NCBI GenBank assembly: GCA_015061525.1
Contig: SUWK01000015.1
Location: 1 to 46,788 of the forward strand
Length of the DNA stretch: 46,788 nucleotides
Source of the DNA: Lentisphaerota bacterium
GTDB lineage: Bacteria; Verrucomicrobiota; Lentisphaeria; Victivallales; Victivallaceae
Direction: 5' to 3'
Numbering within the stretch: the stretch's first letter is position 1; every line of letters starts with the position of its first letter. A program made the translations under genes and the position numbers. Below the pieces are notes generated by a model. The model had not been told where the DNA came from and made no database searches. It saw nothing but the letters and a program-made list of their open reading frames with translations. This document shows, in pieces, positions 1-46,788 of this stretch.

Positions 1-79
1 CGTTATTTAACACATCTAATATAACTCGCAATTTAAAATTTGCACTGTACTCTTGGGGATTTGCTGTTTCTTTTTCCAT
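1..79 (-). CDS. IS3-family transposase OrfA, N-terminal fragment (runs off window)
   Basis: Twenty-six residues are visible from the ATG at 77-79 (minus) to the window edge. The segment YSANFKLRVILDVL is the first helix region of the OrfA helix-turn-helix domain, which binds the element's inverted repeats. An AAAGGAG ribosome site sits about 10 bases upstream. In this family OrfA is normally followed by OrfB, the DDE transposase, reached by programmed frameshifting; that part would lie to the left of the window. Identification rests on a short segment plus the adjacent terminal repeat, which agree with each other. Confidence 0.65.
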   Translation of the reverse strand, partial: MEKETANPQEYSANFKLRVILDVLNN

Positions 80-121
80 AAAATATGCACTCCTTTAGTT
101 GTGTCCAACTTTTTGGGTGCA
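1..121 (-). mobile_element. IS3-family insertion sequence, left-edge fragment (one terminus)
   Basis: Read on the minus strand, this stretch starts at about 121 with TGCACCCAAAAAGTTGGACA, which matches the terminal inverted repeat style of IS3-family (IS150-like) elements. It continues through an AAAGGAG ribosome site into the start of an OrfA-like reading frame. The rest of the element lies outside the window, so the second inverted repeat and the target duplication cannot be seen. The exact outer boundary is uncertain by a few bases. Confidence 0.7.
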
Positions 122-126
122 TATCA

Positions 127-168
127 CATCCGTACCCATCCGTACCTCCGCCCCCGCCCCCGCCCCCC
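127..168. repeat. Tandem decamer followed by C-run tract (G-quadruplex potential on minus strand)
   Basis: CATCCGTACC occurs twice in direct tandem at 127-136 and 137-146, immediately outside the insertion-sequence end. From 145 to 168 the plus strand carries runs of 5, 5 and 6 cytosines separated by single guanines, preceded by CCTCC. The minus strand therefore has several closely spaced G-runs able to form a G-quadruplex. An A8 run follows. No gene lies between 122 and 251. Confidence 0.6.
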
Positions 169-251
169 AAAAAAAAGCCCGCGCGGTATGTTTACAATAG
201 AGCATATATATAGAGAGAGAGCAATTTTTTTACCATTGGAGGGTACACACT

Positions 252-875
252 ATGTGCAAGAAAAAAGAGACCATTATCGTTCACGTCAATCAGCTCGATG
301 CGCTGTTGGCATTGACTCCGGAAGATATGCAGAAGATCGTGGCGGCAATGCGTAAGTATGCTTTTGACAATGAACCAGTTGACATTCCGAAGCATCTGCA
401 GTTCGGCTGGATATTTTTCAAACAGGCAATAGATTTCGATCGCAAACGTTACGATGCTGCCTGCAGTGCAAGGCTGGAAGCCGGAAGAAAAGGTGGAAGA
501 GCAAATCAGGCAAATCAGGCAAACGAAGCAAATCAGGCAAACGAAGCAAATCAGGCAAACGAAGCAAATCAGGCCAATAACAATAACAAATACAAACACA
601 ATAACAAACACAATAACAGTAACACTCTCTCTTTTAACAAGAGAGATATTGAAGAAGTGAGAGTGCTTGAGGAAAGGAATCCGGATGGATCAGGTGAGAC
701 TGTTGAGGGAAATTACAACTGTGAAAACATACAAACAGTTACGGATAGAGCTGTAAGTGATTTGAAAAAACAGTGTCGGCAGTGTATATTACATGGTGAA
801 ACGCTTCCGAGGCAAAAGGTACGGTTCCTGATGCCGGGGGATGTCGTCGGAAATACTTTGCCGGATGCCGGATAA
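252..875 (+). CDS. DUF6291-like phage-type protein with Asn/Gln/Ala repeat
   Basis: A 207-residue protein. Residues 1-80 resemble the DUF6291 domain found in phage and conjugative-element replication regions: a short beta strand (TIIVHVNQ), then LTPEDMQKIVAAM, an acidic loop, a FIFF-like segment (GWIFFKQAIDFDRKRYD) and the ending ARLEAGRKGGRA. Residues 84-105 are built from the repeated hexapeptide ANQANE, encoded by an 18-bp DNA repeat, and lead into an Asn/Lys/His-rich stretch. The last 80 residues have no recognisable domain. A GGAGGG ribosome site lies 8 bases before the ATG. The gene sits next to an insertion-sequence end and looks like part of a degraded mobile element. The function of the family is not established. 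Confidence 0.6.
   Translation: MCKKKETIIVHVNQLDALLALTPEDMQKIVAAMRKYAFDNEPVDIPKHLQFGWIFFKQAIDFDRKRYDAACSARLEAGRKGGRANQANQANEANQANEANQANEANQANNNNKYKHNNKHNNSNTLSFNKRDIEEVRVLEERNPDGSGETVEGNYNCENIQTVTDRAVSDLKKQCRQCILHGETLPRQKVRFLMPGDVVGNTLPDAG
511..574 (+). repeat. 18-bp in-frame tandem repeat
   Basis: Three full copies of an 18-bp unit (511-528, 529-546, 547-564) starting CAAATCAGGCAAACGAAG are followed by a partial fourth. The unit length is a multiple of three, so copy-number change would lengthen or shorten the encoded ANQANE repeat without shifting frame. Confidence 0.85.
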
Positions 876-983
876 CGCCGGAACACTTCAGTTTTTGCGT
901 GTGTGCAGTCGATAGTTCAGGCATCTGTTTTTTTCGCCGTTCCCCCCAGAAAAAGAGGATGCAAAAAGAGCAGAGGTTTTTTT

Positions 984-2399
984 ATGTACGATGTGATGTC
1001 CCCACATGCCGTTGATTTTATTGATGACGGCGAGATTCAGGCAACTTTGAAGTTCGCAGAAGATAACAAAAATAATGCCGCGCTGGTTGATGAGATCCTT
1101 GCCAAAGCGCGGGAACTCAAAGGATTGAACCACCGGGAGGCTCTGGTGCTGTTGGATTGTGAACTGGCTGATAAAAAGCAGCAGATCCTTGACCTTGCCA
1201 TGGAGATCAAACGCAAGTTTTACGGCAACCGGATCGTGATGTTTGCACCGCTGTACCTTTCAAACTACTGCATAAACAGTTGTGTCTATTGTCCTTATCA
1301 TGTGCAGAACCGGACTATCCCCCGCAAGAAACTCACACAGGACGAGATTCGCAACGAGGTCATCGCACTGCAGGATATGGGACATAAACGTCTGGCTCTG
1401 GAAACCGGTGAAGACCCGAAAAACAACCCGATCGAGTACATTCTTGACAGCATCAAAACGATTTACTCCATCAAGCACAAAAATGGAGCTATCCGCCGGG
1501 TCAACGTCAATATCGCCGCGACCACGGTGGAAAACTACCGCAAACTCAAAGATGCCGGTATCGGTACGTACATCCTCTTTCAGGAGACATACAATAAAAA
1601 GAATTACGAAGCTCTGCACCCGGCCGGTCCCAAACATGATTATGCGTGGCACACCGAAGCGATGGATCGTGCCATGGATGGCGGTATCGATGATGTTGGC
1701 TGCGGAGTTCTTTACGGGTTAAGTACTTACCGGTACGATTTCGTCGGGCAGCTGATGCACGCCGAACACCTTGAAGCGTACAAAGGTGTCGGACCGCACA
1801 CCATCAGTGTGCCGCGTATCCGGCCGGCGGATGATATTGATGCGGATCAATTCAGCAATGCTATTTCCGATGACATGTTTGAGAAACTGGTTGCAGTTCT
1901 GCGTATCGCGGTTCCCTATACCGGGATCATCGTTTCCACGCGGGAGTCCAAAGCCGCCCGTGAACGGGTGCTTAAAGTTGGTGTTTCCCAGATTTCCGGC
2001 GGTTCCCGCACCAGTGTCGGCGGTTACACCACCGAGGCGCGGCACGATGAAACGGCGCAGTTCGATGTCAGTGACCTGCGGACGCTTGATGAAGTGATCA
2101 AATGGCTTTTAGAGCAGGGACATATCCCCAGTTTCTGTACGGCGTGCTACCGCGAGGGACGTACCGGCGACCGGTTCATGAGTCTGGTCAAATCCGGTCA
2201 GATCGCCAACTGCTGCCAACCCAATGCGCTGATGACTTTGAAAGAGTATCTGGAAGATTATGCCGCACCGGAAACCAAAGAGATCGGCGATAAGATGATC
2301 GCTGCGGAACTGGCAAAAGTTCCCAATGAGAAAGTCAGAAGTATCGCCGAACAGAATTTGAAAGATATCTGCTGCGGCAAACGTGATTTCCGATTTTAA
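984..2399 (+). CDS. hydG: [FeFe] hydrogenase H-cluster radical SAM maturase HydG
   Basis: HydG cleaves tyrosine with radical SAM chemistry to make the CO and cyanide ligands of the [FeFe] hydrogenase H-cluster, releasing p-cresol. The 471-residue length is normal. The radical SAM cluster cysteines are C96, C100 and C103 (CINSCVYC, the CX3CX2C spacing). The C-terminal auxiliary cluster motif CX2CX22C is C385, C388 and C411, which separates HydG from ThiH-only homologues. The ATG at 984 is chosen because it follows an AGAGG site by seven bases and gives the usual HydG N-terminus; an upstream in-frame ATG at 903 adds 27 unrelated residues. HydE, HydF and the hydrogenase are not in this window. 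The gene is followed by uvrB after only six bases, so the two may be cotranscribed although unrelated in function. Confidence 0.93.
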   Translation: MYDVMSPHAVDFIDDGEIQATLKFAEDNKNNAALVDEILAKARELKGLNHREALVLLDCELADKKQQILDLAMEIKRKFYGNRIVMFAPLYLSNYCINSCVYCPYHVQNRTIPRKKLTQDEIRNEVIALQDMGHKRLALETGEDPKNNPIEYILDSIKTIYSIKHKNGAIRRVNVNIAATTVENYRKLKDAGIGTYILFQETYNKKNYEALHPAGPKHDYAWHTEAMDRAMDGGIDDVGCGVLYGLSTYRYDFVGQLMHAEHLEAYKGVGPHTISVPRIRPADDIDADQFSNAISDDMFEKLVAVLRIAVPYTGIIVSTRESKAARERVLKVGVSQISGGSRTSVGGYTTEARHDETAQFDVSDLRTLDEVIKWLLEQGHIPSFCTACYREGRTGDRFMSLVKSGQIANCCQPNALMTLKEYLEDYAAPETKEIGDKMIAAELAKVPNEKVRSIAEQNLKDICCGKRDFRF

Positions 2400-2405
2400 G
2401 GTATT

Positions 2406-4427
2406 ATGGGAATATTCAAGCTCCACGCTCCCTTTGAACCAGCCGGTGATCAGCCGGAAGCGATCCGGAAACTCCGGGAGAATCTGAAAAATTCTGTCCG
2501 TTATCAGACGCTCCACGGAGTGACCGGTTCCGGAAAAACTTATGTGCTTGCCCAGGCGATCGCCGAACAGGATCGTCCGGTGTTGGTGCTGTCTCATAAC
2601 AAAACACTTGCCGCCCAGCTTTACAGCGAGTTCAAGAGTTTTTTTCCGGAAAATGCCGTTGAATATTTCATCAGTTACTACGACTACTATCTGCCGGAAT
2701 CCTACATTCCGCAGACGGACACTTACATTGCCAAAGATGCCTCCATCAACGAGGATATTGAAAAGCTCCGTCTGTCGGCGACCGCCAGTTTGGTTGAACG
2801 CCGTGATGTGATCATCGTAGCAAGTGTTTCGTGCATTTACAGTTTGGGTGCGCCGGAAGAGTTCACTGAAATGTGTGTCCGGCTGGATTCCGGCGATACC
2901 ATTGACCGCGATGAATTGCTGCGCCGTCTGATCGAGATCCAATACAACCGCAACGATGTTTCTCCCGGCAAAGGTGAGTTCCGGGTGCGCGGAGATGTGG
3001 TGGATGTTTTTGAACCGCAGCGTGATGACTTTATCCGTATCAGTTTTTTTGATGACGCCATCGAGCGTATGGAGCGGCGCGATTCACTTACCGGTAAACT
3101 GAAATCTGTTCTGCCGGAAGGGACTCTTTTCCCCTGCAAACACTTTGTCATGCCGCCTGACCGGATCGCTTCGGCTGCGGAATCCATCCGTCAGGAGATG
3201 CGTGAAAGAGTGAAGTTTTTTGAAGAAAAAGGTTTGCTGGTGGAGGCGCAGAGGATCAATCAACGCGTGGAATACGATCTGGAAATGATGCAGGAACTCG
3301 GCTATTGCAGCGGTATTGAAAACTATACCATGCATTTGTCCAACCGTCAGCCGGGAATGCGTCCGTACTGTCTTTTTGACTTTTTCCGGGATGATTTTCT
3401 CACCATAGTGGATGAGTCGCATGTAACACTTCCTCAGGTTCAGGCGATGTACAAAGCCGACCGTCAGCGCAAACAGACTCTTATAGATCACGGTTTCCGG
3501 CTGCCGTCAGCTCTGGAAAACCGTCCGCTGCGTTTTGAGGAGTTCGACGGTTTGACCGGGCAGACCATCTACGTTTCCGCAACTCCGGGAGAGATGGAAA
3601 AAGAGCGCAGTACCGATACCGTGGAGCTGATCGTGCGTCCGACCGGACTGCTCGATCCGGAAATCGAAGTCCGTCCGCTGGAAGGGCAGCTGGATGATGT
3701 TATTGAGGAGATCCGCAAAGTTTCCGCCGCCGGGGGCAGGACACTGGTCACGACCCTGACCAAGAAAAACGCCGAGCGGCTGGCTGATTACTTGAGCGAT
3801 ATCGGAGTTAAGACCAGCTATCTCCACTCGGAATTGGACGCTCTTGAACGTGTCCGGATCCTCAATAAACTGCGGGACGGGGACTTTGAATGTCTGATCG
3901 GTATCAACTTGCTCCGGGAAGGTATCGACCTGCCGGAAGTTGCGTTGGTGGCGATACTGGATGCTGACAAGGTCGGTTTTCTGCGTTCAGAGCGTTCTCT
4001 GGTGCAGACGGCGGGCAGGGCGGCACGCAACCGTGACGGCAGAGTTATCCTGTACGGTGACAACATCACCCCGGCGATGCAGGCTCTGCTGGATGAAACC
4101 GAACGCCGCCGGAAAAAGCAGCAGGCGTACAACGAGGTTCATGGCATTGTACCCAAAACCATCGTCAAAGAGAAACGCCAGACCATCAGTGAGATAATCG
4201 GCAGCAAACCGCGTAATAAACGTTCCAAAATGCCGGATTTTGCCTGCAATACCCTTGCTGACGGCAGTGACGGAGTTATCAACTTTGACAAAATGAATAT
4301 GAACAGCAAAGAGATGGCGGATCTGATAGCTGAGCTTACCGGTGAAATGCTTGCCGCTGCCAAAGCTCTGGAATTTGAACGTGCCGCAGATCTGCGCGAT
4401 AAGATAAAATTACTGTCCGGTAAATAA
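2406..4427 (+). CDS. uvrB: Excinuclease ABC subunit B
   Basis: UvrB is the damage-verifying helicase-like subunit of nucleotide excision repair; it takes over from UvrA at lesions and recruits UvrC. The 673-residue length is typical. Walker A is GVTGSGKT with K44. The beta-hairpin segment rich in tyrosines (YYDYYLPESYIPQTDTY, around residues 95-111) and the INEDIEKLR motif are present. Helicase motifs VDESH, SATPGE, and the RxxQTAGRAAR type motif follow in order. The C-terminal UVR motif (ALEFERAADLRDKI), which contacts UvrC, closes the protein. The start follows hydG closely with only a weak AAGG ribosome site. No uvrA or uvrC is seen nearby. Confidence 0.97.
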   Translation: MGIFKLHAPFEPAGDQPEAIRKLRENLKNSVRYQTLHGVTGSGKTYVLAQAIAEQDRPVLVLSHNKTLAAQLYSEFKSFFPENAVEYFISYYDYYLPESYIPQTDTYIAKDASINEDIEKLRLSATASLVERRDVIIVASVSCIYSLGAPEEFTEMCVRLDSGDTIDRDELLRRLIEIQYNRNDVSPGKGEFRVRGDVVDVFEPQRDDFIRISFFDDAIERMERRDSLTGKLKSVLPEGTLFPCKHFVMPPDRIASAAESIRQEMRERVKFFEEKGLLVEAQRINQRVEYDLEMMQELGYCSGIENYTMHLSNRQPGMRPYCLFDFFRDDFLTIVDESHVTLPQVQAMYKADRQRKQTLIDHGFRLPSALENRPLRFEEFDGLTGQTIYVSATPGEMEKERSTDTVELIVRPTGLLDPEIEVRPLEGQLDDVIEEIRKVSAAGGRTLVTTLTKKNAERLADYLSDIGVKTSYLHSELDALERVRILNKLRDGDFECLIGINLLREGIDLPEVALVAILDADKVGFLRSERSLVQTAGRAARNRDGRVILYGDNITPAMQALLDETERRRKKQQAYNEVHGIVPKTIVKEKRQTISEIIGSKPRNKRSKMPDFACNTLADGSDGVINFDKMNMNSKEMADLIAELTGEMLAAAKALEFERAADLRDKIKLLSGK

Positions 4428-4779
4428 AATGGTAATGTCCAAAATTTTGTAAAACGGAAGCATGAGGTTATAAACAAACATTTCTATCAGTGTATAAAAC
4501 ATATCACATAAGTTGTGATTTGTCAACCAAGCCGGTACGGGTTTGATCCAACCGGCTTGTCAAGGCGTAGCTTTATGCGAAGACTGATGGATGGATTGCG
4601 GACGAGTACGGTGCAGGATCCGCCGTCGCATAAAGCTATGGCGGGACAAGGTGTACTATGTACTCGACTGCTCCGGCGCAGGAGCAGGGCGCGAGATTAC
4701 CCGCAAGGTGCCACCGCAGGTTAGATTTTTCACAAAATTCAGGACAACAACAATAAAATCAGGAAAGGATAAAAATGTT
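4428..4779. other. 352-base non-coding interval with two inverted repeats
   Basis: No credible gene is seen between uvrB and the creatininase-family gene. Two inverted repeats stand out. CAAGCCGGT at 4528-4536 pairs with ACCGGCTTG at 4551-4559, with a 14-base loop and no T-run. TAGCTTTATGCGA at 4568-4580 pairs perfectly with TCGCATAAAGCTA at 4626-4638. Just downstream (about 4640-4725) one frame reads KVYYVLDCSGAGAG, which faintly recalls the start of small GIY-YIG nucleases, but no GIY-YIG catalytic motif survives. The interval may hold a decayed gene or a mobile palindromic element. Confidence 0.5.
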
Positions 4780-5658
4780 ATGAGAACACATGCAATGGGT
4801 GAAATGACGGTCAAAGAGATCCGTGAGTACCTTAAAACCAACAAAACGATCATAGTTCCATACGGTGTCGTTGAGCAGCACGGTTACCATCTGCCGGTCA
4901 GTATGGATATCCACAATGCGGAAGTGCCGGCTTACGTACTGGCGGAAAAGCTTGACTGTATCGTTGCTCCGCCTTTGAACTACTGTTTTTCCGGCGGTCA
5001 ATTACCCGGTACGATCAATGTCCGGCCGACCAGTTTTTGCGCCATTATGTGCGATATCGTGGAATCGCTTGCTTCGCAAGGCTTTGAAAATATCCTCATC
5101 TACCCCGGACATGGCGGCTCCGAGAGTCTGGCGCAGTTGAAAGAAGCGTTGCGTATTTTGAAGTGGCTCAATGCTTCTCTGGAAAAAGTGATGATCATGA
5201 TCCTGCGCCGTGGCGATCACTGGGTGCGTCCGCGCGATCCGCGTATGAGCGGGGCAGACTTCCATGCCGGTGATGCGGAAACATCGCTGATGCTTGCCTA
5301 CCGCCGCGAATTGGTGCAGATGGAGAATCTGGAAATGGACGAACCGGAGCTTGCCGAGCGTATGCGCCACGATCAGGATGCCTACCAGCTCTGTACCACT
5401 TTGAGCGGTCAGCCGCAGGAGATCGCCACCACCCGTCAACGGCCGGAGATCAAAGTCGGCGTGATGGGGTATCCGGAACTTGCCACTGCTGAACGCGGCA
5501 GGGAAAACGTGGAAAACGCTATTGCCCCCATGGCTGAGATGATCAAAAAAGCGATTGCCGATGCCGATGAAAACCGCCGCACCGGAAAACGCATCGAAGT
5601 GAAATCCCCCGTGCTGGTCATCGAGGAAGGGTCTGACGGGATCGCTGTCAAAGCCTGA
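4780..5658 (+). CDS. Creatininase-family amidohydrolase
   Basis: A 292-residue protein of the creatininase/MftE fold: metal-dependent amide hydrolases acting on small cyclic or peptide amides. The family pattern is visible in order: IIVPYGVVEQHGYHLPVSMD (residues 25-44, with metal ligands E and H, then D), a glycine-rich strand with GQLPGTI, and PGHGGS in place of the usual NGHGGN. The substrate cannot be read from the sequence; creatinine is only one possibility. The start at 4780 is chosen for its AGGAAAGGA site and because upstream in-frame ATGs fall in the repeat-bearing interval. Neighbouring genes give no pathway clue. Confidence 0.8.
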   Translation: MRTHAMGEMTVKEIREYLKTNKTIIVPYGVVEQHGYHLPVSMDIHNAEVPAYVLAEKLDCIVAPPLNYCFSGGQLPGTINVRPTSFCAIMCDIVESLASQGFENILIYPGHGGSESLAQLKEALRILKWLNASLEKVMIMILRRGDHWVRPRDPRMSGADFHAGDAETSLMLAYRRELVQMENLEMDEPELAERMRHDQDAYQLCTTLSGQPQEIATTRQRPEIKVGVMGYPELATAERGRENVENAIAPMAEMIKKAIADADENRRTGKRIEVKSPVLVIEEGSDGIAVKA

Positions 5659-5835
5659 AGCGTTGTTGAACAGTGTTGTCCGTTAACGCGGAGACAGCTT
5701 CGGAACCGGATGGACAGGTACGGTAAAGAACAATTCCTGCCGTATCTTCCGTCTTTTTCCGGCTCCTTTGTTTTAACGGTTGTTCCGCCCGGCGGAAAGT
5801 TTGCTGATACGGAGCGGTACGGAGAAAAAAAGACG

Positions 5836-7533
5836 TTGAAAAAAATAATCGATTTTTGCCGTAACCGGTGGAAAAATTACGAAATTTCCCATAAAGAAGC
5901 GTGTTTTTTTACCTTGATGTATCTGGCGGTGCTGATAATGAATTATTTTCTTACCGCATTGCATGGATTTTCTCTGTCGTATTCCAAAAAATTCCCCGGA
6001 GTCTCCTGTTTGAAAGATAGTTGGGCATTTTTACTGCTGTTGAGTGCCGTTTTTTTCCTTTTCCGGCGTGGCAAATGGTATTTGCAGTTGTTGGTGACAT
6101 GTCACTTTATCATATTGTTGCTGCTGACGATGGTCTATCTGACGACCGGGACATTTTTCTGTGAATCGCTCCTGTGTCTGGTATATGATACAACCTGGGA
6201 GGAAACAAAAGGATTTTTCTCCGCATATGTCCGTTTTTGGCACATCCTGCTCTTTGCCGGGATAATTGGCGGTTATACTGCCGGGATATATTTTGCCGGG
6301 AAACTCTGCTGCCGGAAAGCACACTCTTTACGCAGTGATATTATCGCGGCGGTGACCGTACTGCTTATCACATTTTTGCCATTGGCAACTTCCGGTGAAA
6401 AGGCATGGAAGAGTCATCCGTTTTACACTATATACCGGCAAATCGGATTGTTCAATGAACATGCCGGTGTATTCGTTAGGGAAATGCGTCACCGGAATAT
6501 TCCGGAATTTGTCAGACTTGCTCCGGAACTTGCTTCGGCTCCTCCGCTCGGTGTACTGGTCATCGGGGAGTCAGCGATCCGTTCACATCACTCCATTTAC
6601 GGCTATCAGCGCGATACCACGCCGCAATTGTGCAAACGTCAGCCGGAGATCATCGTGTTTGATGATGTGATAACGGTTCTGCCGATGACTATTACTGCGC
6701 TCAAATACTTTCTTACAGATATGACGCTGGAGAACCGGCACGTATCGTGGACGGTCTTTGATGCGTTGAAAGCTGTCGGATATCAGGTGGATGTCATCAC
6801 CAATCAAAATAAATCCGGTTGGGCGGATTCCCCGCTGCAGATGATCTTCGGCACGGCGGATTCCATCACTTATATGCACGAGGAAAACTTCAGCGATCTT
6901 GCCGAAGATCGTAATGCCAAAGTCTACGATGCCGTTTTACTGCCGCATTTTACCCGTTTTTTGCGTGATAAGAGCGGCAGGTGCGGTACTCCGCAGTTGG
7001 CTGTACTGCATCTTTTCGGCAGCCATGAACCCTATGCCTCGCGCTATCCGGCTGATTTTTACCGGCAGTTTCTGAACGACACGGCTTATTCTCCGCTGGT
7101 CAATGAGTACGATACTTCCTTGCGCTATACCGATATGATTTTGGGAAAATTTCTTGCTGAACTGGAAAAACTTGATCGTCCGGCGTATCTGATATACGTT
7201 GCCGATCACGGTTCGGTGTGCGACAACGGCGCGCTGCGCTCTCCCAACTCTGTTGAAAACTCCGCTTATGAGATCCCGTTTCTGCTTTGGAGCAACCGCC
7301 GTTATCGTGAGCTGTATCCGGAATTGTTCCTCCGCATGGAAAAAAGCCGTCATGTCCCGCTGCAGAGTGACCGGGCACACTTCGGTCTGCTGGAAATGAT
7401 GGGCGTGACTTTTACCGCTGATGTAAGCAAAGAGAACTTTCTGTCGGAAAATTTTTCAGCGGTCCCACGTACCGTCCGGGAGGGAACCATGCCTTATGTC
7501 AGAGATAACGTCATGGGGGATGCCGATGAATGA
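5836..7533 (+). CDS. Membrane-bound phosphoethanolamine transferase-like sulfatase-fold protein (EptA/CptA family)
   Basis: The N-terminal part has about five membrane segments (for example TLMYLAVLIMNYFLTAL, SWAFLLLLSAVFFLF and a leucine-rich third segment). It is followed by a periplasmic alkaline-phosphatase-fold domain. Family signatures are GVLVIGESAIRSHHSIYGY with its metal-binding Glu, a Thr-containing loop (VLPMTITALKYF) where the nucleophile Thr is expected, LFGSHEPY, and VADHGSV with the Asp-His metal pair. Such enzymes move phosphoethanolamine from phosphatidylethanolamine to lipid A, core sugars or glycans. The TTG at 5836 is chosen because GGAG sits 11 bases upstream and TTG starts recur in this window; an ATG at 5710 would add 42 residues but lacks a good ribosome site. 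The gene overlaps the acyltransferase gene by eight bases, suggesting joint envelope modification. Confidence 0.8.
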   Translation: MKKIIDFCRNRWKNYEISHKEACFFTLMYLAVLIMNYFLTALHGFSLSYSKKFPGVSCLKDSWAFLLLLSAVFFLFRRGKWYLQLLVTCHFIILLLLTMVYLTTGTFFCESLLCLVYDTTWEETKGFFSAYVRFWHILLFAGIIGGYTAGIYFAGKLCCRKAHSLRSDIIAAVTVLLITFLPLATSGEKAWKSHPFYTIYRQIGLFNEHAGVFVREMRHRNIPEFVRLAPELASAPPLGVLVIGESAIRSHHSIYGYQRDTTPQLCKRQPEIIVFDDVITVLPMTITALKYFLTDMTLENRHVSWTVFDALKAVGYQVDVITNQNKSGWADSPLQMIFGTADSITYMHEENFSDLAEDRNAKVYDAVLLPHFTRFLRDKSGRCGTPQLAVLHLFGSHEPYASRYPADFYRQFLNDTAYSPLVNEYDTSLRYTDMILGKFLAELEKLDRPAYLIYVADHGSVCDNGALRSPNSVENSAYEIPFLLWSNRRYRELYPELFLRMEKSRHVPLQSDRAHFGLLEMMGVTFTADVSKENFLSENFSAVPRTVREGTMPYVRDNVMGDADE

Positions 7534-8596
7534 TAATACCCGCAATTATGCGTTGGATCTTTTCCGGATCATCGCCATGTTGATGATCACTGCTCTGCAT
7601 GTCAACTGGCAGCACCTGGATCTGCTGCGCCCGGAACTGCCGATGCCGATTGCTGTTTGCGGATACCTGATCGAATACACCTGCTTTGCCGGAGTGGATT
7701 GTTTCGCCATTCTTTCCGGCTTTCTGCTCGGCGGCAAGGTGCATGAATACGACCGCAAATGGCTGAAAAACTGCTTGTCTTTCTGGTTGAAAATGACGTT
7801 TTGGTCGGTGGTGCTGTATGTCGCAGAGTGCTGTATACTGCGTACTGTCGCCGAACCGGATTGGTGTTCGATGTTCATTGTTCCGCTGAATAAATACTGG
7901 TGGTATATCAGCGCGTATGCCGGATTGCTTATTTTTATGCCGCTTCTGGGCAAGGGAATTCGCGCGTGCGGTAAAAAAGAATTGCCGGCTTTGGCAGGCG
8001 GGATGTTTCTGGTCTTTTCCATTCTGCCGGTTGCCGGTGGCAGTGAAGGGGCATCAGCTCTTGACAACGGTTATTCGGTCATCTGGCTGGCAATATGTTT
8101 CATCTACGGCGGAGTGCTGAAAGAGTTTATGCCGCAGATTTTAAGAATGAAAAATATTTATCCTGCCGCCGTTGTTGCGACGGTTCTGTCCGTTATCCTG
8201 CCGTGTATGTTTCATCTCGCCGGGATTTATTCCGGATGCGTCCCGGACGGCAGACGGTTCATGAGTTATCTTTCGCCGTTCTGCGTGCTTGAAGCTGCCG
8301 GAATACTGATTTTGTGCCATAAAATCCAAATTCGCAAAAACGCAACCCGAAGGATCGTGACTTTTTTAAGTGTCAATTCTCTCGGTATATATCTGCTGCA
8401 GACTTATCCGTTTGTATGGAATAACTTTGTTCTGCAAAGCGGTCAGCCGGTTTACAGTGCCGGATGTGCAGCAGGAAAATTTATCTTTGTCTTTGCCGCG
8501 CTGAACGCTGCCGGGATCTTTGCCAATGTTATCGTGGAAAAACTCTTTATCATAAGCCGCCTGAAAAATCTGCCGGAATTTGTCACGCACCGGTAA
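7526..8596 (+). CDS. Acyltransferase 3 family integral membrane protein
   Basis: A 356-residue multi-spanning protein of the acyltransferase 3 (OafA/YrhL-type) family, which O-acylates surface polysaccharides, peptidoglycan or lipids. The N-terminus has the family pattern: NYALDLFRIIAMLMITALH with the conserved Arg and His of the first membrane helix, then GVDCFAILSGFLLG, followed by about eight further hydrophobic helices. No SGNH esterase domain is attached. The ATG at 7526 follows GGGGGA and overlaps the end of the preceding transferase gene, so translation is probably coupled. The acyl donor and acceptor cannot be read from sequence. Confidence 0.85.
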   Translation: MNDNTRNYALDLFRIIAMLMITALHVNWQHLDLLRPELPMPIAVCGYLIEYTCFAGVDCFAILSGFLLGGKVHEYDRKWLKNCLSFWLKMTFWSVVLYVAECCILRTVAEPDWCSMFIVPLNKYWWYISAYAGLLIFMPLLGKGIRACGKKELPALAGGMFLVFSILPVAGGSEGASALDNGYSVIWLAICFIYGGVLKEFMPQILRMKNIYPAAVVATVLSVILPCMFHLAGIYSGCVPDGRRFMSYLSPFCVLEAAGILILCHKIQIRKNATRRIVTFLSVNSLGIYLLQTYPFVWNNFVLQSGQPVYSAGCAAGKFIFVFAALNAAGIFANVIVEKLFIISRLKNLPEFVTHR

Positions 8597-8721
8597 GGTA
8601 CGGTCAGGAGTAAGCGTGTGTACCTTCCCGGGGAGTACAGATACTGCAGTGCCGCCTGCCGGGCGGTTGTGCGGAACCAACAGACGTATATATTATCTGT
8701 ATTATCACATTTTCCGGGCAT

Positions 8722-8758
8722 GAAAAATCCCGGCGAACTTTTTACGGTTCGCCGGGAT
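8722..8758 (-). terminator. Intrinsic terminator of the etf-acd-rpoZ operon
   Basis: A perfect 12-bp stem (8727-8738 with 8747-8758, core CCCGGCGAAC) and eight-base loop is followed on the minus strand by a T-run (8723-8727). It lies about 20 bases past the rpoZ stop. On the plus strand a T6 run begins a few bases after the stem, so it may also slow transcripts leaving the acyltransferase gene. Confidence 0.88.
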
Positions 8759-8776
8759 CGTACTTTTTTACGGAGG

Positions 8777-9031
8777 TTATTCCGCATCTGCTTCCGGAGC
8801 AGTTTCCGCAGCGGCTTCAGCAGCCGGAGTTTCGTTTTCATCCGGAAATTCATAGGACAGAAGACCTTCTGCGATCTCCAGCAGTGCGATATCAAGCAGA
8901 TTTTCTGAATCACACTTGATCATCGGACGTCCGCCGGCAGCAAGCTGTTTTGCCCGTTTGGCGGCAACCACCGACAGGATCTGGGGATCGGTGATATTCT
9001 GACGTGCCCGTTCCAGGTAACTGTTGTTCAT
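8777..9031 (-). CDS. rpoZ: DNA-directed RNA polymerase omega subunit
   Basis: An 84-residue protein matching omega, the small subunit that helps fold and assemble the beta-prime subunit. The conserved core is visible: LSVVAAKRAKQLAAGGRPMI, an acidic residue pair, and ALLEIAEGLL. The tail is rich in Ala and Glu, as in many omegas. An AAGGAGA site precedes the ATG. It is the last gene of a four-gene minus-strand operon, 18 bases after the acyl-CoA dehydrogenase stop, which is an unusual partner set; omega more often follows gmk. A terminator follows directly. Confidence 0.85.
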   Translation of the reverse strand: MNNSYLERARQNITDPQILSVVAAKRAKQLAAGGRPMIKCDSENLLDIALLEIAEGLLSYEFPDENETPAAEAAAETAPEADAE

Positions 9032-9049
9032 TGTTGCAAATCTCCTTTA

Positions 9050-10780
9050 TCAGTAATCAATGATATCACGGTGATTGGCGATGAGTTTGGTGTCGCCGGA
9101 GCAAACATTGATGAAGCGGCGTTCAAACTCGGCAACGGCATCCAGAACGTAACGTTCCGCGATGGGGGCGCGGTCAGCACAGATCGCACCGTCACGCAGC
9201 AGCAGCAGACCGACGAAAATGTAAGTTTCCATTTCCACCAGATTGCGCGCCATCAGATCGTGATAAGCAGTGTCTTTGCTGCCGTCTTCCGTGCGTTTTT
9301 CCGCAACGAATTTTACCGCTTCAAGCTGTTTTGAGTGGAGAGAAGCCAGTTTATCACGCAGTGCCGCCAGCTCAGCAGGCAGTTCCATAGCGAAAAGTTC
9401 CGCCATGCGTTTGTCGGCATCACGCTGCATCACACCGCCGATGGCAGCCACGATTTGCAGCTGTGTGGTTCCCTCGTAGATATTGGTGATACGTGCATCG
9501 CGGTAGTAACGCTCCGCATTGAAGTCACGCATGTAACCGGTACCGCCGTGGATCTGAATGCCGTCATACGCGATGGAGTTGGCACTTTCAGTTGCCAATG
9601 CTTTGCACATCGGGGTGAGCTGAGCGGCAAGTTTGGTGTAATATTTCTGTTTGGCACGGTCTTCATCGGTGGGAGTACCGTGTTCAACAATGTGGGTATA
9701 CACGTTGCGCAGGTCAACGACGCGGGTCGTTTCATAAAGCAGCGCACGGGCCGCGGTCAGGCGGACTTTCATGGAACTCAACATCGAGTAGATCGCAGGG
9801 AACTTGTCGATGCTGCGTTTGAACTGCTCACGCTCAGAGGCGTATTTGCGCGCCTGACGGTACGCTGCTTCAGCAATACCGACCGCCTGCGCACTGATTG
9901 CCACGCGGGCACCATTCATCAGACTCATCACGTAACGGATCAGCCCCAGACGGCGTTTACCGCAAAGCTGTGCCGGTACATCGTTGAACTGCAGTTCGCA
10001 GGTCGCAACACCGTGGATACCCATTTTGTCCTCAATGCGGCGCACCACCAGCTGCGGGCAGGCTTCGCAGATGAACATTGACAATCCGCGGCCGTCGGTG
10101 GTTCCCTCTTCGGAACGCGCCAGCACCAGATGTACTTTGGAACAGCCGTTGGTGATGAAGCGTTTCATACCGTTGAGGTACCACTGACCGTTTTCGTCCT
10201 GATAGGCGCGCAGACGGACGGACTGCAAATCTGAACCGTAATCCGGTTCGGTCAGGTCCATTGAACCGTCAAATTCGCCGCTGGCGAAACGGGGCAGATA
10301 GAAGTTTTTCTGCTCATCATTGCCGAAGAAGTTGATGGTTTCCGCAATGTCCTGCAAACCGAAAATGTTTTGCAGAGAAGCATCGGCACGGGAAACGATC
10401 TCGGTCATCATCGTGTAGACGGAGCAGGGGAAGTTCAAACCGCCGTACTGGTGTCCGAGCATGACGCCCATCAGACCGGCCTGTTTGAGATCTTCAAGAT
10501 TCTGGAGGGTCAGCGGGTGATAGATCACCTTACCGTCTTTGAACTGGGCACCGACCTGATCCACAGTACGTGAACGCGCTTCAATGCGTTCACCGGCGAT
10601 CTCGCCGATAACTTTCAATGCACGTTCATAGTTGTCCAGAGCATCTTTGAAATCAACCGGAGCGGAATCGAACTTTTCCGCATTTTTGTAGTTATCTTCA
10701 AGCAGACCGGTGATTTCGGCAAGCTCAAGATTCTGCAGCGTGAATTCAAGGTCCTGATTGTCTGAAAAATAGTTCAACAT
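9050..10780 (-). CDS. Acyl-CoA dehydrogenase
   Basis: A 576-residue FAD enzyme that oxidises acyl-CoA thioesters at the alpha-beta bond and passes electrons to electron-transfer flavoprotein. In order it shows an N-terminal helical region, the FAD-binding stretch MDLTEPDYGSDL, the beta domain (GMKRFITNG), the GARVAISAQAVGIAEAAY helix, and YDGIQIHGGTGYMRD. The catalytic base is E436 in IYEGTTQLQ. The length and C-terminal extension match the long AcdA-like subgroup rather than the 380-residue short-chain enzymes. It directly follows etfA, so this ETF is its probable electron acceptor. No hydratase, thiolase or CoA ligase gene lies nearby, so the acyl substrate is open. An AGGGAGA site lies upstream. 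Confidence 0.93.
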   Translation of the reverse strand: MLNYFSDNQDLEFTLQNLELAEITGLLEDNYKNAEKFDSAPVDFKDALDNYERALKVIGEIAGERIEARSRTVDQVGAQFKDGKVIYHPLTLQNLEDLKQAGLMGVMLGHQYGGLNFPCSVYTMMTEIVSRADASLQNIFGLQDIAETINFFGNDEQKNFYLPRFASGEFDGSMDLTEPDYGSDLQSVRLRAYQDENGQWYLNGMKRFITNGCSKVHLVLARSEEGTTDGRGLSMFICEACPQLVVRRIEDKMGIHGVATCELQFNDVPAQLCGKRRLGLIRYVMSLMNGARVAISAQAVGIAEAAYRQARKYASEREQFKRSIDKFPAIYSMLSSMKVRLTAARALLYETTRVVDLRNVYTHIVEHGTPTDEDRAKQKYYTKLAAQLTPMCKALATESANSIAYDGIQIHGGTGYMRDFNAERYYRDARITNIYEGTTQLQIVAAIGGVMQRDADKRMAELFAMELPAELAALRDKLASLHSKQLEAVKFVAEKRTEDGSKDTAYHDLMARNLVEMETYIFVGLLLLRDGAICADRAPIAERYVLDAVAEFERRFINVCSGDTKLIANHRDIIDY

Positions 10781-10797
10781 TTAAGAATTTCTCCCTG

Positions 10798-11820
10798 TTA
10801 CTGCTGCTTTGCTTTGAATGCTTTGATCATTTGCGGGATGACCTGATTGAGATCACCGACGATCGCGTAGTGGGCACAGCTGAAGATCGGGGCACCCGGA
10901 TCGGTATTGATCGCGATGATCTTTTTGGATTCACTCATACCCGCAGTGTGCTGGATCGAACCTGAAATACCGCAGGCAATATAAAGACGCGGACGCACGG
11001 TGACACCGGTCTGACCGACCTGATGATCGTGGCTGATCCAGCCGGCATCAACGGCGGCACGGGAAGCACCGACTTCACCGCCGATGGCTTCTGCCAGATC
11101 GTAGATCAGTTTGAAGTTTTCTTTGGAACCGACACCGTAGCCGCCGGCGACGATGATCTGGGCTCCCTGCAGGTCAACTTCCTTATCTGCCCGGACACGT
11201 TCAATTACCTGAATGACGGTATCTTCCGCAGTGAGTTCCACCGGAACTTTGAGCAGTTCACCGGTCCTTGAGGTGTCAGCTTCACCGAGTTTCATCACGC
11301 CTTCGCGGACGGTGACCATCTGGGGATCATCCCAGGTGTTGACGATGGTGGCGATGATGTTGCCGCCGAATGCCGGACGGATCTGCATAAGTTTGTCGGT
11401 GTAGCTTTTGCCGTTTTTCTTGTCTTCAAAGTCGTCGATCTGAAGATCTGTGCAGTCAGCAGTAAGACCGGCAAGTTTCTCGGAAGCAATACGCGGAGCC
11501 AGTTCGCGACCCTTGAGCGTGGCACCGAAAAGCAGAATATTCGGTTTGTGTTCAAGGATCAGCTTCATAATGACTTTTGCATAAGGCAACACGGTGAAAG
11601 GCTCCAGACGGGGATCTTCCGCGAGAATGACCCGGTCGCAGCCGTAGTGGTAAAGGGTGTCGATGCAGCCGGACAGATTATCTCCCAGCAGGATTCCTTC
11701 AAGTTTTACACCCAGACGGTCGGCAAGTTCACGACCCTTGGAAACCAGCTGCAAGCTGACTCCGGCGATTTTGCCCTGTTCCTGCTCGATAAAGACCCAA
11801 ACATTTCCAATATTAGCCAT
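10798..11820 (-). CDS. etfA: Electron transfer flavoprotein alpha subunit
   Basis: EtfA binds the FAD that carries electrons between acyl-CoA dehydrogenase and the respiratory or bifurcating partner. The 340-residue protein shows the N-terminal alpha/beta domain and the C-terminal FAD domain with GGYGVGSKENF, DAGWISHDHQVGQTG and the CGISGSIQHTAGM signature, then AINTDPGAPIF. It starts three bases after the etfB stop and is followed after 17 bases by the dehydrogenase gene. No ferredoxin-like extension is present at the N-terminus. Whether this ETF bifurcates cannot be decided from the visible motifs. Confidence 0.96.
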   Translation of the reverse strand: MANIGNVWVFIEQEQGKIAGVSLQLVSKGRELADRLGVKLEGILLGDNLSGCIDTLYHYGCDRVILAEDPRLEPFTVLPYAKVIMKLILEHKPNILLFGATLKGRELAPRIASEKLAGLTADCTDLQIDDFEDKKNGKSYTDKLMQIRPAFGGNIIATIVNTWDDPQMVTVREGVMKLGEADTSRTGELLKVPVELTAEDTVIQVIERVRADKEVDLQGAQIIVAGGYGVGSKENFKLIYDLAEAIGGEVGASRAAVDAGWISHDHQVGQTGVTVRPRLYIACGISGSIQHTAGMSESKKIIAINTDPGAPIFSCAHYAIVGDLNQVIPQMIKAFKAKQQ

Positions 11821-11823
11821 TTT

Positions 11824-12711
11824 TTACCCCAGAGTGTGATCGCTGATAAGTTCGTGCATAAGTCCGGCAATGCCTTCGGCATCGGCGGAAACCGTCTTGG
11901 CCTCTCCGGCGGTAAGTACCACGCTCATGACCTGTTTGACCTTGGTCGGTGAACCGGGGAAACCGATGCGCTCGGGGGCGGCATTGATGTCGGCGGCAGA
12001 ATACTCTTCAATGAGCAGACCGGCAGTTTTGAGATCAGCTTTGCATTTTTCCGGATCGGCGATCTCGCCTTTTTTTGCGGCGGCATCGATCTCACCGGGA
12101 GTGCGGGCGCGTTTGTATTTCATGATCAATTTGACATTCATCGGACGCGGATCATTCGCATCGATGACAGTCAGAAGAGCCGGAAGCGGAGAGCTGAGGA
12201 TTTCGTAACCGCCTTCAATGGCACGGCGGGCAACGATTTTGCCGGGTTCCAGAGATTTGACCTCTTCAACGTAGCAGATCTGCGGAATGTTGAGCTTTTC
12301 CGCGATCTGGGGACCGACCTGGGCGGTGTCGCCGTCAATAGCCTGACGTCCGCAGAGGACGAGGTCGATATCGCCGAGTTTTTTGGCAACACAGCTCAAA
12401 GTATAACTGGTCGCCAGGGTATCGGCACCGGCGAGGGCGCGGTCAGTGACCAGCACCGCACGGTCTGCGCCGCGGTAGAGAGACTGACGCAGCACTTCCG
12501 CAGCGGCGGGCATACCCATTGTCGCTACTGTTACGTGGGCGTTATAACGGTCCTTGAGTTCAAGGGCCAGTTCCAATGCGTTCAAATCTTCCGGATTGAA
12601 GATCGCCGGAAGGGCGGCACGGTTGACAGTGCCTTCGGGAGTCATCGCATCACCGGAAATATTCTGCGTATCCGGCACCTGTTTGACAAAAACCAACAGA
12701 TGAAAACTCAC
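11824..12711 (-). CDS. etfB: Electron transfer flavoprotein beta subunit
   Basis: EtfB forms the heterodimer with EtfA and carries AMP or a second FAD. The family signature CGRQAIDGDTAQVGPQIAE is present, as are an N-terminal LLVFVKQVPDT and the A/E-A-L-x-L-K region (NALELALELKD). The GTG at 12711 is chosen over an upstream ATG (12747): a GGAGG site sits seven bases before it, and the resulting N-terminus MSFHLLVFVKQVPD is the standard one. It is the first gene of the etfB-etfA-acyl-CoA dehydrogenase-rpoZ operon. The product is 295 residues, somewhat longer than the usual 250-260, with a charged insert (PGEIDAAAKKGEIADPEKC) near residue 200. Confidence 0.94.
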   Translation of the reverse strand: MSFHLLVFVKQVPDTQNISGDAMTPEGTVNRAALPAIFNPEDLNALELALELKDRYNAHVTVATMGMPAAAEVLRQSLYRGADRAVLVTDRALAGADTLATSYTLSCVAKKLGDIDLVLCGRQAIDGDTAQVGPQIAEKLNIPQICYVEEVKSLEPGKIVARRAIEGGYEILSSPLPALLTVIDANDPRPMNVKLIMKYKRARTPGEIDAAAKKGEIADPEKCKADLKTAGLLIEEYSAADINAAPERIGFPGSPTKVKQVMSVVLTAGEAKTVSADAEGIAGLMHELISDHTLG

Positions 12712-12761
12712 GGGGTTACCTCCATCGTTTCTTGAGTTAATAGGCACGAATGTGCCAAACC

Positions 12762-12798
12762 ATTATATTAATATAATACGCAACCGTTGATTTTGCAA
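12762..12798 (-). promoter_or_regulatory. Candidate etfB promoter with 16-bp AT palindrome over the -10
   Basis: On the minus strand TTGCAA (12793-12798) and TATATT (12770-12775) are 17 bases apart, placing transcription start about 50 bases before the etfB GTG. The -10 lies inside a perfect 16-bp palindrome ATTATATTAATATAAT (12762-12777). A second small inverted repeat, GGCAC/GTGCC (12743-12756), falls in the early leader. Either could be an operator; this is inference from position. Confidence 0.5.
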
Positions 12799-12881
12799 AT
12801 GCTGTACTGTTTTTTTTGTTCTTTATCGCATCTGAAAAGGGCAGGATATGTTTTTTTTGCATTTTGGGTGAGTTCTGGGGG

Positions 12882-12910
12882 TTGACTTCGGAGCATTGGG
12901 GTTGTATTGT
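12882..12910 (+). promoter_or_regulatory. Sigma-70-type promoter for the pilT-lepB gene group
   Basis: TTGACT (12882-12887) and TATTGT (12905-12910) are separated by exactly 17 bases and lie about 50 bases before the ATG at 12960. Confidence 0.6.
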
Positions 12911-12959
12911 AAAGTGTTGTCAGGTGAATTACGTTTTTTTGCAGAAAGGATATTTTTTT

Positions 12960-14453
12960 ATGACACCGGATGTGCCTTTGGAAATACAGTGGCTGGTATA
13001 TGCCTTGAGTGAAAACGCCGTGCTTACCGATGAGGACGGTCAGAATTTGTGGGAAAGTCTGGGGCGGACAGGTGATGCCGGAGTTTTTGCCCAGGCGTTT
13101 TTGGATCAGTTGTGTGCTTCGCTTGCTCCGGAGGATCAGCAGGCATGGGCCGATCAGTTGTCCGCTTATCTGGATTATGCGTATGGACAGGCGGCAACCG
13201 GTTATCCGCCGTACAGTGATGGCGGGGCAGGTTCCGCCGGATATGACTCTGCTGCTTACGGAACCGGAGCAGAGTACATCAGCAGCGTGGATTACAGTGT
13301 TCTGCCGAGTCTGAGTGATGTGGCATACTTGAGTGATGAAGAGGTCAGAGACAGGGTAGTGCTGCTGCTGAACAGCCTGCGTGATCTCAAATGCAGTGAT
13401 TTACATCTGTCCGCCGGTTCACCGCCGTTCGTCCGGCGTTTGCTGCAGATCGAGCGTATCGACACTTACGTGCTTACCAAAGAGGATGCCATGCGCATCA
13501 ACTTCGCACTGCTTTCCGAAGAACAGAAAAATGAATTTCTGGAATCTCAGGATATGAGTCTGGCTCTGGAGGTAGGGTATGATCGTTTCAGGGTCTGTCT
13601 GATGGAGCAGAAAGACGGCATTGCCGGCAGTTACCGTCTGGTTCCGGATCATATCAGCTCTCTGGAGGAGCTTGGTTATCTGGATAAAGATGTGGAAAAT
13701 ATCAAGCGTCTGCTTGACTACCACAACGGTCTTATTCTGGTCACCGGTCCGATCGGTTCCGGTAAGACTACCACTCTTGCTGCGATGATCAACATCATCA
13801 ATGAGAAACGTCAGGATCACGTCATTTCAGTAGAGGATCCCATTGAGATATTGCAGATGTCCAACAACTGTCAGGTCTCCCAGCGGGAGGTCGGTTCCCA
13901 TACCAACAGTTACCGTACTGCGCTCAAGGCGTCCTTGCGTGAAGACCCTGATATCATCGTCATCGGTGAAATGCACGACCTTGAAACTATTGAAAACGCC
14001 ATTACCGCTTCTGAAACCGGTCACTTGGTGATCGGAACTTTGCATACCGGTAATGCACCGAATACGTTGAACCGTCTGCTGGATGTGTTCCCCCCGAGTC
14101 AGCAGCCGCAGATCCGGGCGATGACAGCCGGCAGTATGCGCGGAGTTATCTGCCAGAAACTGGTTCCCGACGGATTCGGCGGATTGACTCTGATCTACGA
14201 GATAATGCTGAACACCATGTCGGTATCCAATATCATCAGCGAGGGCAACACGTTCCGTCTGCACTCCACGATGGTCACGTCAGCCAATCAGGGCATGTGT
14301 ACTTTCGATCAGTGCATCTGCGAGAAGTATGCGCGCGGTATGATAAGCCGTGAGGCGGCATTGAAAGAGATGAAAGATCCCACTATCATCGCCCAACTCA
14401 ACTCCATTTGGGCGCAGAGAGAGGCCGCCGCTGCCGCCGCTATGAAGGGATAA
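12960..14453 (+). CDS. PilT-like type IV pilus ATPase with N-terminal extension
   Basis: A hexameric secretion-superfamily ATPase of the PilT group, which powers retraction of type IV pili. Walker A is GPIGSGKTTT with K269. It is followed by the Asp-box region (ISVEDPIEIL), Walker B (DPDIIVIGEMHD) and the His-box (IGTLHTGNAPNTLNRLLD). Two features are odd. There is an extra N-terminal region of roughly 130 residues, part of it low-complexity Gly/Tyr/Ser (around residues 80-100). Also, the region corresponding to the PilT AIRNLIRE motif near the C-terminus is altered. The ATG at 12960 follows GAAAGGA by nine bases. It is followed by a second, more typical PilT, so the two may work as a pair like PilT and PilU. 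No pilin or PilB gene is in the window. Confidence 0.85.
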   Translation: MTPDVPLEIQWLVYALSENAVLTDEDGQNLWESLGRTGDAGVFAQAFLDQLCASLAPEDQQAWADQLSAYLDYAYGQAATGYPPYSDGGAGSAGYDSAAYGTGAEYISSVDYSVLPSLSDVAYLSDEEVRDRVVLLLNSLRDLKCSDLHLSAGSPPFVRRLLQIERIDTYVLTKEDAMRINFALLSEEQKNEFLESQDMSLALEVGYDRFRVCLMEQKDGIAGSYRLVPDHISSLEELGYLDKDVENIKRLLDYHNGLILVTGPIGSGKTTTLAAMINIINEKRQDHVISVEDPIEILQMSNNCQVSQREVGSHTNSYRTALKASLREDPDIIVIGEMHDLETIENAITASETGHLVIGTLHTGNAPNTLNRLLDVFPPSQQPQIRAMTAGSMRGVICQKLVPDGFGGLTLIYEIMLNTMSVSNIISEGNTFRLHSTMVTSANQGMCTFDQCICEKYARGMISREAALKEMKDPTIIAQLNSIWAQREAAAAAAMKG

Positions 14454-14474
14454 TAATTAAAGGAATTTTATATC

Positions 14475-15629
14475 ATGGACAGAGAAGAACCGATCATCAA
14501 TGGTTATTTGCGGACGATGCTTGCCAATGGCGGATCAGACTTGCACTTGTCGATCAATTTTCCGCCCAAAGCGCGTTTTCACGGAAATATTTCCCCTTTG
14601 AGCGATGAGATACTCACTCCGGAATTCATGCACGAATTGATGGAGGAGATCTGCCTGCCGAAAAAGAGGTGGGAAGTTTTTATGAAGAATCACGATCTGG
14701 ACTTCGCACACGAGATCCCCGGTCTGGCGCGTTTCCGCTGCAACTACTTTTACAACTACCACGGCATGGCGTGCGTGCTGCGTCAGATCCCCAGTAAAAT
14801 ATTGACTCTGGAAGATCTGCATCTGCCGGAGGTTTTGAAGACCATCTGTGACTATCAAGCCGGCCTGGTACTGGTAACCGGTCCCACCGGCAGCGGAAAA
14901 TCGACTACGCTTGCTGCGATGATAGACTATATCAACACTTACACCAGCAAACACATCATCACCATTGAAGACCCGATCGAGTTTGTCCATCAGAATAAAA
15001 ACTGTACCATTGTTCACCGCGAGATCGGTATTCACAGCCATTCGTTCCCCGAAGCGCTGCGCGGTGTGATGCGTTCCGACCCGGATATTGTGCTTATCGG
15101 TGAGATGCGCGACAACGAGACCATGCGTCTGGGACTGACTTGTGCCTCCATGGGTATGCTGGTTTTTGCCACACTGCACACCAACAATGCTCCGCAGACC
15201 ATCGATCGTATCATCGATGCGTTCCCGGCGGATGAACAGGCGCAGATCCGGACTATGCTGGCAGAGTGTCTGCAGGCGGTGGTTTCCCAGCTTTTGTGCC
15301 GCAAGCTCAACGGCGGCCGGGTGGCGGTGCATGAGGTTCTGCTCCATACCGATGCTTTGCCCAACACCATCCGCGAAGGTCAGATATCCAATATCCGCAC
15401 CATTATCGATGCCGGTGTCGGTATGGGCATGATGGCGATGGATAACTCCATCCAGCGTGAACTTGATGCCGGACAAATCAGTGCGGAAGAGGCATACATG
15501 AAAGCCAGTGACAAAGGCCGCTTCCTGCCGTTGATGCAGGCGGAAAAAAAGATGATGGAAGAGCAACTGGCCGCTGAATATGCCGCGATGTACGGCAATC
15601 AGGATCCGGCGGCGCAGCAGGTGCAGTAA
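14475..15629 (+). CDS. PilT-family twitching motility ATPase
   Basis: A 384-residue PilT/PilU-type ATPase, close to the normal length. It has the N-terminal PAS-like domain with GGSDLHLS, Walker A GPTGSGKSTT (K142), the Asp-box IITIEDPIEFVH, Walker B DPDIVLIGEMRD and the His-box FATLHTNNAPQTIDRIIDAFP. It then shows a MLAECLQAVVSQLLC helix, and VHEVLLHTDALPNTIREGQI, which resembles the AIRNLIRE region of retraction ATPases. The C-terminal 40 residues are rich in Gln, Ala and Met. It lies 21 bases after the first PilT-like gene, with an AAAGGAA ribosome site. Which of the two drives retraction, and which modulates it, cannot be told from sequence. Confidence 0.88.
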   Translation: MDREEPIINGYLRTMLANGGSDLHLSINFPPKARFHGNISPLSDEILTPEFMHELMEEICLPKKRWEVFMKNHDLDFAHEIPGLARFRCNYFYNYHGMACVLRQIPSKILTLEDLHLPEVLKTICDYQAGLVLVTGPTGSGKSTTLAAMIDYINTYTSKHIITIEDPIEFVHQNKNCTIVHREIGIHSHSFPEALRGVMRSDPDIVLIGEMRDNETMRLGLTCASMGMLVFATLHTNNAPQTIDRIIDAFPADEQAQIRTMLAECLQAVVSQLLCRKLNGGRVAVHEVLLHTDALPNTIREGQISNIRTIIDAGVGMGMMAMDNSIQRELDAGQISAEEAYMKASDKGRFLPLMQAEKKMMEEQLAAEYAAMYGNQDPAAQQVQ

Positions 15630-15632
15630 AAC

Positions 15633-16139
15633 GTGACGGATAACGGAAACAGAAAAGGTTTCATACAACGGCTGCTGCGTGCTGAATCAAGACGTTTTTC
15701 TTTCAGGCGTCTGCTGATCACAGTGGCAGTCGCAGCACTGTTTTTCGGATTGTTCAAACCGTGTTTCATTCAGGGAAGCAGTATGGAGCCGACGTTCCGG
15801 AACAATACATTCACGCTTTCGTTCCGTTTGCGTTATATTCTGAAAAAGCCGCAGCGCGGTGATATTGTGACCATTGCCTGGTTCGGCAGGCGTGAACTGC
15901 TCAAAAGAGTGGTCGCTGTTGCCGGCGATACGGTGGAGTTCCGGAACGGTGTGCTGGTCATCAACGGTGAAGAGCAGAATGAACCTTATGTAAAATTGCC
16001 GTGCAACTGGTCACGTGAGCCGGTGACAGTCAGAGATGGTTACTGTTTCGCGGTAGGCGACAACCGCAGTCAGGATATGCCGGAACATGTTTTCGGCGAA
16101 ATAAAACTGGAGAGAATTACCGGAGGGGTGTTGTTTTGA
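15633..16139 (+). CDS. lepB: Signal peptidase I
   Basis: A 168-residue S26 signal peptidase that removes signal peptides on the outer face of the cytoplasmic membrane. A single N-terminal membrane anchor (about residues 27-43) precedes the catalytic motif QGSSMEPT with Ser50; the general-base Lys91 is in ELLKRVVAVAGD. The box GDNRSQDMPEHVFGEI differs from the usual GDNRxxSxDSRxxG in having Met-Pro-Glu-His instead of the Asp-Ser-Arg core. The start is GTG, three bases after the pilT stop. The gene ends by overlapping the next start by four bases. A second, longer signal peptidase may exist elsewhere in the genome. Confidence 0.9.
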   Translation: MTDNGNRKGFIQRLLRAESRRFSFRRLLITVAVAALFFGLFKPCFIQGSSMEPTFRNNTFTLSFRLRYILKKPQRGDIVTIAWFGRRELLKRVVAVAGDTVEFRNGVLVINGEEQNEPYVKLPCNWSREPVTVRDGYCFAVGDNRSQDMPEHVFGEIKLERITGGVLF

Positions 16140-16633
16140 AGAAGAAGATTTTTTTGTTGTCTGCAGTTCTGCTGCTTTTTATTGCAGCTGCCGGAGTCTG
16201 GTGGTTCATCACCCGCGATCAGCGGGCTGTGAAAGAATTGATCGGCAATGTCGCTCAATGGGTGCAGGTCAGACAGGGGAAAATGGCGCATGAAGGGGTG
16301 CTGAAACATACGAAAAGCGGTGATTTTTTTGCTCCACCGGTCAAAATCATGCTTCGCAAGCCGGAGATGAATTTTGAATTCGGGCAGAATAATCTTGAAC
16401 AGTATTGGATGATGTACTTCCGTTATGTTGAAAGCATGTCGGTCCGGACGGGGGATATTTCCGTCGAGATCGCAGACGGCAGAGCGGTTTTTTCCTTTGA
16501 TGCGGAGATATCCGGAGCGTTTCAGCGCGGTAAATTTGACTTTGAAGGTATCTATCTTGTCAGCGGCAGTGCGGAAAAAATCGATGGAAACTGGAAGATT
16601 TCTTCTGTAACTGTTGAACCGCTGGTTCAATAA
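16136..16633 (+). CDS. Membrane-anchored protein of unknown function
   Basis: A 165-residue protein with a lysine-led N-terminal membrane segment (IFLLSAVLLLFIAAAGVWWFI) and the rest predicted outside the cytoplasm. The remainder alternates a helical start (AVKELIGNVAQWVQVRQG) with beta strands ending in GNWKISSVTVEPLV, an arrangement that recalls NTF2-like or SnoaL-like folds; this is weak. The TTG start overlaps the signal peptidase stop and is preceded by GGAGGGG. The close coupling suggests a link with protein export or the pilus genes before it, but nothing specific can be said. Confidence 0.6.
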   Translation: MKKKIFLLSAVLLLFIAAAGVWWFITRDQRAVKELIGNVAQWVQVRQGKMAHEGVLKHTKSGDFFAPPVKIMLRKPEMNFEFGQNNLEQYWMMYFRYVESMSVRTGDISVEIADGRAVFSFDAEISGAFQRGKFDFEGIYLVSGSAEKIDGNWKISSVTVEPLVQ

Positions 16634-16637
16634 GAGC

Positions 16638-16666
16638 TTGTATTAATGCCGAATGTGCAATATATT
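16638..16666 (+). promoter_or_regulatory. Sigma-70-type promoter of the first amino-acid ABC cassette
   Basis: TTGTAT (16638-16643) and TATATT (16661-16666) are 17 bases apart, with about 44 bases to the TTG start at 16711. An AAGAGGT ribosome site lies just before the start. Confidence 0.55.
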
Positions 16667-16710
16667 ATAAGATTGTTCTTTTATTTTAACTTTATTTCAA
16701 GAGGTCGATT

Positions 16711-18174
16711 TTGAAAAAAGCAGTTTTATTGTTGGCAGTTGTGCTTGGTATACAGACGGCGTTCTGCCGTACTTTTACCGTGGGATTCGATGCCGGTTTT
16801 CCGCCTTATGGTTACGTCGAAAACGGTGAATTCAAGGGGTTTGACCTTGATCTTGCCCGGGAGGTCGCCAGGCGCAATAACTGGGAAATCAAACTCAAGC
16901 CGATCAACTGGGATGCCAAAGACAGCGAACTTAACAGCGGCATGATCGACTGTATCTGGAACGGGTTTACCATCAACGGCAGAGAAAACAGCTACACCTG
17001 GAGCGATCCTTATGTGATCAATGAACAGGTGGTGATGGTCAAAAAGAATTCAACGATAAAAACTCTTGCCGATTTGAAGGGCAGGAAAATTGCCGTTCAG
17101 ACCGACACTCCGGTGCAGAAGGCTCTGTCTCCGGATGGTGAACGTCAGGAGTTGGGCAAAACCTTTGCCGGGCTGGTGGTTGTTCCTGATTACAATAATG
17201 CCGTTATGCAGCTGGAGTCCGGCAGTGTTGATGCTGTTGCCCTGGATGTCGGTGTGGCAAAGACCAAATTGAAGACCGGCGAATTCCGTCTGCTTGATGA
17301 GATCGTGATGAGTGAGATGTACGGTATCGGTTTCCGCAAAGGCGATACTGCGCTGCGCGATACGGTGCAGAATACTTTGCTTGAAATGGTTGCCGACGGA
17401 ACTGCCGCAGAGATCTCCGCTGAATATTTTGACGGTAAAAATGTGATGGCTCTGGGCAAACTGACCTTTGAGAAGAAAGGAACCGGCGGGCAGGATGACA
17501 GTACTCTTTCGCTGAAGACGGTACTCCTGGAACTCGGCAAAGGATTGCTGGTTTCCATGGCGATATTCTGTTTGACGCTGGTGTTTTCTCTGCCGCTGGG
17601 TCTGTTGGTAGCGTTCGGGCGGATGAGCGGAAATTTTCTGCTGCGCAACGTATTCCGGATATTTATTTCAGTTATGCGCGGAACGCCGCTGATGCTGCAG
17701 CTGCTGGTATGGTTTTTCGGTCCTTATTATCTTTTCGGTATCCAGCTTTCCAAGTTGAGTTTCTGTGGTTTGGATTACCGTTTTATCGCGGTGATCATCG
17801 GTTTTTCATTCAATTATGCCGCATACTTTGCCGAGATCTACCGGGCTGGTATCGAGTCGATACCCCGCGGGCAGTATGAGGCGGCAAGCGTGCTGGGATA
17901 TTCTCCGTACCAGACGTTTTTCCGGATCATTCTGCCACAGGTCGTAAAAAGGATATTGCCGCCGGTGACCAATGAGGTGATCACGTTGGTGAAAGATACG
18001 TCGCTGGCGTTTTCTCTGGCAGTGCTTGAGATGTTCACCATCGCCAAACAGATAGCCAGTGCATCATCATCCATGATGCCGTTTATCGTGGCGGGTGTGT
18101 TCTACTATGTATTCAACTTCGTCGTTGCCGGGGTGATGGCGGCGATCGAGAAAAAATTGAGTTACTACCGGTGA
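16711..18174 (+). CDS. Polar amino-acid ABC transporter, fused substrate-binding protein and permease (first cassette)
   Basis: A 487-residue fusion. Residues 1-19 form a signal peptide (MKKAVLLLAVVLGIQTAFC). Residues 20-250 are a family 3 solute-binding domain (FTVGFDAGFPPYGYVENGEFKGFDLDLA, then DLKGRKIAVQTDT). The last 220 residues are a HisM/GlnP-type permease with the EAA-like loop EIYRAGIESIPRGQYEAASVLGYSPYQTF. Such fusions tether the receptor to the channel in the inner membrane. The ligand is probably a polar amino acid such as glutamine, arginine or cystine, and cannot be fixed from sequence. The start is TTG after AAGAGGT. Its ATPase gene overlaps the stop by four bases. Confidence 0.9.
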   Translation: MKKAVLLLAVVLGIQTAFCRTFTVGFDAGFPPYGYVENGEFKGFDLDLAREVARRNNWEIKLKPINWDAKDSELNSGMIDCIWNGFTINGRENSYTWSDPYVINEQVVMVKKNSTIKTLADLKGRKIAVQTDTPVQKALSPDGERQELGKTFAGLVVVPDYNNAVMQLESGSVDAVALDVGVAKTKLKTGEFRLLDEIVMSEMYGIGFRKGDTALRDTVQNTLLEMVADGTAAEISAEYFDGKNVMALGKLTFEKKGTGGQDDSTLSLKTVLLELGKGLLVSMAIFCLTLVFSLPLGLLVAFGRMSGNFLLRNVFRIFISVMRGTPLMLQLLVWFFGPYYLFGIQLSKLSFCGLDYRFIAVIIGFSFNYAAYFAEIYRAGIESIPRGQYEAASVLGYSPYQTFFRIILPQVVKRILPPVTNEVITLVKDTSLAFSLAVLEMFTIAKQIASASSSMMPFIVAGVFYYVFNFVVAGVMAAIEKKLSYYR

Positions 18175-18932
18175 GTAAAATGAATCTTTTGAAAATAGAC
18201 AGAGTTTCTAAAAGTTTCCGCAGCAAGCAGGTGTTGACAGATATCTCGTTTGAGGTGGAAAAAGGTGAAGTCGTGGCGATCATCGGACCGTCGGGATCGG
18301 GTAAAACCACGCTGCTGCGCTGTGCTGCGATGCTGGAACGTGCCGATGGCGGTACGATATCCATGGGGGGAGTTACGTTTTTCAAGGACGGAGTGCTGGC
18401 AAAAAAAGATGTCCGGAAAGAAGCACGCCGCAAATGCGGGATGGTGTTCCAGAATTTCAATCTCTTCCCTCATATGTCTGTGCTGGAAAATATTATTGAT
18501 GCCCCGGTACATATTGCCGGTGTGCCGCGTGCAGAGGCGGTTGCCGAAGCTGAAGAGCTGTTGAAAAAAATGGAACTGTCGGATCATGCGGCAGCTTATC
18601 CGTGTGAATTGTCCGGCGGTCAGCAGCAGCGTGTGGCGATCGCCCGGGCATTGGCACTGCATCCGGAAATACTTTTTTTCGATGAGCCGACTTCTGCACT
18701 TGATCCGGAACTTACCCAGGGGGTGCTGCGGGTGATCCGTGATCTGGCAATGGAGAAAATGACCATGGTCATCGTCACTCATGAGATGGATTTCGCGGAA
18801 AAGGTTGCCGACCGGATCATTTTTATGGCAGATGGTGTTGTCGTTGAGTCCGGTACTGCAAAAGATATTATCCATAATCCGGCAAAAGAACGGACAAAGA
18901 TGTTTATTGCCGGTTTAAAAACGGAGATGTGA
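18171..18932 (+). CDS. Polar amino-acid ABC transporter ATPase (first cassette)
   Basis: A 253-residue GlnQ/HisP-type ATPase. It shows Walker A GPSGSGKTT, a Q-loop in GMVFQNFNLFPHMSV, the signature LSGGQQQRVAIARAL, Walker B ILFFDEPTSALDPE and the switch histidine in IVTHEMDF. A short insert (KDGVLAKKDVRKEARRKC) before the Q-loop is characteristic of some members. It powers the fused receptor-permease encoded just upstream. The GTG start overlaps that gene's stop as GTGA; an in-frame ATG three codons later is an alternative. Confidence 0.93.
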   Translation: MSKMNLLKIDRVSKSFRSKQVLTDISFEVEKGEVVAIIGPSGSGKTTLLRCAAMLERADGGTISMGGVTFFKDGVLAKKDVRKEARRKCGMVFQNFNLFPHMSVLENIIDAPVHIAGVPRAEAVAEAEELLKKMELSDHAAAYPCELSGGQQQRVAIARALALHPEILFFDEPTSALDPELTQGVLRVIRDLAMEKMTMVIVTHEMDFAEKVADRIIFMADGVVVESGTAKDIIHNPAKERTKMFIAGLKTEM

Positions 18933-18937
18933 AAAAT

Positions 18938-20374
18938 ATGATAAAGCGATTGTTTCTGATTCTGGCTTTTCTGACAGTTTTTCCGCTGTTTGCCAAAGAT
19001 GCGGTCAGGGTGGTGACTTCCGCCAACTTTGCACCCTATGAATATTACGAAGGGGATAAGATCGTCGGTATCGATATCGACATCATTACTGAAATCTTTG
19101 CGCGTCACGGTAAGAGCGTGATTGTCGAGGATATGAAATTTGATGCGGTGATCGTTGCTATCCAGACTGGAAAAGGCGATGTGGCGGCATCGGGACTTAC
19201 CGTTACAGAAGACCGCAAAAAAGAGGTGGATTTTTCCATACCGTATGTTTCCGCAAAGCAGGTGATCATCGTGCCGGTGTCAAGTCCCGTAAAAGGTGCC
19301 GCTGATCTGAAAGGCAAACGCATCGGCGTGCAGAGCGGCACGACCGGTGACTCTTATGTGACTGACAATATTGACAAGAATCCCCAACGGTTCGATGATG
19401 CCAGCACTGCAGTTGCGTCTTTGCTCAAAGGTAAACTTGATGCGGTGGTGCTGGACGTGGAGCCGGCAAATGTCCACGCTTCCAAACATAAGTCTCTGAC
19501 TATTCTTGCTGAACCGCTGACAACCGAAGAGTATGCTTTCGCAGTCGCCAAAGGGCAGGAAGGACTGCTGAATATGCTCAACTGCGGGCTGCAGCAGATG
19601 ATTGACGACGGTACGTTGGATTCCATCCGTGAAAAGTACGATAAAAAGACACAAAACATCGTTCAGGAAACTCTTGCTGAAAGTGAAAAGAGCGGGGGGT
19701 GGAATGATTTTTATACCAACTTTATAAAATTTGACCGCTGGAATTACCTTTGGGAAGGTTTTCAGGTGACGATGATCGTAGCGATGGCATCAGTTCTGCT
19801 CGGAGTGTTTTTGGGATTTCTGGTCGCGGTCATCCGCAGTACGGCAGATATTACCGGCAAGCTCAAAACAGCTGATTGGTTCTGCCGCCTGTATCTGACG
19901 GTGATCCGCGGAACTCCGGTGGTACTGCAGCTGATGATAATCTACTTTGTGGTATTCGGTTCGGTCAATGTTCCGAAAATCGTGGTGGCGATCATCGCAT
20001 TCGGGATCAACTCCGGTGCGTATGTTGCGGAGATCATCCGTTCCGGCATCATGTCGATCGACCGCGGACAGATGGAAGCCGGCAGAAGTCTGGGGTTATC
20101 ATATTCCAAAACTATGACACTGGTGATTTTGCCGCAGGCGTTCAAAAATGTGCTGCCGGCATTGGGCAATGAATTCATCGTACTTTTGAAAGAGACCAGT
20201 GTGTGCGGTTTTATCGCACTCCAGGATCTGACCAAGGGCGGCGATATAATCCGCAGTCAGACGTATAACGCTTTCATGCCGCTGATTGCGGTTGCGCTGA
20301 TCTATTTGTTCCTGGTTATGATATTCTCCCGTTTTTTGGCGATATTGGAAAAAAGGTTGAAGAAAAATGAGTAA
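18938..20374 (+). CDS. Polar amino-acid ABC transporter, fused substrate-binding protein and permease (second cassette)
   Basis: A fusion of the same architecture as the gene two positions upstream. It has a signal peptide (MIKRLFLILAFLTVFPLFA), a family 3 binding domain (VRVVTSANFAPYEYYEGDKIVGIDIDII, then DLKGKRIGVQSGTTGDSYV) and a permease domain with RGTPVVLQLMIIYF and the EAA loop EIIRSGIMSIDRGQMEAGRSLGLSYSKT. The binding pocket residues differ from those of the first cassette, so a different amino acid is likely. The ATG at 18938 is chosen over the GTG at 18929 because GGAG is 11 bases from the former and only two from the latter. It overlaps the following ATPase gene by eight bases. Confidence 0.9.
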   Translation: MIKRLFLILAFLTVFPLFAKDAVRVVTSANFAPYEYYEGDKIVGIDIDIITEIFARHGKSVIVEDMKFDAVIVAIQTGKGDVAASGLTVTEDRKKEVDFSIPYVSAKQVIIVPVSSPVKGAADLKGKRIGVQSGTTGDSYVTDNIDKNPQRFDDASTAVASLLKGKLDAVVLDVEPANVHASKHKSLTILAEPLTTEEYAFAVAKGQEGLLNMLNCGLQQMIDDGTLDSIREKYDKKTQNIVQETLAESEKSGGWNDFYTNFIKFDRWNYLWEGFQVTMIVAMASVLLGVFLGFLVAVIRSTADITGKLKTADWFCRLYLTVIRGTPVVLQLMIIYFVVFGSVNVPKIVVAIIAFGINSGAYVAEIIRSGIMSIDRGQMEAGRSLGLSYSKTMTLVILPQAFKNVLPALGNEFIVLLKETSVCGFIALQDLTKGGDIIRSQTYNAFMPLIAVALIYLFLVMIFSRFLAILEKRLKKNE

Positions 20375-21107
20375 AAATGAAATAATTCTGGAAGCATCCC
20401 ATCTGGTCAAGGAATTTCCTGCGCTCCGGGCGGTGGATGATGTTTCTCTGTCAGTGCATCGCGGGGAAAAAGTCTTTATCGTCGGACCGTCGGGTTCCGG
20501 AAAGAGTACGTTTCTGCGCTGTTTGAATATGCTGGAAAATGCCACTTCCGGAGAGGTGATTTTTCACGGAAAAAAAGTCAGGGGTTCTTCCCGGTCGATC
20601 AATTCGTACCGCTGCAAAGTGGGGATGGTTTTTCAGCACTTCAATCTGTTTCCGCATCTGACGATCATTGACAATATTACGCTTGCCCCGGTCAAGACCG
20701 GTTTGATGAATATGGCGCAGGCGAAAAAAGAGGCACTGGAATTGTTGAGACGGATCGGTTTGGAGGATAAGGCGGAGGCTTACCCGATGCAGTTGTCCGG
20801 CGGTCAGAAACAGCGTGTGGCGATCATCCGTGCGTGTGCGATGCATCCGGAAGTGCTGCTTTTTGACGAACCGACATCGGCACTTGACCCGGAAATGGTT
20901 GGTGAGGTGCAGCTGCTGATGAAAGATCTTGCCAATGACGGTATGACGATGATCGTGGTGACGCATGAAATCGCATTTGCTGCAGATGTGGCGGACCGGA
21001 TGGTGTTTATGGATCAGGGAAAGATTCTGGAGGCAGATGCTCCGGCAGTGCTGATGAATTCAGAAAAACCCCGTATCCGGGAATTTTTTGCAAAAGTGTT
21101 GAAATAA
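20367..21107 (+). CDS. Polar amino-acid ABC transporter ATPase (second cassette)
   Basis: A 246-residue GlnQ-type ATPase with Walker A GPSGSGKSTF, Q-loop GMVFQHFNLFPHLT, signature LSGGQKQRVAIIRAC, Walker B LLFDEPTSALDPEMVGEV and switch VVTHEIAFA. It lacks the insert seen in the first cassette's ATPase. It is translationally coupled to the fused receptor-permease by an eight-base overlap. The two complete cassettes in a row look like an old duplication that has diverged to serve different ligands. Confidence 0.93.
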   Translation: MSKNEIILEASHLVKEFPALRAVDDVSLSVHRGEKVFIVGPSGSGKSTFLRCLNMLENATSGEVIFHGKKVRGSSRSINSYRCKVGMVFQHFNLFPHLTIIDNITLAPVKTGLMNMAQAKKEALELLRRIGLEDKAEAYPMQLSGGQKQRVAIIRACAMHPEVLLFDEPTSALDPEMVGEVQLLMKDLANDGMTMIVVTHEIAFAADVADRMVFMDQGKILEADAPAVLMNSEKPRIREFFAKVLK

Positions 21108-21131
21108 TTCAGCAGAGAGGACGAGTGTATC

Positions 21132-21566
21132 ATGAAAAAAATTTTTGGTTTGATATTTATGCTGCTGCTGTGTGCCGGATGTGTGACCGGGGTTTCTCCG
21201 GAAGAGCTTTCTGAAAAAGAGCGCAGAATGCAGCGGGAAGAGCGGATAGGCGAAGAGATGATCGAAGCATTCCGCAAAAATGATTTTGAGGCGTTTGTCA
21301 AATACATTCCGGCTGGCGGTAAAGAGGTATATAATAAGGATAAGTTCAATGCCGAACAGCGGGAGATCGCATCCCGGATGGGAAAAATTGTTTCATCGCG
21401 TTTTCTGACCCGTCTGGAAATGGAGCCGATGCACCAGTTGGTTTGGGCGGTGCGTTTCCAGAGCTATACGTTGAAAGGCGAAGAGATTTTCCGGGAGGCA
21501 CTGTTTTCGATAGTCATCGGTGAAGTGGATGAGAGATTGAGGGTTTTTCTTTTCGGTTTTAAATAA
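21132..21566 (+). CDS. Small lipoprotein of unknown function
   Basis: A 144-residue protein with a lipoprotein signal peptide ending LLLCAGC, so Cys17 would be lipidated by Lgt (encoded at 31959-32726). The mature part is charged and mainly helical at first (PEELSEKERRMQREERIGEEMIEAF), then a compact alpha/beta region ending in alternating hydrophobic strands. The pattern EEMIEAFRKNDFEAFVKYIP resembles small stress or DUF4440-like folds, but no family is recognised. It follows the second ABC cassette by 24 bases with a GAGAGG site, so it may be cotranscribed. Confidence 0.6.
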   Translation: MKKIFGLIFMLLLCAGCVTGVSPEELSEKERRMQREERIGEEMIEAFRKNDFEAFVKYIPAGGKEVYNKDKFNAEQREIASRMGKIVSSRFLTRLEMEPMHQLVWAVRFQSYTLKGEEIFREALFSIVIGEVDERLRVFLFGFK

Positions 21567-21574
21567 AAAAAGAC

Positions 21575-21627
21575 TTGCAAAACACAAAAAAGATGCTACA
21601 TTATACTAAATTGTTAAGGTAACCTTA
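21575..21627 (+). promoter_or_regulatory. Candidate promoter and 13-bp operator-like inverted repeat before the TolC-type gene
   Basis: TTGCAA (21575-21580) and either TACATT (21597-21602, 16-base spacer) or the overlapping TATACT (21602-21607) could form a promoter. Just downstream TAAGGT-A-ACCTTA (21615-21627) is a perfect inverted repeat around a central base, at a position where a bound repressor would block initiation. The ribosome site GAGGT follows, with ATG at 21652. Confidence 0.45.
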
Positions 21628-21651
21628 TATAAATTGGAGTTTGAGGTGTAA

Positions 21652-23274
21652 ATGAAAACAAAACAGAGATGGCTGTTGAAGGGAACTGTGACGCTGGTGC
21701 TTGCTGCGATCGCGGGCTGTTACAGTTACAAAGAGCCGGCTGCTGCAACTATGGGTGAAAGCTATACACAGCGGCAGAAAGATCAATCTGATGATATGCT
21801 CAAGGATGTCGGAGTTTTGAGTTTGCGCGATGCCCAGCGAATCGCCATCAAAAATAACCCGACTTATATCTCAGCTTATCACTCGGTTGAAGCGGCGAGA
21901 TTGAAGTATCTGCAGGCGTGGGGTGCGTATTCCCCGACTGTGACAGCCGGTTTTGATATGGGTTATTCTCTTGATTGGGTTGCCCGCTACCGCAGAAAAG
22001 ATTATCCTTCTTACGACAGTGATCATCCGCGCAACAATACGTTTTCCACCAATACCGGCATTCAGGCGAATATGCTGCTGTTTGACGGTTTTGCCCGTTT
22101 GTTCCGTTTGAAGGCCGCTAAAAGCGGATTTGATTATCAGGCAAGGCTGGAAGAGGACGCCTGCCGGACGATGATGCAGGCGGTCGCATATGCGTATAAT
22201 ACTGTTCTGCTGGCAAAAGAAAACCGCCGCATTGCCCAGACGGATAAAGAGTTTCAGTTGAGTTCATTGGAAAATACCCGGCACAAATTCAATGCCGGTG
22301 CGGCTCCTTTGAGTGATGTGCTGAACTTTGAGATCTATGTCAAGAGTGCGGAAGTCAGTCTGATAAATGCTGATTATCAGTATGAAGTGGCGATTTATGC
22401 GCTGGCACAGTTGATGGGGTATCCGGAAGGCACGCTGCCTGCAAATGTCAAATTTCCGGAAAAATATTCCACTGAATTTGCCGAACTTCCTGCGGTAGAG
22501 ATCTATTTGGATGCGGCTCTTGCCAACCGTCCTGATCTCAAAGCATATCGTGAACAGCTTAATATCGCCAACTATCAGGTTTATCAGGCATGGGGTGCAT
22601 ACTCCCCGACGGTCAACGGTTATGTTAACTGGAATTACAGCACCGGGGATGTCGATGGTTACTCCACGGACTACCGCCACCGCCGTACTGATAACATGAA
22701 TTTCGGATTTGGAATTGCTGCTGATTATGTGATTTTCAACGGTGCGATCCGTTTGAACCAGCTGCGCGAAGCCAAAGCGGCGCGGGCAGTTGCTGAATAT
22801 CAGGTTGCTGCTCAGTGGTTTAAGGTGGTCAGTGAAGTCCGTAATGCTTATGCGAACTACGTGCAGAATGTCAAAAAGACCCGTATGCTCGGAGAAGTTA
22901 AGAAACTTTCCGAACAGCAGCGTAATCTGGTCAAAGAGGAATATGAAGCCGGTAAAGCAGAACTTACCCGTCTGAATGAGGCGCAGCGCGATCTGGTTGA
23001 AGCAGAGACTTCGTTGGCATCCAGCTATATCAATGTTCAGAATGCCAAAGCACAATTGATCGCTGTGGTCGGCGGAGCAACTGCTGATTACTATCTGACC
23101 AATGATGGAAAAAATGAAAAAGTTCCCGGGTTGGATGGTGTGAATTCAGCTCTTGAAGCTGCGGCGGCCAGTAAGAACGGTCAGACGGAACCGGTTCAGG
23201 CTCCGGCAGTTACCCGTCCTGCAGCGCCGAGCGCAGCTCCGGCGATCCCCGCTTCGGCGACTGTGAAAAAGTAA
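21652..23274 (+). CDS. TolC-family outer membrane efflux lipoprotein
   Basis: A 540-residue outer-membrane channel protein of the TolC/NodT type, serving tripartite efflux or type I secretion. It has a lipoprotein signal with lipobox IAGC (Cys23). The two structural halves of the TolC fold show as an internal repeat: YLQAWGAYSPTVTAGFDM near residue 85 and VYQAWGAYSPTVNGYVNW near residue 308. Long helical stretches rich in Ala, Glu, Lys and Gln make up the periplasmic tunnel. The C-terminal 50 residues are low-complexity Ala/Pro (QAPAVTRPAAPSAAPAIPAS). No membrane-fusion protein or pump is encoded next to it, so its inner-membrane partner lies elsewhere. Confidence 0.88.
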   Translation: MKTKQRWLLKGTVTLVLAAIAGCYSYKEPAAATMGESYTQRQKDQSDDMLKDVGVLSLRDAQRIAIKNNPTYISAYHSVEAARLKYLQAWGAYSPTVTAGFDMGYSLDWVARYRRKDYPSYDSDHPRNNTFSTNTGIQANMLLFDGFARLFRLKAAKSGFDYQARLEEDACRTMMQAVAYAYNTVLLAKENRRIAQTDKEFQLSSLENTRHKFNAGAAPLSDVLNFEIYVKSAEVSLINADYQYEVAIYALAQLMGYPEGTLPANVKFPEKYSTEFAELPAVEIYLDAALANRPDLKAYREQLNIANYQVYQAWGAYSPTVNGYVNWNYSTGDVDGYSTDYRHRRTDNMNFGFGIAADYVIFNGAIRLNQLREAKAARAVAEYQVAAQWFKVVSEVRNAYANYVQNVKKTRMLGEVKKLSEQQRNLVKEEYEAGKAELTRLNEAQRDLVEAETSLASSYINVQNAKAQLIAVVGGATADYYLTNDGKNEKVPGLDGVNSALEAAAASKNGQTEPVQAPAVTRPAAPSAAPAIPASATVKK

Positions 23275-23287
23275 GCGTATATCTGGT

Positions 23288-23878
23288 ATGTTTTTCAAAA
23301 GCAACAAAAGATCCATGGTGGTTTATACTGCCGGGGCGGCGGTTTTGAAAGAGATCGCCAAACCGGTCATCATGGTAGATGAGAATATCCGTCAACTGGC
23401 AGCGGAAATGCTTGAAGCTATGAGGGTGTTCAATGGTATCGGGCTGGCTGCGCCGCAATATGGACACTCTTTGCGGATGGTCGTTTTTGATGTGCCGGCA
23501 GAGAACAATACCGGTACTCCGGGGGAGTTGGCTCTGCTGCCGCGTATGCCGTTGACCGTTATAAATCCGGAAATAATTGCCCGCTCGGCGAAGAGTGTTG
23601 AACGCGAAGAGGGGTGTCTTTCGGTTCCGGACATTTATGCGCCGGTCATCCGTCCGGCGAGTGTGGTTTTCCGTGCGCAGACTCTGGATGGTGAATTTAT
23701 TGAGTTTGAATGCGGCGGTCTGCTCGGACGGTGTATCCAGCACGAGTTGGATCATCTTGACGGACTGCTTTTTACTGATCGGCTCACTGCGGAAGCAGAA
23801 AGAGTGATACGTGGTGATTTAAATAGGCTGAAAAGTGCCGGGCAGAGTTGCAATTATCGTAGGATCAGTAAAAAATGA
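23288..23878 (+). CDS. def: Peptide deformylase
   Basis: Removes the formyl group from the N-terminal methionine of new proteins; a metal enzyme acting at the ribosome exit. All three motifs are intact: GIGLAAPQ (residues 50-57), EGCLSVP with metal ligand Cys110, and QHELDHLDG with His152, Glu153 and His156. At 196 residues it is slightly longer than E. coli Def because of an N-terminal lead and a loop (PAENNTGTPGELALLP) between motifs 1 and 2. It is not followed by fmt, the usual neighbour, but by a membrane protein whose start overlaps its stop (ATGA). Confidence 0.96.
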   Translation: MFFKSNKRSMVVYTAGAAVLKEIAKPVIMVDENIRQLAAEMLEAMRVFNGIGLAAPQYGHSLRMVVFDVPAENNTGTPGELALLPRMPLTVINPEIIARSAKSVEREEGCLSVPDIYAPVIRPASVVFRAQTLDGEFIEFECGGLLGRCIQHELDHLDGLLFTDRLTAEAERVIRGDLNRLKSAGQSCNYRRISKK

Positions 23879-24801
23879 GTTTTTTTCGTTCTTTTTTCGG
23901 GACTTGCCGCGGACCGTATATATTCCATGAATTGAAGTGTCACTCTGTATTACGGACGCTTTGGCACTTTTTTCTGCTGTGTTTTTTGTGCAGCATCGGA
24001 ATTGCAGTTGGCAACAGTTTAACGGTCAGATATCGCTGGCGTGCGGCGTACCATGAATTCAACGATATATTCGGCAGTTCTGTAAAGTTTTCCTCTTCCG
24101 GTATAATCCCTGCAAAAGATCCGCAGATCAGCCGCCGTCAGGAGCTGCCGTTCAACAGTTTGCTGATCTATGTTTCCCCGGAAGGGCCTGAAAAAGAATA
24201 TCCTGATGATACACTGGATAAACGGAATCTGATAATTCTCTGGAGTTCGGCGTGTATTGCGGTTTTTTCCCGTCAGGGAGAAGATAGTTGGCAGTGCATG
24301 GCTCAATATAAGCCGGGTGAAACGGTCAACAGCAGCAGCGGATTCATGGATTTCAAAGAGATGAAAAAAGAGCTGCTTGAGTTGACTCAACTGCCTCCCA
24401 GTGACAAATGGGATTTCGGGGGGCAGGAGAATATGGACAGCGGTCAGCTGTTTTCTCTTGCCAGATTGTCATTCGCCTGTGGTAAAGCGGTTATGTACTT
24501 TATAATCAGCTTTTTCGGAACGCTTTTCATTACGTTGTTTTTTACCGTGATATTCCGGCTGTTCAATGCCGGCAAAAAGCGGTTGTTCGGTTTCGCAGAG
24601 TTGTGGAAAGTTGCGTTATACACGGCATTTCCGGTGTTGTTTGTGGTCAATATGTTTCCTGCGCTGCAGCTGTCGGGGACAGGATTTTACGATTATTTGT
24701 TCCTGATCGGTTGGGTGGGATATCTTTTCTTTGTGCTGAAGTATTTGATGCTTAATCCGGAAATGGATGAAAATGGCAAACAGGGAGAAAGTAATGGGTA
24801 A
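23875..24801 (+). CDS. DUF1189-like integral membrane protein
   Basis: A 308-residue protein. It has one N-terminal membrane segment (TLWHFFLLCFLCSIGIAVG), an extracytoplasmic domain of about 150 residues, and three to four membrane segments in the C-terminal third (VMYFIISFFGTLFITLFFTVIF, LYTAFPVLFVVNMF, YLFLIGWVGYLFFVLKYLML). This topology resembles DUF1189 (YckA-like) proteins, though similarity judged by eye is modest. It is translationally coupled at both ends: its ATG overlaps the deformylase stop, and its own end overlaps the D123-family start by eight bases. The tight linkage suggests the three products are needed together. Function unknown. Confidence 0.6.
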   Translation: MSFFRSFFGTCRGPYIFHELKCHSVLRTLWHFFLLCFLCSIGIAVGNSLTVRYRWRAAYHEFNDIFGSSVKFSSSGIIPAKDPQISRRQELPFNSLLIYVSPEGPEKEYPDDTLDKRNLIILWSSACIAVFSRQGEDSWQCMAQYKPGETVNSSSGFMDFKEMKKELLELTQLPPSDKWDFGGQENMDSGQLFSLARLSFACGKAVMYFIISFFGTLFITLFFTVIFRLFNAGKKRLFGFAELWKVALYTAFPVLFVVNMFPALQLSGTGFYDYLFLIGWVGYLFFVLKYLMLNPEMDENGKQGESNG

Positions 24802-25537
24802 AATAGAGAAGTTTTTCCGGACACCGCAGTGGTATGCGGATCTGTCGGCGTATACATGGGATACGAAGTTTGTCAAGTTGCGTGATGATGTTATTTCGGC
24901 TATGGCAACCGGGATGGATGAAGAAAAAGCGCAGGAGTTTCTCTATTCTGCCGCCGGAAAAGAGCTGATGAATGAACTTTCGATCCCGATGGGGGATATC
25001 CCCGGCAATGCGTTTGCATTTGTTGATGTTTGTGCGCCGACGGATACGGAGCGTTTTGCCAGCAAGGGCGGAGCGGTTTATTCACCGCGCAGCGCGCTTT
25101 TTTATCTGCTTCAGAGTAAAAAGGTTGCTGCTGCTGCCGCTGCCGGAGATGTGGAATATATCTGTTTGCGTCCGTTCCGGAAAATCACTCATGCCAGAGA
25201 GTTCCGTCTCTTCATTTACGAAGGTGGACTTTCCGCTATGAGCCAGTATCATCTGATCCGTCACTACCGCCGTCTGGAAGGGGTTAAAAAAGAGTATTGG
25301 AATCTGGCGGAAGCGTTTGTGAGAAATGTTGCATGGCATTTGCCGGTGAAATCACTGGTGATGGATATTTATATTACCTCCGGTAACGACATATTGGTCG
25401 TAGACTTGAATCCATGGGGCGGGGATACAGATCCGTTGCTGCTGCGTACCTGGGAGCGCGATTGGAGCGTTCCAGCCGGTATTCAGTTGATGGCTCCGCC
25501 GACGGCAGTGACCGGTGACGTTAAAGTTTCTTTCTGA
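24794..25537 (+). CDS. D123/CDC123-family ATP-grasp protein
   Basis: A 247-residue homologue of the D123 family, whose eukaryotic members are ATP-grasp chaperones that assemble translation factor eIF2. The hallmarks appear in order: NAFAFVDVCAPTDTERF (70-88), ALFYLLQSKKV (101-111), LRPFRKITHAREFRLFI (125-141) with the EFR segment, SAMSQY (147-152), VMDIYI with Asp191, and VVDLNPWGGDTDPLLL (202-217), where Asp204, Asn206 and the later acidic residues fit the ATP-metal site. Bacteria have no eIF2, so the role must differ; peptide or protein ligation has been proposed for bacterial relatives. The ATG at 24794 follows GGGAG by seven bases. The 3' end overlaps a convergent gene by 55 bases. Confidence 0.8.
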   Translation: MGKIEKFFRTPQWYADLSAYTWDTKFVKLRDDVISAMATGMDEEKAQEFLYSAAGKELMNELSIPMGDIPGNAFAFVDVCAPTDTERFASKGGAVYSPRSALFYLLQSKKVAAAAAAGDVEYICLRPFRKITHAREFRLFIYEGGLSAMSQYHLIRHYRRLEGVKKEYWNLAEAFVRNVAWHLPVKSLVMDIYITSGNDILVVDLNPWGGDTDPLLLRTWERDWSVPAGIQLMAPPTAVTGDVKVSF

Positions 25538-26193
25538 TCCCAGTTCGGCAAACGTTTTGCAAACTCATTGAGCAGTTTCCGTCTGGCGCGGAAATCGGGG
25601 ATCACTTTGCCGACATGCTGCCAGAATTTTGCCGAATGATTCATCTCTTTCAGGTGTGAAAGTTCATGGACCACCACGTAATCCACACACTCCAGCGGAC
25701 ATTGGATCAGCTTCCAACTGAATGTCACACTTTTTGTCGATGAACATGATCCCCAACGGGTATCGGCAGCAGAAATTCTTACTTTGACCGGAGTTGCTCC
25801 GCAGATATCCTGATAGAGTTCAATGCGTTTACGGATGATCACAGCGGCAAGTTCGCGGTACAGTCCGATCATGCCGGCGCGGATTTTTTCAATATTGCCG
25901 CCCGGCACGAGAAAAGCGTTATTAAAGATCCGCACCCGTCCGGTCAGATGCAGAGGGTAGGGGGTTCCAAGCAGCATGAAGGCAGCTCCCTCGCGGAAAT
26001 CCGGAGCGGTTCTGATCACAGTGCGCGCTTTCAAGCGGTTGATAAGCAGCAGATTGTTTTTGAACAGCGCAGCGGCGAAGGCATCGCTTGCCGGTTGCGG
26101 TACAAGAATCTCCACAATCCCGTCCGCAGCAATCCGTATGGCGGCTCTTTTCCGTTTGACAGAACGGATTATCCGGAAATTTTTATTCTGCAT
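25483..26193 (-). CDS. YgjP-type zinc metallopeptidase (M48-like, DUF45)
   Basis: A 236-residue protein of the YgjP/WLM group. The zinc motif is VVHELSHLKEMNHSAKFW with His176, Glu177, His180 and the third ligand His186. The preceding segment DTRWGSCSSTKSVTFSWKL is the other signature of the family. The N-terminal half forms beta strands of the usual DUF45 lead. ATG 26193 is chosen because MQNKNFRIIRSVKRKRAAIRI matches the usual family start; it overlaps the end of trxB by 11 bases and has no clear ribosome site, consistent with coupling. Its 3' end runs 55 bases into the D123 gene on the other strand. Substrate unknown. Confidence 0.85.
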   Translation of the reverse strand: MQNKNFRIIRSVKRKRAAIRIAADGIVEILVPQPASDAFAAALFKNNLLLINRLKARTVIRTAPDFREGAAFMLLGTPYPLHLTGRVRIFNNAFLVPGGNIEKIRAGMIGLYRELAAVIIRKRIELYQDICGATPVKVRISAADTRWGSCSSTKSVTFSWKLIQCPLECVDYVVVHELSHLKEMNHSAKFWQHVGKVIPDFRARRKLLNEFAKRLPNWDQKETLTSPVTAVGGAIN

Positions 26194-27109
26194 CGGCGAG
26201 GAACTTTTCGGCATCCATTGCGGCTCTTGCTCCCATTCCGGCGGCGATGATCGCTTGCCGGTATGCCGGATCCGCGCAGTCACCGGCGGCGAAAACACCT
26301 GGAATATTGGTGAGTGAAGTGTTGTTTTTCACTACGATAAAGCCGGAAATATCAGTTTCCACCCCGGCATCACGGAAAAGTTTGCTGCATGGAGTATGAC
26401 CGAGTGCGGTAAATACCGCCGAACAGGGCAGCAGGGTTTCTTTGTTTGATTCACGGTCAAGGAAGCGGATCCCGGAAACTTTTTTATCCCCGACGATCTC
26501 GGTGATAAGACAGTTCAGGTGGAACTTGATTTTCGGGTGTTTTTTCGCGCGTTCCGCCATGATGAGCGATGCGCGCAGCTGGTCGCGGCGGTGGATCAGG
26601 TGGACTTCAGATGCAAAGCGGGTGAGAAAAAGAGCCTCTTCCATTGCGGAATCTCCACCACCGGCGACCGCGACCGGAACATCTTTGTAAAATGCTCCGT
26701 CACAGGTGGCGCAAGCTGATACTCCGTTCCCGTAGAGGCGGTCTTCACCGGGGACCTCCAGCCGCTTGGGAACGGCACCGGCGGCGATTATCAATGCTTG
26801 TGTTTCGATGATCCTGCCGTCGGAAACGGTCAGGATATGCGGACCGCCGGATACGATTTTGACGGCGGTGATCTCCTCATATTCAAAATAAGCACCGAAT
26901 TTTTCGGCTTGGAACTGCATATTCATCACCAGGTCAAAGCCGCCGACTCCATCGGGAAAACCGGGAAAATTTTCCACGTCACTGGTTTGAGTGAGCAGAC
27001 CGCCGGGGGTGTTGCCGGCAAAGACCAGCGGTTTCAAACCGGCGCGGGCGGCGTAGATGGCGGCAGTTGATCCGGCCGGACCATTTCCGATGATAACGAG
27101 TTTTTCCAT
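26183..27109 (-). CDS. trxB: Thioredoxin-disulfide reductase
   Basis: A 308-residue flavoenzyme that reduces thioredoxin with NADPH. It shows the N-terminal FAD motif GNGPAGSTAAIYAARAG, the redox pair Cys133/Cys136 in SACATCDGAFY, the NADPH motif AGGGDSAMEEA, the HRRD segment that recognises the NADPH phosphate, and the closing FAD motif GVFAAGDCADPAYRQ. Length is normal. A GGGAGAT ribosome site precedes the ATG. The gene overlaps the metallopeptidase gene downstream. Thioredoxin itself is not in the window. Confidence 0.96.
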   Translation of the reverse strand: MEKLVIIGNGPAGSTAAIYAARAGLKPLVFAGNTPGGLLTQTSDVENFPGFPDGVGGFDLVMNMQFQAEKFGAYFEYEEITAVKIVSGGPHILTVSDGRIIETQALIIAAGAVPKRLEVPGEDRLYGNGVSACATCDGAFYKDVPVAVAGGGDSAMEEALFLTRFASEVHLIHRRDQLRASLIMAERAKKHPKIKFHLNCLITEIVGDKKVSGIRFLDRESNKETLLPCSAVFTALGHTPCSKLFRDAGVETDISGFIVVKNNTSLTNIPGVFAAGDCADPAYRQAIIAAGMGARAAMDAEKFLADAE

Positions 27110-27225
27110 AGAATATCTCCCTTGAGCTTGTATCTTGTAAAACAGTTCATTATTAAAAGTACATCAAAAAAACCTTTTTTTCTACTGCCGGAGAATAATA
27201 ATTTCGTTTTTTTTGCGGTTTGGGT

Positions 27226-27253
27226 TTGACTTTAGGCGATTTTGCTGTATATT
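27226..27253 (+). promoter_or_regulatory. Promoter of the ROK regulator gene, implying a leaderless transcript
   Basis: TTGACT (27226-27231) and TATATT (27248-27253) are 16 bases apart. Only eight bases separate the -10 from the ATG at 27262, so transcription would begin at or next to the start codon. No ribosome site is visible before that ATG or before the next in-frame ATG at 27292. Confidence 0.55.
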
Positions 27254-27261
27254 TCTACATA

Positions 27262-28389
27262 ATGTCAACAGAACTAACAAACTTTTTTACAATGCGCTTT
27301 ACTTATGTTTCCGGTAAACGCCGGATATTTGAAAAATTACGCCGGGAAGGCAGGATATCCAGAGCCGACCTCGCACGCAAATGCTCATTGACCCGTCCGG
27401 CAGTTTCCGCGATCGTAGAGGAGTTGATCAGCAGCGGTTTTGTGCGTGAACTTGGCCCCGGTCGTTCCACCGGCGGAAAGCCGCCGATAATGCTGGAGTT
27501 CATTCCCGAAGCGCGTTGTGCCATCGGCATCAATCTGGGCGGAGACGGCTTGATCGAAGGAGTGTTGTGCAATCTTTCCTGCGGAGTGTTGAAATCAGAA
27601 GCTGTTTCCTATGAAAATAATTTTGACAGTATCATGCAGGGTACGGAAAAGTTGATAAGGATGCTTTCCAGCCGGATATCCGGCGGAGTTTTTTCCGGAG
27701 TCGGTATCGCCGTTTCCGGTGTGGTTGATAATTCCGGCGTGGTGGTGCGTTCCAGTTTGGATATCGTCGGGCGGCCGCTGGCAGAGATGCTGGAGAAAAA
27801 TACCGGTGTTCCGGTGCGCATAGAGCGACGGCCCAATGCAGCGGCTCTTGCAGAAGCACTTTTCGGAGCTGGCTGTGATGCGGCGAAACTGGTGTATCTG
27901 ACCAGTGGTATCGGTGTCGGTGCCGGAGTGGTAGTCGACAATGAAATATTTACCGGCAGTCACGGTTTTGCCGGCGAGGTGGGACAGCTGCATTTGCCGG
28001 ATTCCCGGATACTTGAAGAGGCTGCCCGTCCCAGTGCCATGCTGAAAAGTTATGCTTCATCTTGCGGTAAGAGTGTTACGATGGAGGAGTTTATTCAACT
28101 GTTTCACGCCGGGGATGTTTTGGCTGAAAAGATGGTTTTTGAGAATGCCAGATATTTGGCGTATGCGGCGGGTATCGCGGCTAATTTGTTTGATCCGGAT
28201 GCACTTGTTCTCGGTGGAGATGTGTTGGAATTCGGCGAACGGCATTTTGAAGTTTTCAAAAAGGCATTTGTGGAAATGTCGGTAGCTGCGAAAGTCGGTA
28301 AATCTCCGACGGTGCTGCGTTCCATGTTCGGCAGACGCGGCGTGGCGGTCGGCGGGGCTCAGATAATATTGGATTCACTTGTTCAATGA
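27262..28389 (+). CDS. ROK/NagC-type transcriptional regulator
   Basis: A ROK-family repressor of about 375 residues. The N-terminus carries a winged helix-turn-helix (RISRADLARKCSLTRPAVSAIVEELISSGFVRE). The rest is a sugar-kinase-like ROK domain with GINLGGDGL, IAVSGVVDNSGVV, a YLTSGIGVGAGVVVDNEIFTGSHGFAGEVGQL segment, and ALVLGGDVLEFG. The cysteines of the zinc motif (usually CxCGxxGC) are missing: the residues after GEVGQLHLPD read SRILEEAARPS, so this member lacks the structural zinc site of NagC and Mlc. The gene sits 25 bases before nagB, so it probably senses N-acetylglucosamine 6-phosphate or glucosamine and controls that operon. ATG 27262 is chosen; 27292 is the alternative. Confidence 0.85.
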   Translation: MSTELTNFFTMRFTYVSGKRRIFEKLRREGRISRADLARKCSLTRPAVSAIVEELISSGFVRELGPGRSTGGKPPIMLEFIPEARCAIGINLGGDGLIEGVLCNLSCGVLKSEAVSYENNFDSIMQGTEKLIRMLSSRISGGVFSGVGIAVSGVVDNSGVVVRSSLDIVGRPLAEMLEKNTGVPVRIERRPNAAALAEALFGAGCDAAKLVYLTSGIGVGAGVVVDNEIFTGSHGFAGEVGQLHLPDSRILEEAARPSAMLKSYASSCGKSVTMEEFIQLFHAGDVLAEKMVFENARYLAYAAGIAANLFDPDALVLGGDVLEFGERHFEVFKKAFVEMSVAAKVGKSPTVLRSMFGRRGVAVGGAQIILDSLVQ

Positions 28390-28414
28390 TCCATTAACAT
28401 GAAAGGGTAAAAAA

Positions 28415-29158
28415 ATGGATGTAAAAATTCTGGAAGACAAATTTGCGCTCGGCAAAGCGGCAGCTGCGCTTGGTGCGGCAAAGATCCGTGAAGCGATCGC
28501 GAAAAAAGGTTATGCCAATGTGATTCTGGCGACCGGAGCCAGTCAGTTTGAAATGCTTGAAGCACTTCTGACTGAAAAAGACATTGATTGGAGCGTGGTC
28601 AAATTTTTCCACCTTGATGAGTATGTCGGTCTGCCCATCACTCATCCTGCAAGTTTCCGTCTGTATCTCTGGACGCGGTTCATCCAGAAACTTCCGGTAC
28701 CTCCGGCTGCGTTCTTCCCGGTGAATGGTTCTGCCAAAGATATCAAAGCGGTTCTCAAAGAACTTGAGAAAAACATCACTGAAAATCCCATCGACGTCGC
28801 CTTTGTCGGTATCGGTGAAAACGGTCACCTCGCGTTCAACGATCCCCCGGCTGATTTTGATACCGAAGATGCGTATCTGGTTATCGAACTGGAAGAACGC
28901 TGCCGCAAACAGCAGCTCGGTGAAGGCTGGTTCCCAACCTTTGACGATGTTCCGACCCACGCTATCAGCATGAGTGTCAAACAGTGCATGAAAGCCGCTT
29001 GTATCATCAACAGCGTGCCCGACCTGCGCAAAGCTGAAGCGGTCAAAATGGCACTGGAGGGTCCGGTGACCAATATGTGTGCTGCCAGTATGCTGCAGCT
29101 GCATCCTGATTGCACGACTTTCCTTGATAAAGATTCTGCTTCGTTGTTGACCAAATAA
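28415..29158 (+). CDS. nagB: Glucosamine-6-phosphate deaminase
   Basis: Converts glucosamine 6-phosphate to fructose 6-phosphate and ammonia, feeding amino sugars from host mucins or cell wall into glycolysis. The 247-residue protein has the isomerase/deaminase fold: ILATGASQFEM (phosphate loop), FFHLDEYVGL with the Asp-Glu pair, and VGIGENGHLAFNDPP with the active-site histidine. SMSVKQCMKA replaces the usual TMGIGTI-type motif. It is probably cotranscribed with the ROK regulator before it and the phosphatase after it. nagA is not present here. An AAAGGG site precedes the start. Confidence 0.93.
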   Translation: MDVKILEDKFALGKAAAALGAAKIREAIAKKGYANVILATGASQFEMLEALLTEKDIDWSVVKFFHLDEYVGLPITHPASFRLYLWTRFIQKLPVPPAAFFPVNGSAKDIKAVLKELEKNITENPIDVAFVGIGENGHLAFNDPPADFDTEDAYLVIELEERCRKQQLGEGWFPTFDDVPTHAISMSVKQCMKAACIINSVPDLRKAEAVKMALEGPVTNMCAASMLQLHPDCTTFLDKDSASLLTK

Positions 29159-29161
29159 ATC

Positions 29162-29815
29162 ATGACGACAGAGTTTGTATTTGTCCGGCACGGTGAGACT
29201 CAGGCTAACCGTGCCGGAATTCTTCAGGGGGGCAGTGTCAATTTGCCGCTTAACAACAATGGCAGGACTCAAGCTGGTGCTGCTGCAGACTATTTGAAGC
29301 AGGAAAAGTTTGATGCTGCATTTGCCAGTGATCTGCGGCGTGCCGCGGAGACTGCTGAAATCATCGTCAAGGCAAATCAGCATGGAGTGCCGTTGGAATT
29401 GACTGCCGGACTTCAGGAGTGGAATTGCGGTGAAATGGATGGACTGAGTTTTGAAGAGATCGGTAAACGTTTTCCCCGGGAGGGGCGGTCGTTTGCATTT
29501 GAGCAGATCGAAACTCAAATGCCGGGTGGTGAGCTTGGAACCGATTTTCAAGCAAGAATCGACCGTTTTATGATGGAACTGGTTCAGAAATTTCCCGGCA
29601 AAAGGATTTTGCTGGTTGCGCACGGTGGAACTTTGCAGCGGATTTTCCGTTTGGTTTCCGGAGCGGTGAAAAGCGATAATTTACTGCCGCTGGCGGGGAA
29701 TGCTTCAATAAGTTCATTCCTGTATAATCATGAATTGAACGCATGGCAGCTGACATCGTGGAACATGCGTGAACATCTCAAGGATATTCCCCAGCATCTT
29801 TCACGCGTTTTGTAA
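29162..29815 (+). CDS. Histidine phosphatase family protein (phosphoglycerate mutase-like)
   Basis: A 217-residue protein of the histidine phosphatase superfamily, which uses a phosphohistidine intermediate. The catalytic motif FVRHGETQANR carries Arg9 and His10. The proton donor region LQEWNCGEMDG and the second histidine in LLVAHGGTLQR are present. The size and the WNCGEMDGLSF stretch match broad-specificity phosphatases (CobC/PhoE-like) rather than the glycolytic mutase. It starts three bases after nagB. It could act on a phosphosugar from that pathway or be unrelated; the sequence does not decide. Confidence 0.88.
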   Translation: MTTEFVFVRHGETQANRAGILQGGSVNLPLNNNGRTQAGAAADYLKQEKFDAAFASDLRRAAETAEIIVKANQHGVPLELTAGLQEWNCGEMDGLSFEEIGKRFPREGRSFAFEQIETQMPGGELGTDFQARIDRFMMELVQKFPGKRILLVAHGGTLQRIFRLVSGAVKSDNLLPLAGNASISSFLYNHELNAWQLTSWNMREHLKDIPQHLSRVL

Positions 29816-29831
29816 AATATCGCGAAAACTG

Positions 29832-29875
29832 AATACACTCACTTGCATTTTTATGCAGATGGGTGTATTTTTTTT
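29832..29875 (+). terminator. Intrinsic terminator after the nagB-phosphatase operon
   Basis: An imperfect long stem (AATACAC at 29832-29838 against GTGTATT ending at 29868, and TGCAT/ATGCA near the loop) is followed by an eight-base T-run (29868-29875). It lies 17 bases after the phosphatase stop. Confidence 0.8.
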
Positions 29876-29898
29876 ACAGCAAATGGAGGGGTGTTGAA

Positions 29899-31029
29899 AT
29901 GAAAAAAATTTTGTTGCTGATTATTTGTCTGTGTGCTGTTGTTATTCGGGCTGATTATGCCGAACTTCTTAAAAATGCCGAAAACGGCAGTGCGTGGGAA
30001 AAGTACAGAGTCGGATTGTATTTGCTTTACGGCTGGGATGGCGCGGAGAAAAATCCGGCAGAGGCGGTCAAATGGTTTAAGAAATCTCTGGCTCAGGAAG
30101 AGCTGCCGGAGGCGATGACGATGCTCGGCAACGCGTATTTATCCGGCGTGGGAATTGAGGTGGATAAGGAAAAAGCTCTTGCATTGTTCCGGAAAGCGGC
30201 AGTAAAAGGAGACCATTGGGCGATTTCAATGCTTGGTTTCTGTTACTATAACGGAGATGGGGTTCCGCAGAATTTTGCCGCTGGTGCCAGATATTTGCAC
30301 CGTGCCGCTGAACTTGGCAACGGATATGCCCAGAATTTTCTCGGTTGGATCTATTTTGACGGCAGAGGTGCGGAAAAAAGAGATTATGCACAATCGGTAA
30401 AATGGTACACCAGAGCTGCGGAAAATAATTTTCCGGCGGCATTTTCAAGCCTTTCCAGTGCCTATGCTTCGGGGCGTGGTGTGGAAAAAGATTATTGTAT
30501 GGCGGTTCATTTTCTTTTGAGATATGTCGCAGTTGATAAAGAAGCAAGCCCCGGTTCTTTGTTTTCATTAGGTGAAGCATATGCCCGCGGAGACGGGACG
30601 AAAAAAGATTATGTGCAAGCAGTCAAATATTACAAGCTGGCTGCCGAACAGGGGGATTCTGAAGCATTGCTCCGGCTTGCCAATTGTTATGCATTCGGTG
30701 ACGGAACTGCCAAAGATGATATGGCGGCAAATCAATATTACCGGATGGCGGCAGAGCAGGGGAACACCCGGGCGATGCTTGTGCTCGCCGCCAGATTGTA
30801 TCACGGTGCCGGATGCGAACGGAATTTTGCTGAAGCGGCAAAATGGCTTGCCAAAGCTGCCGATGCGGGGGACTCCGGCGGATGTTTCGGCTATGCAATC
30901 ATGCTGGAACGAGGTGACGGTGTTCCAAAAGACCTTGCCAAAGCTCTGGAATATTATCGCAAAGCGGCTTCCTACGGTAATAAGATGGCGATTCGTGCTG
31001 CTGAACGGGTGAGTCATCTGGTTAAGTGA
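29899..31029 (+). CDS. Secreted Sel1-repeat (TPR-like) protein
   Basis: A 376-residue protein with a signal peptide (MKKILLLIICLCAVVIRA) followed by about nine Sel1-like repeats of 36 residues. Typical units read EAVKWFKKSLAQEELPEAMTMLG, YLHRAAELGNGYAQNFLGWIYFDGRG and YYKLAAEQGDSEALLRLANCYAFGDG. Sel1 repeats make alpha-alpha superhelices used as protein-binding scaffolds. It has no catalytic domain and no membrane segment beyond the signal peptide, so it is probably periplasmic. ATG 29899 follows GGAGGGG and starts the signal peptide cleanly; the longer start at 29863 falls inside the preceding terminator. The partner is unknown. Confidence 0.88.
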   Translation: MKKILLLIICLCAVVIRADYAELLKNAENGSAWEKYRVGLYLLYGWDGAEKNPAEAVKWFKKSLAQEELPEAMTMLGNAYLSGVGIEVDKEKALALFRKAAVKGDHWAISMLGFCYYNGDGVPQNFAAGARYLHRAAELGNGYAQNFLGWIYFDGRGAEKRDYAQSVKWYTRAAENNFPAAFSSLSSAYASGRGVEKDYCMAVHFLLRYVAVDKEASPGSLFSLGEAYARGDGTKKDYVQAVKYYKLAAEQGDSEALLRLANCYAFGDGTAKDDMAANQYYRMAAEQGNTRAMLVLAARLYHGAGCERNFAEAAKWLAKAADAGDSGGCFGYAIMLERGDGVPKDLAKALEYYRKAASYGNKMAIRAAERVSHLVK

Positions 31030-31039
31030 AAAATCACTT
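31024..31039. terminator. Small hairpin spanning two convergent stop codons
   Basis: AAGTGA (31024-31029) and TCACTT (31034-31039) pair perfectly around AAAA. The left arm contains the stop of the Sel1-repeat gene and the right arm contains the stop of rluD on the other strand. There is no strong T-run, so termination in either direction would be weak. Confidence 0.4.
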
Positions 31040-31975
31040 GTTCATCAGCTCTTTGATCCGTTGAAAATCTTCCGGTAATGGAGAGGTGAAGGTCATCATG
31101 TCACCGGTTTCCGGGTGAGGCAATGAGAGTTTCCACGCATGAAGCAGCTGGCGGGTTACGCCGGGGAAAGTGCAGTTGCGGTTGCCGTATACGTCATCCC
31201 CGATGATCGGCAGACCGATGGAACTCATGTGGACACGGATCTGGTGGGTTCTGCCGGTGAATATCCGGACTTCAGCCAGAGTCAGCGGAATATTGTCAAT
31301 GATTTTGTGCGCCAGAATTTTATAAGCGGTATGTGCCTCTTTGCCGTTGCGTTCCACGATCGCCATTTTCTGCCGGTTGACCGGATGTCTGCCGATGAGA
31401 GTTTTCAATTCTCCGGTAACTTGGCGCGGTACGCCGCGGCAGATGGCGAGGTAGGTTTTGCCGGTTTTGCGGTCTGCGAAAGCTGAACCGAGTTTGAATT
31501 TTGCTTCCACTGTTTTTGCTACCGCCAGACAGCCGCTGGTGTCTTTGTCGAGCCGGTGAACGATACCCGGCCGCTGGCTGTCTTCTCCGGCGAAATCCTG
31601 CGCCATGGATGGATACCTGCCGATAAGGGCGTTTACGATCGTCCGTTCCCGGTTGCCGGGGGCAGGGTGGACGACCACCCCGGCCGGTTTGTCGATGACC
31701 AGAAAATGACGGTCTTCAAAGAGAATATCAAATTCAAACGGTTCGGCTGGAATGACATTTTCTTCCGGAGTTTCCGGGATTTCCACGGTGAGGGTCATGC
31801 CGGATTGCACTGCAAAACGAGGTTGTGAAGTGACGTTCCCATTGACCAGAACATTGCCGTTTTTGATCAGGTTCTGCAGATAGGTGCGTGAATAATCCGG
31901 CAGCAGCAGAGCCAATGCCCGGTCAAGTCTGCCGGAGACGTCTGCTGTGGCGGTGAAGTTATGCCGCTTTTTCAT
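31034..31975 (-). CDS. rluD: 23S rRNA pseudouridine synthase RluD family
   Basis: A 313-residue enzyme that isomerises uridines in 23S rRNA (positions 1911, 1915 and 1917 in E. coli). It has an N-terminal S4 RNA-binding domain (RLDRALALLLPDYSRTYLQNLIKNGNVLVNG), then the catalytic domain with VIDKPAGVVVHPAPGN and the active-site motif HRLDKDTSG with Asp143. TGRTHQIRVHMSSIGLPIIGDDVYG follows as in the family. RluA/RluC cannot be wholly excluded, but the S4 domain and length favour RluD. It overlaps the end of lgt by 17 bases. Confidence 0.92.
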   Translation of the reverse strand: MKKRHNFTATADVSGRLDRALALLLPDYSRTYLQNLIKNGNVLVNGNVTSQPRFAVQSGMTLTVEIPETPEENVIPAEPFEFDILFEDRHFLVIDKPAGVVVHPAPGNRERTIVNALIGRYPSMAQDFAGEDSQRPGIVHRLDKDTSGCLAVAKTVEAKFKLGSAFADRKTGKTYLAICRGVPRQVTGELKTLIGRHPVNRQKMAIVERNGKEAHTAYKILAHKIIDNIPLTLAEVRIFTGRTHQIRVHMSSIGLPIIGDDVYGNRNCTFPGVTRQLLHAWKLSLPHPETGDMMTFTSPLPEDFQRIKELMNK

Positions 31976-32726
31976 CTTTCCGCCAGAAGTAGTAAACCAT
32001 CCCCGCTCCGGCTGGTATCAGCAGCACTCCGATCCACTGTGCCGGAGTCAGGTGGAAATAAAGCACGTTGTCTCCGCGCAAAGTTTCGTTGAAACAGCGC
32101 AAAATACCGTAGATCAGAAGGTACGCTCCGGTGACAACGCCCCGTTTGGCTCCTTTTTTCAGCATGAAACAGTAGAGGATGCAGAGGATGAAGTTTTCAG
32201 CAGCTTCAACCAGCTGTACAGGATGAACCGGCAAACCGCCGGTCTGCATGTGAAGCAGGGAACCTGCCGGAGCAGTCACTCCCCAGAAGGTGTCGGTGGC
32301 TCTGCCGAAACAGCATCCGTTGAGAAAACAGCCGATCCTGCCGAAACCGTGAGCTGCCGCCATCGCCGGGGCAAACACATCAAGTACCCGGATCGTATCC
32401 AGACGTTTTTGCCGGGTATAAACGATGATGGATGCCAATGCCAGCAGAAATCCGCCGTAAAATACCAGTCCTCCCTGATGGATGTAGAAGACACGGATCA
32501 GATCATTCCGGAAATATTGAAAAAACTGGATGACGTAAAATACCCGCGCACCGATGATACCGGTAATCATGGCGATGAGCAGCATTGTGCCGCACTGATC
32601 TTTGGTAAAACCGGCAAATTTACGGTTCTTATCCAGCAGATATGATGCGGTTATAAAAGCGAACGCCGCCATGACTCCATACCAGCGTATAGTGAGATTA
32701 CCGATTTCCAGAGCGATCGGACACAT
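31959..32726 (-). CDS. lgt: Prolipoprotein diacylglyceryl transferase
   Basis: Transfers diacylglycerol from phosphatidylglycerol to the lipobox cysteine of prolipoproteins, the first step of lipoprotein maturation. The 255-residue protein has about seven membrane helices. The family signature HGFGRIGCFLNGCCFGR is intact, with the essential Arg and Asn. The N-terminal LTIRWYGVMAA and the GARVFYVIQF stretch, which holds another conserved Arg, are also typical. Lipoproteins that may use it include those at 21132 and 21652. It sits between rluD and a DUF368 gene, all on the same strand. Confidence 0.95.
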   Translation of the reverse strand: MCPIALEIGNLTIRWYGVMAAFAFITASYLLDKNRKFAGFTKDQCGTMLLIAMITGIIGARVFYVIQFFQYFRNDLIRVFYIHQGGLVFYGGFLLALASIIVYTRQKRLDTIRVLDVFAPAMAAAHGFGRIGCFLNGCCFGRATDTFWGVTAPAGSLLHMQTGGLPVHPVQLVEAAENFILCILYCFMLKKGAKRGVVTGAYLLIYGILRCFNETLRGDNVLYFHLTPAQWIGVLLIPAGAGMVYYFWRKDEKAA

Positions 32727-33647
32727 TCAGTATTCCTCCTTATTTTTTTTACGGGCTGCAAATTCAATTATCAAAACCAGTACCAGTCCGGCAGCGGCAC
32801 AGAGGAGAATTCCGGGCATACTGCGGTCACAGACCGGCGGATCATAGATGAATTTTCCATTAACGTCATGCTGATACGGCCACAGACGGGGAATGGCTCC
32901 TGTCATAAAACCGATAAGAGCGGCGATGGTGATATTGTAGAAATTTTTCAGCAGATAATTGAGCAGATGAACAAAAAGTCCCAAGCCGGCGAGTGCGCCG
33001 AGAGCCAGAAAGATGACCGTGGAAACAGCATCCGGAGAAAAATTGAAACGGGAAATATCTCCGACCGCCTGCCAGACCCGGTGGTACTGCCCGAATATCA
33101 GCAGCAGAAAAGAACCGGAGAGTCCCGGCAGAATCATGGCAATGATGCAGATCGCACCGTAGAGCATCAGCATGTACCATTGGCTGCCGCCATCTACCGG
33201 AACCAGCGAGATCACTCCGAAAGCGAAGAGCGCACTGATGATAAATGATACTGCCGCGCCCCAAGTCCACTTTTTCATCTGGCGGTTGACAGTGATGATG
33301 CTGGCAGCGATCAAGCCGAAAAAGAAGGCAAATGTCAAACGCTGGTGGAACTCGATCATCCAGACAAAAAGTTTGGCAAGAGTGGCAAACGAAACCAGCA
33401 CCCCCAGCCCGATCATGATGAGAAAACGCCAGGGAATACGTTCATAAAGTTTTTTCCATTCGCCGCGCAGCAGCTGTTTTACAGTTTCCACACTGGCGAT
33501 CGCGGCGATGGCTCCGGTGAGTTTTGCAAATGCTCCCATGATGAAGAGCATGGTTCCGCCGGAAACTCCGGGGATGACATTTGCCCCGCCCATACAGAAC
33601 CCGACGGCAAAGCTGCGGAAATCGTCTTTCAGGAGTTTTTGGTTCAT
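32727..33647 (-). CDS. DUF368 family membrane protein (polyprenyl-phosphate transport family)
   Basis: A 306-residue protein with eight to nine membrane segments. The defining DUF368 motif GFCMGGANVIPGVSGGT is at residues 16-32, and the repeated half-motif AMILPGLSGSFLLLIFGQY lies near residue 150, showing the inverted-repeat architecture. DUF368 proteins have recently been linked to recycling of undecaprenyl phosphate across the membrane. ATG 33647 is chosen: AAAGGAG lies about 11 bases upstream, and the longer frame to 33848 passes through the tRNA gene. It ends directly before lgt, so the two are probably cotranscribed. Confidence 0.88.
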   Translation of the reverse strand: MNQKLLKDDFRSFAVGFCMGGANVIPGVSGGTMLFIMGAFAKLTGAIAAIASVETVKQLLRGEWKKLYERIPWRFLIMIGLGVLVSFATLAKLFVWMIEFHQRLTFAFFFGLIAASIITVNRQMKKWTWGAAVSFIISALFAFGVISLVPVDGGSQWYMLMLYGAICIIAMILPGLSGSFLLLIFGQYHRVWQAVGDISRFNFSPDAVSTVIFLALGALAGLGLFVHLLNYLLKNFYNITIAALIGFMTGAIPRLWPYQHDVNGKFIYDPPVCDRSMPGILLCAAAGLVLVLIIEFAARKKNKEEY

Positions 33648-33721
33648 CGCAGTACAGCTCCTTTGAGCAGATGGTGAAATTTCCCACCTGAGTTTAAAAA
33701 ATCCGGACATCGGCAAAAAAA

Positions 33722-33795
33722 TGGCAACCCCGCCAAGACTCGAACTTGATCTAAATGGACCAAAACCACTTGTGCTACCATTACACCACGGGGTT
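33722..33795 (-). tRNA. tRNA-Gln (anticodon UUG)
   Basis: The minus strand folds as a 74-base tRNA. The acceptor AACCCCG pairs with CGGGGTT, the D-arm contains TAATGGTA, and the anticodon stem AGTGG/CCATT encloses the loop TTTTGGT with anticodon TTG. The T-arm holds TTCGAGT. The discriminator is G and the 3' CCA is encoded (33722-33724). A TATAAT -10 element lies nine bases upstream (33804-33809). Confidence 0.92.
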
Positions 33796-33803
33796 GCGCT
33801 GTC

Positions 33804-33809
33804 ATTATA
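33804..33809 (-). promoter_or_regulatory. -10 element of the tRNA-Gln promoter
   Basis: A consensus TATAAT on the minus strand ends eight bases before the mature tRNA 5' end, the spacing expected for a promoter starting just ahead of the tRNA. No clear -35 matches 17 bases further up; that position is AT-rich. Confidence 0.5.
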
Positions 33810-33939
33810 ACATTCTATTAATATAATGCGGTTTTTCAGATTTTCCACAAAAAAAGCGAAAAAAAACGTATATTTTTTGCAGGTACTCTTTCCCGGTCAG
33901 GAAAATTCAGAAAAAAGAAGGGATTTATTTCAAAATAAC

Positions 33940-33986
33940 TTGCGTTATTGCTTTTGGGAGATTATATTTATTAAGTGCGTTATTGC
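33940..33986 (+). promoter_or_regulatory. Promoter overlapped by two direct repeats (candidate operators)
   Basis: TTGCGT (33940-33945) and TATATT (33963-33968) are 17 bases apart. The 11-base sequence TGCGTTATTGC occurs twice on the same strand: at 33941-33951, overlapping the -35, and at 33976-33986, over the expected start of transcription. The repeats are 35 bases apart, about three and a half helical turns. The gene they serve starts at 34048. Confidence 0.55.
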
Positions 33987-34047
33987 ACAGTACCGCTTGA
34001 GCGCGGGCTGTGAGCAAAATTTAACAGTTTAGTGAAAGGTTCATGCA

Positions 34048-34668
34048 ATGTTGAAAAAAATTTCTCTGGTCGCAGTTTTTGCTGCGGTGACAGTTGTTTC
34101 CCTGTCAGCTGCTCCGTGGATGTCTCTCAATACCCGCCGGGTTCCGAAAAACCTCGTTGTGGTCGGCAATTATAAAACTCCGCGTCTGATGGCTGCCACG
34201 ATCAAAGGTCTGACCAGTCAGCCGTATCTGGTGATCACCGCCGACGGACGATATTTCGTTTTTATGGCAAAATCCACCAGTGAGATTCCTGCCGACAAAC
34301 TCGATGTCTACATCAACCGGCTCAATCCCAAACGGATCGTGATCATCGGTGATGAACGTTATGTTTCCCGTCAGCAGGAGGATGTTCTCCGCCGGATCAA
34401 CCTCAAACGCATCCCGTTGGTCCGTATTTACGGCGGTGACTGGGGCAGGGTTGCCGAAGAGCTGGATGATTTGCTCAATATCGGCAGTCTGGCGCGTGAG
34501 TTCCGCCGCAACTATTTTGAGGCTTCCATGAGTGATGTCCGTCTGCGTGTTCCTTCTGCCGGTGAAACAGAAGCTCCGGCTGCTCAACCGGCTGTTCCGG
34601 CAGATGCCGCCGAACCTGCGGCGCAGGGTGAAGCTGAAGAATTGCCGGCAAGTGAACCGACACTCTGA
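34048..34668 (+). CDS. Secreted protein of unknown function with Ala/Pro/Glu-rich tail
   Basis: A 206-residue protein with a signal peptide (KKISLVAVFAAVTVVSLSA). The middle is an alpha/beta region with strands such as NLVVVGNY, YLVITADGRYFVFMA and RIVIIGDERYV between helices; this alternation faintly resembles cell-wall-binding repeat 2 modules, but no motif is firm. The last 45 residues are rich in Ala, Pro and Glu (AQPAVPADAAEPAAQGEAEE). An AAAGG site precedes the ATG. It is separated by 26 bases from a downstream ABC-2-type permease. The upstream region holds a promoter with paired direct repeats, suggesting specific regulation. Confidence 0.6.
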   Translation: MLKKISLVAVFAAVTVVSLSAAPWMSLNTRRVPKNLVVVGNYKTPRLMAATIKGLTSQPYLVITADGRYFVFMAKSTSEIPADKLDVYINRLNPKRIVIIGDERYVSRQQEDVLRRINLKRIPLVRIYGGDWGRVAEELDDLLNIGSLAREFRRNYFEASMSDVRLRVPSAGETEAPAAQPAVPADAAEPAAQGEAEELPASEPTL

Positions 34669-34694
34669 TGTTATAAGACTTACAGGTAAATTCC

Positions 34695-35654
34695 ATGCTG
34701 CACTTGTACCGTATCGCTGTCAATTGTTTCCGTGAATCACTGCGTGAGCCGGTGTATTTTCTGATGCTCTTTGGAGCGTTGCTGATCATCGGTCATTACC
34801 CCTGGTTGACGTTGTTTGTGTTTCGTGAACAGTTGAAACTGGTCGTTGACGGCGCGATGGCGACGACGATGCTCTTTTCGCTGGCGGTGTGTGTGCTGTG
34901 CGCGACAAGTACTATTTCCCGTGAAATGCGCAACGGAACCGTGCTGCTGCTGTTGAGCAAGCCGATACCGCGTTGGAGTTTTGTGATCGGCAAGATCTGC
35001 GGGATCCTTGCTGCGTCGCTGCTCTTTTGCGTGATTTGCTGCTGTGCATCAGTCGTTTCTGTGTATATCGCGGTGGATCAGTTCCGCATGGAAATGCACT
35101 TGTATCTGGCGTTTCTCGGAATTCTCGCTGTAGCATGTGCGGCGGCACTGATCATAAACTACCTCAAAGGAGGGGCGTTTTCAGAATATTCCGCTTACGC
35201 TGCAACGGTGCTGGTCGGCGGTATGCTGTTGTACTGTTTGAAGTTCCAGCCGCATCCGGAACTTTATCTGACAGACCTTTTCAAAGCGTTGCTTCTGCTC
35301 CTGCCTGCTGTCGGTATCATGGCGGTGCTGGCAGTGGCATTTGCCACACGTTTTGATGTGGTTCCCAGCATGTGTTTTTGTACGGTGTTTTTCTTCCTCG
35401 GTCTGATGTCGTCCTACCTTTTCGGTGGCGGCAGTTCGGAACCGGTGGTTTCCATGGTGTACTCCCTTTTGTATGCAGCAATCCCCAATTGGCAGTTTTT
35501 CTGGATGGCAGATGCTCTGGCCGTCAACCGGACGATCCCGTCAATGTATGTGCTTGGAGCATTCGGGTACGCGGTGTTCTATTCGGTGATCATTACCGTT
35601 TGGGCTGTTGTCGGTTTCCAGAACCGCGAAGCAGCCGGTGTCCGGGATAACTGA
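34695..35654 (+). CDS. ABC-2-type transporter permease subunit
   Basis: A 319-residue integral membrane protein with six to eight hydrophobic helices. The segment CATSTISREMRNGTVLLLLSKPIPRWSFVIGKICGI is the cytoplasmic coupling region typical of ABC-2 permeases (SREMRNGT-LLLSKPI-RW-F-GK). No ATPase gene is adjacent, so the nucleotide-binding partner must be encoded elsewhere or be shared. Substrate unknown; relatives take part in copper-enzyme assembly, gliding or antibiotic export. It is followed by birA after 17 bases. Confidence 0.75.
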   Translation: MLHLYRIAVNCFRESLREPVYFLMLFGALLIIGHYPWLTLFVFREQLKLVVDGAMATTMLFSLAVCVLCATSTISREMRNGTVLLLLSKPIPRWSFVIGKICGILAASLLFCVICCCASVVSVYIAVDQFRMEMHLYLAFLGILAVACAAALIINYLKGGAFSEYSAYAATVLVGGMLLYCLKFQPHPELYLTDLFKALLLLLPAVGIMAVLAVAFATRFDVVPSMCFCTVFFFLGLMSSYLFGGGSSEPVVSMVYSLLYAAIPNWQFFWMADALAVNRTIPSMYVLGAFGYAVFYSVIITVWAVVGFQNREAAGVRDN

Positions 35655-35671
35655 TCCGGGAGTTTTTTCAA

Positions 35672-36469
35672 ATGGATGAGATCGGGGAGAACTGTAATCT
35701 GATCGTACTGCAGCAGGTCGATTCCACCAATACCTACGCAAAAAATCACTTTGATACTCTGCCGGATCTTTCTGTTATTGCGGCAATTGAGCAAACTGCC
35801 GGCAGAGGACGCCTGGGGCGCAAATGGGTGACTCCTCCGGAATCGGCTTTGACCGCCAGTGCTGTGCTGAAAAATATCAAAGTGCCTTTTCATGCCGGTG
35901 TTATTACCGGTTTGGCAGGTTTGGAGCTTGTCAGGGAACAGTTGCCGGATAAGTTCTGCTTTTTCAAATGGCCCAACGATATCTACATAAAAGAGCGCAA
36001 AATTGCCGGGATACTTTCTGAAGGTGTGCTTAAAAACGGCAGACTTGCAGGGGTGGTTTCCGGTATCGGCATCAATGTGAATCAGAGTGCAGAGGATATG
36101 CGGCTGCTGGATAATCCTGCCACATCGTTGTGTGCTGAATCCGGAAAAAAGTTTTTTCTGGAAAAGTTGCGTTTAGAGCTTGCAGAAAAGATAAAAAAAT
36201 ACTATATTATGTATCAATCAAATTCTGAAGCTGTACTCGGATTGTGGCGTGATGAAAACCGCCTGATCGGGGAAACTTTGTTTTTGAATATGCCCGATGG
36301 TACGGTTCGGCAGGGGTGCTTTACCGGAATCGGGGAAAATGGTGAAATGATGCTTTGTACTCCGGATGGGGGGGATTTCCGCTTTGACTGTGGAGATGTT
36401 AAAATAGATGCGTCATTGATAGATTTTAATTTATTATCCTGTAAACATAAACAAGGGTCATTGCGATAA
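35672..36469 (+). CDS. birA: Biotin-[acetyl-CoA-carboxylase] ligase, monofunctional
   Basis: Attaches biotin to the lysine of carrier domains via biotinyl-AMP. The 265-residue protein starts almost directly with the catalytic domain: LQQVDSTNTYAKNH, the biotin/ATP loop QTAGRGRLGRKW, FKWPNDIYIKERKIAGILSE, and VVSGIGINVNQS. The N-terminal helix-turn-helix of the bifunctional E. coli BirA is absent, so it is a ligase without repressor function. A C-terminal SH3-like domain (GETLFLNMPDGTVRQGCFTGIGENGEMML) is present. It lies 39 bases before the gene for the gamma subunit of a biotin-dependent decarboxylase, its clear local client. Confidence 0.93.
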   Translation: MDEIGENCNLIVLQQVDSTNTYAKNHFDTLPDLSVIAAIEQTAGRGRLGRKWVTPPESALTASAVLKNIKVPFHAGVITGLAGLELVREQLPDKFCFFKWPNDIYIKERKIAGILSEGVLKNGRLAGVVSGIGINVNQSAEDMRLLDNPATSLCAESGKKFFLEKLRLELAEKIKKYYIMYQSNSEAVLGLWRDENRLIGETLFLNMPDGTVRQGCFTGIGENGEMMLCTPDGGDFRFDCGDVKIDASLIDFNLLSCKHKQGSLR

Positions 36470-36508
36470 ATTTTTTTGTCGTGATCCGAAAAACACAAAG
36501 GAGTAACC

Positions 36509-36751
36509 ATGGGTGAAAAACTTCTCGCCGGACTTCAGTTGATGGTCTTTGGTATGGGGATGGTGTATGTCTTCCTCATTATCATGATCTTCTGCATGAA
36601 GTTGATGTCCAAAATCATCGCGCCGATCGCCGCGAAGCAGAAAGCTGCAGAAGATGCTGCCAAAGCTGCCGCTAAAAAACCGGCTGCTGCCTCATCTGAC
36701 GAATCTGCGCTGGTTGCCGCTGCGGTGGCAGCCGTTGCCGCGCGCCGCTGA
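36509..36751 (+). CDS. oadG: Oxaloacetate decarboxylase gamma subunit
   Basis: An 80-residue protein with one membrane helix near the N-terminus (LMVFGMGMVYVFLIIMIFCMKLM) and an Ala/Lys-rich cytoplasmic tail (AEDAAKAAAKKPAAA). This is the layout of OadG, which holds the alpha and beta subunits together and helps the decarboxylation site. The gene has an AAAGGAG site and leads the gamma-alpha-beta operon. Identification relies largely on operon position, size and the single-helix layout, since this subunit is poorly conserved. Confidence 0.85.
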   Translation: MGEKLLAGLQLMVFGMGMVYVFLIIMIFCMKLMSKIIAPIAAKQKAAEDAAKAAAKKPAAASSDESALVAAAVAAVAARR

Positions 36752-36797
36752 AATCAAGAAAACAAAATTTATATAAACAAACAGAAAAGGTGTTCCA

Positions 36798-38870
36798 ATG
36801 AAAAAAATCAAATTCATGGATTGCTCATTCCGTGACGGCTTCCAGTCCTGTCTCGGAGCCCGGGTCAAAACCGAAGACTTCCTGCCCGCTCTTGATGCGG
36901 CGGTGAAAGCCGGTATCAACCACATTGAAATCGGTGGCGGTGCCCGTTTTCAGGCTCTTTATTTCTACTGTCAGGAAGATGCTTTTGAAATGATGGACAA
37001 ATGGCGCGCAACTGTCGGGCCGGATGTCAATTTGCAGACCCTTTCCCGCGGCGTCAACGTGGTCGGCTTGTCCAGTCAGTCCAGCGATATTATCGATCTG
37101 CATGCCAAACTTTTCAAGAAACACGGTATTACCACCATCCGTAACTTTGATGCGCTTAACGACGTGCGTAACCTTGACGTTTCCGGACGTGCTATCGCCA
37201 AACACGGTTTGAAACATCAGGTCACTGTTACTTTGATGGGACTTGCTCCCAACCTTACTGAAGCGTACGCCCATACTCCGAAATTTTACATCGACCGTCT
37301 GAATGAGATTTTGCAGTCCGGTATTCCTTTTGACAGCGTTGCTTTCAAAGATGCTTCCGGTACCAGCACTCCTGCGACTGTTTTTGAAACGGTCAAACAG
37401 GCGCGTGAGATCCTTGATGCCAACTACGGCAAAGGTGCCAAAGAGATCCAGTTCCACACTCACGACACTGCCGGTATGGCGGTCGCCTGCAATATGGCTG
37501 CCATCGAAGCCGGTGCGGATGTGATCGACCTTGCCATGAGTCCGCTTTCCGGCGGTACTTGCGAAGCCGACATCCTCGTGATGTACCAGAGACTGCGCGG
37601 CACTGATTACACTCTGGACATTGATCCGGAAAAGATCCTCGGCGTGGAAAAAATCTTTGAACAGTGCATGGATAAATACTTCATGCCGCCTGAATCAATG
37701 CAGGTTTCCCCGAAGATCATCTTCTCTCCCATGCCCGGTGGCGCGCTGACTGCCAATACCCAGATGATGCGCGACAACAAGTGCCTTGACAAGTATGACA
37801 AGTGCATCGAAGAAATGCGTGACGTGGTCGCCAAAGGCGGTTTCGGTACTTCCGTGACCCCGGTCAGCCAGTTCTACTTCCAGCAGGCGTTCCGTAACGC
37901 AGTGCAGGGCAAAAATCCGGATGGTTCCTGGAAAATGGATCCCAACGGTTACGGTAAAATGGTTCTCGGCTACTTCGGTAAGACTCCGGTTGCTCCCGAT
38001 CCGCAGCTGGTCAAATGGGCGAGCGAACAGCTCGGTCTTGAACCGACCACCAAAGCTGTTGTTGAACTCAACGATGCCAACCCGAAACTGGGTATCGCCT
38101 ACAATACTGAACTGCTGAAAGAAAACGGTTTGGAAGTTACTGAGGAAAACATCTTTATCGCCGCTGCCTGCGGAGAAAAAGGTATCAACTTCCTCAAAGG
38201 CGACAAACCCATGGGCATCCGTTACAAAGAAGCGGAGAAACCCGCTGCCAAAGCCGGTGCCAAGGCTTATACCGCCAATGTCAACGGAACCAATGTCGTG
38301 GTCGAACTCAACGCTGCCGGTGATGCTTACACCGCCAAAGTCAATGGTAAGAGCTTTGATGTCAAACTTGCCGAGGGTGCGTTGGTTTCTGCCGCTGCTC
38401 CCGCCGGAGCCGCCAGTGCCATGACCAGCCCGCTTCCGGGTACTGTTACCAAAATTCTGGTCAAGGCCGGTGACACGGTCAAAGCCGGTGATACGGTGAT
38501 GATTCTTGAAGCAATGAAAATGGAAACCCCGGTCGCCGCGGATAAAGATGGTGTGATTGCCTCCATCGACGTAACTGTCGGTGCAGTCGTCGCCGAGGGC
38601 GATGCGCTGATTACCATCGCCGGAGCTGCCGGTGCCGCTGCTGCTCCTGCCGGAGCCGCCAGTGCCATGACCAGCCCGCTTCCGGGTACTGTTACCAAAA
38701 TTCTGGTCAAGGCCGGTGATGCGGTCAAAGCCGGTGATACGGTAATGATTCTTGAAGCGATGAAAATGGAAACTCCGATCGCCGCGGATAAAGATGGTGT
38801 GATCACCTCCGTTGACGTGACTGTCGGAGCGGTAGTCGCCGAGGGTGACGCGCTGATTACCATCGGTTGA
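36798..38870 (+). CDS. oadA: Oxaloacetate decarboxylase alpha subunit with two tandem biotinyl domains
   Basis: The carboxyltransferase subunit moves CO2 from oxaloacetate to biotin. Residues 1-300 form the TIM-barrel domain: [11 protein letters not shown] holds the first metal Asp, [10 protein letters not shown] the Lys expected to be carbamylated, and QFHTHDTAG the His-x-His metal ligands. A conserved PYC_OADA region runs to about residue 480. Two biotinyl domains follow, each centred on ILEAMKMET, with target lysines K574 and K656; their start points are 82 residues apart. Canonical OadA has a single carrier domain. The FRDGFQS version of the usual LRDAHQS motif shows a divergent subgroup, so the substrate could be a related 2-oxo or dicarboxylic acid. 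At 690 residues it is about 90 longer than usual. Confidence 0.88.
38403..38867 (+). repeat. 246-bp direct repeat encoding duplicated biotinyl domains
   Basis: A segment beginning GCCGGAGCCGCCAGTGCCAT at 38403 recurs at 38649, an offset of exactly 246 bases (82 codons). The copies are almost identical over the first 70 bases and differ mainly at third codon positions later, which indicates recent tandem duplication or ongoing gene conversion. Confidence 0.9.
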
Positions 38871-38881
38871 GAGGTGTGAAA

Positions 38882-40591
38882 ATGAATATGATCAAAAAAT
38901 TCAGTCTTGTGCTGATGCTGGCAGTTGCGGCGGTGTTTACCGCCGCTGCCGCAGGCAAATGTGATAAAAATTGTCCGGATGCTGCAAAAATCAAAGAGTG
39001 TCCGATCCAGACTGTCAGCTGCCAGTTGGCAAGAGACGGCTATGTCATTGATGAAGAATCCAGTGATGATCTTTTTCAGTGGTGGGTCAAAGGCAACAGC
39101 CGCAAACTGCTGTATGTCGGTAAACTCAATGAAGGCGGCAAAGTCAAATTTGTCCCTGCCACGATCTACACCGTGACCATCCCGTATGATGGTGTTTGCA
39201 ATCCCGGCCGTCAGATGATGATGTATCATCCGGAAGGTTACAGTAAAGGTATCTTGAGTTCCAAAACTACTGTCAAACTGCTTGCCAAACATGAAAGTAC
39301 CAAAGATGCCGGAACTCTGCTGCCCGGAACACTGGTTGCTGAGTTTGAAGCATTGGAGATCGCCCAGACTGCAGTCGCCGGCGGCGATGTCGCCGGTCAG
39401 AAACTTGACAGCTGGGGCAAAACCTTTGCCAATCTGTGGAAAAGCACCGGTATTTATGACCTGTACCGTCAGTCAACTGCCAATTTCAGTACCACTTGGA
39501 CTCTCGGCATCGGCCGCGTGCTGATGATGCTGGTTGCTCTCGTGCTGATTTATCTGGCGATCGTCAAAGAGTTTGAGCCGCTTTTGCTGCTGCCGATCGG
39601 TTTCGGTGCATTGCTTGCAAATATTCCGCTTGCCGGTATTTCCGGACCTGACGGTCTTCAGGGAATGGTTTTTGAAGTCGGTATCAACAGCGGTGTGTTC
39701 CCGCTTCTGATCTTCCTCGGTGTCGGTGCAATGACAGACTTCGGTCCTTTGATTGCCAACCCGAAAACCGCTCTGCTCGGTGGTGCGGCGCAGTTTGGTA
39801 TCTTCTCCGCTCTGCTCGGTGCGGTCGCTCTCGGTGCGATCGGAATCGACTTTGACCTGAAAGATGCTGCCAGTATCGGTATCATCGGTGGTGCCGACGG
39901 TCCTACAGCGATCTATCTTGCCAGCCGTCTTTCCCCGAAACTGCTCGGTGCGATCGCGGTTGCGGCGTACAGCTACATGGCTCTGGTACCGATCATTCAG
40001 CCGCCCATCATGCGTCTGTTGACGACTGACGCTGAGCGCAAGATCAGAATGACCACGCTCCGTCCGGTGAGCAAGATCGAGAAAATCTGTTTCCCGATCC
40101 TCATTACTCTGCTCTGTGCGCTGCTGCTGCCGGATGCCGCTCCTCTGATCGGTATGCTGATGTTCGGTAACTTGCTGAAAGAAAGCGGCGTGACTGAACG
40201 TCTGAATCAGACTGCCCAGAATGCGTTGATCAACATCGTTACCATCTTCCTCGGTATCGCGGTCGGCAGTAAACTTTCTGCGGATCAGTTCCTGAGTGTC
40301 CAGACGCTGGGTATTCTCTTCCTCGGTGCGGTCGCATTCAGTATCGGTACTTCTGCTGGTATTTTGTTCGCCAAGCTGATGAACTGCTTCAGCAAGACCA
40401 AGATCAATCCGTTGATCGGTTCTGCCGGTGTGTCTGCTGTGCCGATGGCGGCGCGTGTCTCCAGCAAAGTCGGTCAGGAGTCTGATCCCCATAACTTCCT
40501 GCTGATGCACGCTATGGGCCCGAATGTTGCCGGTGTTATCGGTTCTGCGGTTGCTGCCGGTGTGCTGCTGAATATGCTCAAGAACCTCTGA
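38882..40591 (+). CDS. oadB: Sodium-translocating oxaloacetate decarboxylase beta subunit with secreted N-terminal extension
   Basis: The membrane subunit decarboxylates carboxybiotin and exports sodium ions. Residues from about 186 onward are standard OadB, with [21 protein letters not shown], the loop [18 protein letters not shown] containing the key Asp, and a closing [19 protein letters not shown]. In front lies an unusual extension: a signal peptide (about residues 1-25) and roughly 160 residues with several Cys ([17 protein letters not shown]) that would sit outside the cytoplasm. ATG 38882 follows AGAGGTG and begins the signal peptide. The operon is completed here and ends in a strong terminator. 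The extension's role is unknown; a substrate or partner-binding domain is possible. Confidence 0.88.
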
Positions 40592-40616
40592 GCATATTTG
40601 AATTACAGCAAACAAA

Positions 40617-40648
40617 AGAGCGTTGGAAAAATCCAACGCTCTTTTTTT
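40617..40648 (+). terminator. Strong intrinsic terminator of the oad operon
   Basis: An 11-bp perfect stem (AGAGCGTTGGA at 40617-40627 with TCCAACGCTCT at 40632-40642), a four-base loop and a T7 run follow the oadB stop by about 25 bases. Confidence 0.93.
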
Positions 40649-40693
40649 GCCGGAGTGTTGAAAAATATTCCGGCAAAAGTTGCTTATGTGGTG

Positions 40694-42931
40694 TCAGAGC
40701 CACTCTGAGTTGAAGTTGAACGTTTCGGAGTCAACGTTTTTCCAGTTCGCGTTGCGCAGATCGTAGAAGTCGTAGACTCCGGGAATACGGGGAATGGAAA
40801 CGACTTTGACCGGGAATATCCGGGATAATCCGGTAGTTTTTTCAAAGCGCAATTCAAAGCGGTTGTTCCGGGCATCGGAAAATTCCCCGGCGAAGGGGAT
40901 TTTCGCTCTGGTGGTGAGTAAAGACGGTCTGCCCAGACGGAAACACTCCACTTCCAGAATTGATTTTTCCCGCAGCGCAGTGATGTCATTCAAACTCATT
41001 TCAATATGTGCCATTACCCGTTGGCAGCCGAGTCGCGCCAGCTCCTGAACCGCCGCACTGTTGCACACCGGCAGCGGGGCGGAGGCAATCAGGAAAACTT
41101 CCGGATTGTTTTTGATATCGTTGCATAACTCAAGTCCGTACAGCGCGGTTATCCGGAATCGGCGGATACCGGAATCGTAAGCGGAACGGATGGCTTTTTT
41201 CAGCGCGGGCAGTTTGGCTTCCGGGCAGAACTCCGGGAGGATCGCCTCCTGTGAAAGTTTGTTCAGATCAAAGATATTGTCTGCCCGTATGGCTCTGCGG
41301 TCAGCAGGTTCCGCGCCGTTGGGTTTCATTGCCACAGTTTCCCGCAGATAGTCCCCGGATTGGGGCAGGGGAGTAATGGCAAGATAATCGGTACGGAATT
41401 TATCCAAAGCACAAACGCGATTGTCAAAGACCTGTTCCGGTTTGATCGTTTCGTGGAATTTTTTCCAGAACTCCCGGCGCAGTTGTTTCAGCTCAGCGGC
41501 GGGCAGGAACCAGCTTCCGGAAATTTCAGCATGGCTGCTGCGGGCAAGAGCAAAAATTTTGGAATCAGATTCGGCAAATGCCGCAAGCAGTTTTGCTTCG
41601 TCGACCGGATGTTTTTCTGCTGTTTTCAAAGATAACGGCACCGTAAATACCGGGAATGGGGCGTTTGCGGCAGTGACTTCAAGTTCAGAAGCGTTCAATT
41701 TTATCTGCAGTTCCACCTGAGTTTTGCGCGCAGGGAGATTTTCCAGACGCCGGGTGTAGTCGGGAAAACTTTCGCCGATTTTGAATATCCCGCCATTGAA
41801 AGGAACATCCTTGTCACAGCAGATGAAAACTTTCTGTCCGGGGCGGACGTATTTTACAGAAGTATTGTCGGCAAACATTTTTGTAACTGTCAGCGCGACA
41901 CCGTCATCCCCCGTTGCAGGCTGGATACGCAGACGGTCTCCGATGTGGACTCGTTTTTTTGCAGTGAAACCGAAACCGTTGTCAGCCAGTCCTTCAACAG
42001 TACCGACCCGCAAACCGGCGGCACCGATGGCATCGGCCTGGATAAGCTCTTTGGCAGACTGCATAGTGTAGAACCCGTGTGACCAGCGGCGGCCGCATCC
42101 TTTGGAAAGGAGGTTTCTGGCTTCGGGGAGCAATTCATCAAATTTATCTTCCGGGCAATCGAGCATCATCCGGTAGGCTGAGACTGTATTGGTCACGTAA
42201 TCCGGCTGACGCAAACGTCCTTCGATTTTCAGCGACTGCACCCCGATTTTACGCAGTTGGGGCAGCAGATCCAGAGCCGAGAGGTCTTGCGGGGAAAAGA
42301 AGAAGCCGTTGCCCTGTTTGGAAAAGTACCGGCGGCGGCATGGTTGTTTGCACTTGCCGCGGTTGCCGCTCCAGCCGCCGAGCCATGAAGAAAAGAGGCA
42401 GACTCCGGAAAGCGAACAGCAAAGCGAACCGTGAACGAAAACTTCCAGTTCCAGATCGGTTTGTTTGCGGATGGCGGCAAGCTCCTCCATCGTGATTTGC
42501 CGTTCCAGCACGACACGGGACAAGCCGAGTTCTTTGGCAAGAGCCAGTCCGGCGGAGTTATGGAACCCCATCTGGGTGGAACCGTGGAGAATCAGATCCG
42601 GGTAATATGTGCGTGCCAGACGCAGAACGCCGAGATCCTGAACCAGAACCCCATCCGGAGCGATCTCGTCGATTGTATCGAGTGTTTCCAGAAGTTCCGG
42701 CAATTCGGTTTCCCGCAGAAGAGTATTCAATGTGAGGTAGACTTTTTTTCCGGAAGCGTGGGCATAATCGACCACTTTTTTCATCATATCCGGGGTGAAG
42801 TTTTCCCCGCGTTCCCGGGCGTTGAATTTACTTAAACCGGCATAAACGGCATCGGCACCGGCATCGAAAGCCGCCAGTGCGCAAGCCGGACTGCCTGCGG
42901 GGGAAAGTAATTCCATAAAATTTTTGTTCAT
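40694..42931 (-). CDS. Peptidase U32 family protein (RlhA-like 23S rRNA hydroxylation factor)
   Basis: A 745-residue member of the U32 family. It starts with the standard ELLSPAGSPACALAAFDAGADAVYAG and shows the signature ELEVFVHGSLCCSLSGVCLFSSWLGGWSGNRGKCKQPCR (around residues 162-200), whose cysteines are typical cluster or metal ligands. A DUF3656-like region occupies the middle. U32 proteins with this domain include RlhA, which hydroxylates C2501 of 23S rRNA; others act in ubiquinone or tRNA modification. The last ~180 residues form a further domain absent from the 650-residue RlhA. The gene is nine bases before the start of the upstream OppB-type permease's stop, so they share a transcript. 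Confidence 0.85.
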   Translation of the reverse strand: MNKNFMELLSPAGSPACALAAFDAGADAVYAGLSKFNARERGENFTPDMMKKVVDYAHASGKKVYLTLNTLLRETELPELLETLDTIDEIAPDGVLVQDLGVLRLARTYYPDLILHGSTQMGFHNSAGLALAKELGLSRVVLERQITMEELAAIRKQTDLELEVFVHGSLCCSLSGVCLFSSWLGGWSGNRGKCKQPCRRRYFSKQGNGFFFSPQDLSALDLLPQLRKIGVQSLKIEGRLRQPDYVTNTVSAYRMMLDCPEDKFDELLPEARNLLSKGCGRRWSHGFYTMQSAKELIQADAIGAAGLRVGTVEGLADNGFGFTAKKRVHIGDRLRIQPATGDDGVALTVTKMFADNTSVKYVRPGQKVFICCDKDVPFNGGIFKIGESFPDYTRRLENLPARKTQVELQIKLNASELEVTAANAPFPVFTVPLSLKTAEKHPVDEAKLLAAFAESDSKIFALARSSHAEISGSWFLPAAELKQLRREFWKKFHETIKPEQVFDNRVCALDKFRTDYLAITPLPQSGDYLRETVAMKPNGAEPADRRAIRADNIFDLNKLSQEAILPEFCPEAKLPALKKAIRSAYDSGIRRFRITALYGLELCNDIKNNPEVFLIASAPLPVCNSAAVQELARLGCQRVMAHIEMSLNDITALREKSILEVECFRLGRPSLLTTRAKIPFAGEFSDARNNRFELRFEKTTGLSRIFPVKVVSIPRIPGVYDFYDLRNANWKNVDSETFNFNSEWL

Positions 42932-42940
42932 GAGTTATCC

Positions 42941-44128
42941 CTATTCAAGTTTGATCCGCGGATCAGCCCATGCGTAGGCGATGTCCGTCAGCAGATTCAT
43001 TATTACAAAGAGCAGTGCGCTCATCATTACCAGAGCTTTGAGCAGTTGTATATCGGAATCATAAAGAGCCTGCATTCCGGCGAAACCCAGACCGGGGATG
43101 CCGAAAAATGATTCAAGCAGCAAACTGCCGGTAAAAAGAAACGGCAGCCCCGAACCGACTTTGGTGATGATTTGAACCAGAGAGTTGCGCAGCAGATGTT
43201 TGCAGTATACGGCAACCGGGCCGGCTCCTTTGGCGCGAATGGTGCGCAGATATTCTTTTCGCAGTTCATCGATGAAAACCGTACGGAAAAAACGCAGATT
43301 GCTGCCGATCCCGCAGAGGATACCGATCAAAACCGGCAGCGCGAAGTGTGACACATCGCCGAAGCCCCAGACCGGAAAAAGATTGAGATAATAGCCGAAT
43401 ATCCATTGCCCGAAAATGATTGCCACCAGATAACTTATGCTCATGGTGACGACGGCGGCGATCATGAGCAGCCGATCGACCGCACTTCCGGCGAAAGCGA
43501 CAGCCAGCAGAGCCAGAATTATGCCGAAAATTATTTCACCGGCGAATATCGGAAGCATGAGAGATAGAGATGGCAGGAGGCCGCGTTTGAGGACATCGGA
43601 AACTTTTTCCCGACTGACCAGAGTATTGCCGAAATTGAAGAAAGAGACCCATGGGAAAGTTTTTTCAAATGAGACCAGTTCCTTGAGAGAGCGGGCGAAC
43701 TGGGAGTTCCACGGATTGGGTTGTTCCCGGTAGAAGCGGCAGGAAACGACCGGATCGTGCGGAGTTCCGGGCAGGGAGAATAGCTGTGCATCATCTGCGA
43801 CCGGGATGTACTTTTTTTTGCCGTCGGCAAAGGTGACAAGAGCGGTGACTTTCGTCACCGGCAGCTGGCGTGACAGAGTGACCGTTCCGGTTGCGGAACC
43901 GGAAAACTCCTGAAACGCCTCGGTGCGGCAGAGTTTGCCGTAAAAGAGCGGCAGGTCGCTGCCGAGTTCCCGGCGCAGAGCTTCGATTTCGGCGGTTTTT
44001 GCATTCTTGCCCAGCACGGCACCGGCCGGGTCACCGGCGGCAATATTGAAGAGGGCAAACGTGAGGAGCAGAACTCCCAGAATCACCCAGATGGAAAAAA
44101 ATGTACGGCGTAGAATATACTTTATCAT
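42941..44128 (-). CDS. OppB/YejB-type ABC transporter permease
   Basis: A 395-residue permease of the peptide/nickel (DppB/OppB) family. The N-terminal MIKYILRRTFFSIWVILGVLLLTFALFNIAAGDPA helix is typical, and the EAA loop reads FIDELRKEYLRTIRAKGAGPVAVYCKHLLRNS. The final helices (LLLESFFGIPGLGFAGMQALYDSDI) also match. An inserted periplasmic region of about 80 residues lies between helices 1 and 2, making it longer than most OppB proteins and closer to YejB. The partner permease, ATPases and binding protein are not seen in this window. ATG 44128 lacks a ribosome site and lies just after a strong-looking promoter, so the mRNA is nearly leaderless. Confidence 0.85.
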   Translation of the reverse strand: MIKYILRRTFFSIWVILGVLLLTFALFNIAAGDPAGAVLGKNAKTAEIEALRRELGSDLPLFYGKLCRTEAFQEFSGSATGTVTLSRQLPVTKVTALVTFADGKKKYIPVADDAQLFSLPGTPHDPVVSCRFYREQPNPWNSQFARSLKELVSFEKTFPWVSFFNFGNTLVSREKVSDVLKRGLLPSLSLMLPIFAGEIIFGIILALLAVAFAGSAVDRLLMIAAVVTMSISYLVAIIFGQWIFGYYLNLFPVWGFGDVSHFALPVLIGILCGIGSNLRFFRTVFIDELRKEYLRTIRAKGAGPVAVYCKHLLRNSLVQIITKVGSGLPFLFTGSLLLESFFGIPGLGFAGMQALYDSDIQLLKALVMMSALLFVIMNLLTDIAYAWADPRIKLE

Positions 44129-44138
44129 AATAAAAGAT

Positions 44139-44167
44139 AAGATACCATGCAAAGAGCTTTTTTTCAA
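44139..44167 (-). promoter_or_regulatory. Promoter of the OppB-type permease and U32 genes (near-leaderless)
   Basis: On the minus strand TTGAAA (44162-44167) and TATCTT (44139-44144) are exactly 17 bases apart. Only ten bases separate the -10 from the ATG at 44128, leaving a leader of three to five bases and no ribosome site. A second TATCTT overlaps at 44134-44139. Confidence 0.5.
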
Positions 44168-44272
44168 GCCGGATGAGCAAATTTTCAAGCGATAAATCAG
44201 GGGAAGAAAATCACCGGTCGTTTCGCGTTGAACCGTAGAATGTGAAATTACGAAAAATCTTTGTTTGTTCAA

Positions 44273-44301
44273 TTGCAAAATCTCAATGGATATGCTATAT
44301 T
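44273..44301 (+). promoter_or_regulatory. Promoter of the large surface protein gene
   Basis: TTGCAA (44273-44278) and TATATT (44296-44301) are 17 bases apart, giving a leader of about 38 bases before the ATG at 44346. The ribosome site is weak (AGGT). Confidence 0.55.
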
Positions 44302-44345
44302 TATAATATGTTTATGGCGTAAGTATTATAAATAGCAGGTTGATC

Positions 44346-46788
44346 ATGACGAGTAACGGTGGAGTGCAGTATGTGCCGCAGATAGCGGTGCAGTATGTGT
44401 ATTTGGATTTTGACGGGGAATTGACCGATTATAATGGTGAAATATTGACCATTGAGGGCGTGGAGGTGCGCGATCCCCAGTTGACTCAAGCGCGTATTGC
44501 CGATATCCTTGCCGAACTCAATAAAAAATACGCCTCGCAAAATGTGATTTTCGTCACTGAACGCCCAGCAAATGCCGAATATTCCACCATTTTCATCGGC
44601 AAAACTAAAGCCTTTGACCAATACGGAAGCTTTGCCGGATTAGCTGAAACAGTTGATTTCAACAATCAGAACCATTCCGACAACGCCTTTGTCAACCTTG
44701 ACTCCACCGCCACAAATGAGCAGATAATTTCCACCATCAGCCATGAAACCGACCACTTGTTAGGCACATTAGACCACGGTGGCGAGGGACTGCAGCGGTA
44801 TGGTTATTATTATGTATACAACGGACAAACATTATCCGGCATTACGTTGGAAAATGGTGACTCAATGTACATCTACTCCGGCGGTACTGCAACTGCAATC
44901 CGTGAAAATGGCGGATATGTTTATGTCGAGGATGGAGCAAATGTCACATTTGTCTCCAATACAATTTCCGGATTGACATTAGGCGATCGTATGACGGTAC
45001 ATCAGAATACTGTGGCGAACGATACAACGTTGAACTATGGCTCCATGTACATCTCCTCCGGCGGTGTGGCGAACAGCACAACCGTTAATTTCGGTGGCGG
45101 TATGTACATCTCCTCCGGCGGTGTAGCGAACAGCACGACTGTTAATTCCGGCGGCGATATGTACATCTCCTCCGGCGGTGTAGCGAACAGCACGACTGTT
45201 ACCTACGGCTGGATGTACATCTCCTCCGGCGGTGTAGCGAACAGCACGACAGTTAATACCTACAGCGTTATGTACATCGAATCCGGCGGTGTGGCGAACA
45301 GCACCACTGTTAACTTCAGGGGCTCCATGTACATCTCCTCCGGCGGTGTAGCGAACAGCATGACCGTTAATTCCGGCGGCGAAATGTACATCTCCTCCGG
45401 CGTTGTGGTGAACAGCACCACTGTTAACTTCAGGGGCTCCATGTACATCTCCTCCGGCGGTACTGCAACTGCAATCCGTGAAAATGGCGGATATGTTTAT
45501 GTCGAGGATGGAGCAAATGTCACGTTTGTCTCCAATACAATTTCCGGATTGACATTATCATTCACTTCTATGACGGTACACGAGAATACTGTTGCAAACA
45601 GCACGACCGTTAATTCCGGCGGCAGAATGTACATCGAATCCGGCGGGATACATCGCGGCACTCTGCAAATCAACAGCGGAGCATGGATATATGCATATAG
45701 TGGTTCTACCATTGACTTTTCTCTTACCGGCAGAAGTGCGTCAAGCGGATATCTGATCAATGATCTTTCCCGCATTTTCTATTCGCCAACGTTTACCATA
45801 ACTGTGTCAGACAGTCAGGAAAGCGGTACTTACAAACTGGCGCAGGGTGCAAGCAGCTTCACCGGTTCAATAACCATTGGAACAGATACTCTTGATTATG
45901 GTACTCTTGCAGTCAATGGTTCTGCGGTCGAAAATGATACTCTGAGTTACCGGTTGGTAAAAACAGATGGCAACTTGAATTTGGTCGTGGAAGACAAACC
46001 CGCTGCCTTGCCGGATCTGCGCATGGCGGAGTACGATGTTTCAAGCAACAGCATCACCACGCAGGAATCGGTCAAATTGACATTCAAGGTCTACAACGAC
46101 GGCAATGCCGATGCCCCGGCTTCAACCATCAAGGTTTATGACGGCGACAAACTTTTGCGTGAAGTTGCCCTCGGTGAGATCGCCGCCGGGAGCTATCGCA
46201 ACTGTTACATCACCCTCACTGCCGGAAAACTTTCTGTCGGTACGCATAAAGTCAACGTGGTATTGGATTCCGGGAATATCATTGCGGAATCAAGAGAGGA
46301 CAACAACAACTCCTACCGCACCATCTTCGTGAAAGCTCCCTCCGCCCAAGCGGACTTGCGTATGGCGGAATACGCTGTTTCCAGTAACAGCATCACCACG
46401 CAGGAATCGGTCAGGTTGACGTTCACCGTCTATAATGACGGTAATGCTTATGCTCCGGCAAGCATGATAAAGGTTTACGATGGTGATACGCTTTTGCGTG
46501 AAGTTGCCCTCGGTGAGATCGCGGCAGGAGCTTACCGCAACTGTTACATCACCCTCACCGCCGGAAAACTTTCTGTCGGAACTCACAAAGTCAACGTGGT
46601 GCTTGATGCCGGGAATGGTATTGCTGAATCCAATGAGAACAATAACAACTCCTACCGCACCATCTTTGTGAAAGCCGCCACTGCCCAACCTGACTTGCGT
46701 ATGGCGGAATACGATGTTTCCAGTAACAATATAACCACGCAGGAATCGGTCAAACTGACATTCAAAGTCTACAACGACGGCAATGCCG
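44346..46788 (+). CDS. Large AIDA-repeat surface protein with zincin-like N-terminus and CARDB-like domains (partial, runs off window)
   Basis: An open frame of 814 codons with no stop before the window edge. Residues 1-150 form a compact domain (VQYVYLDFDGELTDYNGEILTI, then NVIFVTERP and STIFIGKT) with HETDHLLGTLDH at 133-144. This fits the metzincin pattern HExxHxxGxxD of snapalysin-type proteases: H133, E134, H137 and D143, with H144 adjacent. Residues from about 165 to 440 are strand-loop-strand repeats of the AIDA autotransporter type (MYISSGGVANSTTVNSGG). From about residue 555 come CARDB-like beta-sandwich repeats of 113 residues beginning DLRMAEYDVSSN. No N-terminal signal peptide is visible, so export must use another signal or an unrecognised start. 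Likely a cell-surface or secreted adhesin, possibly proteolytic. Confidence 0.75.
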   Translation, partial: MTSNGGVQYVPQIAVQYVYLDFDGELTDYNGEILTIEGVEVRDPQLTQARIADILAELNKKYASQNVIFVTERPANAEYSTIFIGKTKAFDQYGSFAGLAETVDFNNQNHSDNAFVNLDSTATNEQIISTISHETDHLLGTLDHGGEGLQRYGYYYVYNGQTLSGITLENGDSMYIYSGGTATAIRENGGYVYVEDGANVTFVSNTISGLTLGDRMTVHQNTVANDTTLNYGSMYISSGGVANSTTVNFGGGMYISSGGVANSTTVNSGGDMYISSGGVANSTTVTYGWMYISSGGVANSTTVNTYSVMYIESGGVANSTTVNFRGSMYISSGGVANSMTVNSGGEMYISSGVVVNSTTVNFRGSMYISSGGTATAIRENGGYVYVEDGANVTFVSNTISGLTLSFTSMTVHENTVANSTTVNSGGRMYIESGGIHRGTLQINSGAWIYAYSGSTIDFSLTGRSASSGYLINDLSRIFYSPTFTITVSDSQESGTYKLAQGASSFTGSITIGTDTLDYGTLAVNGSAVENDTLSYRLVKTDGNLNLVVEDKPAALPDLRMAEYDVSSNSITTQESVKLTFKVYNDGNADAPASTIKVYDGDKLLREVALGEIAAGSYRNCYITLTAGKLSVGTHKVNVVLDSGNIIAESREDNNNSYRTIFVKAPSAQADLRMAEYAVSSNSITTQESVRLTFTVYNDGNAYAPASMIKVYDGDTLLREVALGEIAAGAYRNCYITLTAGKLSVGTHKVNVVLDAGNGIAESNENNNNSYRTIFVKAATAQPDLRMAEYDVSSNNITTQESVKLTFKVYNDGNA
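44865..45557 (+). repeat. 117-bp near-identical direct repeat pair within the surface protein gene
   Basis: The 117-base segment 44865-44981 recurs at 45441-45557 with only two differing bases that I can see (ATCTACTCC versus ATCTCCTCC, and CACATTT versus CACGTTT). It encodes the block GGTATAIRENGGYVYVEDGA. The two copies bracket the run of 57-bp repeats, so recombination between them would delete the whole block in frame. Confidence 0.88.
45045..45497 (+). repeat. 57-bp tandem repeats encoding strand-loop-strand units
   Basis: Units beginning ATGTACATC start at 45045, 45102, 45159, 45213, 45270, 45327, 45384 and 45441: seven intervals, six of 57 bases and one of 54. Each encodes MYISSGGVANSTTVN plus four variable residues. 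All steps are multiples of three, so unit gain or loss keeps the frame. Confidence 0.92.
46014..46788 (+). repeat. 339-bp tandem repeats encoding CARDB-like domains
   Basis: The boundary GAC/GAT-CTGCGCATGGCGGA recurs at 46014, 46353 and 46692, a constant period of 339 bases (113 residues). The third copy is cut by the window edge. Each unit holds NSITTQESVKLTF, VYNDGNA, IKVYDGD and the end NNNSYRTIFVKA, the layout of CARDB cell-adhesion-type modules. Confidence 0.9.

Follow-up and report, generated by a model that had tools for sequence, protein, structure and literature searches.

Why would the alpha subunit of a sodium-pumping decarboxylase carry two biotin arms where one is usual? The question is raised by a gene on the + strand (36,798..38,870) of a contig from a Lentisphaerota bacterium; the whole stretch of 46,788 nucleotides that was analysed is hereafter called the window. 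The 690-residue product consists of an HMGL-like plus PYC_OADA carboxyltransferase part followed by two C-terminal biotinyl domains that are nearly identical to one another. We think it probable that it serves as the alpha subunit of a Na+-translocating decarboxylase, membrane-bound and dependent on biotin, in which two functional arms work in series.

The alpha subunit and its two biotinyl domains

Pfam matches on the 690-residue open reading frame comprise HMGL-like (PF00682) and PYC_OADA (PF02436), both with scores that exceed the gathering scores and so mark a carboxyltransferase chain, and two Biotin_lipoyl domains (PF00364), both far over the cut-off. Copy 1 spans residues 540–608 (38,415..38,621, + strand) with acceptor lysine K574 (codon AAA, 38,517–38,519), and copy 2 spans residues 622–690 (38,661..38,867, + strand) with acceptor K656 (codon AAA, 38,763–38,765). 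A first reading made from the letters without database searches (the sequence-only reading) had placed two complete, near-identical domains at 38,403–38,867, and its coordinates were accurate; it had also set each lysine within ILEAMKMET with a spacing of 82 residues, exactly as the open reading frame reads. Between the copies lies a flexible Ala/Gly-rich linker (residues 609–621; 38,622..38,660, + strand; pLDDT <50 at 610–619), and of the 18 residues that separate the two domain HMM matches, 83% are Ala, Pro or Gly. Ahead of copy 1, after the PYC_OADA part, a small beta module is predicted at residues 490–522 (38,265..38,363, + strand), with strands at 490–495, 498–503, 510–515 and 518–522 and pLDDT of about 40–54 by block; from the model, we presume it to be a hinge or subunit-association region.

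At the DNA level, both domains and part of the linker form a 246-bp tandem repeat (38,394..38,865, + strand; Tandem Repeats Finder, 1.9 copies, 92% match). The copies are 92.5% identical across 226 aligned bases, the longest stretch without a difference being 71 bp, and their 64-codon cores differ by 12 synonymous and 4 non-synonymous changes (dS 0.29, dN 0.029); in 100 codon-shuffled versions of the gene, identity at such offsets was at most 45%, versus 93% in the real one. Two further tandem repeats occur in the window: a 57-bp array of 7.4 copies at 45,045–45,461 (Tandem Repeats Finder) and a 339-bp repeat of at least 2.3 copies at 46,011–46,788 that reaches the contig end.

Could the tandem domains be an artefact of assembly? 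The assembly is a draft of 122 contigs, and the repeat exceeds a typical short read in length. Against this, short-read assembly tends to collapse repeats and rarely creates diverged ones, 16 sites in the domain cores distinguish the copies, and 15 other assemblies contain a two-domain OadA whose lysines lie 79 to 97 residues apart. Because the same layout recurs with other spacings in independent assemblies, we give an artefact practically no chance, and the two complete biotinyl domains in one open reading frame are confirmed as real.

The copies also appear as separate bodies in the predicted structure. An AlphaFold2 model built on a 14-sequence alignment (mean pLDDT 75.5) has two separate beta barrels, 540–608 and 622–690, and a low-confidence linker at 610–619; pLDDT per block of ten is 65–80 in copy 1 (<50 at 573–575) and 84–88 in copy 2. 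In a Foldseek search, pyruvate carboxylase chains rank first (5ks8_D, TM by target 0.70), and the Vibrio cholerae OAD carboxyltransferase 2nx9 stands at rank 46 (TM by target 0.84), behind pyruvate carboxylases and transcarboxylase 5S of the same fold. By sequence and fold, the closest solved relative is 5ks8, the beta chain of a two-subunit pyruvate carboxylase. D13, K184, H220 and H222 (motifs RDxxQS, FKD and HxHxxxG), which we take for the active-site metal and lysine motifs, are invariant across the 14 aligned sequences and align with identical letters in 5ks8.

Gene cluster and enzyme identity

The gene belongs to a + strand cluster in the order birA-oadG-oadA-oadB. The birA-like biotin-protein ligase gene (35,672..36,469, + strand) matches PF03099 and scores above the TIGR00121 cut-off; PF03099 was its sole Pfam match at E up to 0.001, with no helix-turn-helix family among the matches at that threshold. 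Between birA and oadA lies oadG, encoding the small membrane/linker gamma subunit (36,509..36,751, + strand; PF04277, TIGR01195 above cut-off), and downstream is oadB, encoding the sodium pump/decarboxylase subunit (38,882..40,591, + strand; PF03977, TIGR01109 above cut-off) with a lineage-specific N-terminal extension. The sequence-only reading had called the protein the alpha subunit of a sodium-pump decarboxylase, and the adjoining oadG and oadB, whose products fall in the expected families above cut-offs, bear this out. It had also pointed to birA just upstream; the ligase gene is indeed there, but oadG intervenes and the association is not specific. The same cluster order is found around most of the single-domain relatives examined, so birA does not mark the duplication, and in some relatives (such as L016–L018 and L043) no birA match was found.

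The extension of OadB (residues 1–205; 38,882–39,496) comprises a start that by eye resembles a signal peptide and a domain before the PF03977 part. It is present in the Lentisphaerota OadB proteins examined; in L055, L056, L057 and L062, the alignment of OadB starts no earlier than about residue 146–177. Residues 24–205 are modelled as mostly beta with a core pLDDT of about 90, Foldseek's top matches to the extension are mostly lipoyl, H-protein and biotinyl proteins (all at E 0.007 or worse), and hhalign against biotinyl domains aligns 27 columns with probability 39 and E 0.0003. The window copy has no Pfam match, and the extension lacks an MKM motif. Judging from the model, it may be a degenerate barrel-sandwich domain that the pump bears on its extracytoplasmic side.

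What does the enzyme act on? Against TIGR01108, the NCBIfam oadA equivalog, the protein scores 367.4 bits, below the cut-off of 756.5, and its best solved relatives are pyruvate carboxylase chains; the substrate is therefore less certain, and we presume oxaloacetate, with coupling to Na+, and speak of an Oad-type alpha subunit instead of an OadA equivalog. Might the subunit then act as, or also as, PycB, or with some other soluble partner that the second arm serves? Both the kinship with 5ks8 and the sub-cut-off score lean that way, as does an excerpt of a paper on the two-biotin OadA of Geobacter bemidjiensis that speculates on a complex with GcdA (PMC2996986); against it, OadG and OadB are encoded next door, and no dedicated PycA is seen in the organism's own genome, whose assembly is 89.6% complete. 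That assembly has five PF00364 matches: besides the two described here, a BCCP-like frame has one and a 561-residue E2-like chain has two. The latter, encoded on contig C93 (L004, L005) and bearing two lipoyl-type domains, gives the genome another, parallel double carrier. PF02786 has four matches there: one by the BCCP, two in a 1076-residue frame and one weak. One of the four is a clear biotin carboxylase match, separated by about 0.4 kb from that of the BCCP, on a contig other than that of oadA. By position it is AccC-like and would fit acetyl-CoA carboxylase, and the pair in the 1076-residue frame appears CarB-like by layout. With the lone clear carboxylase so assigned, no dedicated PycA is in view in an assembly of 89.6% completeness, and gene content thus favours a decarboxylase role over a pyruvate carboxylase role. 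We regard the PycB alternative as very unlikely.

Distribution and history of the second domain

How widespread is the second domain? We searched 137 genomes of the order with the double domain, and 101 matched at E up to 1e-15. Reading of open reading frames confirmed a two-domain OadA in at least 16 of the 137, a lower bound as only part of the 101 matching genomes was read: six belong to the window's genus (G000, G001, G011, G014, G021, G028), five to genus g36 (G281, G314, G320, G346, G675) and the remaining ones are G108, G035, G038, G655 and G657 (G108 was read as L039, and its genome carries that sequence at an identical contig position). The close sisters G020, G016 and G009 have one domain each. 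Linkers in the 16 two-domain proteins run from 16 to 34 residues, with an Ala+Pro+Gly content of 35–88%. Several of the Lentisphaerae/Victivallaceae relative assemblies come from gut or faeces samples.

Relatives usually have a single biotinyl domain, as the sequence-only reading had stated for OadA-type subunits. Outside the phylum, 57 of the 59 OadA frames in an 80-locus set have one domain and no frame has two; the two frames that lack a domain are L099, with its carrier cut by undetermined bases, and a 117-residue fragment of L103. A pattern scan of the own phylum, with a stricter pattern that missed two-domain proteins with longer linkers, matched 7 of 387 genomes, all in OadA. Scans of other phyla, limited in spacing and to exact AMKM codons such that variants are missed, gave one match in 247 genomes for the phylum of L055 (a chance match amid stop codons), 0 of 200 for that of L110 and 0 of 297 for that of L062. 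A plasmid search returned 383 records, all below 60% identity, six of which nominally cover 80% of the query; the four listed of the six are matching places of 318–345 bases, with one domain matched twice, and were rejected as two-domain candidates. Three further candidates were set aside: L038, seemingly longer by tblastn, has an open reading frame that ends after one domain; the 1139-residue open frame of G048, a putative fusion, resolves into an OadA with a separate OadB-like frame after its stop; and for the 1201-residue open frame of G058, likewise a putative fusion, the OadA frame read is 657 residues long with one domain. Two loci are of separate note. At L035/L089 (G030), a 558-residue OadA frame lacks a carrier and the biotinyl domain stands in a separate 117-residue frame holding undetermined bases; this split is probably a sequence gap. 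On L099, a Sulfurovum contig, the start of a carrier is followed by undetermined bases and then, in another frame, by that linker again and a complete carrier domain. This may reflect an overlap left by scaffolding or, possibly, a further instance of tandem carriers, here beyond the order.

Did the second domain arise once or several times? Trees were built from a chosen set that included four relatives from outside the phylum and excluded contigs that occur more than once, incomplete genes (L053, L054 and L131–L133 among them), L035/L089 and L129 (the second OadA of G054). The core tree was made from 65 catalytic parts, among them those of 15 of the 16 proteins with two domains; L181, with a broken frame (153 + 630 residues; its domains are still counted), and L186, a duplicate of L038, were omitted. 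The two-domain label changes six times on this tree, with at least five changes, each a gain or a loss, forced by well-supported branches. On the domain tree, made without the partial L024, copies 1 and 2 of the same protein pair firmly in L019, L025 and L039; its 64 columns do not resolve copy orthology in the window's genus. Linker lengths and sequences vary between lineages, and these differences, taken with the pairing in the three proteins, favour several separate duplications in the order as the apparent origin; a single old duplication followed by losses and homogenisation could have left the same picture.

Two genera show contrasting histories of the copies. In the window's genus (six proteins, 15 pairs), species-specific sites, which the two copies of one species have in common, number 177 and copy-specific sites, which one and the same copy has in common between species, 45, with 29 in the crossed control; median pS is 0.315 within a protein versus 0.498 and 0.485 between orthologous copies, both within-protein values lie below both orthologous values in 13 of the 15 pairs, and no residue distinguishes copy 1 from copy 2. 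Likeness within a protein thus exceeds likeness between species, and so the copies have been homogenised or re-duplicated. This conclusion comes from the site and pS patterns; the run-length test did not prove patchy gene conversion in the window, the longest identical codon run being longer than under shuffled order at p<0.05 in three of nine proteins (0.027, 0.034 and 0 of 5000 shuffles) and giving p 0.15 for the window gene. In genus g36 (five proteins, 10 pairs), species-specific sites number 33, copy-specific sites 164 and crossed sites 21; six residues are fixed between copies over the five genomes (V/A, V/A, I/V, L/I, A/V, I/M), and median pN is 0.106 between copies versus 0.007 among copy-1 and 0.023 among copy-2 orthologues at a similar pS of about 0.4. 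The g36 copies are distinct, stable across five genomes and each strongly constrained. The picture is mixed in g6, g201 and g202, which belong to another family (3 pairs), with 48 species-specific, 16 copy-specific and 4 crossed sites. The suggestion that the duplication is recent or maintained by conversion therefore suits the window's genus, but in g36 it is not simply recent.

The g36 pattern invites another reading, namely that the arms have specialised in some lineages, one serving mainly the carboxyltransferase and the other the pump or another acceptor. The fixed residues, the excess of copy-specific sites and the gap between copies in pN are what such a division of labour would leave; the six differences are conservative, however, and the reading is inapplicable to the window, where its genus has no copy-distinguishing residue. 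We consider specialised arms distinctly unlikely.

Is the second domain maintained by selection? In all 16 two-domain proteins, dN/dS between copies is 0.10–0.31, which indicates purifying selection, and the acceptor lysine is retained in 31 of 32 copies. The exception is copy 2 of G028 (L008), a domain that is intact except that codon ATA puts isoleucine in the place of the lysine (EAMIMET). The assembly is 71% complete, and this could be a real loss, making a variant with one dead arm, or a base error. Loss of one lysine in all relatives, which the sequence-only reading had named as an observation that would tell against it, is not what is seen: a lysine is lost in one of the 16 two-domain proteins. 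If the second domain were a nearly neutral tandem duplication, in which the repeat unit duplicates and collapses easily, an extra arm is tolerated and homogenisation preserves it without benefit, one might expect the patchy distribution with single-domain sisters, the lost lysine of G028 and the predominance of species-specific sites in the window's genus. The low dN/dS and the retained lysines sit poorly with neutrality, as does g36, where homogenisation is weak and yet orthologues differ so little in pN, and as do at least five state changes within one order when narrow-pattern samples of three other phyla gave no true match. A neutral origin with later maintenance is possible; a second arm that remains nearly neutral is, in our judgement, doubtful.

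Two arms on one chain and their known parallels

Two working arms in series thus remain our preferred account. In its favour we count domains far over cut-off that form separate barrels, OadG and OadB alongside, the retained lysines, the constraint between copies and the repeated changes of state; against it we count the single-domain sisters and the ability of gene conversion alone to keep copy 2 intact in the window's genus. Biotin would be attached to both domains, either by the ligase encoded next door or by a general one, and each arm would pick up CO2 at the site of carboxyl transfer and pass it on to OadB. A second arm would increase the local number of carriers per chain, with an inferred kinetic benefit, and would provide redundancy; in G028, whose copy 2 has isoleucine, a single arm may be enough. 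The two arms might also raise the rate of transfer to the membrane subunit or alternate, one being loaded while the other is unloaded, as the sequence-only reading proposed. Gene conversion, unequal exchange or renewed duplication might keep the copies alike in the window's genus. A bolder proposal, which we rate as unlikely, is that the second arm is a repeated adaptive solution in the order and that in at least one genus the arms are no longer interchangeable and split the labour of carboxyltransferase and pump. If this were true, natural variants would form a series that begins with a single arm, passes through near-identical twins and a form with one dead arm, and ends in specialised twins. 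The order already offers single-arm, twin-arm, diverged-twin (g36) and, if G028 has no base error, one-dead-arm versions of one subunit.

How does this compare with known systems? OadABG of Klebsiella pneumoniae and Vibrio cholerae resembles the window in its carboxyltransferase, its C-terminal biotinyl domain, and its OadB and small subunit. Their alpha subunits are described, in excerpts of PMC7145394 and PMC2881705, with one biotin-binding domain; the window's protein has two and is divergent, scoring below the oadA equivalog cut-off. A two-biotin OadA has precedent: Gbem_1454 of Geobacter bemidjiensis was reported in 2010 to have two biotin attachment domains, and the same excerpt describes it as lacking other pump subunits and its pump-associated homologues as having only one domain (PMC2996986). 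Compared by description, both proteins are two-biotin OadAs, and that of the window has OadB and OadG alongside. Our literature search, covering open-licence papers and missing most subscription papers, found no earlier description of a pump-associated two-biotin OadA. This suggests that the two-biotin OadA without a pump is already known and the pump-associated one is new, and twin arms beside a pump run against the 2010 remark in that excerpt (PMC2996986).

Another sodium-pump decarboxylase, glutaconyl-CoA decarboxylase, has two slightly different biotin carriers per complex with Ala/Pro-rich linkers, GcdC1 and GcdC2, which are separate subunits, whereas those of the window are tandem domains on the catalytic chain. 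Its carboxyltransferase belongs to another family. In Clostridium symbiosum, the two carriers are described together with four GcdA and two GcdB (PMC7145394, in part). BCCP domains of different chains are treated in an excerpt of PMC5059739.

Multi-lipoyl E2 chains of the 2-oxoacid dehydrogenases share with the window very similar swinging arms on one chain; they differ in that the domains are lipoyl instead of biotinyl and the reaction is another one. Their lipoyl domains are N-terminal, whereas the biotinyl domains here are C-terminal. To our knowledge, the number of carrier arms as a limit on transfer has been far less tested for biotin-dependent enzymes than for lipoyl arms. Escherichia coli E2p, for example, has three lipoyl domains that are given as 73% identical in an excerpt of PMC8421416. 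By analogy with such chains, the best reading of the window's alpha subunit would be two swinging arms in series, a biotin-dependent parallel to the multi-lipoyl E2 design.
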